A stretch of 64,000 nt of DNA from assembly GCA_902550555.1 (NCBI GenBank), contig CACCZR010000005.1, positions 1-64,000 of the forward strand. The letters run 5' to 3'. The DNA comes from an uncultured SAR116 cluster alpha proteobacterium (GTDB lineage Bacteria; Pseudomonadota; Alphaproteobacteria; Puniceispirillales; Marisalimonadaceae). Made by a program: the position numbers and the translations under genes. Below the pieces are notes generated by a model. It was given only the letters and a program-made list of their open reading frames with translations. It did not search any database and was not told the DNA's origin. Below are positions 1 to 64,000 of this stretch, piece after piece. Positions within the stretch are counted from its first letter, which is position 1; each line of letters starts with the position of its first letter.

Positions 1-2
1 TT

Positions 3-440
3 TTAAAGGTAAATTTTATTTCAAATTTTTCATTTAATGATGATGGAAAGAATACATGTAATTTTTCAAAAAAAGATAATAAATTCTCTCTTGAATCACA
101 TTGTAATTATTACATAGAAATCACTAATGTCAGTGACAAAAAATTATATTTATGGATTTATAAAAAAAATAAATCAACCGTAGGTGACTTACCTTTAGAA
201 AAAAGTATTTTAGCCTCTGAAGAAAAATTAATTTTAGAAAATGCAAATGAAACATTAAATAGATTAATATTAGTTTTTAGTGATAAATCCAATAACGAAA
301 TTGAAGACAAATTAAACAACATTAGACTATATGAAAAAAATGTGAAAATAGAGAGTCAATTTGAAAGATTTTCTAACTTAGGTTTTGGTTTTAAAGGTTA
401 TGATTTTTCTGAAAACATAAACATTATGGAACTTAAGTAG
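3..440 (+). CDS. C-terminal part of an unrecognised protein (5' end outside window)
   Basis: An open frame runs from the window edge to a TAG stop at 438-440, giving about 145 residues with no internal stop. It ends convergently with the DMT transporter gene 20 bases away. The protein is polar, rich in Lys, Asn, Ser and Glu, with alternating hydrophobic residues that suggest beta strands, and it has no membrane segment. An N-terminal signal cannot be judged because the start is missing. I do not recognise the family. The frame is kept as real because it is the only long frame here and its codon use resembles the neighbours. Confidence 0.6.
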   Translation, partial: LKVNFISNFSFNDDGKNTCNFSKKDNKFSLESHCNYYIEITNVSDKKLYLWIYKKNKSTVGDLPLEKSILASEEKLILENANETLNRLILVFSDKSNNEIEDKLNNIRLYEKNVKIESQFERFSNLGFGFKGYDFSENINIMELK

Positions 441-460
441 ATTGAAATTATTTACACATT

Positions 461-1342
461 TTAATTTTTCTCTCCAGCTCTTAAAAATATGAAGTATATA
501 GTCAATGTAATTATTACAATTATACCACCAAATAGCATTTGAATATTAGGTGTTTCTTTTAAAAAAACCCACACCCATAGAGGCCCAAATATAGTTTCTA
601 ACAACATTAACAAACTTATATTTGATGCATACGTATATCTAGTAGCATAAGCCAATGCTGCAAAAGAAAGTGGAAGAATAATTAAACCAGAGATTGATAT
701 TGCAAGAAAGTTTCCTGTAAAAATTTGTCCTAAATCAATGAATAAAAGACCAATAAAACCAGTAATAATTGCTCCAAAGCCAGTTGTGCCAAAAGCTGGA
801 ATTTTTGGATTTGATCTTAAGAGAACAAAATATAATCCAAGTGATATTGCAGTTAATAATCCACAAACTGTTCCAAATACAACACTTCCGTCTGGTGCAT
901 TTAAAACCTCACTTGGATCAGTAACAACAATAATTATTCCAATAAGAGAAAAAATAGAGGCATATATAGTAGACCTTTTTAATTTTTCTTTTAAAATAAT
1001 TAAAGAAAAAAATGCTGCAAATAATGGTCCAGTGGCGATACAAAATAAAATTAATGCAACAGACGAGTTGACAATACCAAGTGTAAAAAAAATAGAGCCA
1101 GATGCTTGAATTAATACAATTAAAGCACCTATTTTTTTAAATATTAAAAAGAAATTTTCTCTATACTCTTTAACACTAAGTGTCATTAAAATTAAAATGG
1201 CACCCATTTGAAAACCTCTCCAAAATAGCATTGTCCAGACATCCATTTCAGAGAGCCTCATGAATAATGTGTCTGGTGTTAGAAGCAATGCTCCTAAAAA
1301 AGCAATCAAAATACCTTTTGTATTATCAGATTTAAATTTCAT
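461..1342 (-). CDS. EamA/DMT-superfamily transporter
   Basis: A 293-residue, very hydrophobic protein with about ten predicted membrane helices in two halves, the usual length and layout of EamA (DUF6) transporters. The second half carries the family-typical pattern with a Glu in LLMLLETIFGPLWVW near the end. Such permeases move metabolites such as amino acids or other small organics across the inner membrane; the substrate cannot be read from sequence. The ATG abuts the stop of the upstream alpha/beta hydrolase gene exactly (1342/1343), so the two are probably co-transcribed. Confidence 0.85.
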   Translation of the reverse strand: MKFKSDNTKGILIAFLGALLLTPDTLFMRLSEMDVWTMLFWRGFQMGAILILMTLSVKEYRENFFLIFKKIGALIVLIQASGSIFFTLGIVNSSVALILFCIATGPLFAAFFSLIILKEKLKRSTIYASIFSLIGIIIVVTDPSEVLNAPDGSVVFGTVCGLLTAISLGLYFVLLRSNPKIPAFGTTGFGAIITGFIGLLFIDLGQIFTGNFLAISISGLIILPLSFAALAYATRYTYASNISLLMLLETIFGPLWVWVFLKETPNIQMLFGGIIVIITLTIYFIFLRAGEKN

Positions 1343-2446
1343 TTAAGCAAATGAAGAATAAAAATTTAATATTGCTTTGGCTACATCTTCTGGTTTTTCT
1401 TGTTGAACCCAATGACCCGCATTTTTAATTATTTTAATGCCTTTAAAGTTTTTACATAAATTTTTCATTTCATTTAATGCACCAGGTTTTTGGTACATGC
1501 CCCAGTCTTTTTCTCCGCTAATGTATAATGTAAAATTATTAATTAATTTACCTTGAAAAACATTTAATTCTTTATTTTGATTTTCAGATGTCATGCATCT
1601 ATACCAATTTAAGGCAGATTGAAAACCATTTTCAAAAAATATATTTGTGTATACATCCAACTCATCATCATTAAGCCAGTCACAATTTGTTTTTTGTGGA
1701 AAAAATTTTGTGACGCTCTCAACCATTGTATCTTCTAGTTTCATTATGTAATATTCTGGAAGTTTTTCTAATTCTTTTCCAGTCCAAGAAGATAGTTCAA
1801 ATGGGTCATTATACTTCCAGTCAGCACTTTTTACATGAAAATAAGATCTTAAAAAATACGCTAATTTTTCTTTGCTCGACAAATGCATATCATCATTGGC
1901 TTTCTTTGTTGAGTAATACCATTGATAATGCTTTCTTGGTGGATTAAGTTCTTTTAACTGGTTATGAATATCAATTTTATTTTTATTTAATTCAGGCTTT
2001 AAAGGGCCTGTGAATGGAGCACTCATCATTACTAATGATTTAAAAAGATCTGGCCTTAATAAAGTTGCTGCTCCAGCTACTATTGAGCCGGCATCATGAC
2101 CAACTAAAAGATCTATATTATTAATACTCATTTTTTTTAAAAAATATACTAAGTCTGAAACTAAATTAATTAAATTATATTCTCTTATATCATCTTCATA
2201 CTTTTTTGATCCACCTATAGTTTTTCCATAACCTCTTTGGTCAATTGCAATTACTCTAAATCCTTCTTTAGAAAGTAGTGGAAAGATTTTTCTCCAACTA
2301 AAACTTATTTCAGGAAATCCGTGAAGTAATAATGCTACGGGCGCATCTTTTTTAATTGTGTAATTACATTCTAGATAGTGAACTCTTAATCCTGTTCCAA
2401 TATCAACAAAATTTGATTTAATGTTTTTATCAAGTAAGTGGAGCAT
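1343..2446 (-). CDS. Alpha/beta hydrolase, epoxide hydrolase-like
   Basis: 367 residues with the alpha/beta-hydrolase fold: oxyanion motif HGFPE at 42-46, DQRGYG at 69-74, nucleophile Asp118 in GHDAGS, and catalytic His345 in AGHW near the C-terminus. An Asp nucleophile with an HGFPE motif points to the epoxide hydrolase/haloalkane dehalogenase branch rather than to serine esterases. It is longer than typical members (about 300) owing to a large cap region between residues 150 and 300. It starts 3 bases after the enolase-superfamily gene and abuts the EamA gene, so it sits in a - strand operon. The substrate is unknown. Confidence 0.8.
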   Translation of the reverse strand: MLHLLDKNIKSNFVDIGTGLRVHYLECNYTIKKDAPVALLLHGFPEISFSWRKIFPLLSKEGFRVIAIDQRGYGKTIGGSKKYEDDIREYNLINLVSDLVYFLKKMSINNIDLLVGHDAGSIVAGAATLLRPDLFKSLVMMSAPFTGPLKPELNKNKIDIHNQLKELNPPRKHYQWYYSTKKANDDMHLSSKEKLAYFLRSYFHVKSADWKYNDPFELSSWTGKELEKLPEYYIMKLEDTMVESVTKFFPQKTNCDWLNDDELDVYTNIFFENGFQSALNWYRCMTSENQNKELNVFQGKLINNFTLYISGEKDWGMYQKPGALNEMKNLCKNFKGIKIIKNAGHWVQQEKPEDVAKAILNFYSSFA

Positions 2447-2449
2447 CTA

Positions 2450-3604
2450 TTAATTGATTTTATATTTTTTTATAATTTCATTATTTACTTCAATTCCTAA
2501 ACCAGGACTAGTTTGAACAGGAACGTATCCATTTGTTATTTTAATAGGGGTTAATAAAAGTTCTTTTCTAAAAGGATGGTCAGATTGATCATATTCTAAA
2601 ATGGGCTGTCGTGCAAACAGAGAATGGTTTGTTTCAGGGAGTGAGGCTATGAAATGGATTGATGCTGATTGTGCGACTGCAGATCCCCATACATGCGGAT
2701 TTACTTCAATCCCAAAACTTTGGGCTAAAATTGATATATGTTTTGCTCCGGTTATCCCCCCACATGAGCCAATATCAGGTTGAGCTATATCAATACATCC
2801 CAATTTTAAAAGATCTTTAAAGCCATATAGTGTATGTTCATTTTCTCCACCTGCAATAGGTGTTTTTAATTTTTTCCTTAAATAGGCATATCCCTCTAGA
2901 TTTTCTGGAACAATTGGCTCTTCGTACCATCTTAAATTAAACTCTTCTAAAGCATAACCAAGTTCTAAAGCTTCTGTAACTCCATAGGCATGATTGGTAT
3001 CAACCATAAAAGTACAATTTTCATTATTTAATACTTTTTGGATTGATTTCATTACATTGATATCGTCTTGTACTCCAAAGCCTAACTTAATTTTCATGTG
3101 GTCAAAACCATTTTCATAATGCATTAATGCTTCATCTGATAATCTTGTAGCTTCATCTTTCCCATTAATTCTATAAAAGCCTGTTGCATAAGGTTTTATT
3201 TTATTTCTAAAAGCACCACCTAGTAACTGGTAAATAGGTTTTTTATAATATTTTCCTGCAATATCCCATAAGGCTATATCAATTGCACTAATGCCTGAAA
3301 TAACGGAACCTTTTCGTCCAAAATCTCTTGTTTGATTATACATTTTGAACCAAATTCTTTCTATATCGAGTGGGTTTTCATTAATTATCAATTCTTTTAG
3401 TGAACTTTCTATAACTGCAGCAGAAATTTCTGGTGGTTCTAATCCTTGACAAAATGCTTCTCCCCAACCTGTAATGCCATCGTTTGTGTTTATTTCAACA
3501 AGAGTTGCCGATCTTTTATTTACCCAACCTTGAGAAAAAGAAAAAGGAGTTTCTAAATGAGATTGAATAACATGAACTTTTAAGGATATGATTTTAATCG
3601 TCAT
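2450..3604 (-). CDS. Enolase-superfamily enzyme, resembles D-galactarolactone cycloisomerase
   Basis: 384 residues with the mandelate racemase/muconate lactonizing enzyme architecture. An N-terminal capping domain is followed by a TIM barrel with KxK (Lys171, Lys173), metal ligands Asp202, Glu228 and Glu254, and a general-base His304 in the motif NPHVWG. From memory, the sequence pattern (RGSxxSGISAIDIALWDI-like region, GGEN, PHVWG, PFR near the end) is closest to D-galactarolactone cycloisomerase of Agrobacterium, which opens uronic-acid-derived lactones to 3-deoxy-2-keto-hexarate. A related sugar-acid dehydratase is the alternative. The context of sugar-acid genes further right supports a role in aldarate or uronate use. 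Confidence 0.75.
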   Translation of the reverse strand: MTIKIISLKVHVIQSHLETPFSFSQGWVNKRSATLVEINTNDGITGWGEAFCQGLEPPEISAAVIESSLKELIINENPLDIERIWFKMYNQTRDFGRKGSVISGISAIDIALWDIAGKYYKKPIYQLLGGAFRNKIKPYATGFYRINGKDEATRLSDEALMHYENGFDHMKIKLGFGVQDDINVMKSIQKVLNNENCTFMVDTNHAYGVTEALELGYALEEFNLRWYEEPIVPENLEGYAYLRKKLKTPIAGGENEHTLYGFKDLLKLGCIDIAQPDIGSCGGITGAKHISILAQSFGIEVNPHVWGSAVAQSASIHFIASLPETNHSLFARQPILEYDQSDHPFRKELLLTPIKITNGYVPVQTSPGLGIEVNNEIIKKYKIN

Positions 3605-3653
3605 GATAAAATAGAATATTATAGTTTTTCAATTATAACAACTTTATTGGAGA

Positions 3654-4193
3654 TTAATCTTTTTTAATTCTACCTCTAAGTGTTAATGGAAGTTGAGCCA
3701 GCATGAAAATACCAACAAGTGGAAATAAAATAAAAACTTTTACAAATACCCATTCTTCAGTTGAGTAATTTCTCCAAATAAATTCATTTGCTATTGTCAA
3801 AAATCCAAAAAACAATCCCCATCTTAAACTCAATAAAAACCATGTTTGTTCAGTCAAAAAAAATTGTGATCCAAAGAATTGTTTCATCATTGGTCTTTTG
3901 TATAGCAAACCTCCTAATAAGACTAAAGAAAACAGGCCATTATATATAGATGGTTTAATCTTTACAAAAATTTCTTCGTTATATAAAAATGCTAAAATTG
4001 AAAGCAATCCTGATAAAGTAATCGAAAATATCTGAAACTTAGCAATTCTTTTTTCAACAAAATAAAAAGTTATTAAAACAATTAAGCTGAATAAAGATGA
4101 AATTAATGCAGCTATTATAATTGACTGATATTGTGCTATTATGAAAAAAGTTGTTATAGGTAAAATTTCAAAAAAGAATGCCTTTAACTTCAT
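3654..4193 (-). CDS. yciB: YciB/IspZ family inner-membrane septation protein
   Basis: 179 residues with about five membrane helices. It carries family-typical segments: PSIYNGLFSL, a KRPMMKQFFG-like loop, and near the C-terminus LRWGLFFGF followed by NEFIWR and the STEEWVFVKVF region. The length matches YciB/IspZ (about 180). In Shigella and E. coli this protein affects septation and envelope integrity, but its biochemical role is not settled. The stop of the following gene region is 49 bases away, while the upstream chalcone-isomerase-like gene ends 3 bases before this ATG, so it is the last gene of a three-gene envelope operon. Confidence 0.85.
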   Translation of the reverse strand: MKLKAFFFEILPITTFFIIAQYQSIIIAALISSLFSLIVLITFYFVEKRIAKFQIFSITLSGLLSILAFLYNEEIFVKIKPSIYNGLFSLVLLGGLLYKRPMMKQFFGSQFFLTEQTWFLLSLRWGLFFGFLTIANEFIWRNYSTEEWVFVKVFILFPLVGIFMLAQLPLTLRGRIKKD

Positions 4194-4196
4194 GAC

Positions 4197-4742
4197 TTAT
4201 TGTCCAAGAAGAGTTTTGGTAAAATTTGGATTTTTACTATTGCTTCTAAGCCAAATGTTGAAAAAAAGTTCATTGAATTCCTGATCAAAACTTTCATGTA
4301 ATTTTTTATCATCATAGTAAAAAATAGATTTATTATTTATTTTTATAGCTATAAATTTTTTATTGGTTTTTGTATCAATATAAATTGATTCAAGTAGACT
4401 TTTCCAATCTTCCTCTTGTTGATTTGAAATATTTTTCTGTTCCTTTATATCATTCATTGTCTCTCTAATTAAAGTCTCTTTATCAATAGATCGGTTATAT
4501 TTAAGAATAATTGCTAATTCATTTGGATTATATTTATTTGAGGCTGAATATAATTCAGCATCATAAATGTCCCAGAATAAAAATGAGTAATTTGCATTGC
4601 CAATTAAAAATTTTTTACCAAGATATTGTGAAATTATAAGTTCACTTTTAGGATCTAAAAAAGAAATATATTTTCCGAATGCTAAGTTTGAAAAAATTAA
4701 AAATACACTGATAAGAAAAATTTTTAACAATTTTACTACCAA
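4197..4742 (-). CDS. Periplasmic chalcone isomerase-like domain protein
   Basis: 181 residues. It starts with a short basic and hydrophobic signal segment (about residues 4-23, ending LAFG), so export is likely. The mature part has the bacterial chalcone-isomerase-like (Chalcone_3) pattern: an FLFWDIYDAELY motif, a SIDKETLI region, and a C-terminal FFNIWLRS followed by LLGQ. No enzymatic activity is established for this bacterial group. The reading frame has a stop two codons upstream and no ATG nearby, so a TTG start (4740-4742) is required; it overlaps the end of the DUF3833 gene by 7 bases, implying translational coupling. Confidence 0.75.
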   Translation of the reverse strand: MVVKLLKIFLISVFLIFSNLAFGKYISFLDPKSELIISQYLGKKFLIGNANYSFLFWDIYDAELYSASNKYNPNELAIILKYNRSIDKETLIRETMNDIKEQKNISNQQEEDWKSLLESIYIDTKTNKKFIAIKINNKSIFYYDDKKLHESFDQEFNELFFNIWLRSNSKNPNFTKTLLGQ

Positions 4743-5332
4743 GATTTAATATTTAATGGACTAACTGTTTTGGCTGTTTGACCTTTTAAAAAAACCAATG
4801 TGACAGAGCCAATATCTATTCCAAATTTGCTTACATAAGCTCTATTGATAGCAATATTGCTATCTTGTTTGTAAATCCAATCGTTAAACTTAACTTTTAG
4901 GTTCGAACCTTTTATATTTAAATAAATATCATAAGTCCAATTAAGTGCATTTCCAACTGAAGTACCTGTAGCCAATCCTTCAACATCTTCAGCACTACCT
5001 TCATATTTAATCAAGTTATTATTTTCATTAATTTTTTTAATTTTCCAAATCCTTGTTGCTTTTTCCCCATCGTCGTAAATAAATTTTTCATCAAGTGTAA
5101 GAGTGTTTTCTTCAACACTTCCTTTGATTTTGACTCTGAACTGTCTTCTAAGTTTTCCAAACCTATCTTCAAAAATTCCATAAGCCACTGTTTCACCTTT
5201 GAAAAATTCAAAAAGATTAAGCTTTGGAGTTTTATTCTCAAAATCTTTCATATTAGTACTCGAACAACCATTTAATAAAATTACAATTAAAGAAATTAGT
5301 AAAAAATTGATACTTTTTAAATAAATAAACAT
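4736..5332 (-). CDS. DUF3833 family lipoprotein
   Basis: 198 residues with an N-terminal hydrophobic stretch and a lipobox (LLNGC, Cys at about 23), so it should be lipidated and anchored to the inner or outer membrane. The body matches DUF3833: an FFKGE start, AYGIFEDRFG, then WTYDIYL and a C-terminal GxxxGSVTLVFLK. The function is unknown. DUF3833 and chalcone-isomerase-like genes are often neighbours in proteobacteria (from memory), as here, and the overlap with the next gene suggests joint expression with YciB. Confidence 0.8.
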   Translation of the reverse strand: MFIYLKSINFLLISLIVILLNGCSSTNMKDFENKTPKLNLFEFFKGETVAYGIFEDRFGKLRRQFRVKIKGSVEENTLTLDEKFIYDDGEKATRIWKIKKINENNNLIKYEGSAEDVEGLATGTSVGNALNWTYDIYLNIKGSNLKVKFNDWIYKQDSNIAINRAYVSKFGIDIGSVTLVFLKGQTAKTVSPLNIKSW

Positions 5333-5349
5333 ACATAAACTCGTTATAA

Positions 5350-6348
5350 TTAATTAATTAATTCAGAAAATATTTTGTAAGAATTAATTCTCTCTTTTTC
5401 ATCATGACACCAAGTTAATATAGTTAATTCATCAAAATCACTATCATCTTTTATAGAATTAATTTTGTTTTTGACAGTTTCAGATGACCCAACTATTGAA
5501 TTGTTTATCATATATTTAAATTCTGACATCCAATTATTTTCATCTAATTTAGATAATGCATCTTTAGGCGATTTTAAAGTATCAAGTTCGCCATAATTTC
5601 TTGCTATTTTCCAGTATGCTCTTGAAGAAAACAAATACTCTGCTTTTTCGTCATCATCTGATGCTAAAGCCCATAAACATACATTAACTTTTGGTTTATT
5701 TAAAAACTTACTAGGTTTAAAATTTTCTTTATAATTTTTTATTGACTCACTTATCCCTTGGCCTTCAGTTATAAAATATGCATAACAATATGGTATCCCA
5801 AGATAAGCTGCTAATTGTGATCCATAATTTGATGTTCCTAACATCCAAATTTCTGGTGAGGTATCACTTATTGGTTGTGCTTTTAATCTTCCGAATGGAT
5901 GACCTTTTAATAAATCGCCATTTGTTACCCATGCGATTAAATCTCTCACATGTGAGGGAAAGTTCTCTGAAAATTCTCTGTTATTTGAATTTAAAGCCAG
6001 AGCAGTTCGTCCATCAGAACCAGGAGCTCTTCCTAGTCCAAGATCTATTCTATTTGGTGCTAGAGAATTAAGTACTCTGAATTGTTCAGCTACTTTGAAT
6101 GGAGAATAATGAGGAAGCATTATGCCAGCGCTACCAATCCTAATTTTACTAGTTTTTGCTGCAATCGCTGCCATTAAAATTTCTGGTGCGGTACCAATAA
6201 TTGTTGGATGATTGTGATGTTCAGATATCCAAAATCTGGAATATCCTAATTCTTCTGCAATTATACTTAAATTTAAAGTATCGTTTATAACCTGGTCCTG
6301 ACACTTATCAGCTATTGCTACAGATTGATCTAAAATTGAGAGCTTCAT
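5350..6348 (-). CDS. LLM class flavin-dependent oxidoreductase (luciferase-like)
   Basis: 332 residues of the bacterial luciferase-like monooxygenase fold. SEHHN (42-46), a strand-turn KIRIGSAGIMLPHYSP (68-83) and the GRAPGSDGR loop (106-114) are typical of the MsnO8/YhbW-type subgroup. These FMNH2-dependent enzymes act on small organics, but the substrate cannot be deduced. The gene starts 3 bases after the stop of the amidohydrolase gene, so both belong to one - strand transcript. Confidence 0.85.
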   Translation of the reverse strand: MKLSILDQSVAIADKCQDQVINDTLNLSIIAEELGYSRFWISEHHNHPTIIGTAPEILMAAIAAKTSKIRIGSAGIMLPHYSPFKVAEQFRVLNSLAPNRIDLGLGRAPGSDGRTALALNSNNREFSENFPSHVRDLIAWVTNGDLLKGHPFGRLKAQPISDTSPEIWMLGTSNYGSQLAAYLGIPYCYAYFITEGQGISESIKNYKENFKPSKFLNKPKVNVCLWALASDDDEKAEYLFSSRAYWKIARNYGELDTLKSPKDALSKLDENNWMSEFKYMINNSIVGSSETVKNKINSIKDDSDFDELTILTWCHDEKERINSYKIFSELIN

Positions 6349-6351
6349 AAA

Positions 6352-7389
6352 TTATATTTTTATATTATATGTTTCTTTTGCGTTTTGGTAAAAAAGTTTA
6401 TTCTTTTCATCATTTGAAAAATTAGTGCTGATTTTTTTAAAAGCGTTCCATAAAACTCCGTAGCTACAACTACCTTTATCAACCGGAAAGTTGCTTTCGA
6501 ACATACATCTGTCAGTTCCAAACAAATCAATAGTTTCAAAAAACCATGATTTCCATAGTTCTGACAATTGATCTGATGAAGGTGGCTTTGGATTTAGATT
6601 AAATTTAGAACCACATACTTTCATTCCAAGGCCACCTAACTTAACTTTTATGTTTGGAAAAACTGCAAGTCTCATCATTGAGCGTCTCCATTCACGATGA
6701 GTAATTCCCTGTTTTCCTTCATAAGGCCCAACTTGTATGGGGCCTCCAATATGATTTAATATTATAGATAAATTAGGTAAAGTTTTTGCAACTAATTCTA
6801 ACTCATTTAGTTGAGTGTGATAAATCCAAAAGTCCAAAGATAATTCATTTTTCTCTAAAATTTTTGCACCCTTAATAAAGTCGGGGTCTAGCATAATACC
6901 CGTTTTTGTTTTTACAGCACCCGAACTAATTCTTTCGTCGTTATGTGCTGCTAAAAGCATTCGTATTCCGTTTAACTTTCCATTACTAATTTCAAGTCCC
7001 TTTTCTATAACTGGTGTTAATTTGTTTCCGTATCTTAAATCTAATGCACCAACAATTGAGTTATTTATTGAACATTGATTTAATTTATTATTTTTAGAAT
7101 CTAAATATTGTTCGTATGCAAACTTTATTTCTGGGAGAGTTGAGAATTCATTAGAGTTTTGATCATAAATTTTTGTATTTGCTGATGACATAATATAGAC
7201 ACTAGCTTTAATATTATGTCCAGATTTATTGATGTCCTCTATGAAATCATCATTTAAATATTTTCCAAACTCTAAATCCCAAAGATGATGATGCGGATCT
7301 ATAATTTCTAAATCAGGAAGTAATGCTTCTTCTTTATGAACATCTAACCATTCTTTATTTATAGGTAAGTATGGATTTTTTTTATTCAT
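6352..7389 (-). CDS. Amidohydrolase_2 family lactonase-like hydrolase (L-fuconolactonase type)
   Basis: 345 residues with the COG3618 metal-dependent TIM-barrel hydrolase signature. DPHHHLWD (31-38) carries metal-binding His residues. A central ILNHIGGP motif and a C-terminal MFESNFPVDK motif carry further active-site positions. Relatives are L-fuconolactonase and 2-pyrone-4,6-dicarboxylate lactonase, which open sugar- or aromatic-derived lactones. A sugar lactonase would suit the sugar-acid genes nearby, but the substrate is inferred only from context. The gene diverges from the TauD-like gene across a 52-base AT-rich spacer. Confidence 0.78.
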   Translation of the reverse strand: MNKKNPYLPINKEWLDVHKEEALLPDLEIIDPHHHLWDLEFGKYLNDDFIEDINKSGHNIKASVYIMSSANTKIYDQNSNEFSTLPEIKFAYEQYLDSKNNKLNQCSINNSIVGALDLRYGNKLTPVIEKGLEISNGKLNGIRMLLAAHNDERISSGAVKTKTGIMLDPDFIKGAKILEKNELSLDFWIYHTQLNELELVAKTLPNLSIILNHIGGPIQVGPYEGKQGITHREWRRSMMRLAVFPNIKVKLGGLGMKVCGSKFNLNPKPPSSDQLSELWKSWFFETIDLFGTDRCMFESNFPVDKGSCSYGVLWNAFKKISTNFSNDEKNKLFYQNAKETYNIKI

Positions 7390-7441
7390 TTGATAATAAT
7401 ATACTTTATTAACAAAAAATAAAATTTCTAATTAGGTCAGT

Positions 7442-8290
7442 ATGAATAAAAAAGAATATGAATTTATAAAAATTAAAAAAGTATCTGGTTCAATTGGAGC
7501 AGTCATTGAAAATATACAATTGAATAATGATTTAAATGGAGAAGTATTTGATGAGATTTACGATGCTTTTTTGAAGTATCAAGTTATTTTTTTTAGAGAT
7601 CAAAAATTTTCTCCTGAAACTCAAAAGTCTTTTGCAAATAAAATTGGAACGCCAATAATATACCCTTTTGTGAAAGGTTTAGAAAATTTTCCAGAAATTA
7701 CGCCAATTCTTAAAAAGGAAACAGATACCAATAATTTTGGTGGCATCTGGCATAGTGATACTACTTATCAAGATGAACCGCCAAAAGGGACAATGTTATA
7801 TGCTTTAGAGGTGCCTGATTTTGGTGGTGATACTGAGTTTTCAAATCAATACCTAGCTTATGATACTTTATCTGAAGGGATGAAAAATTTTTTAAATAAC
7901 CAAAAAGCTGTAAATATATCTGGCAAAGGTAGAGTAGCCAAAACAAGATCTGATATAATGAAACATTCCTCAGTTGGTTTAAAAGGTGATGAGTTAGAAG
8001 CAATACATCCTGTGGTAAGAACACATCCTGAAACAAAAAGAAAATCATTATATGTTAATGAAGCTCATACAACTCATTTTGTAGGAATGAGTGTTGAAGA
8101 AAGCACCCCAATTTTAGAATATTTATATAAACATCAAATCAAGTCAGAATTTACTTGTCGGTTTAAATGGGAAAAGGGCTCTGTTGCAATTTGGGATAAC
8201 AGATGCACAATGCATTATCCGGTTAATGATTATCATGGATATAGAAGATTAATGCATCGAATTACTTTTCAAGGTGATAAACCATTTTAA
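7442..8290 (+). CDS. TauD/TfdA family Fe(II)/2-oxoglutarate dioxygenase
   Basis: 282 residues with the TauD fold: Fe ligands His104 and Asp106 in WHSDTTY, the third ligand His258 in WDNRCTMHYP, and a 2-oxoglutarate-binding Arg in the RRLMHR segment near the end. It is the usual length. Family members hydroxylate and cleave taurine, alkylsulfates, aryloxyacetates or similar compounds using O2; the substrate here is open. It is first of a + strand run with the cupin (12 bases downstream) and the hydroxychromene-carboxylate-isomerase-like gene, which hints at catabolism of a cyclic or aromatic compound. Confidence 0.88.
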   Translation: MNKKEYEFIKIKKVSGSIGAVIENIQLNNDLNGEVFDEIYDAFLKYQVIFFRDQKFSPETQKSFANKIGTPIIYPFVKGLENFPEITPILKKETDTNNFGGIWHSDTTYQDEPPKGTMLYALEVPDFGGDTEFSNQYLAYDTLSEGMKNFLNNQKAVNISGKGRVAKTRSDIMKHSSVGLKGDELEAIHPVVRTHPETKRKSLYVNEAHTTHFVGMSVEESTPILEYLYKHQIKSEFTCRFKWEKGSVAIWDNRCTMHYPVNDYHGYRRLMHRITFQGDKPF

Positions 8291-8302
8291 TAGGGAGATA
8301 TC

Positions 8303-8671
8303 ATGAGTCAGAAAAATAATTTTTACAATATAAATAATTTGGATGAGGGTATAAAAAGAAAGCTTGGTGAAGGTCTAGAAACAAGTATATTTTGTGGGGA
8401 TCAAGCAATGATTTCTGTAGTCACAATTGAACCAAATTGTGTTGGACAAATTCATTCGCATCCTGAGGAACAATGGGGTGTAATGTTGGAAGGGTCTGGT
8501 ATAAGAATTCAAGGTGGCGAAAGAATAGAAATCAAAAAAGGTGATTTTTGGTTAACACCTGGTAACATTGATCATGGTATAGAAGCTGGTGAAAATGGAG
8601 CAAAAGTTATGGATATATTTAGTCCTCCAAGAGATCAGTATAAAAAATCTGGATCTGGGTTTGGAGTATAA
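8303..8671 (+). CDS. Small cupin-domain protein
   Basis: 122 residues forming one cupin barrel. Motif 1 has His51, His53 and Gln57 (HSHPEEQ), and motif 2 has PGNIDHG with His91, so a metal site is probably intact. It follows the dioxygenase by 12 bases with a good ribosome site (GGGAG). Stand-alone cupins of this size can be isomerases, dioxygenases or ligand sensors, and nothing here decides which. The conserved neighbours suggest a helper role in the same pathway. Confidence 0.8.
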   Translation: MSQKNNFYNINNLDEGIKRKLGEGLETSIFCGDQAMISVVTIEPNCVGQIHSHPEEQWGVMLEGSGIRIQGGERIEIKKGDFWLTPGNIDHGIEAGENGAKVMDIFSPPRDQYKKSGSGFGV

Positions 8672-8685
8672 ATTAGGAAACCTCA

Positions 8686-9288
8686 ATGAAAATTAAATAT
8701 TTTATGAGTCATGGAAGTCCTTGGACTTTTCTTGGGCACAAAAAAGTAAATGAAATTTCAAAAAAAAATAATTGTGAATTGGATATAATGCCTGTTAATT
8801 ATGGAGAGATATTTCCAGTATCTGGAGGACTTCCTGTTCATAAAAGGCCATTACAAAGACAAAAATATAGATTACAAGAATTAAAACGATGGTCAGAATT
8901 TTTAAAGATTAAGCTTAATCCCAAACCAAAATATTTTCCTTCAAGGTCTCTTTTGCCATCCAAAGTTATTATTTCTGTTAAGATATTAAATTTTGAAAAT
9001 GTGAATGAGATAGCCTTTGCAATTATGGAAGGTCTTTGGATTAAAGAAATGAATATAGATGATCAAAAAAATTTAAAGAAAATATTAACAAGATTTATTA
9101 AAACTGCTGATGAAGTTATTGACTTTTCTGAAAGTGAACAAGTTGAAAAAGAAATGAATAAATATACGAAAGAGGCAATAGACCTTGCTGTTTTTGGTGC
9201 GCCTACCTATATAATAGATGATCAAATTTATTGGGGTCAGGATAGATTAGATTTTTTAGAAAGATATATTAAAAGGAAAAATAAGTAG
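8686..9288 (+). CDS. DsbA-fold protein, 2-hydroxychromene-2-carboxylate isomerase-like
   Basis: 200 residues with a kappa-class glutathione-transferase/DsbA-like fold. The N-terminal strand is followed by SPWTF with Ser11 in the glutathione-activating position, an inserted helical domain, and the cis-Pro region FGAPTYIIDD followed by YWGQDRLDFLER, which is diagnostic of 2-hydroxychromene-2-carboxylate isomerases. In naphthalene degradation this enzyme isomerises a ring-opened intermediate with glutathione; a different substrate is likely here. It is third in the run after the dioxygenase and cupin and has an AGGAAA ribosome site. Confidence 0.78.
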   Translation: MKIKYFMSHGSPWTFLGHKKVNEISKKNNCELDIMPVNYGEIFPVSGGLPVHKRPLQRQKYRLQELKRWSEFLKIKLNPKPKYFPSRSLLPSKVIISVKILNFENVNEIAFAIMEGLWIKEMNIDDQKNLKKILTRFIKTADEVIDFSESEQVEKEMNKYTKEAIDLAVFGAPTYIIDDQIYWGQDRLDFLERYIKRKNK

Positions 9289-9337
9289 ATTTTATTTTTG
9301 ATAATTAATAAAGTAAATTTCAAAAAGAGACAACATT

Positions 9338-10567
9338 ATGGATGATATTAAAAAAACAGTTACAAATTTAAATATAGTTAAGTCTGAAAAAAAAGAATTT
9401 AATTGGAAAGATCCTTTAGATTTAGATGGGCAACTGTCTGAAGAAGAAAAACTTATTAGAGATACAGCTTATGATTATGCTCAAGGTAGTTTGTTACCAA
9501 GAGTTGAAGAAGCCTTTTTAGAAGAAAATACAGATGTAAAAATTTTTAAAGAGATGGGAGAACTTGGTCTTTTGGGTGTAACCATATCTGAGAAATATGG
9601 TTGTGCAGGTGCATCTTATGTTTCTTATGGTTTAGTTGCTAGAGAAGTTGAAAGAATAGACAGTGGATATAGATCAATGATGTCAGTTCAATCATCTTTA
9701 GTTATGCATCCAATAAATGCTTTTGGAAGTGAAGAACAAAAGCAAAAATTTTTACCAAAACTTGCTAGTGGTGATTTTATAGGTTGTTTTGGATTAACTG
9801 AGCCAGATGCAGGATCTGATCCTGGTGGAATGAAAACTATTGCTAAAAAAGTTGATGGTGGATATGAATTATCTGGATCAAAAATGTGGATTTCCAACTC
9901 GCCAATTGCTGATGTTTTTATAGTGTGGGCAAAGTCAGATGAACATGAAAAAAAGATAAAAGGGTTTATTCTTGAAAAAGGTATGAAAGGCTTAAGTGCC
10001 CCAAAAATAAATAAAAAGCTTTCATTACGTGCTTCTATTACAGGAGAAATTGTAATGGATAAAGTTTTTGTTCCTGAAGAAAATATGTTGCCAAATGTTG
10101 AAGGTTTAAAAGGACCTTTTAGTTGTTTAAATAGAGCAAGGTATGGAATATCTTGGGGTGTTATGGGTGCCGCTGAAGATTGCTGGCATAGAGCCTTACA
10201 GTATACTTTGGATAGAAAACAGTTTGGTAAACCATTGGCTTCCACACAACTTATTCAAAAAAAACTTGCTGACATGCAAACTGAAATATCCTTAGGTCTT
10301 CATGCATCACTAAGAGTTGGGAGACTTTTTGATGAAGGAAAACTAGCTCCAGAAGCAATTTCAATTGTAAAAAGAAATAATTGTGGAAAGGCTCTTGATA
10401 TAGCAAGGTTATCAAGAGACATGCATGGAGGCAATGGTATACACGCTGAGTATCATGTGATGAGACATTTAATGAATCTCGAAACTGTTAATACTTATGA
10501 AGGTACACATGACGTTCATGCGCTAATTTTAGGTAGAGCTCAAACAGGAATCCAAGCTTTTTTTTAA
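9338..10567 (+). CDS. gcdH: Glutaryl-CoA dehydrogenase
   Basis: 409 residues of the acyl-CoA dehydrogenase family. It has [12 protein letters not shown] in the FAD/substrate region, the [15 protein letters not shown] helix, DRKQFGKPL, and the C-terminal [20 protein letters not shown] in which Glu388 is the catalytic base. This C-terminal block distinguishes glutaryl-CoA dehydrogenase, which oxidises and decarboxylates glutaryl-CoA to crotonyl-CoA at the end of lysine, tryptophan and some aromatic degradation routes. It is preceded by a 49-base spacer and ends 7 bases before the convergent denD stop. Electrons would go to ETF. Confidence 0.93.
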
Positions 10568-10574
10568 ATTAATA

Positions 10575-11546
10575 TTATTTATTTAAATCGTCTTCAATAT
10601 AGACTTTAATTATTTCTTCAAAGTTATTTTCAGCTTTAAAGCCTAATTCCATTGCTCTTGTAGTGTCTAAATCTCTTGCCCATCCTTGAACAATATTATC
10701 TATTTTAGGATCAATTTCATGTTTTATTAACTTAACTGTATCCTCACCAGCTACTTTTCTTAGTGCTTCAATTTGTTCTTCAACAGTTGCTGACAAACCT
10801 GGCATACTTAAATTTATTCTATTATTTAATTTCTTTGTATCAATTTCAGCTGCATGCAAGAGAAAGCCGGCTGCAGATCTTGGTGAAGCATGCCAATGTC
10901 TTACACTTGTACTAACAGGTAATCTCGCTTCTATTCCGTTTAAAGGTTCTCTGATAATACCAGAAAAAAATCCGGAAGCAGCCAAATTTGGTTTCCCTGG
11001 TCTAACGCAAATCGTAGGCAATCGAATAGAGATACCGTCAACCATACCTTTTCTAGAGTAATCTGCTAGAAGTAATTCTGAAATTGCTTTTTGTGCTCCG
11101 TACGATGTTAATGGAGTTGTAAAAAAATCATCAGGAATTTTTTCAGGGAAAGGTGCACCAAAGACAGCTATTGAGCTTGTAAAAACTAATCTTGGTTTAT
11201 AATCATCACCTAACTCTCTAATTGCTTCAAATAATCCCCAACTTCCTTTGGTATTAATATTCCAACCTAAATCAAACTCTTCTTCAGCTTGTCCTGAAAC
11301 TATGGCTGCTAGATGAAAAATAATTTCTGGTTTAGAAGAAACTAATTTTTCACTTATTTCTTTTTTAGAAATATCTCCTGTGATTATTTCAACTTCAAAA
11401 TTTACGTCATTTGGAAATGAAGCCTTAACTATATCAAAAAGTTTAAATTTTTTAATTTCCTTACCATTTATTGATTTTTTTATAATTAATTTATTTAAAA
11501 GTTTTTGCCCCACCATTCCAGCAGCGCCTAAAATTAAAACTTCCAT
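10575..11546 (-). CDS. denD: D-erythronate dehydrogenase (extended SDR)
   Basis: 323 residues with an NAD-binding GAAGMVG (7-13) and the extended-SDR catalytic pair Tyr149/Lys153 in SYGAQK. The segments RLPTICVRPGKPN, GFFSGIIREP and RHWHASPRSAAGF are characteristic of DenD, which oxidises D-erythronate to 2-oxo-tetronate. The pathway partners otnC and otnI are present about 22 kb away in this window (33213-34651), which supports the assignment. A strong ribosome site (AAGGAG) precedes the ATG. It diverges from the aldolase gene over 84 bases. Confidence 0.85.
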   Translation of the reverse strand: MEVLILGAAGMVGQKLLNKLIIKKSINGKEIKKFKLFDIVKASFPNDVNFEVEIITGDISKKEISEKLVSSKPEIIFHLAAIVSGQAEEEFDLGWNINTKGSWGLFEAIRELGDDYKPRLVFTSSIAVFGAPFPEKIPDDFFTTPLTSYGAQKAISELLLADYSRKGMVDGISIRLPTICVRPGKPNLAASGFFSGIIREPLNGIEARLPVSTSVRHWHASPRSAAGFLLHAAEIDTKKLNNRINLSMPGLSATVEEQIEALRKVAGEDTVKLIKHEIDPKIDNIVQGWARDLDTTRAMELGFKAENNFEEIIKVYIEDDLNK

Positions 11547-11630
11547 TATTTCTCCTTAATTAAACATTGAATAATATGTAATAAAAAGCATAATTCAATT
11601 TTGAATAAAAGATAATTTAAAAATAAAAAA

Positions 11631-12233
11631 ATGAAAAATTTAAACTTTGAAAATATAAATGTTTTACCTATTTTAGATATAGAAAAAAATGTTGATCCAG
11701 AAAAACTTATAGCTTCTTTAATTGATGGAAAAATAAATACAGTAGAAATTACACTTAGAAATGATGAGGCTTTTGATAATATAAAATTTATTCGGAAAAA
11801 ATTTCCTGATCTGATTCTTGGAGTAGGTACTATTGTAAACGTCGATCAACTTAAGCGTTCTATAGATATAGGTGCAGATTTTGGAATAAGTCCTGGTTTT
11901 GAAACTGAAATTATTAAATATGCAAAAGAGAATAAATTTTCATACATACCAGGCGTCTCAACTGCATCAGAAATTATATCTTGTCTAAAATTTGATTGTA
12001 AATTTCTTAAACTTTTTCCTGCTGAGCCACTTGGTGGTATATCATATTTGAATTCTTTAAGTGGTCCATTTCCTGATGTTTCATTTTGTCCTACAGGAGG
12101 AATTAATAACGATAATTATTTGTCATGGTTATCTCAAAAAAATGTTTTGTGTGTTGGCGGAAGTTGGATAGCACCAAAAAATGACAATAACTATGATAAA
12201 ATTAAGAAAAGAGCATTAGAAGTTTTTAAATAA
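11631..12233 (+). CDS. KDPG/KHG-type aldolase (Eda family)
   Basis: 200 residues of the class I aldolase family. Glu39 lies in VEITLR, GVGTIVN and SPGF form the phosphate/substrate loops, the Schiff-base Lys127 lies in FLKLFPAE, and FCPTGGIN closes the barrel. It cleaves 2-keto-3-deoxy-6-phosphogluconate, or a related keto-deoxy-phosphosugar, to pyruvate and glyceraldehyde 3-phosphate. With the KDG-type kinase at 22264-23196 and dehydratases nearby, it completes a phosphorylated route for aldonates or uronates. 2-Dehydro-3-deoxy-6-phosphogalactonate is an alternative substrate. It leads a + strand run with the SDR 14 bases downstream. Confidence 0.85.
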   Translation: MKNLNFENINVLPILDIEKNVDPEKLIASLIDGKINTVEITLRNDEAFDNIKFIRKKFPDLILGVGTIVNVDQLKRSIDIGADFGISPGFETEIIKYAKENKFSYIPGVSTASEIISCLKFDCKFLKLFPAEPLGGISYLNSLSGPFPDVSFCPTGGINNDNYLSWLSQKNVLCVGGSWIAPKNDNNYDKIKKRALEVFK

Positions 12234-12247
12234 TTAATGAGGTTCTG

Positions 12248-12949
12248 ATGATAGATTTAAAAAATAAAGTTATAATGATATCTGGTGCTAATAGGGGAAT
12301 TGGTTATGCAACTGCAAAGCTTCTCAAAGAAAAAGGCTGCATTTTAAGTTTGGCTGCAAGAAATCCTGACAAAATTAAAGTAGGTGGAGATAATGTTTTA
12401 AAATGCATGTGGGATGCTAAAGAAAAAAAACTATCAAAAAATTGGGTGTCTGAAACTATTTCTCACTTCGATAAAATTGACGGTTTGGTTATGAATGCTG
12501 GTGTTGAACTTGGAGGTGATTTAGAAGGAGATAGTGAAGAAGAATTTGATGAAATGTTTGAAGTTAATTTTAAAGGCCCACTTAGACTTGTTAGAGAAAC
12601 TTTACCTGAGTTAAGAAAAACAGGGGCTGGTAGAATTATTAATGTTGTTTCTCTAGCGGGGAAAAGACCAAGAAATCCAAAAATTTTGGGTTATTCGGCA
12701 TCAAAATTTGCTGCAATGTCTTTAACCAATGCCATAAGGATTTCCGGATGGGATGATGGCGTTAGAGCTACATCAGTTTGTCCAGGAATGGTTAGAACAA
12801 GAATGACGAATGAAATTACTGTTCCTGATGGAGAATTCAAAATGGAACCTGAAGCTATTGCTGAAACTATATCATATGCATTGACTTTACCAAATAGTGC
12901 TGCAGTTGCAGAGATACTGGTAAATAGTAGATTAGAATCAATGTTTTAA
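12248..12949 (+). CDS. Short-chain dehydrogenase/reductase
   Basis: 233 residues, classical SDR: cofactor motif GANRGIG (13-19), MNAG (82-85), catalytic Ser135, Tyr149 and Lys153 (YSASK), and the CPGMVRTRM loop. It lies between an Eda-type aldolase and an aminotransferase gene, 11 bases from the latter, so it is likely part of the sugar-acid operon. A keto-deoxy sugar acid 4-dehydrogenase feeding the FAH-family hydrolase at 15108-15950 is a tempting reading, but sequence alone does not set the substrate. Confidence 0.85.
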   Translation: MIDLKNKVIMISGANRGIGYATAKLLKEKGCILSLAARNPDKIKVGGDNVLKCMWDAKEKKLSKNWVSETISHFDKIDGLVMNAGVELGGDLEGDSEEEFDEMFEVNFKGPLRLVRETLPELRKTGAGRIINVVSLAGKRPRNPKILGYSASKFAAMSLTNAIRISGWDDGVRATSVCPGMVRTRMTNEITVPDGEFKMEPEAIAETISYALTLPNSAAVAEILVNSRLESMF

Positions 12950-12960
12950 TATTGTATACT

Positions 12961-14112
12961 ATGAGAAAATCTAATAGAGGAAATGTTGATCCATTTATTG
13001 TAATGGATGTTATGGAAAATGCCAGGAAAGCCGAAGAAAAAGGTGAAGATATTGTTCATATGGAAGTTGGCCAACCTGGAACCCCAGCCCCAATAGAGGC
13101 ACAAAGGCAGCTAATTGAAAAAATGAAAAATGACAGTATGGGTTATACTGTTGCTTTAGGAATTCCTGAGTTAAGAAAAAGAATTTCTCAATTATATGGT
13201 GATTGGTATAACTTGGATTTAAACCCTGATAGAATAATTATTACCTCAGGTTCGTCAGCAGGTTTTATTTTATCTTTTTCATCATTATTTGATGCTAAGG
13301 ATAGAGTTGGAATTTGTTCACCTGGATACCCAAGTTATAGACAAATATTAAAAGCACAAGATTTAGAAACTGTATTAATAGAAACAAAATTTGAAAATAA
13401 TTTTCAGCCTTTTGCTTCAGATTTGAAAGGCTTAAATCTTTCTGGAGTTTTAATTGCCTCTCCAGCAAATCCAACTGGATCTATGCTAAATTACAACCAA
13501 TTAGAAAGTTTAATTTTAAGTTCATTAGAGCAAAATATTTCTTTTATTAGCGATGAAATATATCATGGAATAGAGTATGAAAAAAAAGCAACAACAGCAC
13601 TTCAAATAACTAATCAATGCTATGTAATTAATTCATTTTCTAAATATTTCTCTATGACAGGATGGAGAGTTGGTTGGATGGTTGTTCCAGAAGATCATAT
13701 AAGACAAATTGAGAGATTAGCTCAAAATATGTTTATTTGTGCACCTCATGCAAGTCAAATAGCAGCACTTCATGCATTAGATTGTGAAGATGAATTAAAA
13801 AATAATTTAGATGTTTATAAAGAAAATAGAAAGTTAATGATAAAAGGTTTGAAGGATTCAGGTTTCTCTAAAATATCCTCGCCCGATGGAGCTTTTTATA
13901 TATATGCGGATGTAAGTAAATTTTGTAATGATAGTTTAGAGTTTGCTAATAGAGTTTTAAAAGAAGCTAAAGTAGCTATAACTCCTGGATTAGATTTTGA
14001 TTCAAAGCGTGGCAATTCTACAATTAGATTTTCTTATGCAAGAAGCACTGAAGACATAATAAAAGGTTTAGAAAAACTAAATATTTTTATGAAAAATAAT
14101 AAATATATTTAA
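12961..14112 (+). CDS. PLP-dependent aminotransferase class I/II
   Basis: About 383 residues of the fold type I family. ASPANPTGS carries the substrate/PLP Asn, the SDEIYHG strand carries Asp and Tyr for PLP, the Schiff-base Lys (about 228) sits in NSFSKYFSMTGWR, and an Arg in IRFSYAR binds the substrate carboxylate. The family transaminates aspartate, aromatic amino acids or related compounds; specificity is not evident. I prefer the ATG at 12961 over the in-frame TTG at 12952, although neither has a Shine-Dalgarno sequence. Its TAA shares the tetranucleotide TTAA with the stop of the convergent MDR gene. Confidence 0.87.
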   Translation: MRKSNRGNVDPFIVMDVMENARKAEEKGEDIVHMEVGQPGTPAPIEAQRQLIEKMKNDSMGYTVALGIPELRKRISQLYGDWYNLDLNPDRIIITSGSSAGFILSFSSLFDAKDRVGICSPGYPSYRQILKAQDLETVLIETKFENNFQPFASDLKGLNLSGVLIASPANPTGSMLNYNQLESLILSSLEQNISFISDEIYHGIEYEKKATTALQITNQCYVINSFSKYFSMTGWRVGWMVVPEDHIRQIERLAQNMFICAPHASQIAALHALDCEDELKNNLDVYKENRKLMIKGLKDSGFSKISSPDGAFYIYADVSKFCNDSLEFANRVLKEAKVAITPGLDFDSKRGNSTIRFSYARSTEDIIKGLEKLNIFMKNNKYI

Positions 14113-15104
14113 GGTACTAAAACTGTAGCACCCATAGTTTCTCTTGCTTCAATTGCTCTATGTGCTTCGCTTACTTCTGAGAGACGGTAAATATGATTAA
14201 CGTTTGATTTAATTTTTCCAGTTTTTAAGGTTTCAAACAAATCATCAGCGCTTTTTACCAAATCCTCTCTTTTTTCCATGTAATGCATTATTGCTGGTCT
14301 AGTTAGAAAAAGAGATCCTCTCGTACCTAGTTCAACTACATCGACTGGCTCTGGTGCTCCAGATGCATGTCCATATGCTGCAAGAATTCCCATAGGTCTC
14401 AAACAATTCATTGATCGTTTAAAAGTGTCTTTGCCTATTGACTCGTAAACAATTGGACATCCTTTTCCTTCAGTTACCTCTTGAACTGTTTTAACAAAAT
14501 CACCTTTTGAATGAATAACTGTATAATCAGCACCAGCATCTTTGGCTTTTTGAGCTTTTTCTTCTGAGCTTACTGTTCCTATTATTGTTGCACCTAAGTG
14601 CTTAGCCCATTGACATAAAATTAACCCCATACCACCTGCAGCAGCATGTACTAAAATCACATCACCTTTTTTTACCTCATATGTTCTTTTTAGTAAAAAT
14701 TGTGCCGTTAAACCTTTAAGCATTAGAGCTGCTAAATCATTATCAGATAAATTATTTAGATCATTAGGCACTTTTATTAATTTTTTAGCCGGGTAAACTC
14801 TTTTTTCACTATATGCTCCATGGGGTGGAAGGGCATAAGCTACTCGATCACCCTTTTTAAAATCAATAATATCTGATCCAATATCTTCAACAATTCCTAC
14901 ACCTTCTATTCCAAGAACTATAGGAAGATCTGGTACTGGCCATGGATGAGGCATGCCTCTTCTATGATAGGTATCAATATAGTTAACACCTACAGCTGTG
15001 TTTTTAATCAATACTTCATCAAACTTTGGATCTGGAACATCAATATTTTCCCATTTAAATACATCAGGTGACCCTTTTTCGTATATAACAGCACCTTTTG
15101 TCAT
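14109..15104 (-). CDS. Quinone oxidoreductase-like MDR protein
   Basis: 331 residues, zinc-independent medium-chain dehydrogenase of the NADPH:quinone reductase (QOR) type. It has an N-terminal GroES-like domain with YIDTYHRRG and LGIEGVG, then a Rossmann domain with HAAAGGMGLILCQWAKHLGA and IGTVSSEEKA. It lacks structural zinc cysteines. It reduces quinones or enone substrates with NADPH. The start is 3 bases after the FAH-family gene, so they are co-transcribed with the UxaA-type gene upstream. A second QOR-like gene is encoded divergently at 17631. Confidence 0.87.
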   Translation of the reverse strand: MTKGAVIYEKGSPDVFKWENIDVPDPKFDEVLIKNTAVGVNYIDTYHRRGMPHPWPVPDLPIVLGIEGVGIVEDIGSDIIDFKKGDRVAYALPPHGAYSEKRVYPAKKLIKVPNDLNNLSDNDLAALMLKGLTAQFLLKRTYEVKKGDVILVHAAAGGMGLILCQWAKHLGATIIGTVSSEEKAQKAKDAGADYTVIHSKGDFVKTVQEVTEGKGCPIVYESIGKDTFKRSMNCLRPMGILAAYGHASGAPEPVDVVELGTRGSLFLTRPAIMHYMEKREDLVKSADDLFETLKTGKIKSNVNHIYRLSEVSEAHRAIEARETMGATVLVP

Positions 15105-15107
15105 AGA

Positions 15108-15950
15108 TTAGCCACTAACACATTTTTGTTCTTGATCACCTAATTTATCAATTCCAAGTTTCATAACATCTCCTGGTTTCAGATAAACTGGTGGTTGCAT
15201 TCCCATACCCACTCCAGGTGGAGTTCCAGTAGCAATTACATCTCCCGGAAATAAAGTCATGAACTGGGAGAGGTAATGAACAATGTGATACGCTGAAAAG
15301 ATCATTGTTTTGGTTGATCCAGTTTGCATTCTTTTACCATTTACATCTAAATACATAGAAAGATTTTGAACATCTTCAATTTCATCTGTTGTCACTAAAT
15401 ACGGACCAATTGGACCAAAGGTGTCACAAGATTTACCTTTAGTCCATTGTCCTGATCTTTTTATTTGAAAATCTCTTTCAGAGACATCATTGACTACACA
15501 ATATCCTGCAATGTAATTTTTAGCTTCAGCTTCTGAAATATATTTTGCTTTTTTACCAATAATAACACCTAATTCAACTTCCCAGTCAGTTGCAGTAGAA
15601 GTTCTTGGTATTTCAACATTATCATTAGGACCAATAATCGCAGACGTTGCTTTTGAAAACAAAATTGGTTCTTCTGGAGGTTCTAGTCCAGTTTCAGCAG
15701 CGTGATCTGAAAAATTTAGACCTATACATAGAAATTTCCCTACCTTATTTACACATGGACCAATTCGAGGGTTACCTGTTACTTCAGCTAAAGATGAAAC
15801 ATCTAAACTTTTCAATTTGTCTAAGCTTTCTTGCGAGATTGTATTACCATTTATATCATCTATTACATTTGATAAATCTCTAATTTTTCCGTTTTCATCA
15901 ATTATTCCAGGTTTTTCTTCCCCAGAATTTCCAAATCTTAATAGCTTCAT
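15108..15950 (-). CDS. Fumarylacetoacetate hydrolase family protein (diketo-deoxy-sugar-acid hydrolase-like)
   Basis: 280 residues with the FAH catalytic domain. GLNFSDHAAE supplies the catalytic His, metal ligands lie in TDWEVELGVIIG (two Glu) and NDVSERDFQ (Asp), and GDVIATGTPPGVG is the family signature. The close relatives I recognise by pattern are proteins annotated as ureidoglycolate lyase or as 2,4-diketo-3-deoxy-L-fuconate hydrolase, the last step of a non-phosphorylated sugar-acid route giving pyruvate plus a second acid. The neighbouring dehydratase and SDR favour the second reading. A strong GGAG ribosome site precedes the ATG. Confidence 0.82.
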   Translation of the reverse strand: MKLLRFGNSGEEKPGIIDENGKIRDLSNVIDDINGNTISQESLDKLKSLDVSSLAEVTGNPRIGPCVNKVGKFLCIGLNFSDHAAETGLEPPEEPILFSKATSAIIGPNDNVEIPRTSTATDWEVELGVIIGKKAKYISEAEAKNYIAGYCVVNDVSERDFQIKRSGQWTKGKSCDTFGPIGPYLVTTDEIEDVQNLSMYLDVNGKRMQTGSTKTMIFSAYHIVHYLSQFMTLFPGDVIATGTPPGVGMGMQPPVYLKPGDVMKLGIDKLGDQEQKCVSG

Positions 15951-15993
15951 TTTTATCTCCTAATTTTTATATTACTTTTAAAAAATTTAATAA

Positions 15994-17517
15994 TTACATC
16001 GTTGCTCCAATTTGCCATGGAACAAACTCTAAATCACCAAGACCTTGTTTTTCTGATTTTGATTTTTCTCCAGAAGCAATTCTTACTAGAAGGTCAAAGA
16101 TTTCATTTCCAACTGTTTCTATACTTTCATTATCTGTAACAATTTTTCCTGCATTTACATCCATATCTTCTTCCATATGTTGATACATTTCAGTATTAGT
16201 GGCTATTTTAATAGATGGTGATGGTTTTGAACCAAAAGCTGAACCTCTTCCAGTTGTAAAACTTACAAGATTACAACCTGTAGCTATTTGTCCAGTGACT
16301 GATGCAGGATCATATCCTGGACTATCCATGAATAAGAAACCTTTAGATTTTGACTTTTCAGCATACATTAAAACATCATTTAAGGGTGTTGTTCCTCCCT
16401 TTGCAGCAGCACCTAAAGATTTTTCTAATATAGTAGTTAAACCTCCAGCTTTATTTCCTGGAGAAGGATTATTGTTAAGACTTCCTTTATTTCTATCTAC
16501 ATAATCTTCCCACCATAAAATTCTATCTACCAATTTATCACCAACATTTTTATTTATAGCTCTTCTTGTAAGTAAATGTTCAGCTCCATAAATTTCAGGA
16601 GTTTCAGCTAAAACTGCAGTCCCTCCATTTTTAACTAATAGATCTGCTGCATGACCTAATGCAGGATTTGATGTAATGCCTGACCATGCATCTGATCCAC
16701 CACATTGAAGTGCTAGAGAAAGATGTTCAACTGACTGTGCTGATCTTTGTAATTGATTGATTTCAGGTAACATAGCATGTATGCGCTTTATACCTTCTTC
16801 AATCGTTTTTCTTAAACCTCCCATTTCTTGAATTGTCATTGTTTGAAAGAAAGGATTTTCATTTAAATTATAGGCATCAAGTAAAAATTTTATTTGATTT
16901 GCTTCACATCCTAATCCAATCAAAAGGACACCTGCTAGATTTGGATGTTGAATGTAACCTAGCAAAACTCTCTGCAAAGCTTCAAAGCCGTCACCAGAGT
17001 CTGCCATACCACAACCTGTTCCATGAGTAAAAGATACAACTCCATCAACATTAGGGTATTCTGATAGTATTTTATCATCAAAAGCATTCGCAATGTTTCT
17101 TGCTGCAGTTGCAGAACAGTTCACTGAGGTTAAAATGCCAATGTAATTTCTGGTTCCTACCTGACCATTTGGTCTTTTAAAACCATCAAATGTTGGTCTT
17201 TGGTTTTCAGGCACAAAATTTGGCAATCTTACTGATGTTGAAAATTCATAATCATGTTCTGTAGACTTGAACTCTGTATTATCTACATGAACGTGTTCTC
17301 CTATATTTATATCATTTCTTGCAAGCCCAATAATTTGATCATATTTGATAATTTTTTCCCCTTTTAAAATTTTCTTCAGAGCGATTTTATGACCTTTTGG
17401 TATATTATTTTCAGCTTTAATGTTTTGAGTGGTTTCACCTTTAGAAATATTTTTAAAAGCTGTTGCAACATTATCATTAGGATTTAGTTTTATAGTTAGT
17501 ATATCATCAACACTCAT
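15994..17517 (-). CDS. UxaA-family sugar-acid dehydratase (altronate/galactarate dehydratase-like)
   Basis: 507 residues, full length for the UxaA/GarD family. A small N-terminal SAF domain (about 1-95) is joined to the large dehydratase domain, with TRNYIGIL, HGTGCGM, GLGCEANQ, LQCGGSDAWSGIT and a C-terminal TGCNLVSFTTGRGSA that carry the conserved Cys and His residues. Members remove water from altronate, galactarate or related acids with an iron centre. A fuconate-type substrate would fit the FAH-family gene downstream. It leads a - strand operon (UxaA, FAH, QOR) and is preceded by a recognisable promoter. Confidence 0.85.
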   Translation of the reverse strand: MSVDDILTIKLNPNDNVATAFKNISKGETTQNIKAENNIPKGHKIALKKILKGEKIIKYDQIIGLARNDINIGEHVHVDNTEFKSTEHDYEFSTSVRLPNFVPENQRPTFDGFKRPNGQVGTRNYIGILTSVNCSATAARNIANAFDDKILSEYPNVDGVVSFTHGTGCGMADSGDGFEALQRVLLGYIQHPNLAGVLLIGLGCEANQIKFLLDAYNLNENPFFQTMTIQEMGGLRKTIEEGIKRIHAMLPEINQLQRSAQSVEHLSLALQCGGSDAWSGITSNPALGHAADLLVKNGGTAVLAETPEIYGAEHLLTRRAINKNVGDKLVDRILWWEDYVDRNKGSLNNNPSPGNKAGGLTTILEKSLGAAAKGGTTPLNDVLMYAEKSKSKGFLFMDSPGYDPASVTGQIATGCNLVSFTTGRGSAFGSKPSPSIKIATNTEMYQHMEEDMDVNAGKIVTDNESIETVGNEIFDLLVRIASGEKSKSEKQGLGDLEFVPWQIGATM

Positions 17518-17561
17518 AGCGATTATTCCTTTGATAAATGATTATTAAATTTTAGTTTTCT

Positions 17562-17589
17562 ATTATATTATTTTAAAATTATTTAACAA
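17562..17589 (-). promoter_or_regulatory. Candidate promoter of the UxaA-FAH-QOR operon
   Basis: On the - strand, TTGTTA (17584-17589) and a perfect TATAAT (17562-17567) are separated by 16 bases and lie about 45 bases upstream of the UxaA-type ATG. The spacing and the match are good, but the whole 113-base divergent spacer is AT-rich, so chance similarity is possible. Confidence 0.45.
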
Positions 17590-17630
17590 TGAAATTAGAG
17601 TAAATGTTTTAATTTTTAACTGGAGAAAAA

Positions 17631-18605
17631 ATGCCAGAAGCTATAATGCAAAGGACTTATGGGAAATCTAATGTTTTAAACATTGAAAAAATTTATGTAA
17701 ATGATCCTGCAGATGATGAAATTTTAATAAAACAAACTGCGATTGGGGTTCATTTTCATGATGTGTATGTTAGAACTGGACTGTATAAAACATTAAAATT
17801 ACCTGGTATTCCTGGAATTGAAGGAGCTGGAGTTATTGAAAAAAAAGGGCGTAATGTAAATAATTTAAATATTGGTGATAGAGTTGTTTATATAACAGGT
17901 TCCTACGGAGCCTATGCTTCTCATAGAGTGATAAATCATAATATTGTAGCAAAGATACCTGATGAACTTGACGATGCAACTATGGCTACAAATTTTTCAA
18001 GAGCTTTGACTGTTAATATGTTAACTGAACAAGTTTTTGATTTAAAAGATAAAACAACTGTTTTAGTAACAGCAGCTGCAGGTGGTGTTGGAAGATTGCT
18101 TTGTCAGTATTTAAATTCTATAGGCAAAATTGTAATAGGAACGGTTGGTTCTGAAGAAAAAGTCAAGGTAGCTAAATCCTGGGGGTGTAAAGAGGCATTT
18201 ATATATAACGATAAAAAGATATGTGAATATTCAAAAGATATTACTAAAGGAATTGGATTTGATCTAGTTTATGACTCAGTAGGTTTTGATACTTTTGAAC
18301 AATCTTTTGATTTAGCTTCTAATTGTGGTTATTTGATAAACTTTGGTCAATCATCAGGTCCAATTCCAGCTATGGAAATGTCAAAACTTGCACAAAAATC
18401 TTTATCAATTTCTCGTCCTATTTTATTTCATTATACAAATCAAAGAAACTTATTTGAAAATATGAGTAAATCAGTATTCAATCTATTTAAAAATAATGTT
18501 TATTCATTTGAAAAAAAAATATGTTTTGATCTAAAAGATGTTTCTCAAGCTCATGATCTTTTAGAATCAAGAACTGGTGGAGGAAGTTTATATTTGAAAC
18601 CTTAA
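17631..18605 (+). CDS. Quinone oxidoreductase-like MDR protein
   Basis: 324 residues, zinc-independent MDR of the QOR type. It has HFHDVYVRTGLY in the substrate domain, PGIEGAGVIE, then the nucleotide-binding TAAAGGVGRLLCQYL and GTVGSEEK segments. It resembles the gene at 14109-15104 but differs enough to be an older paralogue. It is read divergently from the UxaA-type operon and has a GGAG ribosome site; the sulfurtransferase follows after 23 bases. The substrate is unknown. Confidence 0.87.
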   Translation: MPEAIMQRTYGKSNVLNIEKIYVNDPADDEILIKQTAIGVHFHDVYVRTGLYKTLKLPGIPGIEGAGVIEKKGRNVNNLNIGDRVVYITGSYGAYASHRVINHNIVAKIPDELDDATMATNFSRALTVNMLTEQVFDLKDKTTVLVTAAAGGVGRLLCQYLNSIGKIVIGTVGSEEKVKVAKSWGCKEAFIYNDKKICEYSKDITKGIGFDLVYDSVGFDTFEQSFDLASNCGYLINFGQSSGPIPAMEMSKLAQKSLSISRPILFHYTNQRNLFENMSKSVFNLFKNNVYSFEKKICFDLKDVSQAHDLLESRTGGGSLYLKP

Positions 18606-18628
18606 TTGATTTTAAATAATATTTAGAT

Positions 18629-19513
18629 ATGAGCGAAATAAATTGGAAATTCCCAGAATATATATCTTCTTTTGAATGGTTGAATGATAATTTAGATAAT
18701 AAAAAAGTAAGAATTTTTGATTGTACTACATATTTACTTTATCAAGATGAAAATCCTTCATTGCCTTACATTGTAGAAAGTGGTTTTAGAGAATATCAGA
18801 TTTCACATATAAAAAATTCTGCTTATTTAGATCTTCAAAAAGATTTATCTGATAATTCAAGTAAGTTTCGATTTACACTCCCAGATTATCATACCCTAGC
18901 AAAATATTTTTCAAATCTTGGTGTTGGTGATGATTTTCATATAGTTTTATATTCAAGGAATGGGTTACAATGGGCCACAAGGATTTGGTGGATGTTGTAT
19001 GTTTTGGGATTTAAAAATCTAAGTATTCTAGATGGTAGTTTTAATGAATGGAAAAAAAATAATTTACCTACTGAAAGTAAAATAAATATTTTTGAAAAAT
19101 CTGAATTTAAAATTGAAATCAATAATAAAATTTTTGTTGATAAAAATACAGTTTTGGAATCGATTAATACAAATAAATGTGTGATATTAAATTCTTTAAC
19201 TGAAGATTTGCATAATGGAGAAAACCCAAGATATGGTAGACCGGGAAGAATACCAGGTAGTTTAAATATTCCTTTCCATGAGTTAACAGACTTAGAAAAA
19301 GGATGTTTTAAATCTCCAAGTGAATGTTTAGAAGTTTTTAAAAAGAAAGGCATTCCTCAAGATTCACGTGTTTTGAATTATTGTGGTGGTGGAATAGCAG
19401 CGTCATTAGATGCATTTGTTTTATTTCAATTAGGGTATGATGATATAGAAATTTATGATAATTCAATGAGTGAATGGGCAACCGACGAAAACTTACCTAT
19501 AGAAATTGGATGA
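18629..19513 (+). CDS. Two-domain rhodanese-like sulfurtransferase
   Basis: 294 residues made of two rhodanese domains. The N-terminal domain has FDCTTYL and a LYSRNGLQWATRIWWML segment with no catalytic Cys. The C-terminal domain has Cys252 in NYCGGGIAAS, the active-site loop, followed by SMSEWATDENLPIE. This is the thiosulfate/3-mercaptopyruvate sulfurtransferase layout (SseA type). The loop CGGGIAAS differs from the classic CRKGVT and CGSGVTA loops, so the sulfur donor is uncertain. It sits in front of the IlvD/Edd dehydratase gene, where a role in supplying sulfur for the Fe-S cluster is conceivable but speculative. Confidence 0.83.
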   Translation: MSEINWKFPEYISSFEWLNDNLDNKKVRIFDCTTYLLYQDENPSLPYIVESGFREYQISHIKNSAYLDLQKDLSDNSSKFRFTLPDYHTLAKYFSNLGVGDDFHIVLYSRNGLQWATRIWWMLYVLGFKNLSILDGSFNEWKKNNLPTESKINIFEKSEFKIEINNKIFVDKNTVLESINTNKCVILNSLTEDLHNGENPRYGRPGRIPGSLNIPFHELTDLEKGCFKSPSECLEVFKKKGIPQDSRVLNYCGGGIAASLDAFVLFQLGYDDIEIYDNSMSEWATDENLPIEIG

Positions 19514-19534
19514 TATAAAAATTAAGGAGAAAAT

Positions 19535-21313
19535 ATGTCAAAAAAATTTAATGCAAAACTAAGAAGTCAACAATGGTTTGATAATCCAGAAAACCCAGGA
19601 ATGACAGCTTTATATATAGAGAGATCTTTAAATTTTGGATTGACGCCTGAAGAGTTGAGATCTGGGAAACCCATTATAGGAATTGCACAGACAGGCTCTG
19701 ATATTTCTCCTTGTAACAGAGTTCATATCAAACTAGCTGAAAGAATTAGAGAAGGAATTAGAAGTGCAGGAGGGATTGCTCTAGAATTTCCAGTTCATCC
19801 TATTCAAGAGACATTAAAAAGACCAACTGCATCCCTTGATAGAAATCTTGCTTATTTAGGTTTAGTTGAAATATTACATGGATATCCAATTGATGGTGTT
19901 GTTTTAACAACTGGTTGTGATAAAACCACTCCAGCTTGCTTAATGGCAGCTGGTACTGTTGATATTCCGGCGATAGTTTTGTCAGGTGGCCCAATGCTTG
20001 ATGGGTGGCATGACGGAAAGTTAGCTGGATCTGGTATGGCTGTTTGGGACAGTCGAGTTGAGTTATCAGCTGGCAGAATTAATTATGATGAATTCATGGA
20101 CATAGTTACATCATCTGCACCATCAGATGGACATTGCAATACTATGGGAACTGCTTCAACAATGAATTCTTTAGCTGAGGCTCTTGGTATGAGTTTAACT
20201 GGAAATGCTAATATTCCTGCTCCATATAGAGAGAGAGGACAAATGGCTTATAGAACAGGTCTCAGAATTGTTGAGATGGTAAATGAAGACTTAACTCCTT
20301 CTAAAATTATGACACGCAAAGCTTTTGAAAATGCAATAGTTGTTAATTCTGCAATTGGAGGATCAACTAATGCACAAATTCATATAACAGCAATCGCAAG
20401 ACATGTTGGTATTGATTTAGAAACAGATGCTTGGCAAAATGTTGGGTATGATATTCCCTTAATGGTCAATGTACAACCAGCAGGAAAACACCTTTGCGAA
20501 AGTTACCATAGAGCAGGTGGAACTGCTGCAGTAATGAGTGAATTATTATCTAATAATAAAATTCATGGGGATGTAATAACAGTTTCTGGGAAAAATTTAT
20601 CTTCTTGTTTAGATGGTCATAAAATTAAAGATAAAGACGTGATTACAGAGTTTAAAAATCCTTTAAAACAAAGAGCAGGTTTTATTGTTTTAAAAGGCAA
20701 TTTATTTGAATCAGCAATTATGAAAACTTCAGTTATCTCTGATGAATTTCGAAAAAAGTTTTTGTCTAAACCAGGTAAAGAAGGTGTCTTAGAGGGTAGG
20801 GCTATAGTTTTTGAAGGATCTGAAGATTATCACGATCGCGTGAATGATGAATCACTTAACATGGATGAGAATTGTATACTTGTCATTAGAGGAGCTGGAC
20901 CAATAGGGTGGCCTGGTTCTGCTGAAGTTGTAAACATGCAACCATCAGATAAATTAATTAAACAAGGTATCACAGAATTGCCATGTATAGGAGACGGAAG
21001 ACAATCAGGCACTTCGGGAAGTCCTTCAATATTAAATGCTTCTCCTGAAAGTGCAATTGGTGGAGGATTAGCATGGTTAAAAACTGGGGACACCATTCAA
21101 ATTGATTTGAATAAATTTACAGCAAACATGTTAGTTGATCATGATGAAATAGAAAACAGAAAAAAAGATGGTCCTCCTAAATATCCTGAAAATCAAACAC
21201 CTTGGCAAGAAATTTATAGAAATAATGTTGGCCACATGTCCGACGGTGGAGTTTTAGAAAATGCAGTCAATTATCAAAAAGTAAAAAAATCTTTACCAAG
21301 AGATAATCATTAA
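19535..21313 (+). CDS. IlvD/Edd-family sugar-acid dehydratase
   Basis: 592 residues, the length of the pentonate dehydratase branch of IlvD/Edd. Cys60 (SPCN), Cys128 (TGCDK) and Cys201 (GHCNTMG) match the three ligands of the [2Fe-2S] cluster known from L-arabonate and D-xylonate dehydratases. [10 protein letters not shown] and the C-terminal [11 protein letters not shown] are also typical. It converts an aldonate to a 2-keto-3-deoxy acid. It is distinguished from dihydroxyacid dehydratase of valine synthesis by length and by the [12 protein letters not shown] region. A strong AAGGAG ribosome site precedes the ATG. Its stop overlaps the convergent dehydrogenase stop in TTAA. Confidence 0.88.
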
Positions 21314-22251
21314 TTCACTGGGCTAATTGTAGAGTTTGTTGTAAGCATTTTGACAACATTATCATAAACAAGTTTTCCCATATCATATCTTGTTTCAACA
21401 GTAGCTGATCCAATGTGGGGCGTTAGAATAACATTATCTAATTTCATCAAATTATCAGGTACATTCGGCTCATTTTCAAAAACATCTAAACCAGCACCAC
21501 AAATGATATTATTTTGTAGAGCTTGAATAAGTGCCTGTTGATCAATAACTGATCCTCTTGCAATGTTAATTAAAAAACCATTTTTGCCAAGTTTTTGTAA
21601 AATGTTTGAATTGACTAAATGTTTTGTTTCTTCACCTCCTGGTGTGATCACACAGAGGGTATCTACGTATTCAGCTAGTTCTTCTAATTTTGAAAAAAAT
21701 TTATATTTTACATCTTTTTCATTTCTTGAGTGGTAACAAATTTCACAATTAAAAGCTTCAATTCTTTTTGCTATAGTTTTTCCTATTCTACCCATTCCTA
21801 AAATGCCAAATTTTGTTCCTGAAAACTTTTTAGAGAGTGGAAACTCAGATTTAAGCCATTTTTTTTCTAATAAAAAATTATTTGCAGAGGAGATGTTTTT
21901 ATAAACACATAATGTTAAAGCTACGGCAGTGTCTGCAACTTCATCGTTAAGAACATCAGGGGTATTTGTGACTTTCACATTAGATAATGTAGCTTGATCT
22001 ACATCAACGGCATCATAACCAACACCATAGTTTGCAATTATTTTTAAATTAGGGATTTTTTTTATAAGTTCACTGGAAACTTTTGTTCCTCCCATGACTG
22101 CAATAGCATCAATATTATCACTTACACTTTCAATAAATTTTTCTGGATTTTCTTGCTCATATGATTTGAACGTATTAAAAGTTTGATCAAAAAGTTGAGT
22201 TATTTCGTTTGGAAATAATGACATAATTAATACGTTTTTTTCAATTTTCAT
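21310..22251 (-). CDS. D-isomer-specific 2-hydroxyacid dehydrogenase
   Basis: 313 residues. The Rossmann domain has GMGRIG (152-157), and the catalytic residues Arg232 (NIARGS), Glu261 (DVFENEP) and His279 (TPHIGSAT) are all present. It is likely a glyoxylate/hydroxypyruvate or 2-keto-gluconate reductase (GhrB-like). It lies 12 bases downstream of the KDG-type kinase gene, so the pair probably works on a shared keto-acid pool. The substrate cannot be narrowed further from sequence. Confidence 0.87.
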
Positions 22252-22263
22252 TTATACCTCTTG

Positions 22264-23196
22264 TTAAAATTTCATTTTTGATTTTGGAATAATTGCACCT
22301 CTATATTTAAGCACATTTTTTGTTATTTTGTGAGACATTAAAATTTTATCTTCAATTGATAAAATTTCTTTTTTTAGATGATATGCTAAAAAAGATCCAT
22401 TGAATGAATCTCCTGCTGCAGTCGTATCAATTGCTTTAATAATTGGAATATTTATTGATCCAATTTTATTAAATTCAGAATAAAATATTTTTTCAAAATG
22501 CTTTAAAATAATAATATTATCTTTTCTTTTAAAGGTATTAATAAATTCAATTGGATCAGACTTACCAAAGATTTCGATTATATCATCAAATGATATGAAA
22601 TTTATATTAGAACTAAGGTTACTTTTTTTAAATAAACTTTGAGATTTAATTTTGTTTCCATGGAAACTATTTCGGTAGTTAAAATCAAATGCTGTAATTT
22701 TAGATTTTTTTGATAAATCAATTAATTTATTTTGATCTTTCTGTTTTAAAATTCCTAATGAAATACCTGTATAATAAAATAATTCAGAATCATTTATGAA
22801 CTTATCTATTGTATTTAAGTTACATCTTTCTATCATTTTTTTTGCTGCTGAATCGTTTCTCCAATATGAAAAACTTCTATTCCCTTTTTTATCTGTTTGA
22901 ATAGAATAAAGACCTGGGTATTTATCTTTAATTATTTGTATTAAGTCAGTTTTTAAATTTTCATTTTTAAATCTTTTTACCATCATCTCAGATAAATGAT
23001 CTTGACCTAACCCAGTAAAATAAAAAGTATTAAATTGTTTTTTAATTAACCTAGAAAAATAAACTGCTGCATTAAAAGTATCACCTCCAAAATTTAAATT
23101 CATTTTTATCTGTTTTTTGTCCAAGTTATCAGTATTTCCACTGACCTCAATCATGCATTCACCAGCAAATATTGAATTTTTAGTAATATTTTTCAT
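22264..23196 (-). CDS. kdgK: PfkB-family sugar kinase, 2-keto-3-deoxygluconate kinase-like
   Basis: 310 residues of the ribokinase/PfkB family. An N-terminal FAGECMIEVSG is typical of KDG kinases, GGDTFNAAVY is the sugar-binding GG motif, and DTTAAGDSFNGSF holds the anion hole and catalytic Asp263. It phosphorylates 2-keto-3-deoxy-gluconate (or the galactonate epimer) so that the Eda-type aldolase at 11631-12233 can cleave it. The gene symbol is assigned by pattern and context. It is divergent from the first GlcD-like gene with a 64-base spacer. Confidence 0.8.
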   Translation of the reverse strand: MKNITKNSIFAGECMIEVSGNTDNLDKKQIKMNLNFGGDTFNAAVYFSRLIKKQFNTFYFTGLGQDHLSEMMVKRFKNENLKTDLIQIIKDKYPGLYSIQTDKKGNRSFSYWRNDSAAKKMIERCNLNTIDKFINDSELFYYTGISLGILKQKDQNKLIDLSKKSKITAFDFNYRNSFHGNKIKSQSLFKKSNLSSNINFISFDDIIEIFGKSDPIEFINTFKRKDNIIILKHFEKIFYSEFNKIGSINIPIIKAIDTTAAGDSFNGSFLAYHLKKEILSIEDKILMSHKITKNVLKYRGAIIPKSKMKF

Positions 23197-23260
23197 TTTA
23201 AATTTAATTATATTTAATGTAGTAGTATCATATGTATATTAATTTGGATAGGTATGGCAA

Positions 23261-24673
23261 GTGAGCGTATTAGAAAAAGAACTCGAAATATCTGACTTTA
23301 ATTTTGAGTTTAATAAAAAAGATGCAGTTACAGAATTAACAAAAGAATTTGGTCAGCAATTTTCTATTTCAAAAAGTGTAAGAGAACAACATACTGATAC
23401 AACAACAATACATCCTTCAAAACTACCTGATGGAGTTGTTTTTGCGGAAAATGAAATAGATGTTAAGAAAACAGTTGAAATTTGTCAAAAATTTAAATGT
23501 CCAATAATTCCTTTTGGTGTTGGCTCATCACTTGAAGGTCATGTCAATGCTTTGTATGGAGGCATTTCGATTGATCTAAATAATATGAATAAAATTTTAC
23601 ACGTCTCTCCTGAGGATGGATACGCAGTTGTACAACCAGGTGTTACTAGAGAACAATTAAATATTTATTTAAGAGATACAGGACTTTTTTTTCCAATTGA
23701 CCCTGGTGCAAATGCATCTTTAGGAGGAATGACAAGTACAAATGCTTCTGGCACGAATGCTGTTAGATATGGAACAATGAAAGATAATGTAATTTCTTTG
23801 AAATGTGTAATGCCTAATGGTGAAATTATTAAAACATCTAATAGAGCAAAAAAAAGTTCAGCTGGTTACGATTTAACAAGATTGATTGTTGGTTCAGAAG
23901 GTACACTTGGTATAATTACAGAAATTACAATTAAACTCTATGGTATACCAGAAGTGATAGCAGGAGGAAGAGTGACATTTCCATCAATAAAAGATGCTAC
24001 TGAAGCAGTAATAATGGTAATACAAGCTGGCATTCCCGTTGCTAGAATAGAATTATTAGATCAAGAACAAGTTAAGGCCTGTAATAACTATTCTAAACTT
24101 AATCTGCCAGAAGAGCCTATATTATTGCTTGAGTTTCATGGAAGTGAATCTTCTGTAAAGGAACAATCTGAGTTTTTTTCAGAGATTGTATCTGATTTTG
24201 GAGGAAATAATTTTGAGTGGACTTCAAATAATGATGAAAGAAACAAGCTCTGGAAAGCAAGACATGACGCTTATTATGCAACTAAATCATGTAAACCTGA
24301 TCTTGAATATATTGCTACTGACGTTTGTGTACCAATTTCAAGGTTGTCAGAGTGTATTGAAAAAACTCAAAATGATTTAATAAAGTATAATTTATTTGGT
24401 CATATTGTTGGACATGTAGGTGATGGAAATTTTCATGTTCAATTAATGGTAGATCCTAAAAATGAGAATGAAATTAAAAACCTAAACAAATTTCTTGATG
24501 ATTTGTCAAAAAGAGCAATTTTACTTGATGGAACTTGCACTGGAGAACATGGAATAGGGCAAGGAAAAAAACAGTACCTTGTTGAAGAATTAGGTGGTTC
24601 AGTCGATTTTATGAAAAATATTAAAAAAGCTTTAGATCCGTTTAACATCATGAATCCAGGAAAGATATTTTAA
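23261..24673 (+). CDS. FAD-linked oxidase, D-lactate dehydrogenase/GlcD-like (copy 1)
   Basis: 470 residues of the vanillyl-alcohol-oxidase-type flavoprotein family. The FAD-binding domain has IIPFGVGSSLEGHV, DPGANASLGGM and VGSEGTLGIITEI. The C-terminal FAD-oxidase domain has HVGDGNFHV and GTCTGEHGIGQGK, the metal/substrate motifs of D-lactate dehydrogenase (cytochrome) and GlcD. It oxidises a D-2-hydroxyacid, passing electrons to the respiratory chain. The start must be GTG (23261) because an in-frame stop lies just upstream. A very similar copy follows 9 bases after its stop. Confidence 0.87.
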   Translation: MSVLEKELEISDFNFEFNKKDAVTELTKEFGQQFSISKSVREQHTDTTTIHPSKLPDGVVFAENEIDVKKTVEICQKFKCPIIPFGVGSSLEGHVNALYGGISIDLNNMNKILHVSPEDGYAVVQPGVTREQLNIYLRDTGLFFPIDPGANASLGGMTSTNASGTNAVRYGTMKDNVISLKCVMPNGEIIKTSNRAKKSSAGYDLTRLIVGSEGTLGIITEITIKLYGIPEVIAGGRVTFPSIKDATEAVIMVIQAGIPVARIELLDQEQVKACNNYSKLNLPEEPILLLEFHGSESSVKEQSEFFSEIVSDFGGNNFEWTSNNDERNKLWKARHDAYYATKSCKPDLEYIATDVCVPISRLSECIEKTQNDLIKYNLFGHIVGHVGDGNFHVQLMVDPKNENEIKNLNKFLDDLSKRAILLDGTCTGEHGIGQGKKQYLVEELGGSVDFMKNIKKALDPFNIMNPGKIF

Positions 24674-24682
24674 AGGTATATT

Positions 24683-26095
24683 ATGTTAGAAAATAAAAAT
24701 CAATGGCTTGGACAGATATACAATAAAAAAAACATACAAGAATGTATTTCAAAAATTAAAGAAAAATATGGTCAGCAGTTTTCTGTGTCCAAAAGTATTA
24801 GGGAACAACATTCACATACAATGACAATTCATGAATCTGAATTACCTGATGGAGTTTTATTTGCTTCAAATAAAAATGATGTGTCAGAAGCAGTAAAGAT
24901 TTGTGATGAATTTGGATGCCCTATTATTCCTTTTGGAGTTGGCTCTTCTTTTGAAGGTCATGTAAATGCTCCATTTGGTGGTTTATCTATAGATTTAAAC
25001 AATATGAATGAAATACTTAATGTATATCAGGATGATTTGTTGGTTACAGTTCAGCCTGGCGTAACAAGAGAGCAGTTGAATACTCATTTAAGGGATACTG
25101 GGTTATTTTTTCCAATTGATCCAGGTGCAAACGCTTCAATCGGAGGCATGTCATCAACAAGAGCATCTGGTACAAATGCTGTTAGATATGGAACTATGAA
25201 AGATAATGTTGTTTCAGTTGAAGCAGTTATGCCTAATGGTGAAATTATTAAAACATCAAATAAAGCAAAGAAAAGTTCAGCTGGTTATGATTTAACAAGA
25301 CTGTTAGTTGGTTCCGAAGGTACGCTTGGTATAATTACAGAAATTACTTTAAAGCTCTATGGTATTCCAGAAATTATAGCGGGTGGTCGTGTATCTTTTT
25401 CTTCTATAAAAGATGCAGCTGACACCGTAATAACTACAATTCAATCAGGTATTCCAATTGCAAGAATTGAGCTTTTAGACGCAATGCAGGTGAAAGCTTG
25501 TAATTTATACTCAAAATTAAGTTTACCAGAAGAACCATTATTACTTTTAGAATTTCATGGAAGTAAAAAATCTGTTGAAGAACAGACAGAACTTTTTGGT
25601 GAAATTGCTACAGATCATGGTGGAAAAAATTATGAATGGACTTCAAATAATGAAGAAAGAAATAAATTATGGAAAGCCAGACATGATGCTTACTGGGCCG
25701 CAAGATCTTACATGCCTGGTACTGAGATGTATTCTACAGATGTTTGTGTGCCAATATCTAAATTATCAGACTGCATTGTCGAGACTGTAAAAGATTTAGA
25801 AGAAAATGATTTAGTTGGACCAATTGCAAGTCATGCAGGTGATGGAAATTTTCATGTTGCGGTAATGCTTGATTTAAATAATAAAAATGAAGTTTCTAAA
25901 TTAGGTCCTTTTTTGGATAGATTGTCTGAAAGGGCAATTAAGATGGATGGAACTTGTACGGGGGAGCACGGAATTGGTCAAGGTAAAAGAAAATATATGT
26001 ATAATGAATTAGGAAATTCTGTTCATGTAATGGAAGCAATAAAAAAGTCCTTTGATCCAAACTTAATTATGAATCCTGGAAAGTTGTTCATCTAA
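24683..26095 (+). CDS. FAD-linked oxidase, D-lactate dehydrogenase/GlcD-like (copy 2)
   Basis: 470 residues, the same length as copy 1 and alignable to it over nearly its whole length with few gaps; only the first 25 residues differ strongly. All family motifs are kept: FGVGSSFEGHV, DPGANASIGGM, GSEGTLGIITEI, SHAGDGNFHV, GTCTGEHGIGQGK. Differences cluster near the active site: copy 1 has GHVGDGNFHVQLMVD where this copy has SHAGDGNFHVAVMLD, and residues around the TDVCVPIS loop change. This suggests different 2-hydroxyacid substrates. Adjacent placement shows a tandem gene duplication. The LysE-type exporter follows after 15 bases. Confidence 0.87.
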   Translation: MLENKNQWLGQIYNKKNIQECISKIKEKYGQQFSVSKSIREQHSHTMTIHESELPDGVLFASNKNDVSEAVKICDEFGCPIIPFGVGSSFEGHVNAPFGGLSIDLNNMNEILNVYQDDLLVTVQPGVTREQLNTHLRDTGLFFPIDPGANASIGGMSSTRASGTNAVRYGTMKDNVVSVEAVMPNGEIIKTSNKAKKSSAGYDLTRLLVGSEGTLGIITEITLKLYGIPEIIAGGRVSFSSIKDAADTVITTIQSGIPIARIELLDAMQVKACNLYSKLSLPEEPLLLLEFHGSKKSVEEQTELFGEIATDHGGKNYEWTSNNEERNKLWKARHDAYWAARSYMPGTEMYSTDVCVPISKLSDCIVETVKDLEENDLVGPIASHAGDGNFHVAVMLDLNNKNEVSKLGPFLDRLSERAIKMDGTCTGEHGIGQGKRKYMYNELGNSVHVMEAIKKSFDPNLIMNPGKLFI

Positions 26096-26110
26096 TACAT
26101 TGAAAAACAT

Positions 26111-26701
26111 ATGTTGACCTTTACGATTGCAATTTTTCTAATGATAATTACGCCCGGACCAGGTGTTTTATCTTTAGCTGCAACAGGATCTGGGTTTGGA
26201 TGGAAAGCTGGAATATTATATTTAGCTGGATTATTTATTGGAACAAATACTGTTTTGGTATTTGTTGTAACTGGTTTTAAGGGTTTTTTATTTCAAATAC
26301 CATGGGTAGAACCTGTTTTTTTAATTATATCCTTATCATATTTAACTTGGATAGCATGGAGAATAGCTTCAGCTGGAAATGAAATTAAATTTAAACAATC
26401 AAAAAATGAACCTACATTTTTTGAAGCAATATTTTTACAAATAATTAATCCAAAAGCTTATCTGGTAAATGGAATTTTGTTTGCTGGATTTCCATTACAA
26501 GGTTTTTCTTTGCAACAAGAAATTTTAATAAAAGCACTCATCATTAACTTAGTTTGGATACCAGTTCATTTTTTTTGGTTATGGCTTGGCATAAAACTCA
26601 GACAATGGGGATTAAGTAAAGGAAAGGAGGCCATCGTTAATAAGGTAATGGCTTTTTGTTTATTTGTCGTTATTGCTTTAGCTGGTTTAAGTGAATTTTG
26701 A
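26111..26701 (+). CDS. LysE/RhtB-family exporter
   Basis: 196 residues with about six membrane helices. The N-terminal TPGPGVLSLAATGSGFGWKAG is the LysE family signature, and FLQIINPKAYL carries the conserved NPK motif. These exporters move amino acids or related metabolites out of the cell. The start ATG lies 15 bases after the second flavoprotein gene, so it is likely the last gene of that transcript, possibly relieving build-up of an amino acid or hydroxyacid. It ends convergent with phaB, with a perfect AT inverted repeat between them. Confidence 0.85.
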   Translation: MLTFTIAIFLMIITPGPGVLSLAATGSGFGWKAGILYLAGLFIGTNTVLVFVVTGFKGFLFQIPWVEPVFLIISLSYLTWIAWRIASAGNEIKFKQSKNEPTFFEAIFLQIINPKAYLVNGILFAGFPLQGFSLQQEILIKALIINLVWIPVHFFWLWLGIKLRQWGLSKGKEAIVNKVMAFCLFVVIALAGLSEF

Positions 26702-26707
26702 TTATTT

Positions 26708-26731
26708 AATTATAAATATACATTTATAATT
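26708..26731. terminator. Candidate bidirectional terminator hairpin between LysE gene and phaB
   Basis: A perfect inverted repeat with 10-base arms (26708-26717 and 26722-26731) and a 4-base loop sits in the 39-base gap between two convergent genes. It is made only of A and T in the stem, so it is weak, but position and symmetry suit a shared terminator. Confidence 0.4.
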
Positions 26732-26740
26732 GAAATAATT

Positions 26741-27523
26741 TTAATACATATGATGTCCACCATTTATGGATATAGTTGAGCCAGTAACAAACTGAGAATC
26801 TTCTCTTGCTAAGAATGCTACAGCTCTAGCAATTTCTTGAGGATGACCTAATCTGCCAACAGGAATTGTACTAATTATTTTATCCAACACGTTTTGTGGC
26901 ACTGCAGCGACCATTTCCGTATCTACGTAACCCGGGGCTACAGTATTGGCAGTAATATTATTACGTGCACCTTCTTGAGCAATAGCTTTTGTCATTCCAA
27001 TAATTCCAGCTTTAGCTGCACAATAGTTTATTTGTCCATACTGTCCTGCCTGACCATTGACAGAAGAAATATTGATAATTCTTCCAAACTTTTTTGATGA
27101 CATTTCATCCCAACAAACTTTAGTCATATTAAAAACAGAATTTAGGTTTACATTAATAACATCTTGCCATTGATCAATTGTCATTTTTTTTATTGTGCTA
27201 TCTCTTGTTATACCAGCGTTGTTTACTAATATTGAGAGTGTTCCATACTCAGCAATAATGCTTTTTACAACATTCTCACATTCTTGAAAATTTGAAACAT
27301 CCCATTTAATTGATTTTATATTTGTTTCTCTTGTGAATTTTTTTGCTTGTTCATCATCTGAAGCGTATCCTGCAATAACTGTTGCTCCAGCTCTTTTTAA
27401 AATCTCACAAATACCCCTGCCAATTCCTCTGGTTCCACCTGTTACAAGTGCAACTCTGTCTTCGTTAAAAATAACCTCATCTTTGTTATTTAAACTCATA
27501 TTAGAAAGTTTAATGTCGTCCAA
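26741..27523 (-). CDS. phaB: Acetoacetyl-CoA reductase
   Basis: 260 residues, SDR family, with a 20-residue polar extension before VALVTGGTRGIGRGI. NNAGITRD, the catalytic ISSVNGQ Ser, YCAAK Tyr/Lys, and GHPQEIARAVAFL and TGSTISINGGHHM at the C-terminus are the PhaB signature. It reduces acetoacetyl-CoA to (R)-3-hydroxybutyryl-CoA with NADPH for PHB synthesis. The start is a TTG (27523) backed by a strong AAGGAG; the internal ATG at 27499 has no ribosome site. It is followed on the same strand, upstream, by phaZ. No phaA thiolase lies in the window. Confidence 0.92.
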   Translation of the reverse strand: MDDIKLSNMSLNNKDEVIFNEDRVALVTGGTRGIGRGICEILKRAGATVIAGYASDDEQAKKFTRETNIKSIKWDVSNFQECENVVKSIIAEYGTLSILVNNAGITRDSTIKKMTIDQWQDVINVNLNSVFNMTKVCWDEMSSKKFGRIINISSVNGQAGQYGQINYCAAKAGIIGMTKAIAQEGARNNITANTVAPGYVDTEMVAAVPQNVLDKIISTIPVGRLGHPQEIARAVAFLAREDSQFVTGSTISINGGHHMY

Positions 27524-27530
27524 AATAATG

Positions 27531-27536
27531 CTCCTT
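27531..27536 (-). promoter_or_regulatory. Ribosome-binding site supporting the TTG start of phaB
   Basis: On the - strand AAGGAG lies 7 bases before the TTG at 27523. The first in-frame ATG (27499) has no purine-rich site before it. The sequence therefore favours the non-ATG start and the 8 extra residues it adds. Confidence 0.6.
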
Positions 27537-27658
27537 GAATATAAAATTCTGTTTATGTTTGTGATATATATATATTAATAGATTTATGAACAACAACTGT
27601 TCAAGAAAAACTTCATTGCAAAATTGGAAATGATTAAACTTTGATCAAAATAAAAATA

Positions 27659-28885
27659 TTAAAATTTATTTATGAAGTTTAAAAACTCTGGACGAATATC
27701 TTCTCTCCAAGCTTTTCCGCTAAAAATACCATAATGTCCAGCATTTTCATGTAAAAAACTAAATTTAATATCATCAGGGACATTTTGTAAAATTTCTAAA
27801 GCTGCAAGACATTGTCCAGGTGCAGAAATGTCATCATTTTTACCTTCAATAATAAAAATAGGGGTATCTCTGATTTGACTTAAATCAAGATGTTGATCTT
27901 CTAGGTAAAATATATTTTTTGCAATTTCTCTTTTTTTAAAAATTCTATTTACTGTTGTTAAATAAAATTCGGCGGTCATATCCATAACAGCTAAATATTC
28001 ATTATAAAATTTATTGTGACGATCATTTTCTGATGAAGTTCCTTCAACTTCTTTGAAAATTTGATCAATAAATGAATTAACATGTGTTTTAAGGTTCATT
28101 GAAATAAAAGAGGATAATTGAATTATACCTGGATAAACAGGTCTACCAACACCTTTATAATTAACACCAACTGGCATTGTCATTGTGTTTTTAAGATAAT
28201 CAAGGCTAAGCTTATTTCCAAAATCTGTTACAGTAGTGGGGTTTGCTTCTGGGTCTATTGGACCTCCAATTAAGGTTAACGTGTTAGGTTTATTTTTATA
28301 ATCATTTTTTATTACAAAAGATAAAGCTGCCAAAGCAAGTGGTGCGGGTTGACAAATGGCCATTACATTTAAATTAGGAGATAAAGTCTGATAAAAATCA
28401 ATTAAATATCTTGTAAAATCTTCAATATCAAATTTCCCATTTGATAATGAAACATCTCTTGCATTTATCCAATCAGTTACAAAAATTTCACAATCTGGTA
28501 ACAGAGATAAGACTGTATTTCTAGTTAAAGTTGCATAATGGCCAGACATAGGGGCAATAATAAGAACTTTTTTATTACTTTTTGTTTTTCGAGTTGTTTC
28601 AAATTTTATCAATTCACAAAATGGTTTTCTTAAAATGGTTTTTTTTGAAACGCTATACTCTTTTCCGTCAGCAACAAAAGAATTTATTCCCCAATCTGGC
28701 TTTGAAATGACTCTCGATAGATAATGTTCTGTTAATTTTCCATATGTATACATAAATTGTGGAATTGGACTTGGGTTTAAACCAAAAACAGGGTTCCCCC
28801 AAAACGTTTTTAAAGAAGAACTAATCCATTCATTGCATTGTCTTGAGGTTTCAAAAAAATCATAAGTTGAAATTTGCATATACAT
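27659..28885 (-). CDS. phaZ: Intracellular polyhydroxyalkanoate depolymerase
   Basis: 408 residues of the intracellular PHB depolymerase family (PhaZ1 type). APMSGHYATLTRNT and VTDWINARDVS are family-specific; the nucleophile is Cys178 in AICQPAP instead of a Ser; Asp in EGKNDDISAPGQC and His in NAGHYGIFSG complete the triad. It hydrolyses native PHB granules to hydroxybutyrate monomers or oligomers in the cytoplasm. It is divergent from phaC across 54 bases, and lies 135 bases upstream of phaB on the same strand. Confidence 0.92.
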   Translation of the reverse strand: MYMQISTYDFFETSRQCNEWISSSLKTFWGNPVFGLNPSPIPQFMYTYGKLTEHYLSRVISKPDWGINSFVADGKEYSVSKKTILRKPFCELIKFETTRKTKSNKKVLIIAPMSGHYATLTRNTVLSLLPDCEIFVTDWINARDVSLSNGKFDIEDFTRYLIDFYQTLSPNLNVMAICQPAPLALAALSFVIKNDYKNKPNTLTLIGGPIDPEANPTTVTDFGNKLSLDYLKNTMTMPVGVNYKGVGRPVYPGIIQLSSFISMNLKTHVNSFIDQIFKEVEGTSSENDRHNKFYNEYLAVMDMTAEFYLTTVNRIFKKREIAKNIFYLEDQHLDLSQIRDTPIFIIEGKNDDISAPGQCLAALEILQNVPDDIKFSFLHENAGHYGIFSGKAWREDIRPEFLNFINKF

Positions 28886-28908
28886 TCCTAATAATCTAAT
28901 AAAACTGT

Positions 28909-28936
28909 ATTATATAATTGACTGATCAGGAAACAA
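28909..28936. promoter_or_regulatory. Candidate overlapping divergent promoters of phaZ and phaC
   Basis: The palindrome ATTATATAAT (28909-28918) presents a TATAAT on both strands in the 54-base phaZ/phaC spacer. For phaZ (- strand), TTGTTT at 28931-28936 lies 16 bases away, a good -35 element. For phaC the -35 match is poor. This is a sequence-only proposal. Confidence 0.4.
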
Positions 28937-28939
28937 AAA

Positions 28940-30709
28940 ATGAATGATGATAATAAAAATAATGAATTTGACGAATTACAAGAAAATTTAAATAGAATAG
29001 ATTCGCTCACAAAAAGGTTAGTATTATCATTAGCTAATAAAAATAACGATACTGATTATTCAAAACCAAACCAAGAACTATATTATAAAGCAGCATCTAA
29101 ATATTTTTCTGAGATGCTTTTAAACCCATCAAGATTAATAGAAAATCAAGTTAAATTTTATAAATCTACTCTTCAAATATGGTCTGATGCTCAAAAAGAT
29201 TTTCTAAATCAAACTGAAAACAAAGCTGATGCTTCAGACAGAAGGTTCAAAGAAAGCACTTGGGAGAACAACCCGTATTTCAAAATGATTAAAAATCAAT
29301 ATATCACATCGTCTAGCATTATTGAAGAAACTGTCAATAGTATAGAGGGTTTATCAAAACCCGATAAGAAACAAATAAGTTTTTTTACTAAACAAATGGT
29401 AGATTTTTTCTCACCAACTAATTTCTTAGGTACTAATCCGGAAGCAATTAAAGAAGCAATAGAGACTAAAGGCAAGTCGCTTGTAGACGGCCTTGAGAAT
29501 TTGGTGAATGACTTAGAAAAAAATGATGGAGAGTTAAACGTAACTTTAACTGATGATAATGCATTTGAAGTTGGAAAAAATATTGCTCAATCAAAAGGAT
29601 CAGTAATATTTCAGAATGAACTCTTTCAACTTATTCATTATGAACCTGTGTCTAAAAAATGTTATTCAACACCCTTACTGATTATACCTCCATGGATTAA
29701 TAAATTTTATATTTTAGACTTAAAGCATGAAAATAGCTTTATTCAATTTTGTTTAAAGAAAAATTTATCTGTTTTCGTTATTTCATGGGTAAATCCAGGA
29801 AATGAGCATAAAAATGTTTCATTTGAAGATTATATTGATAAAGGTTTATTAAAAGCAGCTGATATTATCAAACGTTATTGTAGACAAGATCAGATCAATA
29901 CTATTGGTTATTGTATTGGAGGAACCTTACTAGCTTCAACTTTAGCATACCTAAATAAGAAAAATATTAAATTTATTAAATCAAGTACCTTTTTTACAAC
30001 ACTTACAGATTTTGAGGATCCAGGAGATTTATCTATTTTTGTAACAGATGAATATTTATCATCAATAAATAAGCAAATTGAAAAGTTTGGTTATATGGAA
30101 GGAAGTTTCCTTGCAAAAACTTTTAGTTTTCTAAGATCAAACGATTTAGTGTATGGACCCGCCATAAAATCATACCTTATGGGAAAAAAACCACCACCAT
30201 TTGATTTATTATATTGGAATAGTGACTCAACTAATTTACCTGGAGTTATGGCTTTAGAATACTTAGAAAATTTTTATCAAAAAAATATGCTTTCAAAAGG
30301 TAAATTAAAGGTTTTTGATGAAATCGTATCATTAGAAGATATTAATCTGCCAATTTTTGCTGTTGCAACTCATACTGATCACATCGCTCCATGGAAATCT
30401 TCTTTTTTTGGTTTAAATAAAACAACTGGAGAAAAGAAATTTATCTTAGCAGGAAGTGGTCACATTGCTGGTATAATAAATCCAGAAAACTCAGATAAAT
30501 ATGGATATTGGACCAATGAGACAAAAATGGAAGATATTAATGAATGGTTCTATAAAGCAAAGAAAAATGAGGGATCTTGGTGGGGTGAATGGGCATCTTG
30601 GATACAAAAGATTAGTGGCTCTTTAGATGAGATTAATTTTAATCACAATAATGAATTTCAGATAATTGAAAATGCCCCAGGGTCTTATGTAAAAAAGAAA
30701 TTTAAATAA
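28940..30709 (+). CDS. phaC: Class I poly(3-hydroxyalkanoate) synthase
   Basis: 589 residues, the usual size of class I PhaC. The N-terminal domain (about 45-215) holds the PhaC_N motifs NPYFKMIKNQY and FFSPTNFLGTNPEA. The catalytic alpha/beta-hydrolase domain has PPWINKFYILDL, nucleophile Cys325 in GYCIGG, Asp480 in THTDHIAPW and His508 in GSGHIAG. It polymerises (R)-3-hydroxybutyryl-CoA on granule surfaces. The phasin promoter starts 24 bases after its stop. The neighbours phaB, phaZ, phasin and phaR form a complete granule locus apart from phaA. Confidence 0.95.
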   Translation: MNDDNKNNEFDELQENLNRIDSLTKRLVLSLANKNNDTDYSKPNQELYYKAASKYFSEMLLNPSRLIENQVKFYKSTLQIWSDAQKDFLNQTENKADASDRRFKESTWENNPYFKMIKNQYITSSSIIEETVNSIEGLSKPDKKQISFFTKQMVDFFSPTNFLGTNPEAIKEAIETKGKSLVDGLENLVNDLEKNDGELNVTLTDDNAFEVGKNIAQSKGSVIFQNELFQLIHYEPVSKKCYSTPLLIIPPWINKFYILDLKHENSFIQFCLKKNLSVFVISWVNPGNEHKNVSFEDYIDKGLLKAADIIKRYCRQDQINTIGYCIGGTLLASTLAYLNKKNIKFIKSSTFFTTLTDFEDPGDLSIFVTDEYLSSINKQIEKFGYMEGSFLAKTFSFLRSNDLVYGPAIKSYLMGKKPPPFDLLYWNSDSTNLPGVMALEYLENFYQKNMLSKGKLKVFDEIVSLEDINLPIFAVATHTDHIAPWKSSFFGLNKTTGEKKFILAGSGHIAGIINPENSDKYGYWTNETKMEDINEWFYKAKKNEGSWWGEWASWIQKISGSLDEINFNHNNEFQIIENAPGSYVKKKFK

Positions 30710-30733
30710 TTTCGCATTTGCAGAAAAATATAC

Positions 30734-30777
30734 TTGACATTTCTGCATTGCAGTATATATATATTGCAATGCAGAAA
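30734..30777 (+). promoter_or_regulatory. Phasin promoter with palindromic PhaR-type operator
   Basis: A perfect -35 box TTGACA (30734-30739) is followed by an A/T-rich -10 region (about 30756-30765). A perfect inverted repeat with 13-base arms (30740-30752 and 30765-30777, 12-base centre) overlies both. The left arm contains CTGC-ATT-GCAG (30743-30753), the CTGC-N3-GCAG pattern reported for PhaR of Paracoccus; the right arm has the near match TTGCAATGCAG (30764-30774). A further TTGCAG half site lies just upstream (about 30719). PhaR is encoded two genes downstream, so repression of phasin by PhaR is the natural reading. Confidence 0.72.
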
Positions 30778-30792
30778 AAAAGGAGTGTGCAT

Positions 30793-31230
30793 ATGTTTAG
30801 TTTTGACGATTATAAAAAGAATTTTGAAGAAATGTTTTCTAAGAGCCCAATTAACTTAGAAGATTTTTACAAAAGTGCTAATGAATACAACTCTAAGTTT
30901 TCAAAGATAGCATTTGATACTTTCAAAAAAAATGTTGAAGTATCTCAATCTTGGACTAAAGAAACAATTGGTGGTATGGATAAACTTGTAAAGCCACAAT
31001 CAAAACCAGAAGATTACGTAAAAGTAGCTACTGATTTTGTAACTGAACAAGCCCAAACTTCACCAAAATATATGTCTGAATTTGCTGAAATAGCAAAGAA
31101 GACTCAATTAGATACAATTGAATTATTTATGCAGGCTGGAAAAGAGGCTAAGGAAGAAATGAACAAAGTTTCAAAAAAAGCAACTGCTCCTAAACAAACA
31201 CCTGCTGCTGAAACAGAAGTATCAGAATAA
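30793..31230 (+). CDS. Phasin (PHB granule-associated protein)
   Basis: 145 residues. It begins MFSFDDYKKNFEEMF and continues as amphipathic helices with the phasin-family spacing (VEVSQSW-type segment, KVATDFVTEQAQTSP), ending in a Lys/Ala/Thr-rich tail. Phasins coat PHB granules and control their size. An in-frame TTG at 30718 would add 25 residues, but it lies inside the promoter/operator; the ATG at 30793 has AGGAG 7 bases before it and is clearly the start. A hairpin terminator follows the stop, separating it from phaR. Confidence 0.87.
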   Translation: MFSFDDYKKNFEEMFSKSPINLEDFYKSANEYNSKFSKIAFDTFKKNVEVSQSWTKETIGGMDKLVKPQSKPEDYVKVATDFVTEQAQTSPKYMSEFAEIAKKTQLDTIELFMQAGKEAKEEMNKVSKKATAPKQTPAAETEVSE

Positions 31231-31244
31231 GTTATCATAATATT

Positions 31245-31272
31245 AAAGGTGGTTAATTTACCACCTTTTTAT
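31245..31272 (+). terminator. Rho-independent terminator after phasin gene
   Basis: A 9-base perfect stem (AAAGGTGGT at 31245-31253 paired with ACCACCTTT at 31260-31268), a 6-base loop and a T run beginning at 31266 lie 14 bases after the phasin stop. It is the clearest intrinsic terminator in the window and would make phasin a monocistronic, highly expressed unit. Confidence 0.8.
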
Positions 31273-31307
31273 TTATTGAAGATTAATTATATATTATTTA
31301 ATCTACT

Positions 31308-31892
31308 ATGATGACTGAAAAAATAATAATCACAAAATATTCAAGTAGAAGACTCTATAACACTCAAACAAGTGAATATGTAACACTTGATCAAATAGCT
31401 GATTTCATTAGGGATGGTAAAGAAGTCCAAATTATTGACAAAGAAACAAATGAAGATGTTACAAATCAATATCTACTTCAAATAATATCAGATTATGAAA
31501 TTAAAAAAGGTGCATCAATTCCTAAAGATATTTTAACAGAAATAATTAAGGGATATAGTGATGCATCTAAAAATTTCATGCCTGAGATTTTGTCACAAAC
31601 TTTTAACTTCATGAAAGAAAATCAAGAAAAGTTTTTAAAAAGCTTTAATTCTAATAATGATAAAAACACTGAAACTTTAAAAAATTGGCAAGATTTTCAA
31701 TCTCAAATGATGTCAAATATTATGTATCCATGGTATGATAATTTAAATACTGAAAACGCAACTAAAACTGCCAGATCTGAAGAAGCATCAAAAGAAGAGG
31801 CGAAAAAAGAAAACTACAAATCTGATATTGATGTTATGAAAGAACAAATTGCTTCACTACAAAAGCAATTGAATGAAAAAAATAAAGAATAA
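31308..31892 (+). CDS. phaR: Polyhydroxyalkanoate synthesis repressor PhaR
   Basis: 194 residues. The N-terminal PHB/PHA accumulation regulator DNA-binding domain (about 1-62) has IITKYSSRRLYNTQTSEYVTL and IADFIRDGKEVQIIDKETN, which is diagnostic. The middle part carries the PHB-binding repeat region and the tail is a charged coiled coil (KEQIASLQKQL). PhaR represses phasin and its own gene until it is titrated onto nascent PHB granules. A matching operator lies in the phasin promoter upstream. Two adjacent ATGs (31308 and 31311) are possible starts. Confidence 0.92.
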   Translation: MMTEKIIITKYSSRRLYNTQTSEYVTLDQIADFIRDGKEVQIIDKETNEDVTNQYLLQIISDYEIKKGASIPKDILTEIIKGYSDASKNFMPEILSQTFNFMKENQEKFLKSFNSNNDKNTETLKNWQDFQSQMMSNIMYPWYDNLNTENATKTARSEEASKEEAKKENYKSDIDVMKEQIASLQKQLNEKNKE

Positions 31893-31902
31893 TTAACATT
31901 AT

Positions 31903-32637
31903 CTAATAAGTAGCTCTTCCTCCAGAAATATCAAATACACCAGCTGTAGTGAAACTATTTTCCTTACTTACTAGAAACTTTATTAAAGATGCAATTTCTT
32001 CTACCTTAACGAATCTATTTCTAGGTATTTTAGACAACATGTAGTCAATATGTTCTTGACTGATTTGATCAAAAATTCTCGTTTTTGCAGCTGCAGGAGT
32101 AATACAATTTACTGCTATATCTTGATCGGCAGTTTCTTTTCCAAGGGACTTTGTTAATGCAATTACTGCTGCCTTTGATGCAGAATATGCTGCTGCATTT
32201 GGATTACCTTCTTTTCCAGCGATTGACGCTATGTTGACAATTCTACCATATCCTTTTTCGCGCATTGTTTTAATTACATGTCTGTTGCAATAATATACAC
32301 CATTCACATTCACATTCATTACTTTTAGCCACTCATTAACTGGATATTCCCATGTTGGCATGGTTGGCCCAGCAATACCCGCACTACAAACAAGTATATC
32401 AATTTTACCATGTAAACTTAATGTTTCAGATGTACATTGTTCTACAACTTTATCGTCAGTCATATCCATTTGAAGAAAATTACAATTTAATTTTTGAGCT
32501 GCAGATTCTCCTAAGTTTTTATCCATATCCCAAATAACGATTTTGGCACCATCTTGTTTAAGTTTTTCTGCAGTTGCATAACCAATACCTTGGGCTGCAC
32601 CAGTAATTACTGCTACTTGTCCTTCAAATTCACTCAT
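31903..32637 (-). CDS. Short-chain dehydrogenase/reductase (FabG-like)
   Basis: 244 residues of classical SDR type: VAVITGAAQGIGYATA cofactor motif, CSAGIAG, a catalytic Ser in NIASIAGKEG, YSASK Tyr/Lys, and a C-terminal GGRATY. The start is set at ATG 32637 because GAGGA lies 5 bases upstream; the in-frame TTG at 32649 is less likely. L-fucose/arabinose 1-dehydrogenases and 3-oxoacyl-ACP reductases share this form, so the substrate is open. It diverges from the DUF2938 gene and ends convergent with phaR 10 bases away. Confidence 0.85.
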   Translation of the reverse strand: MSEFEGQVAVITGAAQGIGYATAEKLKQDGAKIVIWDMDKNLGESAAQKLNCNFLQMDMTDDKVVEQCTSETLSLHGKIDILVCSAGIAGPTMPTWEYPVNEWLKVMNVNVNGVYYCNRHVIKTMREKGYGRIVNIASIAGKEGNPNAAAYSASKAAVIALTKSLGKETADQDIAVNCITPAAAKTRIFDQISQEHIDYMLSKIPRNRFVKVEEIASLIKFLVSKENSFTTAGVFDISGGRATY

Positions 32638-32736
32638 TTTTATCCTCAATATTTTATAATCTTATAGAATTTAATTTATTATTATTGTTAACTAATAATA
32701 GTCAATAATGAAAGATTAAAAATGTCGAGGTAAATT

Positions 32737-33213
32737 ATGGTTGTAGACATTATCTTTGCCGGAGTATTATGTTGTATTGCTATGGATTTGTGGCAAAGAC
32801 TTTTATTTGTTATGTACAAAATACCTCCTACTAATTGGGCTCCTACTGGTAGATGGTTACTAATGCTAATGAATAAAGGCATCATATTTAATTTAAATTT
32901 GGAAAATGAAAAACCTATAAAGTATGAACTTCCTATTGGATGGATATTTCATTATGTAGTTGGTGTTGGGTATGGATTTGCATACTGGATTTGCTTAACC
33001 TTTTTTGAGTTTTTCAATACATCACTTCTTTCAGGCTTTCTTTTTGGACTAATATCTGTTGTTGTACCCTGGTTCTTTTTTCTCCCTGCAACTGGAAAAG
33101 GGTTAATGGGAAATAAAACACCAAACCCAAAATTAACTAAGATATTATCAACATGTAGTCATATTGTAGTAGGTTTGTTTTTAGCAGTTGGCTTTTCGTT
33201 AATGGAGTATTAA
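32737..33213 (+). CDS. DUF2938 family membrane protein
   Basis: 158 residues with about four membrane helices. An N-terminal GVLCCIAMDLWQRLLF, a PTGRW motif, GWIFHYVVGVGYG and a PWFFFLPATGKGLMGNKTPNP loop match DUF2938. The function is unknown. A GAGG ribosome site lies 6 bases before the ATG. The stop overlaps the otnC start (TAATG, 1-base overlap), so it is translated with the tetronate genes and may be a transport or membrane accessory factor for that pathway, which is inference. Confidence 0.78.
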   Translation: MVVDIIFAGVLCCIAMDLWQRLLFVMYKIPPTNWAPTGRWLLMLMNKGIIFNLNLENEKPIKYELPIGWIFHYVVGVGYGFAYWICLTFFEFFNTSLLSGFLFGLISVVVPWFFFLPATGKGLMGNKTPNPKLTKILSTCSHIVVGLFLAVGFSLMEY

Positions 33214-33872
33214 TGTCAAATAATTTTTCTGAAAATTTTTTAAAAGAACAAATTTGTGTGATTGGAAAATCTTTATTTGATAGGGGGCTTACTCATGGAT
33301 CAACTGGTAATATTTCAGCTGTTACTGAAAATGGAGATCTTTTAATCACTCCTACAGGTTGTTCTTTAGGAAGATTGCAACCAGATCAAGTGTGTAAAAT
33401 AACTTCTCAAAATGAAGTTGTTGGTACAATGAAACCAACCAAAGAACTATTTTTGCATAAAGCCTTTTATGAAAATAATTTTAATAAAGTTGGAGCTGTA
33501 GTTCATTTGCATTCAACTTATTCAGTTGCTTATTCAATGTTACCAAATTTGGATGTGGATAATATTTTCCAACCTATTACACCTTATTCGATTATGCTAT
33601 TAGGCAAGGTTAAACTTTTGCCTTTTTATTTGCCTGGTGACCCTAAGTTAGGTGATGTTATAAAAGGAGTTGCTTCAAAAAGATCTGCGGTTGTACTTGC
33701 AAATCATGGTCCAGTAGTTTCAGGAAAGAATCTTGAAAGTGCTACAAATGCCATTGAAGAGCTTGAAAACACTGCTAAGCTCTCAATGATAACAAGAGGT
33801 TTTGAACCAAATTTGTTAACCGAAAATCAAATAAAAGAAACTGTAAATAAATTTAATGTTAATTGGGATTAA
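33213..33872 (+). CDS. otnC: 3-oxo-tetronate 4-phosphate decarboxylase (class II aldolase family)
   Basis: 219 residues of the class II aldolase/adducin fold. RGLTHGSTGNIS and TPTGCSLG form the phosphate site, and the metal ligands are Glu78 (PTKE), His98 and His100 (HLHST) and His165 (ANHG). The set RGLTHGSTGN, QPITPYSIML and EELENTAKL is the OtnC pattern rather than fuculose-phosphate aldolase. It decarboxylates 3-oxo-tetronate 4-phosphate to dihydroxyacetone phosphate. otnI follows directly and denD is at 10575-11546. The kinase otnK is not in the window. Confidence 0.85.
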   Translation: MSNNFSENFLKEQICVIGKSLFDRGLTHGSTGNISAVTENGDLLITPTGCSLGRLQPDQVCKITSQNEVVGTMKPTKELFLHKAFYENNFNKVGAVVHLHSTYSVAYSMLPNLDVDNIFQPITPYSIMLLGKVKLLPFYLPGDPKLGDVIKGVASKRSAVVLANHGPVVSGKNLESATNAIEELENTAKLSMITRGFEPNLLTENQIKETVNKFNVNWD

Positions 33873-33874
33873 TA

Positions 33875-34651
33875 ATGAAATTTTCAGCTAATCTTGGTCT
33901 TTTATGGTCTGAATTACCTCTTTTAGATAGAGTTTATAAAGCTAAAGAGAAGAATTTTGATGCAATTGAATTTCAATTTCCATACGAAGTTGACGCAAAT
34001 GAATTAAAAAAAGCAATTGATAATATTAATCTTCCAATTATTGGGATTAATACTATAAAAGGTGATTTAAGTAAGGGGGATAATGGTTTAAATGCTATTC
34101 CATCTAAAGTACAAGAGGCAAGAGTGGCGATAGATCAGGCAATCGAATATGCTAAGGTAATAGGTTCTAAAAATATCCACTTTATGTGTGGCATTACAGA
34201 ACAAAATCATAACTCTTTAAAAACACTTGTTGAAAATTTACAATATGCTGTATCTCAACTAAACGATACAAATATAGGATTAGTAATTGAACCTAAAAAC
34301 CAGAAAGATTTTCCTGGATATTTTTTATCAAATGTGGAACAGGCAAAAGAGATTTGCAAGTTAGTTGGTAATAAAAATGTAAAAATAATGTTTGATTTTT
34401 ATCATGTTCAAATAAGCCAAGGAAATGTTTTAACTAGATTTAAAGATAACTTCAATTTTATAGGCCATGTTCAAATGGCATCAGTTCCAGAGAGAAATGA
34501 ACCAATTTTTGGAGAGTTAAATTATAGTAATATTTTATCAGAAATTTATAAATTTGGTTATCAAGGTTTTGTTGGAGCCGAATATAATCCTTTAACAAAT
34601 ACTGATGATGGACTTTTATGGATGAAAGAAATTAATGGAGAGGATAAATAA
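33875..34651 (+). CDS. otnI: 2-oxo-tetronate isomerase (hydroxypyruvate isomerase family)
   Basis: 258 residues, TIM barrel of the Hyi/xylose-isomerase-like family. It begins MKFSANLGLLWSELPLLDR, with FDAIEFQFPY, NIHFMCGI, IEPKN (metal Glu), FDFYHVQ, GHVQMASVPERNEP and a C-terminal GAEYNPL, the pattern of OtnI. It interconverts 2-oxo- and 3-oxo-tetronate between DenD and the kinase. The ATG at 33875, 2 bases after the otnC stop, is preferred over the TTG at 33863 that overlaps otnC. Confidence 0.85.
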   Translation: MKFSANLGLLWSELPLLDRVYKAKEKNFDAIEFQFPYEVDANELKKAIDNINLPIIGINTIKGDLSKGDNGLNAIPSKVQEARVAIDQAIEYAKVIGSKNIHFMCGITEQNHNSLKTLVENLQYAVSQLNDTNIGLVIEPKNQKDFPGYFLSNVEQAKEICKLVGNKNVKIMFDFYHVQISQGNVLTRFKDNFNFIGHVQMASVPERNEPIFGELNYSNILSEIYKFGYQGFVGAEYNPLTNTDDGLLWMKEINGEDK

Positions 34652-34654
34652 CAT

Positions 34655-35617
34655 ATGATAAAAACTTTTGGGCCAAATAATTTAACTCCATCTAAATTAT
34701 GTTTTGGTACTATGCAGTTTGGTGATGGGGCTTCTGAAAAAGATTCGGAAGAAATGTACCTAAAATGTAGAGAAAATGAAGTAAATTTTTTTGATACAGC
34801 TTATGTATATACAAAAGGATTATCTGAAAAAATCTTAGGGAAATTAATAAAAAAAGAAAGAGAGAAGTTACTTATAGTAACTAAAGCAGGTTCTCAAGGT
34901 GGAGCAGATCCTGACAATTTAAGGAATCAACTAGAAGAAAGTTTAAAAAGGCTGGACCAAGATTATGTTGATATTTTTTTTATACATCATTGGGATGAAG
35001 ATACTCCTTTAGAAGAAAGTTTAAACGCATTAAAAGAATTAAAAGATGAAAAAAAATTTTTTCATTTGGGCGTTTCAAATTTTGCTGCATGGCAGATAAT
35101 GAAAGCACAATATATTTCAAAAATTAACCATTTTCCTTTAATTGAGTTTTTGCAACCTATGTATAATCTTGTTAAGAGACAGGTTGAAGTTGAAATTTTG
35201 CCTATGGCACATTCTGAAAATTTAAATGTAATTAGTTATAGTCCGCTTGGTGGTGGATTGTTAACAGGTAAATATGATCAAGATTTTAGAGAGACACAAA
35301 TAAATGAAATTGGAAGATTAGATCATAATGAAAAATATCAAAAAAGGTATGGCCAGAATTGGATGAATAAAGTTGTAAAAGATTTTATAAAATTATCTAA
35401 AGAATTAAATTATAACCCAATTTCTTTAGCAGTAGCTTGGGTTATATATAATCAAGATATTTTGTCACCAATAATCTCTGCTAGAAATTTAAAGCAGTTA
35501 GTACCTTCTTTAGATTCAATGAAGATTAGCATTACGAAAGAAATTTATGAATCTATTAATAAAATTACAAGAACACCACCACCAGCAACAGATAGATTAG
35601 AAGATGTTAAGGATTAA
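34655..35617 (+). CDS. Aldo/keto reductase
   Basis: 320 residues of the AKR superfamily with the catalytic tetrad Asp47, Tyr52, Lys77 and His111 (FFDTAYVY, VTKAG, FFIHHWD). SYSPLGGGLLTGKY and a late ISARNLKQL segment bind NADPH. It reduces a sugar or small aldehyde with NADPH, or works in reverse as a sugar dehydrogenase. It follows otnI by 3 bases and precedes the MBL gene by 2, so it is within the tetronate operon and may supply a sugar-derived precursor. Confidence 0.87.
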   Translation: MIKTFGPNNLTPSKLCFGTMQFGDGASEKDSEEMYLKCRENEVNFFDTAYVYTKGLSEKILGKLIKKEREKLLIVTKAGSQGGADPDNLRNQLEESLKRLDQDYVDIFFIHHWDEDTPLEESLNALKELKDEKKFFHLGVSNFAAWQIMKAQYISKINHFPLIEFLQPMYNLVKRQVEVEILPMAHSENLNVISYSPLGGGLLTGKYDQDFRETQINEIGRLDHNEKYQKRYGQNWMNKVVKDFIKLSKELNYNPISLAVAWVIYNQDILSPIISARNLKQLVPSLDSMKISITKEIYESINKITRTPPPATDRLEDVKD

Positions 35618-35619
35618 AT

Positions 35620-36432
35620 ATGGATTCGCTTGAAAAAAAATGGGAAGTTTATGCAATTAAATATGCTGAGAGAAATGATAGAACAAGAAATGATAGTTTT
35701 ATTTTTGATGATCATGCACATGAACAGCACTCAATAGATTATTTTATTTGGGTTCTAAAAAATAATGATCAAATTGTTTTAGTTGATACTGGTTACGATT
35801 TAGAAGAAGCAAATAGAAGAAATAGACCAATTATTAGATCTCCTTCAAAAGCAATTAGAGATTTTGGTATTAATCCAGAAAAAATTTCAGATGTTATAAT
35901 TACTCATCTTCATTATGACCATGCAGGAGGATTAAATGAATTTCCAAATGCTAAATTTCATTTACAAGAAATGGAAATGTCTTATGCAACAGGTCCTTGC
36001 ATGTGTCATGAAACAATTAAGATGCCATTTACTGGAAAACACATTTCTCAAATGGTTGAAAATGTTTTTTCTGGAAAAGTAATTTTTTATAATGGTACAG
36101 GTCAAATTTTACCTGGTATTTCAACTCATATGATTGGAGGACATTCTAGAGGTCTCCAAGCAGTAAAAGTTAAAACTGAAAATGGTTATTTATGTTTAGC
36201 GTCAGACGCTACTCATTTTTATGAAAATTTTATTAAAAATAAACCATTCCCAATAGTTGTAGATCTAGAAGAAATGTTAAATGGTTTTAAAATAATTAAA
36301 ACATTAGCCTCATCTCAAGAATTAATTATTCCAGGACATGACCCATTAATTACAAATTTTTTCCCAAAATATAATCAATTTGATTTTGTTTGGAGGTTAG
36401 ATAAAGGACCTATAAAAAAAATTAATTTCTAA
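35620..36432 (+). CDS. Metallo-beta-lactamase-fold hydrolase (lactonase-like)
   Basis: 270 residues with the metal motif HLHYDHAGG (His96, His98, Asp100, His101), a GGHSRG His, ASDATHFYENF Asp, and a final PGHDP His. The layout is that of the N-acyl-homoserine lactonase/AttM group, which opens lactones. In this operon a sugar lactone such as erythronolactone would be a reasonable substrate; quorum quenching cannot be excluded. The last 11 bases overlap the convergent oxidoreductase gene. Confidence 0.82.
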   Translation: MDSLEKKWEVYAIKYAERNDRTRNDSFIFDDHAHEQHSIDYFIWVLKNNDQIVLVDTGYDLEEANRRNRPIIRSPSKAIRDFGINPEKISDVIITHLHYDHAGGLNEFPNAKFHLQEMEMSYATGPCMCHETIKMPFTGKHISQMVENVFSGKVIFYNGTGQILPGISTHMIGGHSRGLQAVKVKTENGYLCLASDATHFYENFIKNKPFPIVVDLEEMLNGFKIIKTLASSQELIIPGHDPLITNFFPKYNQFDFVWRLDKGPIKKINF

Positions 36433-37729
36433 ATTTATTTTCCATTTGATGTCTGTATCTTATAATTTCATTATTTGTATCAAATTCAACATCATTCCAA
36501 GTTAAAATCTTATCCTTATCTATGTCATTTTTTAAATACATATCGTTTGCAAGCCCTATTGGTAAAGCTTGTAAGTTTAGAGATTTACTTGCAGGTATTA
36601 ATTTTCCCCATACCGTAAAACCACCTTCACCATCTAGCTTTTCACCCTTTTTTAGGTTTCTTTTTGATACCGATACAACATCGCCTTTGAAATATTTTGT
36701 TTGTCCTGTTGGAAGTTTTAATAATGCAGCTGAAAAAATTGAAGTATTTAATTCCATTCCTATTAAGTGAAAAGGTTTATACATAGCAGAAAATTCACCA
36801 GATTGATCAGTATTCATTCCATATTGTTTAAAGCATGAAGCTGCATAATCATTAGGTGCTTGTAAAACTGCGTAAACACCCCACCTCAGGTCTTTAAATA
36901 CAGGTCTACCATCTCGCTCTAAAGATGAAACAACTTCAACTTGTTCATTTTTTTCTAAGATACCACCTTTGTGTTTTTCCTTTAAAAGACTTGCCAGATC
37001 ATCCATGCCGCAAGGAGGAAAAAGTAAACCATTATTTGGTACATTAAGTCCAGATGCATTAGCTATTGCAGACATCTCTAAAGAAGATTTAGTTCCATCA
37101 AGAAAAGAATTAAACATTTTTGAATTCATTCCAGCTTTTTCAGCTTCATCTGATGTAAGGCCGTAATAATCCCAAACTGTTTTTGGAGTAGAATAATGAT
37201 ATTCAGGCATATATTTTGTACCTTTTCCAGCTGCGGTTACTTTGAAACCAGAAGCTTTTGCCCATTCAATAATTTCTAAAGTTAATGATGGTTGATCACC
37301 ATATGCCATTGAAAAGACTACTTCTGCAGAGTTAGCTTCTGCAGACAAACTTGGTCCAGCTAATACGTCAGCTTCAACGTTCACCATTATTACATGTTTG
37401 CCATATTTAAAACATGTTCTAGCATGTTTAATTCCTGATGAAGGATGGCCAGTTGCCTCGACAACAACATCTACTTCATCATTATTGATTGCTTTTTCAA
37501 AATCTTCAGTAAATATAATATTGTTAATTTGATCTTTGCTCCAGCCAACCTCACGACAAGCTTTTTTAGCTTTATCAATATTTAGATCACATATTGTAAA
37601 AACATTTAAACCTTTGGTGTGAGGAGCTTGGCTTAAAAACATTGAACCAAATTTTCCTGCACCAATTAATGTTACATTGACAGTTTTTTTATTATCAATT
37701 AATTCATTTATTTTTTTTTCGAGGAACAT
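36422..37729 (-). CDS. NAD(P)-dependent oxidoreductase with C-terminal SAF domain
   Basis: 435 residues. An N-terminal Rossmann domain has VTLIGAGKFGSMF and a DVVVEATGHPSSG segment as in homoserine dehydrogenases. A middle catalytic domain follows, and a C-terminal SAF domain (about 345-425: KGDVVSVSKRNLKKGEKL, GKLIPASKSL) completes it. This domain set occurs in dehydrogenases linked to sugar or polyol acid pathways in alphaproteobacteria. The substrate is unknown, but convergence with the tetronate operon makes a C4 acid attractive. It starts 3 bases after the phosphatase gene. Confidence 0.8.
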   Translation of the reverse strand: MFLEKKINELIDNKKTVNVTLIGAGKFGSMFLSQAPHTKGLNVFTICDLNIDKAKKACREVGWSKDQINNIIFTEDFEKAINNDEVDVVVEATGHPSSGIKHARTCFKYGKHVIMVNVEADVLAGPSLSAEANSAEVVFSMAYGDQPSLTLEIIEWAKASGFKVTAAGKGTKYMPEYHYSTPKTVWDYYGLTSDEAEKAGMNSKMFNSFLDGTKSSLEMSAIANASGLNVPNNGLLFPPCGMDDLASLLKEKHKGGILEKNEQVEVVSSLERDGRPVFKDLRWGVYAVLQAPNDYAASCFKQYGMNTDQSGEFSAMYKPFHLIGMELNTSIFSAALLKLPTGQTKYFKGDVVSVSKRNLKKGEKLDGEGGFTVWGKLIPASKSLNLQALPIGLANDMYLKNDIDKDKILTWNDVEFDTNNEIIRYRHQMENKFRN

Positions 37730-37732
37730 TTT

Positions 37733-38479
37733 TTAACTATATATATGCTTAATATTTTTTAAATCTTTTTTACTAAAATTAAGTTTTCTTAAAAAATAAT
37801 TTTCAACAGATCCATATTCTTTTTTTATAAAAGTAATTGAATTTTTTAAATAATCTAATTTAACTTGTCCTATTACCTTAAGCATTAAATTCGTCATTTT
37901 TTTATTTCTCTTTAAGGTATATTTTTGTTCAGCTGTGGCGTCTCTTTGATTTAATAATTTATTAGATAACAAATAATTATCAAATATAAATTCTTCTTTT
38001 TGAGAACATAAACTTTGTATTAAATAACTGGCTATTCCTGTTCTATCTTTGCCAGCTGAGCAATGATAAATTATTGGTTTTCCATTAGACTCCAAAAGAA
38101 GTGTAAAAAATTTTTTCCATACTTCAGAATGATTTTTAAGATAAAATTCATAACTTTTTTTCATAACATTTTCGTAAATTGTTTCGTTTTCGTCGTAATT
38201 ACAATTGTGATATGCATCTGCCATTCTCGAAAGAGTATTGGCAGATATAGGCAAATTAATATATTTTTTTAAAAGATTACTTGATAAATTATCTGGCGCT
38301 TTTTCGATTTCAACTGGATCTCTTAAATCAATAATTTTAAATATTTTATTTTTCTCTAAAATGTCTAAATCATCATCATTTAAATTACTCAATTTTGCAG
38401 AACGAAACAGTTGATTTTTTTTCATTGAACCAACAGAGCAATCCCGAAAATTACTAGTGTTTTTTGATTTTACTAACAC
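37733..38479 (-). CDS. Tyrosine/serine protein phosphatase
   Basis: 248 residues of the Y_phosphatase3 group. FRSAKLSNLNDDDL, the general-acid loop region around DLRDPVEIE, and the P-loop HCSAGKDRTG with nucleophile Cys140 and Arg146 are intact. Related enzymes dephosphorylate proteins or phosphoinositides. The frame starts with GTG (38479); the first ATG is 18 codons in. It sits 10 bases downstream of the EctD-like gene on the same strand. Its partner kinase is not evident here. Confidence 0.83.
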   Translation of the reverse strand: MLVKSKNTSNFRDCSVGSMKKNQLFRSAKLSNLNDDDLDILEKNKIFKIIDLRDPVEIEKAPDNLSSNLLKKYINLPISANTLSRMADAYHNCNYDENETIYENVMKKSYEFYLKNHSEVWKKFFTLLLESNGKPIIYHCSAGKDRTGIASYLIQSLCSQKEEFIFDNYLLSNKLLNQRDATAEQKYTLKRNKKMTNLMLKVIGQVKLDYLKNSITFIKKEYGSVENYFLRKLNFSKKDLKNIKHIYS

Positions 38480-38489
38480 TAATTACGGA

Positions 38490-39290
38490 TTATTCAGCTG
38501 CAGTTAGATTTTTAATAGCAAGTTCAGTTAAACAATTATCATCCATAGGAATAATTGGCTCAAAATTTCTATGCGCTATCCATTCATCTCTTTTAAATGC
38601 TCTTATATGGTTTTCAACATGACAAAGAGATAAATAAACGATAGTTCTTCCAAAAGGCGATATGTTTGGTGGGCTCGCATGAACAAGCAAAGACGAGAAT
38701 AGAAGCATACTTCCTGCAGGTCCTGTCGGTGCAACACAACCTCCATTTTCAGCAAGTTCTTTTACTTTTTTACGGTCTAATGTCCATAGAGGATAGCTAG
38801 TTGTTTCTAAATCATGCCCTGCTTCAACAACTCCAAATTTATGACTTTTGGGAATAAATAACAGGGGACCATTTGCTGCTGTAACGTCATCTACAAATAC
38901 AGAAATATTCATCGCTCTTGGCTCTGGCATTTGGTCATCTCTATGCCAAGTTCCAAAATCTTGATGCCATTGCCAGACATCCCCATCAAATGCTGCTTTA
39001 GCATTTACTTTAAATTGATGCATGTATACATCACCTTCTAAAATCTGTTTTACTGGATTGACTAATCTCGGATGTGCTCCTAGTCTTTTAAAGCCTTCAT
39101 TATAAGTATGAGCTGCAAAAGCAGTTCGAGCTACACCCGTTTTCTCTCTCCAAACTTCTTTTCTATTCATAGAATAGACATTTTCAGATTCTTGTTTTAA
39201 AAGTTTTGCTTCTTCAGGTGTAAAAACTTCAGGTAAAAAAAGATATCCTTCCTCATGAAATTGTTCTAATTGTTCTTTTGAAAGTTTCAT
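38490..39290 (-). CDS. Phytanoyl-CoA dioxygenase family protein, EctD-like
   Basis: 266 residues of the Fe(II)/2-oxoglutarate PhyH family. Fe ligands are His109 and Asp111 (WHQDF) and His204 (LVHASPPN). The stretch WHQDFGTWHRDDQMPEPRA, then NGPLLFIPKSHKFG and PTGPAGSMLLF, closely follows ectoine hydroxylase (EctD). No ectABC gene lies in the window, so ectoine hydroxylation of imported ectoine or a different substrate is possible. The start at ATG 39290 has GAGGAG 5 bases before it; the TTG at 39302 is rejected. Confidence 0.83.
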   Translation of the reverse strand: MKLSKEQLEQFHEEGYLFLPEVFTPEEAKLLKQESENVYSMNRKEVWREKTGVARTAFAAHTYNEGFKRLGAHPRLVNPVKQILEGDVYMHQFKVNAKAAFDGDVWQWHQDFGTWHRDDQMPEPRAMNISVFVDDVTAANGPLLFIPKSHKFGVVEAGHDLETTSYPLWTLDRKKVKELAENGGCVAPTGPAGSMLLFSSLLVHASPPNISPFGRTIVYLSLCHVENHIRAFKRDEWIAHRNFEPIIPMDDNCLTELAIKNLTAAE

Positions 39291-39403
39291 ATTACTCCTC
39301 AATAAATATAGTATTATGCAAATTAATATTTAATTTTTCAAGTTTAAAACTTTAGATTTTTTATAGTGACATTAGATTAAATCTTGATAATATTTTGATT
39401 ATA

Positions 39404-40372
39404 ATGGCATTAGTTAAACCCTTAAATGAATTAAAAATACCAATTGTAGGTTCACCTTTATTTATTATTTCAAATCCTGATTTGGTTTTGGCTCAATGTT
39501 TAAATGGTGTTGTTGGATCATTCCCTGCTTTAAATGCTAGAGAAGAAGAAGGTGAGCCAAATATGCTAGAAATTTGGTTAAAAAAAATTACAGAGGGATT
39601 AGATGAATTTAATCAAAAAAATCCAGATAACCCTGCCGCTCCATTTGCAGTAAATCATATTGTTCATAGATCAAATGTAAGACTAGAAAAAGATATTGAT
39701 ATTTGTGCTAAATGGAATGTTCCTATTTGGATAACATCTTTAGGTGCTCGACCTGAGGTTAATAAAGTTGCTCATCAAGTAAATGGTGTAGTTCTTCATG
39801 ATGTAATTAACAACTTTTTTGCAAAAAAAGCTATCGATAAAGGAGCAGATGGTTTAGTAGCAGTTGCTGCTGGCGCAGGTGGCCATGCTGGAACTTTGTC
39901 GCCTTTTGCTCTTATTCAAGAGATCAGAGAATGGTTTGAAGGTCCTTTATTGTTGTCAGGATCTATTTCAAATGGTGGTGCAGTTCTTGCTGCTCAAGCA
40001 ATGGGTGCAGACTTAGCCTATATAGGTTCAGCTTTTATAGCTACTGAAGAAGCAAATGCTGATAAAAAATATAAAGAAATGATAGCAAATTCTTCATCTG
40101 AAGATATTATTTATACAAATCTTTTTACTGGTGTTCATGGCAATTATTTGAAACCCTCGATAGTTGCACAAGGATTAGACCCTGAAAATTTAGAAACAAG
40201 TGACGCATCAAACATGAATTTTAGTAGTGGTGCTTCTAAACCAAAAAGTTGGAAAGATATTTGGGGTTCAGGGCAAGGAATATCCTCAATTAAAAATGTT
40301 GCTCCAGCAAAGGTATTAATTGATAGATTAAAATCTGAATATAAAGATGCAAAAAGTAAATTAAGTAAATAA
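39404..40372 (+). CDS. Nitronate monooxygenase family protein
   Basis: 322 residues, FMN-binding TIM barrel of the NMO/2-nitropropane dioxygenase family. It has IPIVGSPLFIIS, the catalytic His161 in GAGGHAG, and LLSGSISNGGAVLAAQAMGADLAYIGSAF for FMN phosphate binding. It oxidises alkyl nitronates or may act on related substrates. The start ATG at 39404 is preferred to the TTG at 39395. It is 10 bases before the beta-oxidation gene, so the two may share a transcript. Confidence 0.87.
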   Translation: MALVKPLNELKIPIVGSPLFIISNPDLVLAQCLNGVVGSFPALNAREEEGEPNMLEIWLKKITEGLDEFNQKNPDNPAAPFAVNHIVHRSNVRLEKDIDICAKWNVPIWITSLGARPEVNKVAHQVNGVVLHDVINNFFAKKAIDKGADGLVAVAAGAGGHAGTLSPFALIQEIREWFEGPLLLSGSISNGGAVLAAQAMGADLAYIGSAFIATEEANADKKYKEMIANSSSEDIIYTNLFTGVHGNYLKPSIVAQGLDPENLETSDASNMNFSSGASKPKSWKDIWGSGQGISSIKNVAPAKVLIDRLKSEYKDAKSKLSK

Positions 40373-40382
40373 AGGAAATTAA

Positions 40383-42479
40383 ATGAATCCTGTTTCTATA
40401 AGTTATGATGGTGAAATTTCAATTATTAAAATTTCAAACCCTCCAGTTAATGCAATAAGTTTAGAAGTTAGAAAAGGTCTTTTAAATGCAGTTAATGAGT
40501 TAGAAAAAAAAGAAGAAGTACAAGCAGTAATTATATGTGCTCCAGATAGAACTTTTTTAGCTGGTGCTGACATTAGAGAATTTGGCAAAAATCTAGGAGG
40601 TCCAACTTTATCTGAAATTTGTAATAAAATAGAAAAACTTAATAAATATGTTATTGCTTCATTGCATGGTACTCCTCTAGGAGGTGGACTTGAGGTTGCT
40701 ATGGCCTGTCATTATAGAATTGCAACACCAAATACAAAAGTAGGTCTTCCTGAGGTGTTACTTGGTATATTGCCCGGAGCAGGAGGAACACAAAGATTAC
40801 CACGATTAGTTGGAATAGAAACAGGTTTAGAAATGATGTTAACTGGCAAACATGTTCCTGCGCAAGAAGCATTTGAATATGGTATTATTGATAAAATATT
40901 TGAAGATAGTGACACAATATCTAATGGAATTAATTTTTCAAAAGAACTAATTAAAAATAATAGTAAAATTAAAAGAACCTCAGAAAATATTTCTAAAATA
41001 AAATCAGAAGAAAATTATAGTCAAATAATAGAAAGCATCAGATTAAAATATAAGTCTAAGCATAAAAATTTATTTTCACCTAATGCTATTATTGAAAGCG
41101 TGGAACAAGGATTAAAACTAGAATTTTATGAAGCTATAAATAATGAAAGAAAATTATTTGAAGATTGTTTAAATAGCCCACAAAGAGAAGGTTTAATTCA
41201 TACTTTTTTTTCAGAAAGAGCTATTAATAAAATTCCTGAACTAAAGACAGCCGAACCAAAAGACATTAAAAAAGTCGGTGTTATAGGTGGTGGCACGATG
41301 GGTACTGGAATTTCAATGGCTGCATTGAATGCAGGGCTTTCAGTTGTCATGGTAGAAAGAGATGAAGAGTTGATTAAGAAGTCTTTCAAAAAAATTGAAA
41401 ATACTTATCAAAGAAATGTTGACTTAGGTAGAATTAGTTTAGAAGAAAAAAATAAATTATTAGGAAATTTTATTGGCGTAACAGAATTGGAAAAGATTGC
41501 TGATAGGGAACTGATTATAGAAGCCGTATTCGAAGAAATGGATATAAAAAAAGAAATCTTTACAAAACTAAATAAAATTTGTCCTTCTGACACAATCTTA
41601 GCTTCTAATACTAGTTATCTTGATATTAATGAAATTGCAAAAGTAATAAATAATCCTGAAAGAATGCTTGGAATGCATTTTTTCTCTCCTGCAAATATTA
41701 TGAAATTACTAGAAATAATCGTTGGAGAAAAAACCTCTGCTGAAACTGTTGCAACAGCATTTTCTCTTGGAAAGAAAATGAAAAAAATACCAGTAAGATC
41801 AGGTGTTTGTGATGGATTTATTGGAAATAGAATTTTATCCAAGTATCTTGTTGCCACTTATCATATGGTAGAGGATGGCGCTAGTATTTATGATATTGAT
41901 AGGGTTATTAGAGAGTTTGGATGTGCAATGGGACCATTCCAAGTAATTGATTTGGCTGGTGGAGATATTGGTTGGGCAACAAGAAAACGAAAAGCACCTT
42001 TTAGAAGTAAAAATGATAGGTACGTTGAGATACCTGACAGAGTTTGTGAAAGAGGGTGGTTTGGCCAAAAAGTTGGAAAAGGTTATTATCTATATGGCAA
42101 AGATGTAAAGCCTTTAACTCCTAATCCAGAAATCGAAGAGATCTGTAAATCTGAAAGAGAAAGAGTTGGAATTAACCCAAAGAAATTTTCAGACCAAGAA
42201 ATTCTTGATCGATATATAACAGCACTTGTATTAGAAGGAGTTAAAATCTTAGAAGAAAAAATTGCTATTAAACCTTCTGATATAGATGTTGTTTATAACA
42301 ATGGATATGGTTTTCCTAGATGGAGAGGTGGACCTATGAATTATGCAGATCAAATTGGATTAGATAAGATATTAAATAACATAAAAAATTATGAAAAAGA
42401 AAATTCTAGTTTTTGGAGTTGCCCAAAGTTACTTGAGCAACTTGTAAGTGAAGGAAAAAAATTTAAAGACTTAAATTAA
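40383..42479 (+). CDS. Bifunctional enoyl-CoA hydratase/3-hydroxyacyl-CoA dehydrogenase (FadB/FadJ type)
   Basis: 698 residues: an N-terminal crotonase domain (about 1-190) with oxyanion motifs LAGADIREF and LGGGLEVAMA and catalytic Glu in GLPEVLLGILPGAGG. An NAD-binding 3-hydroxyacyl-CoA dehydrogenase domain follows (VGVIGGGTMGTGIS near 297), then two C-terminal dehydrogenase domains with HFFSPANIMKLLE and GFIGNRIL. It performs the middle two steps of fatty acid beta-oxidation. Its length suits the bacterial/peroxisomal multifunctional type. Its stop overlaps the convergent MDR stop in TTAA. A good AAGGA ribosome site is present. Confidence 0.93.
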   Translation: MNPVSISYDGEISIIKISNPPVNAISLEVRKGLLNAVNELEKKEEVQAVIICAPDRTFLAGADIREFGKNLGGPTLSEICNKIEKLNKYVIASLHGTPLGGGLEVAMACHYRIATPNTKVGLPEVLLGILPGAGGTQRLPRLVGIETGLEMMLTGKHVPAQEAFEYGIIDKIFEDSDTISNGINFSKELIKNNSKIKRTSENISKIKSEENYSQIIESIRLKYKSKHKNLFSPNAIIESVEQGLKLEFYEAINNERKLFEDCLNSPQREGLIHTFFSERAINKIPELKTAEPKDIKKVGVIGGGTMGTGISMAALNAGLSVVMVERDEELIKKSFKKIENTYQRNVDLGRISLEEKNKLLGNFIGVTELEKIADRELIIEAVFEEMDIKKEIFTKLNKICPSDTILASNTSYLDINEIAKVINNPERMLGMHFFSPANIMKLLEIIVGEKTSAETVATAFSLGKKMKKIPVRSGVCDGFIGNRILSKYLVATYHMVEDGASIYDIDRVIREFGCAMGPFQVIDLAGGDIGWATRKRKAPFRSKNDRYVEIPDRVCERGWFGQKVGKGYYLYGKDVKPLTPNPEIEEICKSERERVGINPKKFSDQEILDRYITALVLEGVKILEEKIAIKPSDIDVVYNNGYGFPRWRGGPMNYADQIGLDKILNNIKNYEKENSSFWSCPKLLEQLVSEGKKFKDLN

Positions 42480-43501
42480 TGAGTTGGATCATCATTAATT
42501 TTAACTACTAATTTTCCAAAGTTTTTTCCATTTAATAAACCAATAAATGCCTCAGAAGCATTTTCTAGGCCCTCAATAAAATCTTCTTTATATTTAAGTT
42601 TACCTTCCCTAATCCAAGAGGATAATTGTTCTATAGATTCTTGTCTTTGATCATAATGATTAAATACAATAAAACCTTTATACATCAGGCGTTTAGTAAG
42701 CATTTGTCTAAATAACAAAGGGACACGGTCAGGCCCGTCAAGTTTTAATGAATTTAAGTTATAGTAAGATATTAAACCACAAACGGGTATTCTTGCATAA
42801 TCATTAAATAAAGGCATTACAGCATCAAAGGATATACCTCCAACATTTTCCCAGTAAATATCTACCCCATTTGGACAAGCCGCTTTAAGATTTTCTTTAA
42901 AATTTGTATCCTTATAGTTTAAGCATTCATCAAAACCATACTCCGTTTTCGTGAATTGGCATTTGTCTTCTGAACCAGCTATTCCAACTACTCTACAACC
43001 ATGAATTTTACCAATTTGACCAACTGTACCACCTACAGCTCCAGAGGCTGCTGATACAACTAATGTTTCACCATTCTGCGGTTTTGCAAAATTTTTCATA
43101 CCCACATAAGCAGTCGTTCCAGGCATTCCTAAAACTCCAATTGCTGTTGATAAGGGTGCCATATTAGGATCTATTATCCTTAGATCTTTTTCATGAACCG
43201 TAGGGTTATCTTGCCAACCAGTTCTTCCTTCAACAAAATCACCTTCTTTAAAATTTTTTGATTTTGACTTTATGACTTGACTTACAGCACCTGCCTCCAT
43301 AACTTCACCAATTTCTACTGCCTTAGCATAACTCTTTGCATCATTCATTCTGCCTCTCATATAAGGGTCTAAAGACATATAAATTGTTTTTAATAAAACT
43401 TCATCATCTCCAGGATCTCTAATCTCTTCTTCTAATAATTCGAAATCTTCTAGCTTTGGCTCTCCAACTGGTCTTTGTTTTAAGATTATTTTTTTATTCA
43501 T
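42476..43501 (-). CDS. NADP-dependent MDR oxidoreductase (leukotriene B4 dehydrogenase/CurA-like)
   Basis: 341 residues, MDR superfamily, of the double-bond reductase branch. SLDPYMRGRM is diagnostic, VMEAGAVSQVI and GRTGWQDN follow, and SAASGAVGGTVGQIGKIHGC is the NADP-binding loop; IYWENVGG also matches. These enzymes reduce alpha,beta-unsaturated ketones or aldehydes with NADPH. It is the fourth type of zinc-free MDR in the window. It lies 30 bases downstream of the MFS gene and ends convergent with the FadB-like gene. Confidence 0.88.
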   Translation of the reverse strand: MNKKIILKQRPVGEPKLEDFELLEEEIRDPGDDEVLLKTIYMSLDPYMRGRMNDAKSYAKAVEIGEVMEAGAVSQVIKSKSKNFKEGDFVEGRTGWQDNPTVHEKDLRIIDPNMAPLSTAIGVLGMPGTTAYVGMKNFAKPQNGETLVVSAASGAVGGTVGQIGKIHGCRVVGIAGSEDKCQFTKTEYGFDECLNYKDTNFKENLKAACPNGVDIYWENVGGISFDAVMPLFNDYARIPVCGLISYYNLNSLKLDGPDRVPLLFRQMLTKRLMYKGFIVFNHYDQRQESIEQLSSWIREGKLKYKEDFIEGLENASEAFIGLLNGKNFGKLVVKINDDPTH

Positions 43502-43531
43502 ATAAACTCCTAACTTTCTTACTTTTATTTA

Positions 43532-44746
43532 TTATTTTAAATTGAATTTTGAATTTTTTTTCAAAACATAAGATGATAATAATGACCCTAAGCCTAAAGC
43601 AACGAAACCAACACTCCAAGATAATTTACTATTTTCGCCACCAAAATTATCCAATGCTAAACCTACAACGGGTCCACCTAAAGCCCCACCAAAAAAACCT
43701 ATTATAGAATGTAAAGCTAATCTTGACCCTCTATCTTCAGAAGAACCATTCAAAACAGTTCCTGTTGTTAAAGAACCAGAATCCATGATGATTAATATAT
43801 TATAAATAAATATAAAAAGAAGCGCTAAATACAAATTAATCCAAAATGAAAATGCTGTAACTATAGAACCAAAAAAACAAATAAGTCCCATATAACTTAT
43901 AATTAAAGGCCTATTTTTTCCTATACAATACTGAGCTCCAATTATAGATGAAAAAATTCCAGTTAAACCAATTACAGCTAAAAAATTTGCAATAAAAATA
44001 TTACTTAGATTAACATTGTAGTTTGAACTTAAAAAAACAACGCATGCAAAAGTCCATGCTCTATAACCAAAAAGTTCATATGTGTGACCTCCATAACCAA
44101 TAATATATGGCATTGCTTTTTTATTTTTAAAAACGTTATAAATTGATTTCAATATTTTTAAAATTCCACTAAATCTTACATATGGTTTAGTTTCAATTCT
44201 AGGGCCCGAAAATAAGATTATTGGTATACCGCTAAATAATTGGAAAGAAGCTACAATAAGAAAACTATAATTCCAATCTAAATTATATTCTTTCAAAATG
44301 CCTAAAATAAAAAATGATGCTGCAGTTCCTAAACCAAAAAAAGCAGTATAAACTGATACATATTTTTCTTTACCTTGAGAATCTAATCTTTCATTTAAAA
44401 TTTGAAGGCCTGGCATATATGTGCCAGCAAAACCAGCTCCTACTATGCTCCACATAAGTAGGGCTGAATAAAATCCGTTTGCAAATAATGCAAATAAAAC
44501 AAGGCCAATTGAACCAATTAATGATGATATAAAATAAACTTTTTTTGAATCGTAGCTATCAGTTAAACCAACCAGAAAAGGGGTTGCAAAAATGTACCCA
44601 AAAAAAAATGCGCCACTTATCCAGCCTGCCTCAAGATTTGTAAGAGACCACAAATTTTGTAAATCAATAAGATAAATTGGCCAAGCTGCAAATCCAGCCA
44701 TTGAGAGGACTTGAGAAAAACAAGTTAAGTAAACAATAAATGGCAT
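43532..44746 (-). CDS. MFS transporter
   Basis: 404 residues with about twelve membrane helices. The loop between helices 2 and 3, GLTDSYDSKKVYFISS, is the MFS motif A variant, and the halves are separated by a basic cytoplasmic loop around residues 185-215. The substrate is unknown. It diverges from the acyl-CoA synthetase operon, so it may share regulation with it through the palindrome at 44791-44807. The MDR gene follows on the same strand. Confidence 0.85.
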   Translation of the reverse strand: MPFIVYLTCFSQVLSMAGFAAWPIYLIDLQNLWSLTNLEAGWISGAFFFGYIFATPFLVGLTDSYDSKKVYFISSLIGSIGLVLFALFANGFYSALLMWSIVGAGFAGTYMPGLQILNERLDSQGKEKYVSVYTAFFGLGTAASFFILGILKEYNLDWNYSFLIVASFQLFSGIPIILFSGPRIETKPYVRFSGILKILKSIYNVFKNKKAMPYIIGYGGHTYELFGYRAWTFACVVFLSSNYNVNLSNIFIANFLAVIGLTGIFSSIIGAQYCIGKNRPLIISYMGLICFFGSIVTAFSFWINLYLALLFIFIYNILIIMDSGSLTTGTVLNGSSEDRGSRLALHSIIGFFGGALGGPVVGLALDNFGGENSKLSWSVGFVALGLGSLLSSYVLKKNSKFNLK

Positions 44747-44784
44747 ATTTTTTTATTTTTTATAGATCAATTCACATAACTTAT

Positions 44785-44814
44785 TTAACATGTAAATTGT
44801 ATTTACACTATAAA
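44785..44814 (+). promoter_or_regulatory. Candidate promoter and operator of the acyl-CoA synthetase operon
   Basis: TTAACA (44785-44790) and TATAAA (44809-44814) are separated by 18 bases. The spacer is filled almost exactly by a perfect palindrome TGTAAAT-TGT-ATTTACA (44791-44807). This layout is typical of a repressor operator overlapping a promoter. It lies 13 bases before the ATG at 44827 and 45 bases from the divergent MFS start, so one dimeric regulator could control both. Confidence 0.58.
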
Positions 44815-44826
44815 AAGGTTTTAAAA

Positions 44827-46908
44827 ATGTCAGCATTAAAAGATATAATGTCACCGAAATCTATTGCTATAGTAGGGGCCTCAGATAATAAAGGTCGAAT
44901 TGGTGGAAAACCCCTTTCTTATATGTTGGATCAAAAGTATTCTGGGAAGATTTTTCCTGTAAACCCAAAACATGAAACTATACAGGGTTTAAAATCTTAT
45001 AAAAATTTAACTGAAATTGAAGATGATTTGGATTTTGTATTAATTGCAGTACCATCTCTTCATGTAACAAGTGTATTAAATGAAGCAGTTAAAAAGAAGG
45101 CTAAAACAGCTTTAATTTTTTCTTCTGGATTTGCTGAGATGGGAGGAAAAGGAAAAGAATACCAAGACGAAATAGAAAACATTAGTAAAAACTCTTCACT
45201 TAGAATTATTGGTCCTAATTGCTTAGGATTATTCAACGCAGAGAGCAATTTTTATCCAACATTTACATCAGCAATTGATAGAGCTGCACCAATCCCTGGA
45301 GGTATAGCTATTGCAAGTCAATCCGGTGCTTATGGTAGTCACATTTATATGGTTTCTCATCAAAGAGGTTTAGGAATCAATTACTGGATAACTACGGGTA
45401 ATGAGGCAGACTTATCAGTTTCAGAAGCCATACAATTTTTAGCTGAAGATGAAAAAGTTCACACTATTATGGCATATGTAGAAAGTGTCAAAGATGGAAA
45501 AAAGTTTGTAAAGGCATTAGATACTGCTAGACAAGAAAAAAAACCTGTAATTTTAATGAAAGTAGGTAGATCTGAAGTTGGTGCAGCAGCTGCAAATTCT
45601 CATACAGCTTCATTAGCTGGAGAAGATTCAATTTATAGTGAAGTCATTAGAGCCCATGGAGCTTACAGAGTTAAAAGTACGGAAGAAATGTTAGATGTCG
45701 CGTATGCTACAAAACCAAGAATTTACCCAAGTGGAAAAAATTTAGGTATAGTTACTATCTCTGGAGGTGGAGGTGTATTAATGGCTGATGCTGCTAATGA
45801 TGAAGGTTTAAACGTAAAACCTATGCCACAAGATGCTCAAGAAAATTTAAAAAAAATTGTCCCATTTGCATCGCCAATGAACCCAGTAGATGTAACAGCT
45901 CAATTTTTTAACGATCTATCTCTGGTGCCAAGATTTACTGATGTGATGTTATCTAAGGGTGGATATGATGGAATAATAGGATTTTGGACGTCAGTGCCTG
46001 GCTCTTCAAAATTCACTCAGCCGCTACTTGATGCCCTTAAAACTGCTATGAAAGACTATTCAAAAAAAATTTTTATAAATTGTATGGTTGCTCCAAATGA
46101 AATTTATAAAAAATATGAAAATGAAGGTTTTTTATGTATTGAAGATCCTACAAGAGCTGTTGTATCAATGGCAGCTTTGATGCATTTTGGAAGTGAATTT
46201 AATAAGAATGTAGACAAAGTCGAAAGCTTAGAAATAAAAAAACTTAATATACCTAAAAGAAAATTAAATGAATTTGAAACAACAAATTTATTGTCAGAAT
46301 TTGGAATTAATATGAACAAATGTCATTTAATTAAAAATAAGTCTGAATTAGAATTCATTTTTAAAAATGAAAAAAATAAAAAGTTTGTCATGAAAGTTGT
46401 TTCAAATGAAATTGAACATAAAACTGAAGTTGGTGGCGTTAAACTTAATATAAAAACCTTAGATGAAGCTCTAAAATCATTTGATGATATTACTGAAAAT
46501 ATTTTGATTAAAAAACCAAACATTAAAATTGATGGGATAATGATAGCTCCAATGATTGAAAAAGGCATTGAAGTTATTTTAGGTGCTAAAATTGATCCTG
46601 TATTTGGTCCTTTTATAATGTTTGGATTAGGCGGAATATATGCAGAAGCTATTAAAGACGTGGCTTTTGTAGAGGCCCCAGCAAATAAACAGATGGTTGT
46701 TGAAATGATAAAAAGATTAAAATCTTCAAAAATATTTGAAGGTGATAGAGGTGTCAAAATTAATTATGATCTTTTAGTTGATACAATTGTAAAATTATCT
46801 AACTTCATTTATGCTCATAAAGATCACGTAAAAGAAATCGAAATGAATCCAGTAATTGTTAATGAAAAAAGTGTAATTGGATTAGATGCGTTAATTATAA
46901 ATTATTAA
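44827..46908 (+). CDS. ADP-forming acyl-CoA synthetase (acetate--CoA ligase family)
   Basis: 693 residues combining the alpha and beta halves of NDP-forming CoA ligases. A CoA-binding domain (SPKSIAIVGASDNKGRIGG near the start), two flavodoxin-like domains with SQSGAYGSH and the catalytic His region NSHTASLAGED, then a C-terminal ATP-grasp domain (KMVVKVVS-like strand, EVILGAKIDPVFGP, FGLGGIYAEA). It activates a carboxylic acid to its CoA ester. The start at 44827 is chosen because the longer frame from 44740 would run through the promoter and overlap the divergent MFS gene. DUF35 and thiolase genes follow closely. Confidence 0.88.
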   Translation: MSALKDIMSPKSIAIVGASDNKGRIGGKPLSYMLDQKYSGKIFPVNPKHETIQGLKSYKNLTEIEDDLDFVLIAVPSLHVTSVLNEAVKKKAKTALIFSSGFAEMGGKGKEYQDEIENISKNSSLRIIGPNCLGLFNAESNFYPTFTSAIDRAAPIPGGIAIASQSGAYGSHIYMVSHQRGLGINYWITTGNEADLSVSEAIQFLAEDEKVHTIMAYVESVKDGKKFVKALDTARQEKKPVILMKVGRSEVGAAAANSHTASLAGEDSIYSEVIRAHGAYRVKSTEEMLDVAYATKPRIYPSGKNLGIVTISGGGGVLMADAANDEGLNVKPMPQDAQENLKKIVPFASPMNPVDVTAQFFNDLSLVPRFTDVMLSKGGYDGIIGFWTSVPGSSKFTQPLLDALKTAMKDYSKKIFINCMVAPNEIYKKYENEGFLCIEDPTRAVVSMAALMHFGSEFNKNVDKVESLEIKKLNIPKRKLNEFETTNLLSEFGINMNKCHLIKNKSELEFIFKNEKNKKFVMKVVSNEIEHKTEVGGVKLNIKTLDEALKSFDDITENILIKKPNIKIDGIMIAPMIEKGIEVILGAKIDPVFGPFIMFGLGGIYAEAIKDVAFVEAPANKQMVVEMIKRLKSSKIFEGDRGVKINYDLLVDTIVKLSNFIYAHKDHVKEIEMNPVIVNEKSVIGLDALIINY

Positions 46909-46921
46909 GTTGGAGAGATTT

Positions 46922-47311
46922 ATGTCTGAAATTTTAACTGATCAAGTTGGTCCAGAAAAACAATTTTATGATTTTTTATCAGATGGTAAAATAAAAATTC
47001 AGAGAAATAAAAATACTGGTGAATTTTTCTTTCATCCACGAGTTGCATTTCCTGGAACTGGAGAAAGAGAATTAGAATGGGTAGAAATATCTGGAAAAGG
47101 TATTGTCCATAGTTCAAGTTGTAATAGAAGATTGCCTGAAAAAGGTGGTGATTTTAATTTATCAATTATAAAGCTTGAAGAAGGACCTTGTATGATGTCA
47201 AGTGTTGTAGGTATTGAGCCAGATCAAGTTTCAATTGGTACTCAAGTTAATGCAAGAATTGATAATTCAGGAGAAAAACCTCGTGTGGTTTTTGATGTAG
47301 TAAAGGGTTAA
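46922..47311 (+). CDS. DUF35/OB-fold protein lacking zinc-ribbon cysteines
   Basis: 129 residues of the DUF35 family, normally an N-terminal rubredoxin-like zinc ribbon followed by an OB fold, encoded next to a thiolase. Here the ribbon region (about 18-42, KIQRNKNTGEFFFHPR) keeps the family pattern but has lost all four zinc cysteines. The OB part (ELEWVEISGKGIVHSSS, GPCMMSSVVGI, VNARIDNSG) is normal. It is likely a partner that forms a complex with the thiolase 2 bases downstream and channels a CoA ester. ATG 46922 has GGAGAG before it; the TTG at 46910 is less likely. Confidence 0.8.
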   Translation: MSEILTDQVGPEKQFYDFLSDGKIKIQRNKNTGEFFFHPRVAFPGTGERELEWVEISGKGIVHSSSCNRRLPEKGGDFNLSIIKLEEGPCMMSSVVGIEPDQVSIGTQVNARIDNSGEKPRVVFDVVKG

Positions 47312-47313
47312 AT

Positions 47314-48492
47314 ATGAATCAAATAAATAATTTAAGAGGTAAAACTGCAGTTGTAGGATTAGCTGAAGCTGGATGTGGTGTAACACCTGGTTGGACAGCA
47401 ATGGAGTTGATGGCAACTGCAGTACACGATGCTCTTGATGATGCAGGAATAAATTTATCCCAAGTTGACGGATTGTTTGCAGCAACTGCTTTTCATTCAA
47501 TGGCGGCAATGTCATTATCTGAATACTTAGGTATAAGACCCAAATTTGCAGATGGATCAAATATTGGTGGATCTAGTTTTCTTGCACATGTGATTACTGC
47601 GGCAATTGCATTAGAAACTGGATTAATAAATACTGCAGTTATAGCATATGGCTCTAATCAAAGAAGTGCAGGTGGTTTTAAAACAATTTCAGAACCAATG
47701 CCTTATGAATCTGATTATAATCCAAGAATGCCTGTTAGTGCTTATGCTCTTGCTGCACAACGATATTTGCATGAGTATGGAGCAAAAAAAGAAGATTTAG
47801 CACAAGTAGCTGTATCTGCACGCGATTGGGCATTGTTAAATCCTAGAGCATATATGCATGATAGAGGGGCTTTAACGATTAATGACGTAATGAGTGCTCG
47901 TCCAATAGTAGATCCTTTGGGTAAATTAGATTGTTGTCTTGTAACTGACGGTGCGGCAGCAATTGTAATGACAAGATCAGAAAAAGCTAAAGATTGTAAA
48001 AGCACACCAATTTATCTATTAGGTGCAGCTATGGAGCATCATCACAGAATGATTTCAGAAATGCCCGACTTAACAAGAACTTCTGCTTATGAAAGTGGTC
48101 AAAGAGCTTTTGAAATGTCTGGTTATAAACCTTCAGACATGGACACAATCCAACTTTATGATGCATTTACAATTAATCCTATTTTGTTTCTTGAAGATTT
48201 AGGCTTTTGTAAAAAAGGTGAAGGTAAAGATTTAATTAAAAATATAGGTCCTTCAGGAAATTTGCCAGTGAATACTAGTGGAGGAGGGCTATCTTGTGTT
48301 CATCCAGGTATGTATGGTTTGTTTGTCACTCTTGAAGCTCTGAGACAATTAAGGAATTCAGCAGGTGATGATGTTGGAAAAAGAAAAGAGGGTGGATGGC
48401 TTAAAAATCCTAAGCTATCATTAGCTCACGGCAATGGAGGTGTTCTATCCAGCCAAGTTACAAATATATGGGGTTTAGAAGATACATTATAG
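47314..48492 (+). CDS. SCP-x-type thiolase family protein (possible acyl-CoA aldolase)
   Basis: 392 residues of the thiolase-like fold close to lipid-transfer/SCP-x proteins. The nucleophile position, usually a Cys in a CxSG-like turn, reads GGSSFLAH with no Cys. The C-terminal CxGGG motif reads AHGNGG, also without Cys, while the His of CVHPGMYG is kept. Loss of both cysteines argues against Claisen thiolysis and resembles Ltp-type retro-aldolases that work with DUF35 partners in steroid side-chain degradation. It is last in the CoA synthetase-DUF35-thiolase operon. Confidence 0.82.
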   Translation: MNQINNLRGKTAVVGLAEAGCGVTPGWTAMELMATAVHDALDDAGINLSQVDGLFAATAFHSMAAMSLSEYLGIRPKFADGSNIGGSSFLAHVITAAIALETGLINTAVIAYGSNQRSAGGFKTISEPMPYESDYNPRMPVSAYALAAQRYLHEYGAKKEDLAQVAVSARDWALLNPRAYMHDRGALTINDVMSARPIVDPLGKLDCCLVTDGAAAIVMTRSEKAKDCKSTPIYLLGAAMEHHHRMISEMPDLTRTSAYESGQRAFEMSGYKPSDMDTIQLYDAFTINPILFLEDLGFCKKGEGKDLIKNIGPSGNLPVNTSGGGLSCVHPGMYGLFVTLEALRQLRNSAGDDVGKRKEGGWLKNPKLSLAHGNGGVLSSQVTNIWGLEDTL

Positions 48493-48510
48493 CTTTAGTA
48501 CATAGATATA

Positions 48511-48531
48511 TAATTTTTTTTTTAAAAAAAT
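48511..48531. terminator. T/A tract between convergent genes, possible bidirectional terminator
   Basis: Ten T residues (48514-48523) followed directly by seven A residues (48524-48530) fill the 39-base gap between the thiolase stop and the adenylate-cyclase stop. The tract could form a stem and provides U runs for both strands, but with no loop or GC stem the call is weak. Confidence 0.3.
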
Positions 48532-49569
48532 TTAAATACACTCTAAAATTTCAGTTTCTTGACCGCTTTTTAATTTTTTTATTCCTACAGATTTAACGTT
48601 TATCTCATTTCTAACAGTCATATAGGCATCATTAGAAATTAAAATCTGGTTTGGTTCAGAAATGTCACAAATATTAAATGCTATATTAACATTTTGACCT
48701 AATATGTCATATTGCACAGTTTTATCACCAACAGTTCCTGCTACCAATGATCCATAATGAATACCAATATGTAGATCCCAAGGCATTTCTAAATTTGCTG
48801 CTATCTCTTTTAATTTATAACCACAGTTAACACAATTTTTTACAGATTGAGTATCAAACGATGATAATCCACTGACAGCTACTATCGCGTCACCAACTGT
48901 TTTGATTTTTTCTAAATTAAACTCTAAAAAGGCGTTTTCAAATAATTTTATAATATTTTGTAATGTTTCGATTACCAACTCAGGTTGGTTTTTATCACAA
49001 AATGAAGTAAAGCCAACTAAATCACATATTAATATTGAAACTTCATCATATCGTCTTGGACGAACAAAACCTGTTGTTTGTAATTCACTAACAACAGAGT
49101 TTGGCATTACAGTTTTAAGAATTTGTTGAGATTTTTTTTTATCGGTTTCTACTTTATCTAGATATACTTCTTCTCTATCTCTCATTCCTTTTTTATCTAA
49201 TGACGCATCTACTCGTGCTCTTAGCAAAGTTCTATTGAATGGCTTTGTTACAAAATCATCTGCACCATTTTTAATGCATTCAGCTGCTGTATCTACTTCA
49301 TCTGAGGCAGTAACCATTATGACAGGTATATTTCTTTGTGAAGGATTTCCTTTCAATTGTTTTAATACATCAAGGCCGCTTATATCTGGCATCATTAAAT
49401 CCAATAAAATTAAATCAAATTTAGATTCATTAACAAGATTCAATGCGTCTTTACCGCACTCAGCTAAAGCAATATTTTCGTAACCATCTTTTTTTAAACT
49501 TCTCTCGAGTGTATATCTATTATCTTCGATATCATCCACTATTAGAATTTTAGCTTCTTTTTTGTTCAT
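48532..49569 (-). CDS. Response regulator fused to a class III adenylate cyclase
   Basis: 345 residues. A receiver domain (1-125) with phosphoacceptor Asp57 (LLLDLMMP), Thr88 and Lys109 is joined by a short linker to a class III cyclase domain (about 165-345). Metal ligands are Asp183 (ICDLVGF) and Asp227 (TVGDAI), and the purine-specifying Lys223 and Asp288 (QYDILG) indicate ATP, so cAMP. Asn295 is kept, but the transition-state Arg expected four residues later is Asn299 (NIAFNIC). It is last in a five-gene signalling operon, 2 bases after the single-domain regulator. Confidence 0.88.
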   Translation of the reverse strand: MNKKEAKILIVDDIEDNRYTLERSLKKDGYENIALAECGKDALNLVNESKFDLILLDLMMPDISGLDVLKQLKGNPSQRNIPVIMVTASDEVDTAAECIKNGADDFVTKPFNRTLLRARVDASLDKKGMRDREEVYLDKVETDKKKSQQILKTVMPNSVVSELQTTGFVRPRRYDEVSILICDLVGFTSFCDKNQPELVIETLQNIIKLFENAFLEFNLEKIKTVGDAIVAVSGLSSFDTQSVKNCVNCGYKLKEIAANLEMPWDLHIGIHYGSLVAGTVGDKTVQYDILGQNVNIAFNICDISEPNQILISNDAYMTVRNEINVKSVGIKKLKSGQETEILECI

Positions 49570-49571
49570 AA

Positions 49572-49937
49572 TTATAAACCTAATTGTTTATTTATTTTCT
49601 CTAATAATCTTTCGATATCTACAGGTTTTGTATCATAATCATTACAACCAGCATCAAGAGCTCTTTTTTTATGTTCTTCCATAGCATGCGCTGACAAGGC
49701 AATAATTGGTAAATCTTTTAATTCATTTTTACTTTTTATTGTTTTCGTTGCTGTCCAGCCATCCATTTTTGGCAAACTTAAATCCATAAGAATAAGATCA
49801 GGGTTTTCAGAGGATGCCATCTCTACACCCATTTCTCCGTCAGTTGCAACAACAATCTCAAAACCTTTTTTCTTTAGTCTTCTAGTAAGCATATAAACAT
49901 TATCTTCATTATCTTCTACATAAAGAATTTTTTTCAT
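49572..49937 (-). CDS. Single-domain response regulator (DivK/CheY-like)
   Basis: 121 residues, one receiver domain: YVEDNEDN acidic pair, phosphoacceptor Asp52 (LMDLSLPKMDG), IIALSAHAM Ser and the conserved Lys in TKPVD. There is no output domain, so it should relay phosphate or interact with a partner, as DivK does. The ATG at 49937 lies one base after the hybrid kinase stop; a TTG at 49946 would overlap the kinase gene by 8 bases. It sits between the kinase and the REC-cyclase, the natural place for a shuttle. Confidence 0.88.
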   Translation of the reverse strand: MKKILYVEDNEDNVYMLTRRLKKKGFEIVVATDGEMGVEMASSENPDLILMDLSLPKMDGWTATKTIKSKNELKDLPIIALSAHAMEEHKKRALDAGCNDYDTKPVDIERLLEKINKQLGL

Positions 49938-49938
49938 T

Positions 49939-52900
49939 TCAACCAATCCTTTTCATTACATTATTAATTTCTTCTGTAATGCTAAATAATGTTTCATCTG
50001 TTTTTTGAATAACTTTTTCAGTTTCATTATTAAGAAATAATTTATCCTTATCATCCAAATCAGCGCCAGTTAAAACCAATATAGGTATTGATTTTATTTT
50101 TGTATTTTTGATTTGGTTAAGGAATTCAAAACCATTCATTACAGGCATCATTAAATCTAGTAGAATTATATCTGGCAAAGTATTTTCCTTATTTAGCTTA
50201 GATAAAGCATCTTTTCCATTTGAAGCATCTATAATAATATTACCTTGTTTTTCGAGTATTTCTTTAATAGTGAATCTAAGGTTATCGTCATCTTCAATTA
50301 TACAAATTTTTAGATTTTCACTTTTCCCGATTAGTGTTTGAATTGAACTAATTAAACGTTCTTTTTCTATAGGCTTTGAAACAAAATCAGCTGCGCCTAA
50401 TGAAAAACCTTTATTTTTTTCATCTAAAATTGAAGCCATTACAACTGGTATTTTTGAAACTTCAGGATCTGCTTTTAATGTTCTTAAAACAGACCATCCA
50501 TCCATTTCGGGCATTAAAATATCTAAAGTGATTAAATTTGGTTTAATTTTTCGAGCTAATTCGATACCTTCTTTACCATTATTTGCTATAACAACATTGT
50601 ATGAATCTCTTAAGAGTTGACGTTTAATTAATTCACTTACTGTTGGATCATCATCTATAATTAATATTGTTTTGGCGTTTTGATTTTCTATAGAAACTAC
50701 GTTTTCTATTAATGAGTTTTGTTTTAAAGCTTTATTTTTAATATCTTGAGATGCACCTAGATAATCTGCAAGAAAAGTTGCAGTGAATATAGTTCCTTTA
50801 TTGATTTGACTATCTACAGTTACGTCTCCACCCATCATCATGGCTAATTGTTTAGAAATAGTTAGACCTAAACCGGTGCCCCCATATTTTCTTGTTGTAG
50901 AGCTGTCAGCTTGAACGAAAGAATTGAATAACTTATCCATCTGATTTTTTGTCATTCCAATTCCAGTATCCTTAACTGCAATTGAAATCAAATCTCCAGA
51001 TTTCTTTTTCTTTTTTGATATATTCAAACTGATTTTACCATTTTCAGTAAATTTGCAAGCATTAGAAATAAGATTAAGTACTATTTGTTTAACTCTTGTT
51101 TGATCAGCAGTAACTAAATTCAAACTATTTTGAAAATTAACAATTAATTCATTTTTATTTTTTTCTGCTAATGGTTGAGATGTTTTTACTATCTCATCTA
51201 TAATTGATTTTAATTGAAATGTTTCATTAAATAGCTCTATTCTACCAGCCTCAATTTTAGATAAATCTAGAACATCATTAATAAGAGCAAGTAAATGTTT
51301 TCCTGCATTAAAAACTCTATCAAGTGGTTCCAAATAGTCATCTAAATTATCATCTTGTGCATCCTCTTTTAACATCTCTGTTAAACCAATTATTGCGTTG
51401 AGAGGTGTTCTTAATTCATGTGACATGTTAGCAAGAAATTGACTTTTAGTTTTATTTGCTTCATTAGCCTTTTCTTTTTCTTCATCAAGAGCAGAAATAG
51501 TTTTTCTAAGTTCATTTTCTTTATTTTTTAATTCGGTAATATTAGTAAAAATAGTAAAAGTACTATTATCATCTAATCTTGAATACGTAGCATTCCAAAA
51601 AGATCCATCATAAAATTGAGGTACGTTAATTGTTTTTGTTCCTGTAAATGATTTTCTATTTTTAAATGCGTTTTCAAAATATTTATTTTTTTCTTCAATA
51701 TTTTCAAATCTCATGAAATTAAATTTTTTGTGACGGTCCATTTGTTCTTTAAAAGTGAGCCCAGGGAGATAATCTTTTATTCCCGCCTTATAGTGAATGT
51801 TATAAGCATATTTATTACACATTACTAATTTGTCATTTTTATCCCATAACGAAATTCCATGAGGCATGCTATCAATAGCATCTTGTAATCTCTTTTCTGC
51901 ATTTAATGCCTTTTGCTCTTTTTCCTTTAAATCAGTAATGTCATCCATAATTTGAGTATAAGTACCATTTTGAAGTTTAGTTAAAAAACCAGCATAAGTG
52001 ACACCATTTTTTAAAGGGGTTTCAAACCTTTGTTTGTTTTTAATATTTTGTATAATTTTTTCTCTATCATCTATGAACTTTTTGATAGTTATTCCCTTAG
52101 GGACTTCAAGCATCCCACTTTTGATCATTGCACCAACAAATTGTTTTCTTGAAACACCATCTTTAAGATCAAATTTGTGCGTTTCTTTACTAATTTTTTT
52201 GGCAAGTTTGTTGGAGTGAATTAATTTATTATCTTCATCCCACAACATAAAAACATTTGGGATCTCATCGATTGCATCAATTAATTGTTGCATATCATTT
52301 TCTTTTTTCTTGATGTCTGATATGTCTGTCCAAACTTGTAAAAAACCACCATCTTCCAATCTATTTGTAATGCCAAGCATTGTTACATCATTTTCAAATT
52401 TTGTTTCAAATTTTGTTTCTTTTTGAGCAACTTTATAAGCTTTAAGTCTATCTTTTAACCAGTTGGATGGTTTAGTTCCAGAAGGAGGGATGATTTTCTT
52501 ATTATTAATTGCATAGGAAACCATTTCTCTTCTTGTTACACCTTTCTTGAGATTGAAACCTAACTTTTTTTGAAAATTTCTTGAGGCTTTATTTGCCATG
52601 ATTAATTTATCATCATGATCCCAAAGGTATATTGAACTAGGTGTAAGTTCTATAGCATCACTTAATTGTTTTAAAGATTTCTCATTTTTCTTTATTGCAG
52701 TTATATCTGTAAGAATTTGCAATGTTCCTCCATCTGGAAGTCTTGAAGTAGATACAAGATCAACTGATCCATCATTTATGAATGCTTCAAATGTTTCTTG
52801 GCCTTTAAGCAAAGCCCAGCTCTTTTTTCTGTTTTCAATAAACTTTTTTGGAGATAAATTATCTTGTGTTTTAATTAAATTCTTTTTTAATAAATTATCC

Positions 52901-54591
52901 ATCATTTTTGCACGGGATGTTCCTGGAGACATTTCAAATCCCCACTTTTTTTGTTTTTCTTTAACAATTTTATTGCACATTATTAAATTATTATTTTTAT
53001 CCCATAACATTACATCATTTGGCATTATGTCAATTGCATCAACAAGTTGTTTTAATTCCATTTCTCTATTTTTAATTTTAGATATATCTGACCATAATGT
53101 AATTGTACTACCGTCATTAAGTCTTGTTTCGTTAAACATCAATGTTATACCATTTTTAAATGCTGTTTCTCTTATCCTTTGACCTTTAAGCTTTTTCCAA
53201 CTTAACCTTCTTTTTTTCATATGTTCTTGCATGGAAAGTCCGTCTTCAGGTTTTACGAAACCTTTTCTTTGCATATGGTTTGTTAGATCATCTCGATGAC
53301 ATCCAATTTTTAAATCAAATTGAAATTGTTTCAAAAAAGAAATAGCACTTTCATTATGAGCTATTAAAAAATCATCTTTGTCCCAAAACATTAATCCATT
53401 AGGCAAAATGTCTATGCCTTTTTTTAATCTCTCTAATTCAGCTTCTTTTCTTTTCATTTCTGTTATATTTGTAAAAAACCAAAGCATCCCACCATCGGAT
53501 AATCTTGTTGCAGAAACTAGATTTATTTGTCCATTATTATGTATGTTTTGAAATGTTTTATTACCTTTTAAATTTTCATATTCTTTATTTCTGACATTTA
53601 AAAATTCTTTTTTTGACATCCCATTTGGAGGAAGAATATGACCTTTATTAACTGCATTTTGTGTCATTTTTTGTCTTGTAAGAGTTTTGTCTAATTTATG
53701 TCCAGAGAATTTTTCAAATCGTTTTTTAGCCTCTTCGTTACCTAAAATTAATTTATCATTCTTATCCCAAATTAATACAGGTGATGGTAATTCTTGTATT
53801 GCAGAATTAAGTTGTTTATTTTCTAACTCTGTTTGCTTAGAAGCTGTGATATCAGTAAATAATTGCATTATTCCACCATCACTTAATTTTATTTCGTTCA
53901 TTAAATAGCTTGATCCATCTTTAGTATTTACTTCATTACTAGATATTTTAAGATTTTTTCTATCTGCTAATCTTTTCTTTATATATTGTTCTTTTGATTT
54001 ATTATCCTTTAAAACATATGCCCCTTTTTTAAGGTTATTTTCAAACATATCCTTCCAATTAGTTCCAATTTTTACAGAAGGCATTTTCATATTTTTAAAA
54101 ACTTCATTTATTTTTTTATTTTTCGATATTAAATTATCATTTTCGTCCCATAACAATACACCTAGCGGAACTTCTTCAATTGCATTAACAAGTCTTTTTC
54201 TTTCTGCTTCTTGTTCAACAATTTTTGTTACATTAGTCATCAAAGATAAAACATTGCCGGACGGTGTAACAGTATCTTTAATTTGTATCCATCTTCCAGT
54301 AGGACCTTTTACAACACATTCTTGAGGTTTTTTAGTTTTTTTAGCTTTTCTATATTGATTAATACGATCTTCAATTTCTTTTTCGGTTACTAATTTTTTC
54401 TTACGAATTTTTTCAATTCTTTTGTAAAAACTCTCTCCAATCTTGTAAGGTACATTTAATCTTACAAAACGTTTTTCCATATCAATGTTTCTATAGAGTA
54501 ACTTATCGTTTTTGTCCCAAAGTAATATTCCAGTCTCTTCATGATCAAAAGCTTCAATTAAACTTTCGGCTATTTGAATATCAATTTCCAT
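49939..54591 (-). CDS. Giant hybrid histidine kinase with eight tandem PAS repeats
   Basis: 1550 residues, apparently without membrane segments. Eight PAS_7-like repeats each start near an LWDK/WDEN motif with Trp at 25, 148, 275, 403, 530, 657, 784 and 916, a period of 123-132 residues, and most end in a DGGxxxxxTDIT motif. Then come a coiled linker, HisKA with phospho-His1058 (NMSHELRTP), the HATPase domain ([28 protein letters not shown]), and two receiver domains with Asp1357 and Asp1479. A GGAG site precedes the ATG. It is the core of the signalling operon. The ligand is unknown. Confidence 0.92.
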
Positions 54592-54611
54592 ATTAATCTC
54601 CAGTCAATAGT

Positions 54612-54950
54612 TCATAATTTTTTTTCAAGTTTCCTTAATCTATAAGAAAGAGCATTTAAACATCCTTTTACAAAAACGTCAGATTGATTAACTCTTTCAT
54701 CAAACTCTTTTTTTGTTATTGAAATAATTTCACACTCTTCAATACATCTTGCTGTTGCCATTCTTAATTCATTTTCAATTACTCCCATTTCGCCAAATAG
54801 TTCATTTTCTTCAATAACAAAGTTTGGGCTTTTGGAGTCATTTTTAGGTAGAAAAATGCCCACTTTTCCTTTTACTAGTAGGTACATTTTGTCAGGAGCG
54901 TCTCCAGCCTTAAATATACTTTGATTCATATTATATTTTAATCTGTCCAT
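54612..54950 (-). CDS. Stand-alone cyclic nucleotide-binding domain protein
   Basis: 112 residues forming just a CRP-type cNMP-binding beta-roll with a C-terminal helix and no DNA-binding domain. MYLLVKGKVGIFL and the phosphate-binding cassette FGEMGVIENELRMATARC with Gly53, Glu54 and Arg63 are retained, so cAMP or cGMP binding is plausible. It overlaps the MBL gene by 13 bases and lies 20 bases before the hybrid kinase gene. In an operon that also encodes a cyclase, it could be the receptor for the signal made. Confidence 0.85.
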   Translation of the reverse strand: MDRLKYNMNQSIFKAGDAPDKMYLLVKGKVGIFLPKNDSKSPNFVIEENELFGEMGVIENELRMATARCIEECEIISITKKEFDERVNQSDVFVKGCLNALSYRLRKLEKKL

Positions 54951-55729
54951 ATTTTTAAATCCTTGTTTTCTGATGCAAATTCAATTTCATAATTTAAATA
55001 TTTTTTAGATAAATCATTTAGTTGTTGATCAGTTCTATTAGGAGAGTGATGAGAAATGATTAGGTTGTTTAAATTGGTTTCTTCAGCGAACTTTAAGCCT
55101 TGTTCTATAGATGAATGACCCCAACCCTTTTTTGATTTTAATTCTTGTTCTGTATACATTCCGTCCCAAATGATACTATTCGAACCTTCACAGAAATCTT
55201 TTAAGCTTGAAAGTTGGTCATCATAAAATTCATTATCTAACAAATAACAAAATTTTTTATTATTTATTATTAAGCTATATCCAAAAGCCTCTCCAGGATG
55301 GTTTAATTTAAAGGATTCTAAATTGAAATTAGTAAAACTCTTTTTAAGATCTTTAAAATCTATAAAGTTTATATTACTAAATTCATTAAAAAAATTTATG
55401 GGAAAAAAAGGTGGTGAAAAATAGGTTATCAAAGTTTTTTTGAGTTTATCTTTGTTAAATAAAGCTGTTGATATGAAAATTTTATTTAAATTTTTACTTA
55501 ATGTTTGGTTAAATGGTAACCCTTGAATGTGATCATGATGGAAATGGGATAGTAAAATAATTGAGGGTAAGTCATTAGAAAAATTAACTTTTGAAAAACC
55601 AGTCCCACAATCTAATATTATTTGTGCTTCATTTGTTACAATTTCAACACATGGTGTTGCGCCACCGTAAAAAGATGTATTAATATTACAGGTTGGTGTA
55701 GATCCTCTAACTCCATGATTAATAATCAT
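54938..55729 (-). CDS. Metallo-beta-lactamase-fold hydrolase in the signalling operon
   Basis: 263 residues of the MBL fold. An N-terminal GVRGSTPTC with YGGATPCVEI is the typical lead-in, the metal motif is SHFHHDHIQG (His62, His64, Asp66, His67), later NHPGEAFGYSL and an LLDNEF Asp, and a C-terminal ISHHSPNRTD His complete the site. Relatives include phosphodiesterases and RNase Z-like enzymes. As first gene of the operon with a cyclase and a cNMP-binding protein, a cyclic-nucleotide phosphodiesterase role is attractive but unproven. Confidence 0.82.
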   Translation of the reverse strand: MIINHGVRGSTPTCNINTSFYGGATPCVEIVTNEAQIILDCGTGFSKVNFSNDLPSIILLSHFHHDHIQGLPFNQTLSKNLNKIFISTALFNKDKLKKTLITYFSPPFFPINFFNEFSNINFIDFKDLKKSFTNFNLESFKLNHPGEAFGYSLIINNKKFCYLLDNEFYDDQLSSLKDFCEGSNSIIWDGMYTEQELKSKKGWGHSSIEQGLKFAEETNLNNLIISHHSPNRTDQQLNDLSKKYLNYEIEFASENKDLKIWTD

Positions 55730-55984
55730 AAATATTCCTCTATTTTATTAAAAGTTAATTAATCAAGAAAAACAAGATTAATAATAACAAATAAAATTTA
55801 ATGATATAATTGTGATAAAATTGCTAATAAATTTATCAATATGATTTTTAAAATTAAAGAAATGTTATTCATATTAATAATTGTAATATGTAAAAATTAA
55901 AATAATTATTTTTTAATTAAAGAAAATTTTATTAATCATATTTGAGAAATCTACAAATTAAATTTCTTGAAATTTAATATTTAA
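55730..55984. other. Longest gene-free spacer, AT-rich
   Basis: This 255-base spacer precedes the signalling operon and is almost wholly A and T. I see no ORF with coding character and no RNA fold of note except the inverted repeat near the MDR gene end. It must hold the operon promoter, with a GAGG ribosome site just before the MBL start, but I cannot single out one promoter among the many A/T-rich candidates. Confidence 0.5.
55957..55978 (-). terminator. Inverted repeat after the MDR gene, possible terminator
   Basis: A perfect inverted repeat with 10-base arms (55957-55966 and 55969-55978) lies 6 bases past the stop of the MDR gene on the - strand. The stem has only one GC pair and the following U tract is short, so it may be a weak terminator or an RNA-end stabiliser. 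Confidence 0.4.
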
Positions 55985-56956
55985 TTATGGGTATAAAATA
56001 ACTTTACCTTTGGTACCTCTATTTAGTATTTTGTCGAGTGCTTTGGATGCGTCTTGAAGTTTAAATCTTTCTTCAATTTGTGGGTTTAATTTACCATCTT
56101 TAAACCAATTAAATAATTCATTCATATTTTCTTTAAAATCGTTAGTATTGTTTCGAGTAAAAGCTCCCCAAAAGACTCCAATAATATCGAATTCTTTTAC
56201 TAATGCAAGATTAACTGGAAATTTTGGGATTTTCCCAGAAGCAAATCCAATGACTAGAATTTTGCCATATCTAGATAGTGCTCTTGACGATTCCTCAAAA
56301 AGTTCACCTCCAACAGGGTCAAATATAACATCAACACCTTTATTATTTGTTAGTTCTTTTAATTGGTCTTTTATGTTTTCATAACCAATTGTAATATCAG
56401 CACCTAAACTTTTTGTATAATTTTGTTTTTCAATTGAAGAAGATGCTGCAATAACTTTAGCTCCCATTATTTTTCCAATTTGAATTGCAGCTACTCCAGT
56501 GGAGCCGGAAGCTCCTAAAACTACTAAAGTGTCACCTTTTTTTAAATTAGCCCTTTGTTTCAGAGCGTAATGAGATGTGCCATAAGCACATAAAAGTGCA
56601 CATGCTTGGTCATATCCCATTTCAAGTGGTATTTTATATACAGAGGTTTTATTAAGGAGATTATATTCTGAATATCCCCCTAATTGAGACAAACCAGCTA
56701 CTCTATCTCCAATTTTGAACTCAGTAACTCCTGAGCCTATTTTAAACACTTCACCTGAAACTTCCATTCCTGGTGTGAAGGGTACAGGTGGTTTAAGTTG
56801 ATATTTACCTTGAACAAGAAGACCATCTGGAAAATTTACACCCGAAGAAAATACTTTAATTAAAATATCGTCTGGATTTTTAATATCAGGAATATCGACT
56901 TCTTTGTAAACTAAAGTATCTAAAGGGCCAAAGTTTTCACAAATTATCGTTTTCAT
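55985..56956 (-). CDS. NADPH:quinone oxidoreductase-like MDR protein
   Basis: 323 residues, zinc-free MDR. It has PDGLLVQGKYQLKPP, PGMEVSGEV, then VLGASGSTGVAAIQIGKIMGA and IAASSSIEKQ for NADPH, and DVIFDPVGG. It is the branch often found beside fatty-acid or CoA-ester genes. An in-frame GTG at 56959 precedes the ATG at 56956; neither has a ribosome site. It follows the MaoC gene by 6 bases. The substrate is unknown. Confidence 0.87.
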   Translation of the reverse strand: MKTIICENFGPLDTLVYKEVDIPDIKNPDDILIKVFSSGVNFPDGLLVQGKYQLKPPVPFTPGMEVSGEVFKIGSGVTEFKIGDRVAGLSQLGGYSEYNLLNKTSVYKIPLEMGYDQACALLCAYGTSHYALKQRANLKKGDTLVVLGASGSTGVAAIQIGKIMGAKVIAASSSIEKQNYTKSLGADITIGYENIKDQLKELTNNKGVDVIFDPVGGELFEESSRALSRYGKILVIGFASGKIPKFPVNLALVKEFDIIGVFWGAFTRNNTNDFKENMNELFNWFKDGKLNPQIEERFKLQDASKALDKILNRGTKGKVILYP

Positions 56957-56962
56957 CACAAC

Positions 56963-57436
56963 TTAAGGAAATACTAGTGAGATGGTTTCTGCAACAAATG
57001 CTGGTTTTTCTTTGCCATCTATTTCCATCTCATAATTATTAATAACTCTATAACCACCATTTTCCATTAAATTCACTTTTTTAATTTTTCTATGTAAACG
57101 TACTCTTGAATCTACTTGAACTGGATTAATGAATCTAATTTTATCACTTCCATAATTAATTGTTCTGCTTGAATTATTTATTTTTGATGTTTGTACTGAT
57201 AGAACTGGTAACAATGATACCATAAAATACCCATGAGCAATTGTTTTTCCTTCGGGCATCTCTTTTTTTGCTTTTTCGATATCAACATGTATCCATTGAA
57301 AATCTCCAGTTGATTTTGCAAATTCGTTTATTTTTTCCTGAGTAACTTCAAACCAATCACTTGGAGTTAATGGTTTATCTATAAATGTTTCAATTAGTGA
57401 AGGGCTATCAATTATAATCATTTTAAATATACTCAT
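56963..57436 (-). CDS. MaoC-like (R)-specific enoyl-CoA hydratase
   Basis: 157 residues with the hotdog-fold MaoC pattern. The SDWFEVTQEKINEFAKSTGDFQWIHVD region holds the catalytic Asp and His, followed by GKTIAHGYFMVSL and INYGSDKIRFINPV. It hydrates an enoyl-CoA to the (R)-3-hydroxyacyl-CoA. Such an enzyme could feed PHB synthesis, but no link is shown. Two starts are possible: ATG 57436, overlapping the previous gene by 14 bases, or ATG 57421, which fits the usual N-terminus better. Confidence 0.85.
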   Translation of the reverse strand: MSIFKMIIIDSPSLIETFIDKPLTPSDWFEVTQEKINEFAKSTGDFQWIHVDIEKAKKEMPEGKTIAHGYFMVSLLPVLSVQTSKINNSSRTINYGSDKIRFINPVQVDSRVRLHRKIKKVNLMENGGYRVINNYEMEIDGKEKPAFVAETISLVFP

Positions 57437-57767
57437 ACATAAAATGTGATCTATCAGAAGTGTGCTCTCTAACTTGTTCGCTCCATCTTCCTTTCTCTAC
57501 CGCAGTTGCCCATTCGGGGCTTTTAACAACCTCTGGGGAGTCAATTTCATATAAAGCTACAAATTTTTGGTGAGGAGCATCCATATTTTTTGTTTCACCA
57601 GCAATAGAAAATTGAAAAGGTTCACCTTTTCCTCGTGTTACTTTATTTACGCCAGGCACTTCAAGTAAATATGGAACATGTTCATCGTCATAAACTTCAT
57701 TGAACAAATCCTCATATTCAGATTTTACATTCATAGAAACAATAAAAAGATATTTTGAGTCACTCAT
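57423..57767 (-). CDS. Small protein of EthD-like/dimeric alpha-beta barrel type
   Basis: 114 residues. The order of strands and helices, with VYDDEHVPYLLEVPGV near the N-terminus and KFVALYEIDSPE in the middle, resembles ferredoxin-like dimeric alpha-beta barrel proteins (EthD and similar). Such proteins can be monooxygenases, isomerases or lyases, but no catalytic motif is evident here. A good AAGGAA ribosome site precedes the ATG. It leads a three-gene unit with MaoC and the MDR, so it probably acts on the same intermediates. Confidence 0.65.
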   Translation of the reverse strand: MSDSKYLFIVSMNVKSEYEDLFNEVYDDEHVPYLLEVPGVNKVTRGKGEPFQFSIAGETKNMDAPHQKFVALYEIDSPEVVKSPEWATAVEKGRWSEQVREHTSDRSHFMYEYI

Positions 57768-57880
57768 GTTTTTCCTTCTATATGATTAATAACAATATTT
57801 AAATATATTCAAAATTAAATCAAAATTAAAGTGATTAAAAGAAATCTTGTAAAAAATATCACTCTTACTAAAATATTATA

Positions 57881-58846
57881 ATGTCATATAGAAAACATTT
57901 TAAATTAGAAGGTGTTATCCCGGCAACATTACTTTCATTTAATGATGATATGTCGATTAATGAAAAGGAAAGTAGATCTCATATCAAATCCTGTGGTTTA
58001 ACAGATGGAATTACAGCCATAACTGTAAATGGGCATTCTTCTGAGATACATGCGTGCAACTTTGAAGAACAAAAAAAGATTTTAGAATTTTCTTTAGAGG
58101 AAGTAGGGGATAAGGTACCAGTTATAAATGGTGTCTATTCTGATGGAAGTTTAGAGGCTGCAAAAATTGCAAGGATGGCACAAGATTTAGGTGCATCTGC
58201 GTTATTATGCTTTCCTCCTCAAAGCATGAGTATGGGAGGATCATTAAGACCTGAAATGGCAATTGAACATTTTAAAAGAATATCTGATGCATCTGATTTA
58301 CCATTGATATGTTTTAATTATCCATCTTCTGGAGGGTTATCTTACCCTTTTGAAACCTTATTAAAATTATTTGATGAAGTTCCAACAATTAAAGCAATTA
58401 AAGACTGGTGTAATGACCCAATGTTGCATGAAAAACATATCAGAGTATTTCAAAACTTACCAGATCCAGTTAATGTGTTGACTACTCACAGTGCATGGTT
58501 AATGTCTTCTCTAGTAATGGGAGCGAACGGATTATTATCTGGAGCTGGCAGTGTAATTGCACCATTACAAGTTAGATTATTCAATGCAATTAAAAACAAT
58601 AATTTAGAAGAAGCTAAAGATATTAATGATAAAATATTTCCTTTAGTTCAACTATTTTATAAACCACCTTTTTTAGATATGCACAATAGGATGAAAGAGA
58701 CTTTAGTTATTTTAAATGCAATACAAAAAGCTGTAGTTAGACCTCCTCTTATGAAACTACCATTTAAAGAAATTGAAGATTTAAAAAAGACAGTTAACGA
58801 TATTAATTTAGATAATAAATTAAACTTTGTTAAAACAGTTGCTTAA
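57881..58846 (+). CDS. DapA-family aldolase/dehydratase
   Basis: 321 residues, TIM-barrel class I aldolase family. The active-site loop reads NGHSSEIH where DapA has GTTGE, Tyr147 (FNYPSSGG) is conserved, and the Schiff-base Lys is 174 (or 171) in TIKAIKDW. It is longer at the C-terminus than DapA. The changed loop argues against lysine synthesis; keto-acid aldolase or deoxy-sugar-acid dehydratase roles are likelier. It stands alone on the + strand and ends 8 bases from the convergent CoxM-like gene. Confidence 0.82.
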   Translation: MSYRKHFKLEGVIPATLLSFNDDMSINEKESRSHIKSCGLTDGITAITVNGHSSEIHACNFEEQKKILEFSLEEVGDKVPVINGVYSDGSLEAAKIARMAQDLGASALLCFPPQSMSMGGSLRPEMAIEHFKRISDASDLPLICFNYPSSGGLSYPFETLLKLFDEVPTIKAIKDWCNDPMLHEKHIRVFQNLPDPVNVLTTHSAWLMSSLVMGANGLLSGAGSVIAPLQVRLFNAIKNNNLEEAKDINDKIFPLVQLFYKPPFLDMHNRMKETLVILNAIQKAVVRPPLMKLPFKEIEDLKKTVNDINLDNKLNFVKTVA

Positions 58847-58854
58847 AAAATTAA

Positions 58855-59679
58855 TTAAATATTTTTAATTGAACTTAATATTGTATTTTTACCAACTTTT
58901 CTTATCAAATCTCTTTTGTAAGTTGCAGAAGCATGTTGATCATCTTCAATATCTAAATTCCAAGCAAAATCATTCAATAATTCGTCGATAAATTTGAAAT
59001 TTTTGATATCCCACTCAATTACTGTGGGCTTAGTAGGAATGCTGCCAAGTGCAAATCTAATTTTGTTATTATCGGTTACTACAGCAAATGAAGCTATAGC
59101 ATAATCTGAGTATTTTTCTGAAATCTCATAAAACGCATAACCTGTAGCTTCTTTTTTAGTAGGTAATTCTAATTTAATAGCTACTTCATTTGAATTTTTT
59201 GAAGTTAAAAGTGGTCCAAGGTAAAAATCATTAGCTGGAATAGATCTATGTCCTTTTTTGCTTTTTAGATGAATTTTACCATTTAAAGCTAAAAAACATA
59301 AAGGTAGTTCAGATGTTGGGTCTCCATGGCAAATTGACCCTAAAACTGTTCCTCTAGCTCTATGTTGAATTTGACCTACATAAGGTATTGATTGATAAAT
59401 TAAAGGCAAATTACTTTTTAGATCTGACCAATTTTCAAGTTCTAATTGTCTAAATAATGGGCCAATTTCAATTACATTGTCTTTTATATTTAATGCAATT
59501 ACATCTTTTAAAAAATTTATATCAATAATAATTTCAGGGTTTGCAATTCTCATATTCAACATTGATATCAAAGATTGACCGCCAGCAAGAATTTGAGCTT
59601 TTTCACCGTGAATATCTAGAACATCAAGAACTTCATTTATTGAACTACTCTTAATATATGTAAAATTACAAGGTTTCAA
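58855..59679 (-). CDS. FAD-binding (medium) subunit of an XDH/CO-dehydrogenase-type enzyme
   Basis: 274 residues of the CoxM/XdhB type. It has AQILAGGQSLISMLNMR (FAD pyrophosphate loop), RARGTVLGSICHGDPTSELP (second FAD motif), and a C-terminal domain with ATYKRDLIRKV. It passes electrons from the iron-sulfur subunit to FAD. The start is a TTG overlapping the stop of the large subunit (TTGA), matching the usual N-terminus MKPxxF. The [2Fe-2S] small subunit gene is absent here. Confidence 0.87.
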   Translation of the reverse strand: MKPCNFTYIKSSSINEVLDVLDIHGEKAQILAGGQSLISMLNMRIANPEIIIDINFLKDVIALNIKDNVIEIGPLFRQLELENWSDLKSNLPLIYQSIPYVGQIQHRARGTVLGSICHGDPTSELPLCFLALNGKIHLKSKKGHRSIPANDFYLGPLLTSKNSNEVAIKLELPTKKEATGYAFYEISEKYSDYAIASFAVVTDNNKIRFALGSIPTKPTVIEWDIKNFKFIDELLNDFAWNLDIEDDQHASATYKRDLIRKVGKNTILSSIKNI

Positions 59680-62627
59680 ATTTTTATACCGAAAAGTTTA
59701 AAAAGTTTTTTTAAAAATGTTTCATCTGAACTTTTATTTAAAGCAAAAGATTGAAAGATTTGATTAACTAATAATTTTACTGATGAATTTATTAATCTGT
59801 TACCAACAATCATAATTTTTCCATCTACTTTAGCTCCATAAGAGTAAGTTAAAAAACTCTTTTTATTTTTGTTAATAATTTCAATTTTAGCGATCCCAGT
59901 TCCATTTCCAAGCTCACCAAGTCCATTTCCAGAGATTTCAAAAGATTTGTTTTGTTTTATTTTTTTTATAGAAACATTGAAGGAATATTCTCCTTTGACT
60001 GGTCCAATACTTAGTTGAATTATTCCAATTAAATTATTTTTTGTTATTTCTTTTAAAGATTTACATCCAGGAATAATTGTTTTTAAGTTTTTAAAATCAA
60101 ATATTTTTTCCCATAATTCATTTTGATCAATATTTAATTCAAATTCTCCACTTCCATTTATTGGATAGTTTTTGAAATTGATATTTTGAATTATATGTTT
60201 AGGCTTTTTTTCATTTTTATTTAAGTTTAAATATTGATGAACTTTTGTGTTTGTTAGAGGAAGTTTAACATTTTTAATTTTTAAGGCGTCTGAGAAAGCG
60301 TTAGCAATAGCAACTGGGGTAGACATGCAATTTCCTTCTCCAAGGCCTTTTGAGCCAAGAGGAGTAAATGGACTTGGAGTTTCTATATGAATTATCTCAG
60401 GCTCATTAACTTCATATGTTGACGGCAAGTGATAATCTTGAAAGGAACCAGATAAAAAACTTCCATTATCATTATATTTAAACTCTTCTAAAAGGGATGC
60501 ACCAACTGCATGTGCATACGCACCATATATTTGACCATTTGCTAGCAGTGGGTTAATAATTTTTCCTGCATCATGTCCTGTAACATATTCATCAATTTTA
60601 AGCTTGGATGTTATTGGATCAATTTCAATGCCACACACATCAAATACAAAACCATAAGCAAGTGATCCATTAATCTCATCTTTTTCATTAGGAGGTCTTA
60701 ATTTTTCATTGCCCCAAAAAACAGTTTCTTTCAAACTTGGATTCAATTTTTCTGGCAAATTACCAGGAGACCAATGAGGTATTCCAACAAGTCTTTTGAA
60801 ATTTAAGTAATTGTCAGAATTTTTTTTGTCATAAATTTTTTCTTTATCAAACAAAATATTTTCACTTTTACAATTAAGTTGACTTGCTGCAATTTTTTGG
60901 AGTTTTCTCCTTAGATTGTTAGCAGCATTAAAGGCTGAGCCAGCTACAGCTCCTGCAAATCTACTTGAGTAATTTCCTGCAGCTATTGACCAAGCATCTT
61001 TATGTGTATCGTGAGTTGTGTTGACAAAAACATCATTAATTTTAATTCCAAATACATCAGCAACTATTTGAGACAAAATTGTTTTATGACCTTGACCTTG
61101 TGGCAAGCTATCACAAGTCACATAAACACTTCCCGTCGGTCCAATTGATACAGTTGTAGATGCTAATGCTCCTCCTTTATGTCCAGTTTTTTCTCTGTCT
61201 TTATAGGGCAAAGCTGTTGTGACATAACCCATATTTGATATCGAAGGTTCAATTATTGCAGAATATCCAATACCATAAATTTTACCGTTTTTAATTGCAT
61301 TATTTTTTTTCTTCAAAATATTTTTATACGTAGAACTTTTGACAACTTTTTTTATAAGTTTTTGAAAATCACCTGAGTCTAATAATGCTCCGGAGGGTGA
61401 TTTATATGGAAATTGTTTTTTTTCAAGAAGGTTAACTTTCATGACATCAAGCACATTTAAATTTAATTCAACAGCAATTTGATGAACTAGTCTTTCTAAT
61501 GCAAAATAATGTTGAGGTCCACCAAAACCTCTGTTTAGACCAGATGGAGTTTTGTTTGTTAATACTACTCTATTTCTACATCTGATATTTTTTACTTTAT
61601 ATGCACCACTAAGATTTCCGTGCATTCTGTAAAGCGATGCTGGTTCAGGGGCCCTTGGGTAGGCTCCAACATCATCTATTTGATCATAATCTAAAGCTTC
61701 AATAAGTCCTTTTTCATTAATACTTGCTCTTAATTTAGTTAATCTCCCCGTTGCTGAAGAAGCGGCAGTGAGATGTTCTAATCTATCTTCCACCCAAATT
61801 ACTTGTCTATTTGAAAGCTTTGAAGATAAACACGTTAAAATAATCATAGGCATTATAGCTTGTTTTATACCAAAACTTCCTCCAGAATCTTCAAAAGAAA
61901 TTAATCTTAGTTTTCCTTCTTCAACTTTAAGTGCGCGAGATAAAACAGAGTGTAAACTAAAAGGACCTTGAAAATTCGACTTTACGTCAAAAATCCCACT
62001 TGCTTTGTCATATTCACTATGAACAACAAACCCCTCTAGAGGAGTACAACTATTTCTTGGATACTCTATCTCAATTTCAACAATTTTATGCGATTTTGTA
62101 AAAAATTTATTTGGTCTACCATACTCAAAATTTCTATCACTAACTACATTTGACTTATAATATTTTTTATGAACAAATTTGGTTTTAGTATTAATCGCTT
62201 CTTTTATAGAAATGACTGGTTGGTTAACAGAATATTCTACGTCTATGAGTTGAAGTGCATCTTCACCAATGTATCTAGAAGTTGCTAAAATTATAGCTAT
62301 TGGTTCACCAACATAATGGACTTCATCAACAGCACAACACCAAGTTTTAAACTCTGTTCTTATTACAGACAAAAGTGGGTTTGAAATTTTACTAAAATCT
62401 TTTCCAGTTATAACACTGTGAATACCTTTGAGTTTCTTTGCTTTTGAAAAATCTATTCTTTTAATTTTTCCAGACGCATGTTCTGATCGAAGAACTACTG
62501 CGTGAAGAGCATCAGGTTTAAATGGCGTATCACTTCCAAATTGTCCTTTTCCATTCAGAAGTTTATCATCTTCGACCCTATTTATATTATTTCCAATAAA
62601 ACAATCAATAGGTTGGTCTTCAAGCAT
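59676..62627 (-). CDS. Molybdopterin-binding large subunit of XDH family fused to a CoxG domain
   Basis: 983 residues, about 200 longer than CoxL. Residues 1-800 carry the large-subunit domains: GRNxxRVEDxxLLNGKGQF start, LNRGFGGPQHYFALERLV, LPQGQGHKTILSQIVAD for the Mo cofactor, and catalytic Glu in GSKGLGEGNCMS. The CO-specific AYXCSFR motif is absent, so this is not a form I CO dehydrogenase. Residues about 820-965 form a SRPBCC/CoxG domain (GSGEFELNIDQ, IPGCKSLKEI, GPVKGEYSFNV, GNGLGELGNG), normally a separate gene. It hydroxylates an unknown, perhaps aromatic or heterocyclic, substrate. Confidence 0.88.
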   Translation of the reverse strand: MLEDQPIDCFIGNNINRVEDDKLLNGKGQFGSDTPFKPDALHAVVLRSEHASGKIKRIDFSKAKKLKGIHSVITGKDFSKISNPLLSVIRTEFKTWCCAVDEVHYVGEPIAIILATSRYIGEDALQLIDVEYSVNQPVISIKEAINTKTKFVHKKYYKSNVVSDRNFEYGRPNKFFTKSHKIVEIEIEYPRNSCTPLEGFVVHSEYDKASGIFDVKSNFQGPFSLHSVLSRALKVEEGKLRLISFEDSGGSFGIKQAIMPMIILTCLSSKLSNRQVIWVEDRLEHLTAASSATGRLTKLRASINEKGLIEALDYDQIDDVGAYPRAPEPASLYRMHGNLSGAYKVKNIRCRNRVVLTNKTPSGLNRGFGGPQHYFALERLVHQIAVELNLNVLDVMKVNLLEKKQFPYKSPSGALLDSGDFQKLIKKVVKSSTYKNILKKKNNAIKNGKIYGIGYSAIIEPSISNMGYVTTALPYKDREKTGHKGGALASTTVSIGPTGSVYVTCDSLPQGQGHKTILSQIVADVFGIKINDVFVNTTHDTHKDAWSIAAGNYSSRFAGAVAGSAFNAANNLRRKLQKIAASQLNCKSENILFDKEKIYDKKNSDNYLNFKRLVGIPHWSPGNLPEKLNPSLKETVFWGNEKLRPPNEKDEINGSLAYGFVFDVCGIEIDPITSKLKIDEYVTGHDAGKIINPLLANGQIYGAYAHAVGASLLEEFKYNDNGSFLSGSFQDYHLPSTYEVNEPEIIHIETPSPFTPLGSKGLGEGNCMSTPVAIANAFSDALKIKNVKLPLTNTKVHQYLNLNKNEKKPKHIIQNINFKNYPINGSGEFELNIDQNELWEKIFDFKNLKTIIPGCKSLKEITKNNLIGIIQLSIGPVKGEYSFNVSIKKIKQNKSFEISGNGLGELGNGTGIAKIEIINKNKKSFLTYSYGAKVDGKIMIVGNRLINSSVKLLVNQIFQSFALNKSSDETFLKKLFKLFGIKI

Positions 62628-62632
62628 TTAGT

Positions 62633-63412
62633 TTAATTTCCTTTGTAGGAAGGAGGGCGTTTTTCAGAAAAACTTTGAACGCCTTCTTTAAAATCATTAG
62701 AACTTCTTAATCTTCCATATGCTTCGCCTTCAAGATCTATGGAAGTGTGAAGTGTTGCATTTTGTGTTGCATTTAATACAGATTTTATTGTTCGCTGAGC
62801 TAATGGAGATACACTTACAAGTTCTTTAACAATTTTTTGTGTCATGTTTTCAAGTTCAGATTTTTCTACAAGTTCACAAGCAATACCTAATTGATAAGCT
62901 TCTTCACCAGACAGTCTTTTTCCTCGCATAATAATGTTTTTAGTTCTTGAGATACCAATCATTTTAGCTAATCTTGCAGATCCTCCTGAACCAGGTATCA
63001 TTCCAATTTTCATTTCAGGAAGTGACAATTGAGAATCTTTTGTAACTATTCTAAAATCGCAAGCAAGGGAAAACTCAAAACCAACACCAAAACAATAACC
63101 TTGTATCGCAGCAATTACAGGTTTTTTAATTTTTTCCGGTGTCATTACATTTTGAGCTAATATTGATAAATCCTCAGGTGTTTCTTCAAGAAAACCAGCA
63201 ATATTTCCACCTGATGAAAAGTTATCACCATCTGCTCTTAAAACAATTACTCTTATGTTTTCATTTCTATCAAGTTCATAAAACTGGTTTGCCATCACTT
63301 TTCTTTGAGAAAATAAAACTACATTCAAAGGAGGTCTTGATAAGATTATATCAGCGCGATGGTTACTTTCATCAATTTCTACTCTAAATCCGTCAAATTT
63401 TGATATTTCCAC
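62633..63412 (-). CDS. Enoyl-CoA hydratase/isomerase family protein
   Basis: 259 residues, crotonase fold: NFSSGGNIAGF oxyanion strand, GYCFGVGFEFSLACDFRI and LPEMKIGMIPGSGG with both catalytic Glu positions kept, and a C-terminal EGVQSFSEKRPPSYKGN. It is of the aromatic-CoA-like hydratase branch by context rather than by a decisive motif. The start is GTG (63412) with a GAGGT ribosome site. It lies 5 bases upstream of the Mo-enzyme gene and 17 after the HpaB-like gene, in one operon. Confidence 0.85.
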   Translation of the reverse strand: MEISKFDGFRVEIDESNHRADIILSRPPLNVVLFSQRKVMANQFYELDRNENIRVIVLRADGDNFSSGGNIAGFLEETPEDLSILAQNVMTPEKIKKPVIAAIQGYCFGVGFEFSLACDFRIVTKDSQLSLPEMKIGMIPGSGGSARLAKMIGISRTKNIIMRGKRLSGEEAYQLGIACELVEKSELENMTQKIVKELVSVSPLAQRTIKSVLNATQNATLHTSIDLEGEAYGRLRSSNDFKEGVQSFSEKRPPSYKGN

Positions 63413-63429
63413 AATATACCTCTGTAAAA

Positions 63430-64000
63430 TTATTCTGCAGCTTTGTCGTGCTTTATAGGTACGTCATATTTGTCCATCACTTTATCAACTACTTCTTCAA
63501 AATGATTCCAAGGTGTTTCTCTAAAGTTATGATTTCTTATAATAAATGAGGCGCCAGCATAAAATTTTTCATATTGTAGTTGTCTTCCAGCAAATTCTGA
63601 TCCAACAACATCCCATGCTAATTTAAATAATTTCATTCTATCTAAAGCATTCATTTGAGGTGTTTGGAAATAAGTTTCAAAGTCATTTAAGAGTTCTTTA
63701 TTTTTCATGACTTTAATACTAGCTGGCATTTGAAAGACACCACCACCGCATAAAGTTCTTAATTCATCAATAATCATCGAGTAATTATCAGTACAAAAAT
63801 TTAAGGCTGCATACATTATACGTCTATTAAATGTTTTAAAACTTTCTGGCCAATTTTCAGCATTTTCAATTTGTCCATAAATCATTCCAGAAAGGGTTGA
63901 TTCTAGAGCTGACATTTTACCTAAAGTTTCTCTTACAGCTGGAACTTCATCTGCGCCAGTAGCTTTTGCAACTTTATAACAGAGGCCAACAATTAATTCC
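63430..64000 (-). CDS. HpaB-type flavin-dependent monooxygenase (5' end outside window)
   Basis: The C-terminal part of a protein of the 4-hydroxyphenylacetate 3-monooxygenase oxygenase family. The frame stays open to the window edge (residues ELIVGLCYKVAKATGADE precede the first Met), so that Met is internal. ELRTLCGGGVFQMPA, DRMKLFKLAWDVVGSEFAGRQLQYEKFYAG are the family C-terminal motifs. FADH2-dependent members hydroxylate phenols; others are dehydratases of 4-hydroxybutyryl-CoA. With the hydratase and Mo-enzyme genes it suggests degradation of an aromatic or CoA-bound substrate. Confidence 0.85.
   Translation of the reverse strand, partial: ELIVGLCYKVAKATGADEVPAVRETLGKMSALESTLSGMIYGQIENAENWPESFKTFNRRIMYAALNFCTDNYSMIIDELRTLCGGGVFQMPASIKVMKNKELLNDFETYFQTPQMNALDRMKLFKLAWDVVGSEFAGRQLQYEKFYAGASFIIRNHNFRETPWNHFEEVVDKVMDKYDVPIKHDKAAE

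Follow-up and report, generated by a model that had tools for sequence, protein, structure and literature searches.

The PHA locus and the phasin promoter

The window (the whole stretch of DNA that was analysed, 64,000 nucleotides) has a G+C content of 30%, and its nearest named relatives are SAR116 cluster genomes. It carries a PHA locus with the gene order phaB-like, phaZ, phaC, phasin, and phaR, composed of the following features:

26741..27523, minus strand: phaB-type acetoacetyl-CoA reductase (TIGR01829, profile match)
27659..28885, minus strand: phaZ, PHA depolymerase (TIGR01849, profile match)
28940..30709, plus strand: phaC, class I PHA synthase (TIGR01838, profile match)
30793..31230, plus strand: phasin gene (PF09361, domain match)
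31245..31268, plus strand: terminator-like hairpin in the phasin–phaR gap (terminator scan)
31308..31892, plus strand: phaR (PF07879 and TIGR01848, profile matches)

The initial annotation had placed phaR downstream of the phasin gene, and the profile searches confirm this assignment. The protein scores 111.2 bits against TIGR01848 (curated cut-off 109.45) and 80.5 bits against the DNA-binding domain PF07879 (cut-off 25); its C-terminal match to PF05233, at 22.8 bits, lies under the cut-off of 27. A search of the PDB for relatives of PhaR returned none at E <= 1, and a search of viral contigs for phasins returned none either. The phaR gene would be transcribed either by read-through from the phasin promoter, which would result in indirect autoregulation, or from a promoter of its own. 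The hairpin in the gap between the two genes (31231-31307) shows paired changes in relatives (GGTGG/CCACC to GGCGG/CCGCC in L034-L037), and a long hairpin unlike this one occupies the gap in the sister genus g2. Elsewhere in the window, at 23261-26095, two adjoining and similar 470-aa open frames, which by eye look like FAD-linked oxidases, are probably a tandem duplication.

The stop codon of phaC ends at 30709 and the ATG of the phasin gene is at 30793. The elements assigned in the region between them (30710-30792) are:

30713..30722, plus strand: O0, possible decayed upstream site CGCATTTGCA, with a core one base too long, proposed from alignment
30734..30739, plus strand: -35 hexamer TTGACA, of which TTGA is invariant across SAR116 homologues
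30743..30753, plus strand: O1, PhaR-type site CTGCATTGCAG, an exact CTGCNNNGCAG with core TGCATTGCA at 30744-30752, in the -35/-10 spacer
30754..30763, plus strand: TATATATATA, which holds the likely -10 element, 16-18 nt past TTGACA, judged from sequence only
30764..30774, plus strand: O2, PhaR-type site TTGCAATGCAG, with core TGCAATGCA at 30765-30773, over the expected transcription start
30780..30785, plus strand: ribosome binding site AAGGAG

A strict promoter scan of the window made no call for a -10 element in 30754-30763, where the likely -10 is not a consensus match. O0 aligns near TGCAGTTGCA of g2 and near the intact upstream CGCATTGCG of L148, a locus of SAR116 family f4.

Two palindromic sites within one inverted repeat

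The perfect palindrome with 13-base arms and a 12-base spacer described in the initial annotation is present as TTTCTGCATTGCA - GTATATATATAT - TGCAATGCAGAAA (30740-30777, 38 bp). It directly follows TTGACA and precedes AAGGAG, all between phaC and the phasin gene, and it is the only inverted repeat of the window with arms of at least 13 bp and a spacer of at most 20 bp. We shuffled the whole window 150 times, preserving dinucleotides: the shuffled windows contained a mean of 0.21 such repeats, or 0.007 when at least 5 G/C per arm were demanded, and the pair of TGCANTGCA sites occurred in 0 of the 150, i.e., there are two sites in one promoter where none is expected. The palindrome is thus far above chance level. 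The pattern CTGC-N3-GCAG reported inside it is also there, with one exact match (30743-30753) and one carrying a single mismatch (30764-30774).

The reading of the large palindrome as the operator itself is not supported. The cores of O1 and O2 are both TGCA-N-TGCA, each already palindromic, and they are 21 bp apart from centre to centre. Because two palindromic PhaR-type sites always make an inverted repeat, most of the 13-bp arm follows from their presence; beyond the two sites, the palindrome adds only a flank common to both arms (TTTC/GAAA) and the central base. The functional unit is most likely two separate sites of 9-11 bp rather than one palindrome with 13-bp arms. A palindromic core YGCRNYGCR lies near the -35, -10, and +1 of the phasin gene twice (30744-30752 and 30765-30773), and we predict with high confidence that the phasin promoter carries a double PhaR operator, belonging to an ordinary PhaR–phasin repression circuit.

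The assembled genome (1.6 Mb, 69% complete) contains 39 YGCRNYGCR sites, of which 37 are inside open frames; O1 and O2 are the only intergenic ones, and phaR itself is not preceded by a separate core site. By the strict core, the phasin promoter is the sole intergenic target, and the regulon perhaps consists of this one promoter, although less stringent sites or sequence absent from the assembly could alter the picture. Two intergenic-looking candidates elsewhere were rejected. In L051, a TGCATTGCA upstream of a malic-enzyme-like gene, considered as a second target, lies in a mutS-like frame on the opposite strand, and it also occurs in same-genus genomes where PhaR was not found; in L162, a degenerate site is inside a 105-aa open frame.

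Conservation in SAR116 and in the wider Alphaproteobacteria

We compared the locus with those of four other genomes of the same genus, g1 (L021-L023, L027 and L034-L037 are apparently the same genomes in two collections and were counted as four). Identity to these loci is 97.6-98.8% in the promoter (30710-30792), 82-85% in the phasin–phaR gap, 88-89% in phaR, 91-92% in phaC, and 93-94% in the phasin gene; part of the conservation reflects shared descent, the genomes being close relatives. The sole promoter changes are at 30716 and at 30769, the free central base of O2. The latter, A to G in the other members of the genus, disrupts the 13-bp arm without touching either core: O1 is identical across all same-genus loci and the core of O2 is kept as TGCAGTGCA in every other one.

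Beyond the genus, the two sites part ways. The sister genus g2 keeps O1 as TGCA[A/T]TGCG (TTTCTGCAATGCGG or TTTCTGCATTGCGG), lacks O2, and has a degenerate element upstream of the -35. In L148, a phasin-like gene, identified by eye from its position and an MFTF-type start, lies directly 3' of phaC; its promoter has a TTGATT box with CGCATTGCG on the upstream side and TGCATTGCG on the downstream side, 28 bp apart, and no more than a weak trace in the place of O2. Every phaC–phasin promoter that was read in family f1 of SAR116, from five genomes of genus g1 and four of g2, has O1, as does that of L148; O2 is strong only in g1. Across the order, exact TGCANTGCA pairs within the spacing limit occur at the phasin promoter in all five g1 genomes that have PhaR; the one other pair, located in a gene of genome G020 (L053), was rejected as an operator because it is within a 596-residue open frame. 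An order-level search centred on G397 (10 genomes) added nothing. The presence of the palindrome in close relatives, proposed earlier as a check, is thus seen for both cores in the four same-genus genomes, but the 13-base arm is broken there and O2 is not conserved beyond the genus. Because g2 and L148 keep O1, with a partner upstream of the -35 and O2 missing or weak, O1 is the constant element and the partner site the one that moves. The best reading includes operator turnover at the PhaR–phasin promoter. A more specific scenario, which we advance tentatively, is that PhaR of genus g1 is now dedicated to one promoter, where the upstream partner decayed, a strong site arose over the start, and O1 was held fixed.

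The distribution of PhaR in SAR116 is uneven. Among the incomplete genomes of g1 (G000-G012), PhaR was detected in 5/13 and phaC over the cut-off in 4/13; PHB storage may be patchy, or the genes may have been lost to assembly gaps. In the family f4 loci L016, L017, L018, and L019, a second PhaR-like gene lies close to a folB-like one. Upstream of this PhaR-like gene, all four loci carry two YGCRNYGCR sites ~52-53 bp apart, in the stretch that separates it from a divergently oriented methyltransferase-like gene (e.g., L016:1775 and 1828). Class I phaC was not found in G039 and G055 (each ~99% complete), so this second PhaR of f4 may have a role other than in PHB storage, or may control its own gene. 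In family f3, the PhaR-like genes of L028 and L030 adjoin a gene that resembles hydroxyacylglutathione hydrolase (PF16123 was found in L028); these very AT-rich genomes are 83-86% complete, phaC was not found in them, and the loci have no YGCRNYGCR site.

In the wider class, 34 of 385 alphaproteobacterial genomes contain exact TGCANTGCA pairs within this spacing limit. At 12 loci, one of the two sites comes no more than 9 bases past a TTGA[CA]- or CTGAC-like box, and other alphaproteobacterial phasin promoters repeatedly show a PhaR-type site 2-10 nt past a TTGAC-like box. The proteins downstream of such loci match PF09361 in 9 of the 10 tested (two slightly under the cut-off), the tenth being a phaB-like reductase. 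The layout of L072 is nearly that of the window, with TTGACA, a site starting 10 nt on, a second site 21 bp further, and then a phasin gene.

The spacing of the pairs clusters at 17-23 bp in both genome samples that we used. The initial annotation suggested that the spacing sets two binding sites on the same face of the DNA, and an addition to the double-operator reading would be selection for the 21 bp, i.e., two turns, because it lets a pair of PhaR units bind cooperatively on one face. Spacings of 20-22 bp are over-represented in the first (class) sample (12/34 vs 3.3 expected, the window being left out of the count). However, the second sample gives 7/41 vs 4.0 expected (P ~0.10). Its peaks are at 19 and 27-28 bp, and members of one family in it are not independent; the pairs of family f26 are mostly 26-28 bp apart. 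The spacings of 18-19 and 26-28 bp seen elsewhere are out of phase. Since the finer 20-22 bp peak is not clearly reproduced and the published Sinorhizobium meliloti pairs are 18 and 28 bp apart, same-face spacing is weak at best as a general rule, and we consider selection for cooperative binding possible but rather unlikely.

Comparison with known PhaR systems and alternative readings

In other species, PhaR represses phasin genes from sites of this kind and leaves the DNA when PHB is present (PMC12542648, PMC6201568, PMC12849132, PMC9049629). The PhaR (AniA) of S. meliloti has two palindromic YGCRNYGCR sites with AT-rich flanks in each phasin promoter (phaP1 and phaP2), and the phaP2 promoter showed efficient PhaR binding in gel shift; its site has the same core as O1, TGCATTGCA (PMC12542648). 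The S. meliloti pairs flank the -35, whereas the second strong site here is 21 bp past O1 and covers the expected start. The consensus CTGCNNNGCAG, for which the initial annotation named Paracoccus, is credited in the same paper to PhaR of Rhodobacter sphaeroides; it is matched exactly by O1 and with one mismatch by O2 (T for C at the first base). O2 (TGCAATGCAGAA) fits every position of the consensus of Bradyrhizobium diazoefficiens, TGCRNYGCASMA, which was derived from footprints and an alignment (PMC6201568). This species has PhaR sites at phaP1 and phaP4, and its phaP1 promoter resembles that of the window in having a site 6 bp after the -35. Its PhaR regulon is large (PMC6201568), in contrast to the assembled genome studied here, in which only the phasin promoter has intergenic core sites. 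Ralstonia eutropha phaP1 likewise has a palindromic TGCR-N-YGCA core, with one site around the transcription start, but its other promoter site is directly upstream of the -35, a third is proposed in the gene, and none is described between the -35 and -10 (PMC12849132).

Two other readings of the palindrome were weighed. In the first, the whole palindrome would be the recognition unit of one PhaR multimer, with the 13-bp arms as half-sites; the arms are perfect in the window, but a single base change in the other genus members breaks the arm while both 9-bp cores are kept, relatives carry single or differently spaced sites, and at S. meliloti phaP1 and phaP2 either site alone suffices for binding (PMC12542648), so that we regard this as very improbable. 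In the second, the palindrome would be no DNA operator but a hairpin in the RNA, closing the phaC transcript at its 3' end as terminator or mRNA stabiliser, which we likewise regard as very improbable: the plus-strand RNA folds to -30.7 kcal/mol (z -4.9), 30 nt past the phaC stop, and a G-U pair would remain after the change at 30769, but any two PhaR sites fold into a hairpin because each is a palindrome, a run of A rather than T follows on the plus strand (AAATGTC on the minus strand), g2 and L148 keep O1 without a strong O2 arm, and the expected start in the right arm would leave the phasin mRNA without the hairpin. An intrinsic terminator at the palindrome was rejected for want of a T run, and the terminator scan finds only the hairpin at 31245-31268.

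Under the double-operator reading, PhaR bound in the absence of PHB granules to O1, in the -35/-10 spacer, and to O2, at the start site, would block RNA polymerase. When PHB appears, PhaR would be drawn onto the granule surface and the promoter would open; the phasin then made would coat the granule, and the displaced PhaR would repress again. Binding, repression, and release by PHB are here extrapolated from other species.

The proposal of a PhaR-type operator at the phasin promoter, which would keep the known PhaR circuit in an AT-rich genome, gains strong support from the motif, its placement, the adjoining phaR, the conservation in the genus, and the recurrence before other alphaproteobacterial phasin genes, but taking the large palindrome as the unit does not. 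We found no literature joining PhaR or phasins with SAR116 among open-licence papers. As far as sequence comparison can tell, a control circuit already known is found here in a new organism, whose second site is placed unlike that of its nearest relatives. It would extend the PhaR–phasin circuit to an AT-rich marine lineage, SAR116, and the comparison points to the part of the operator that is held constant, the site just after the -35, and to the part that moves. It may also offer a natural small PhaR regulon, in contrast to the large rhizobial ones.
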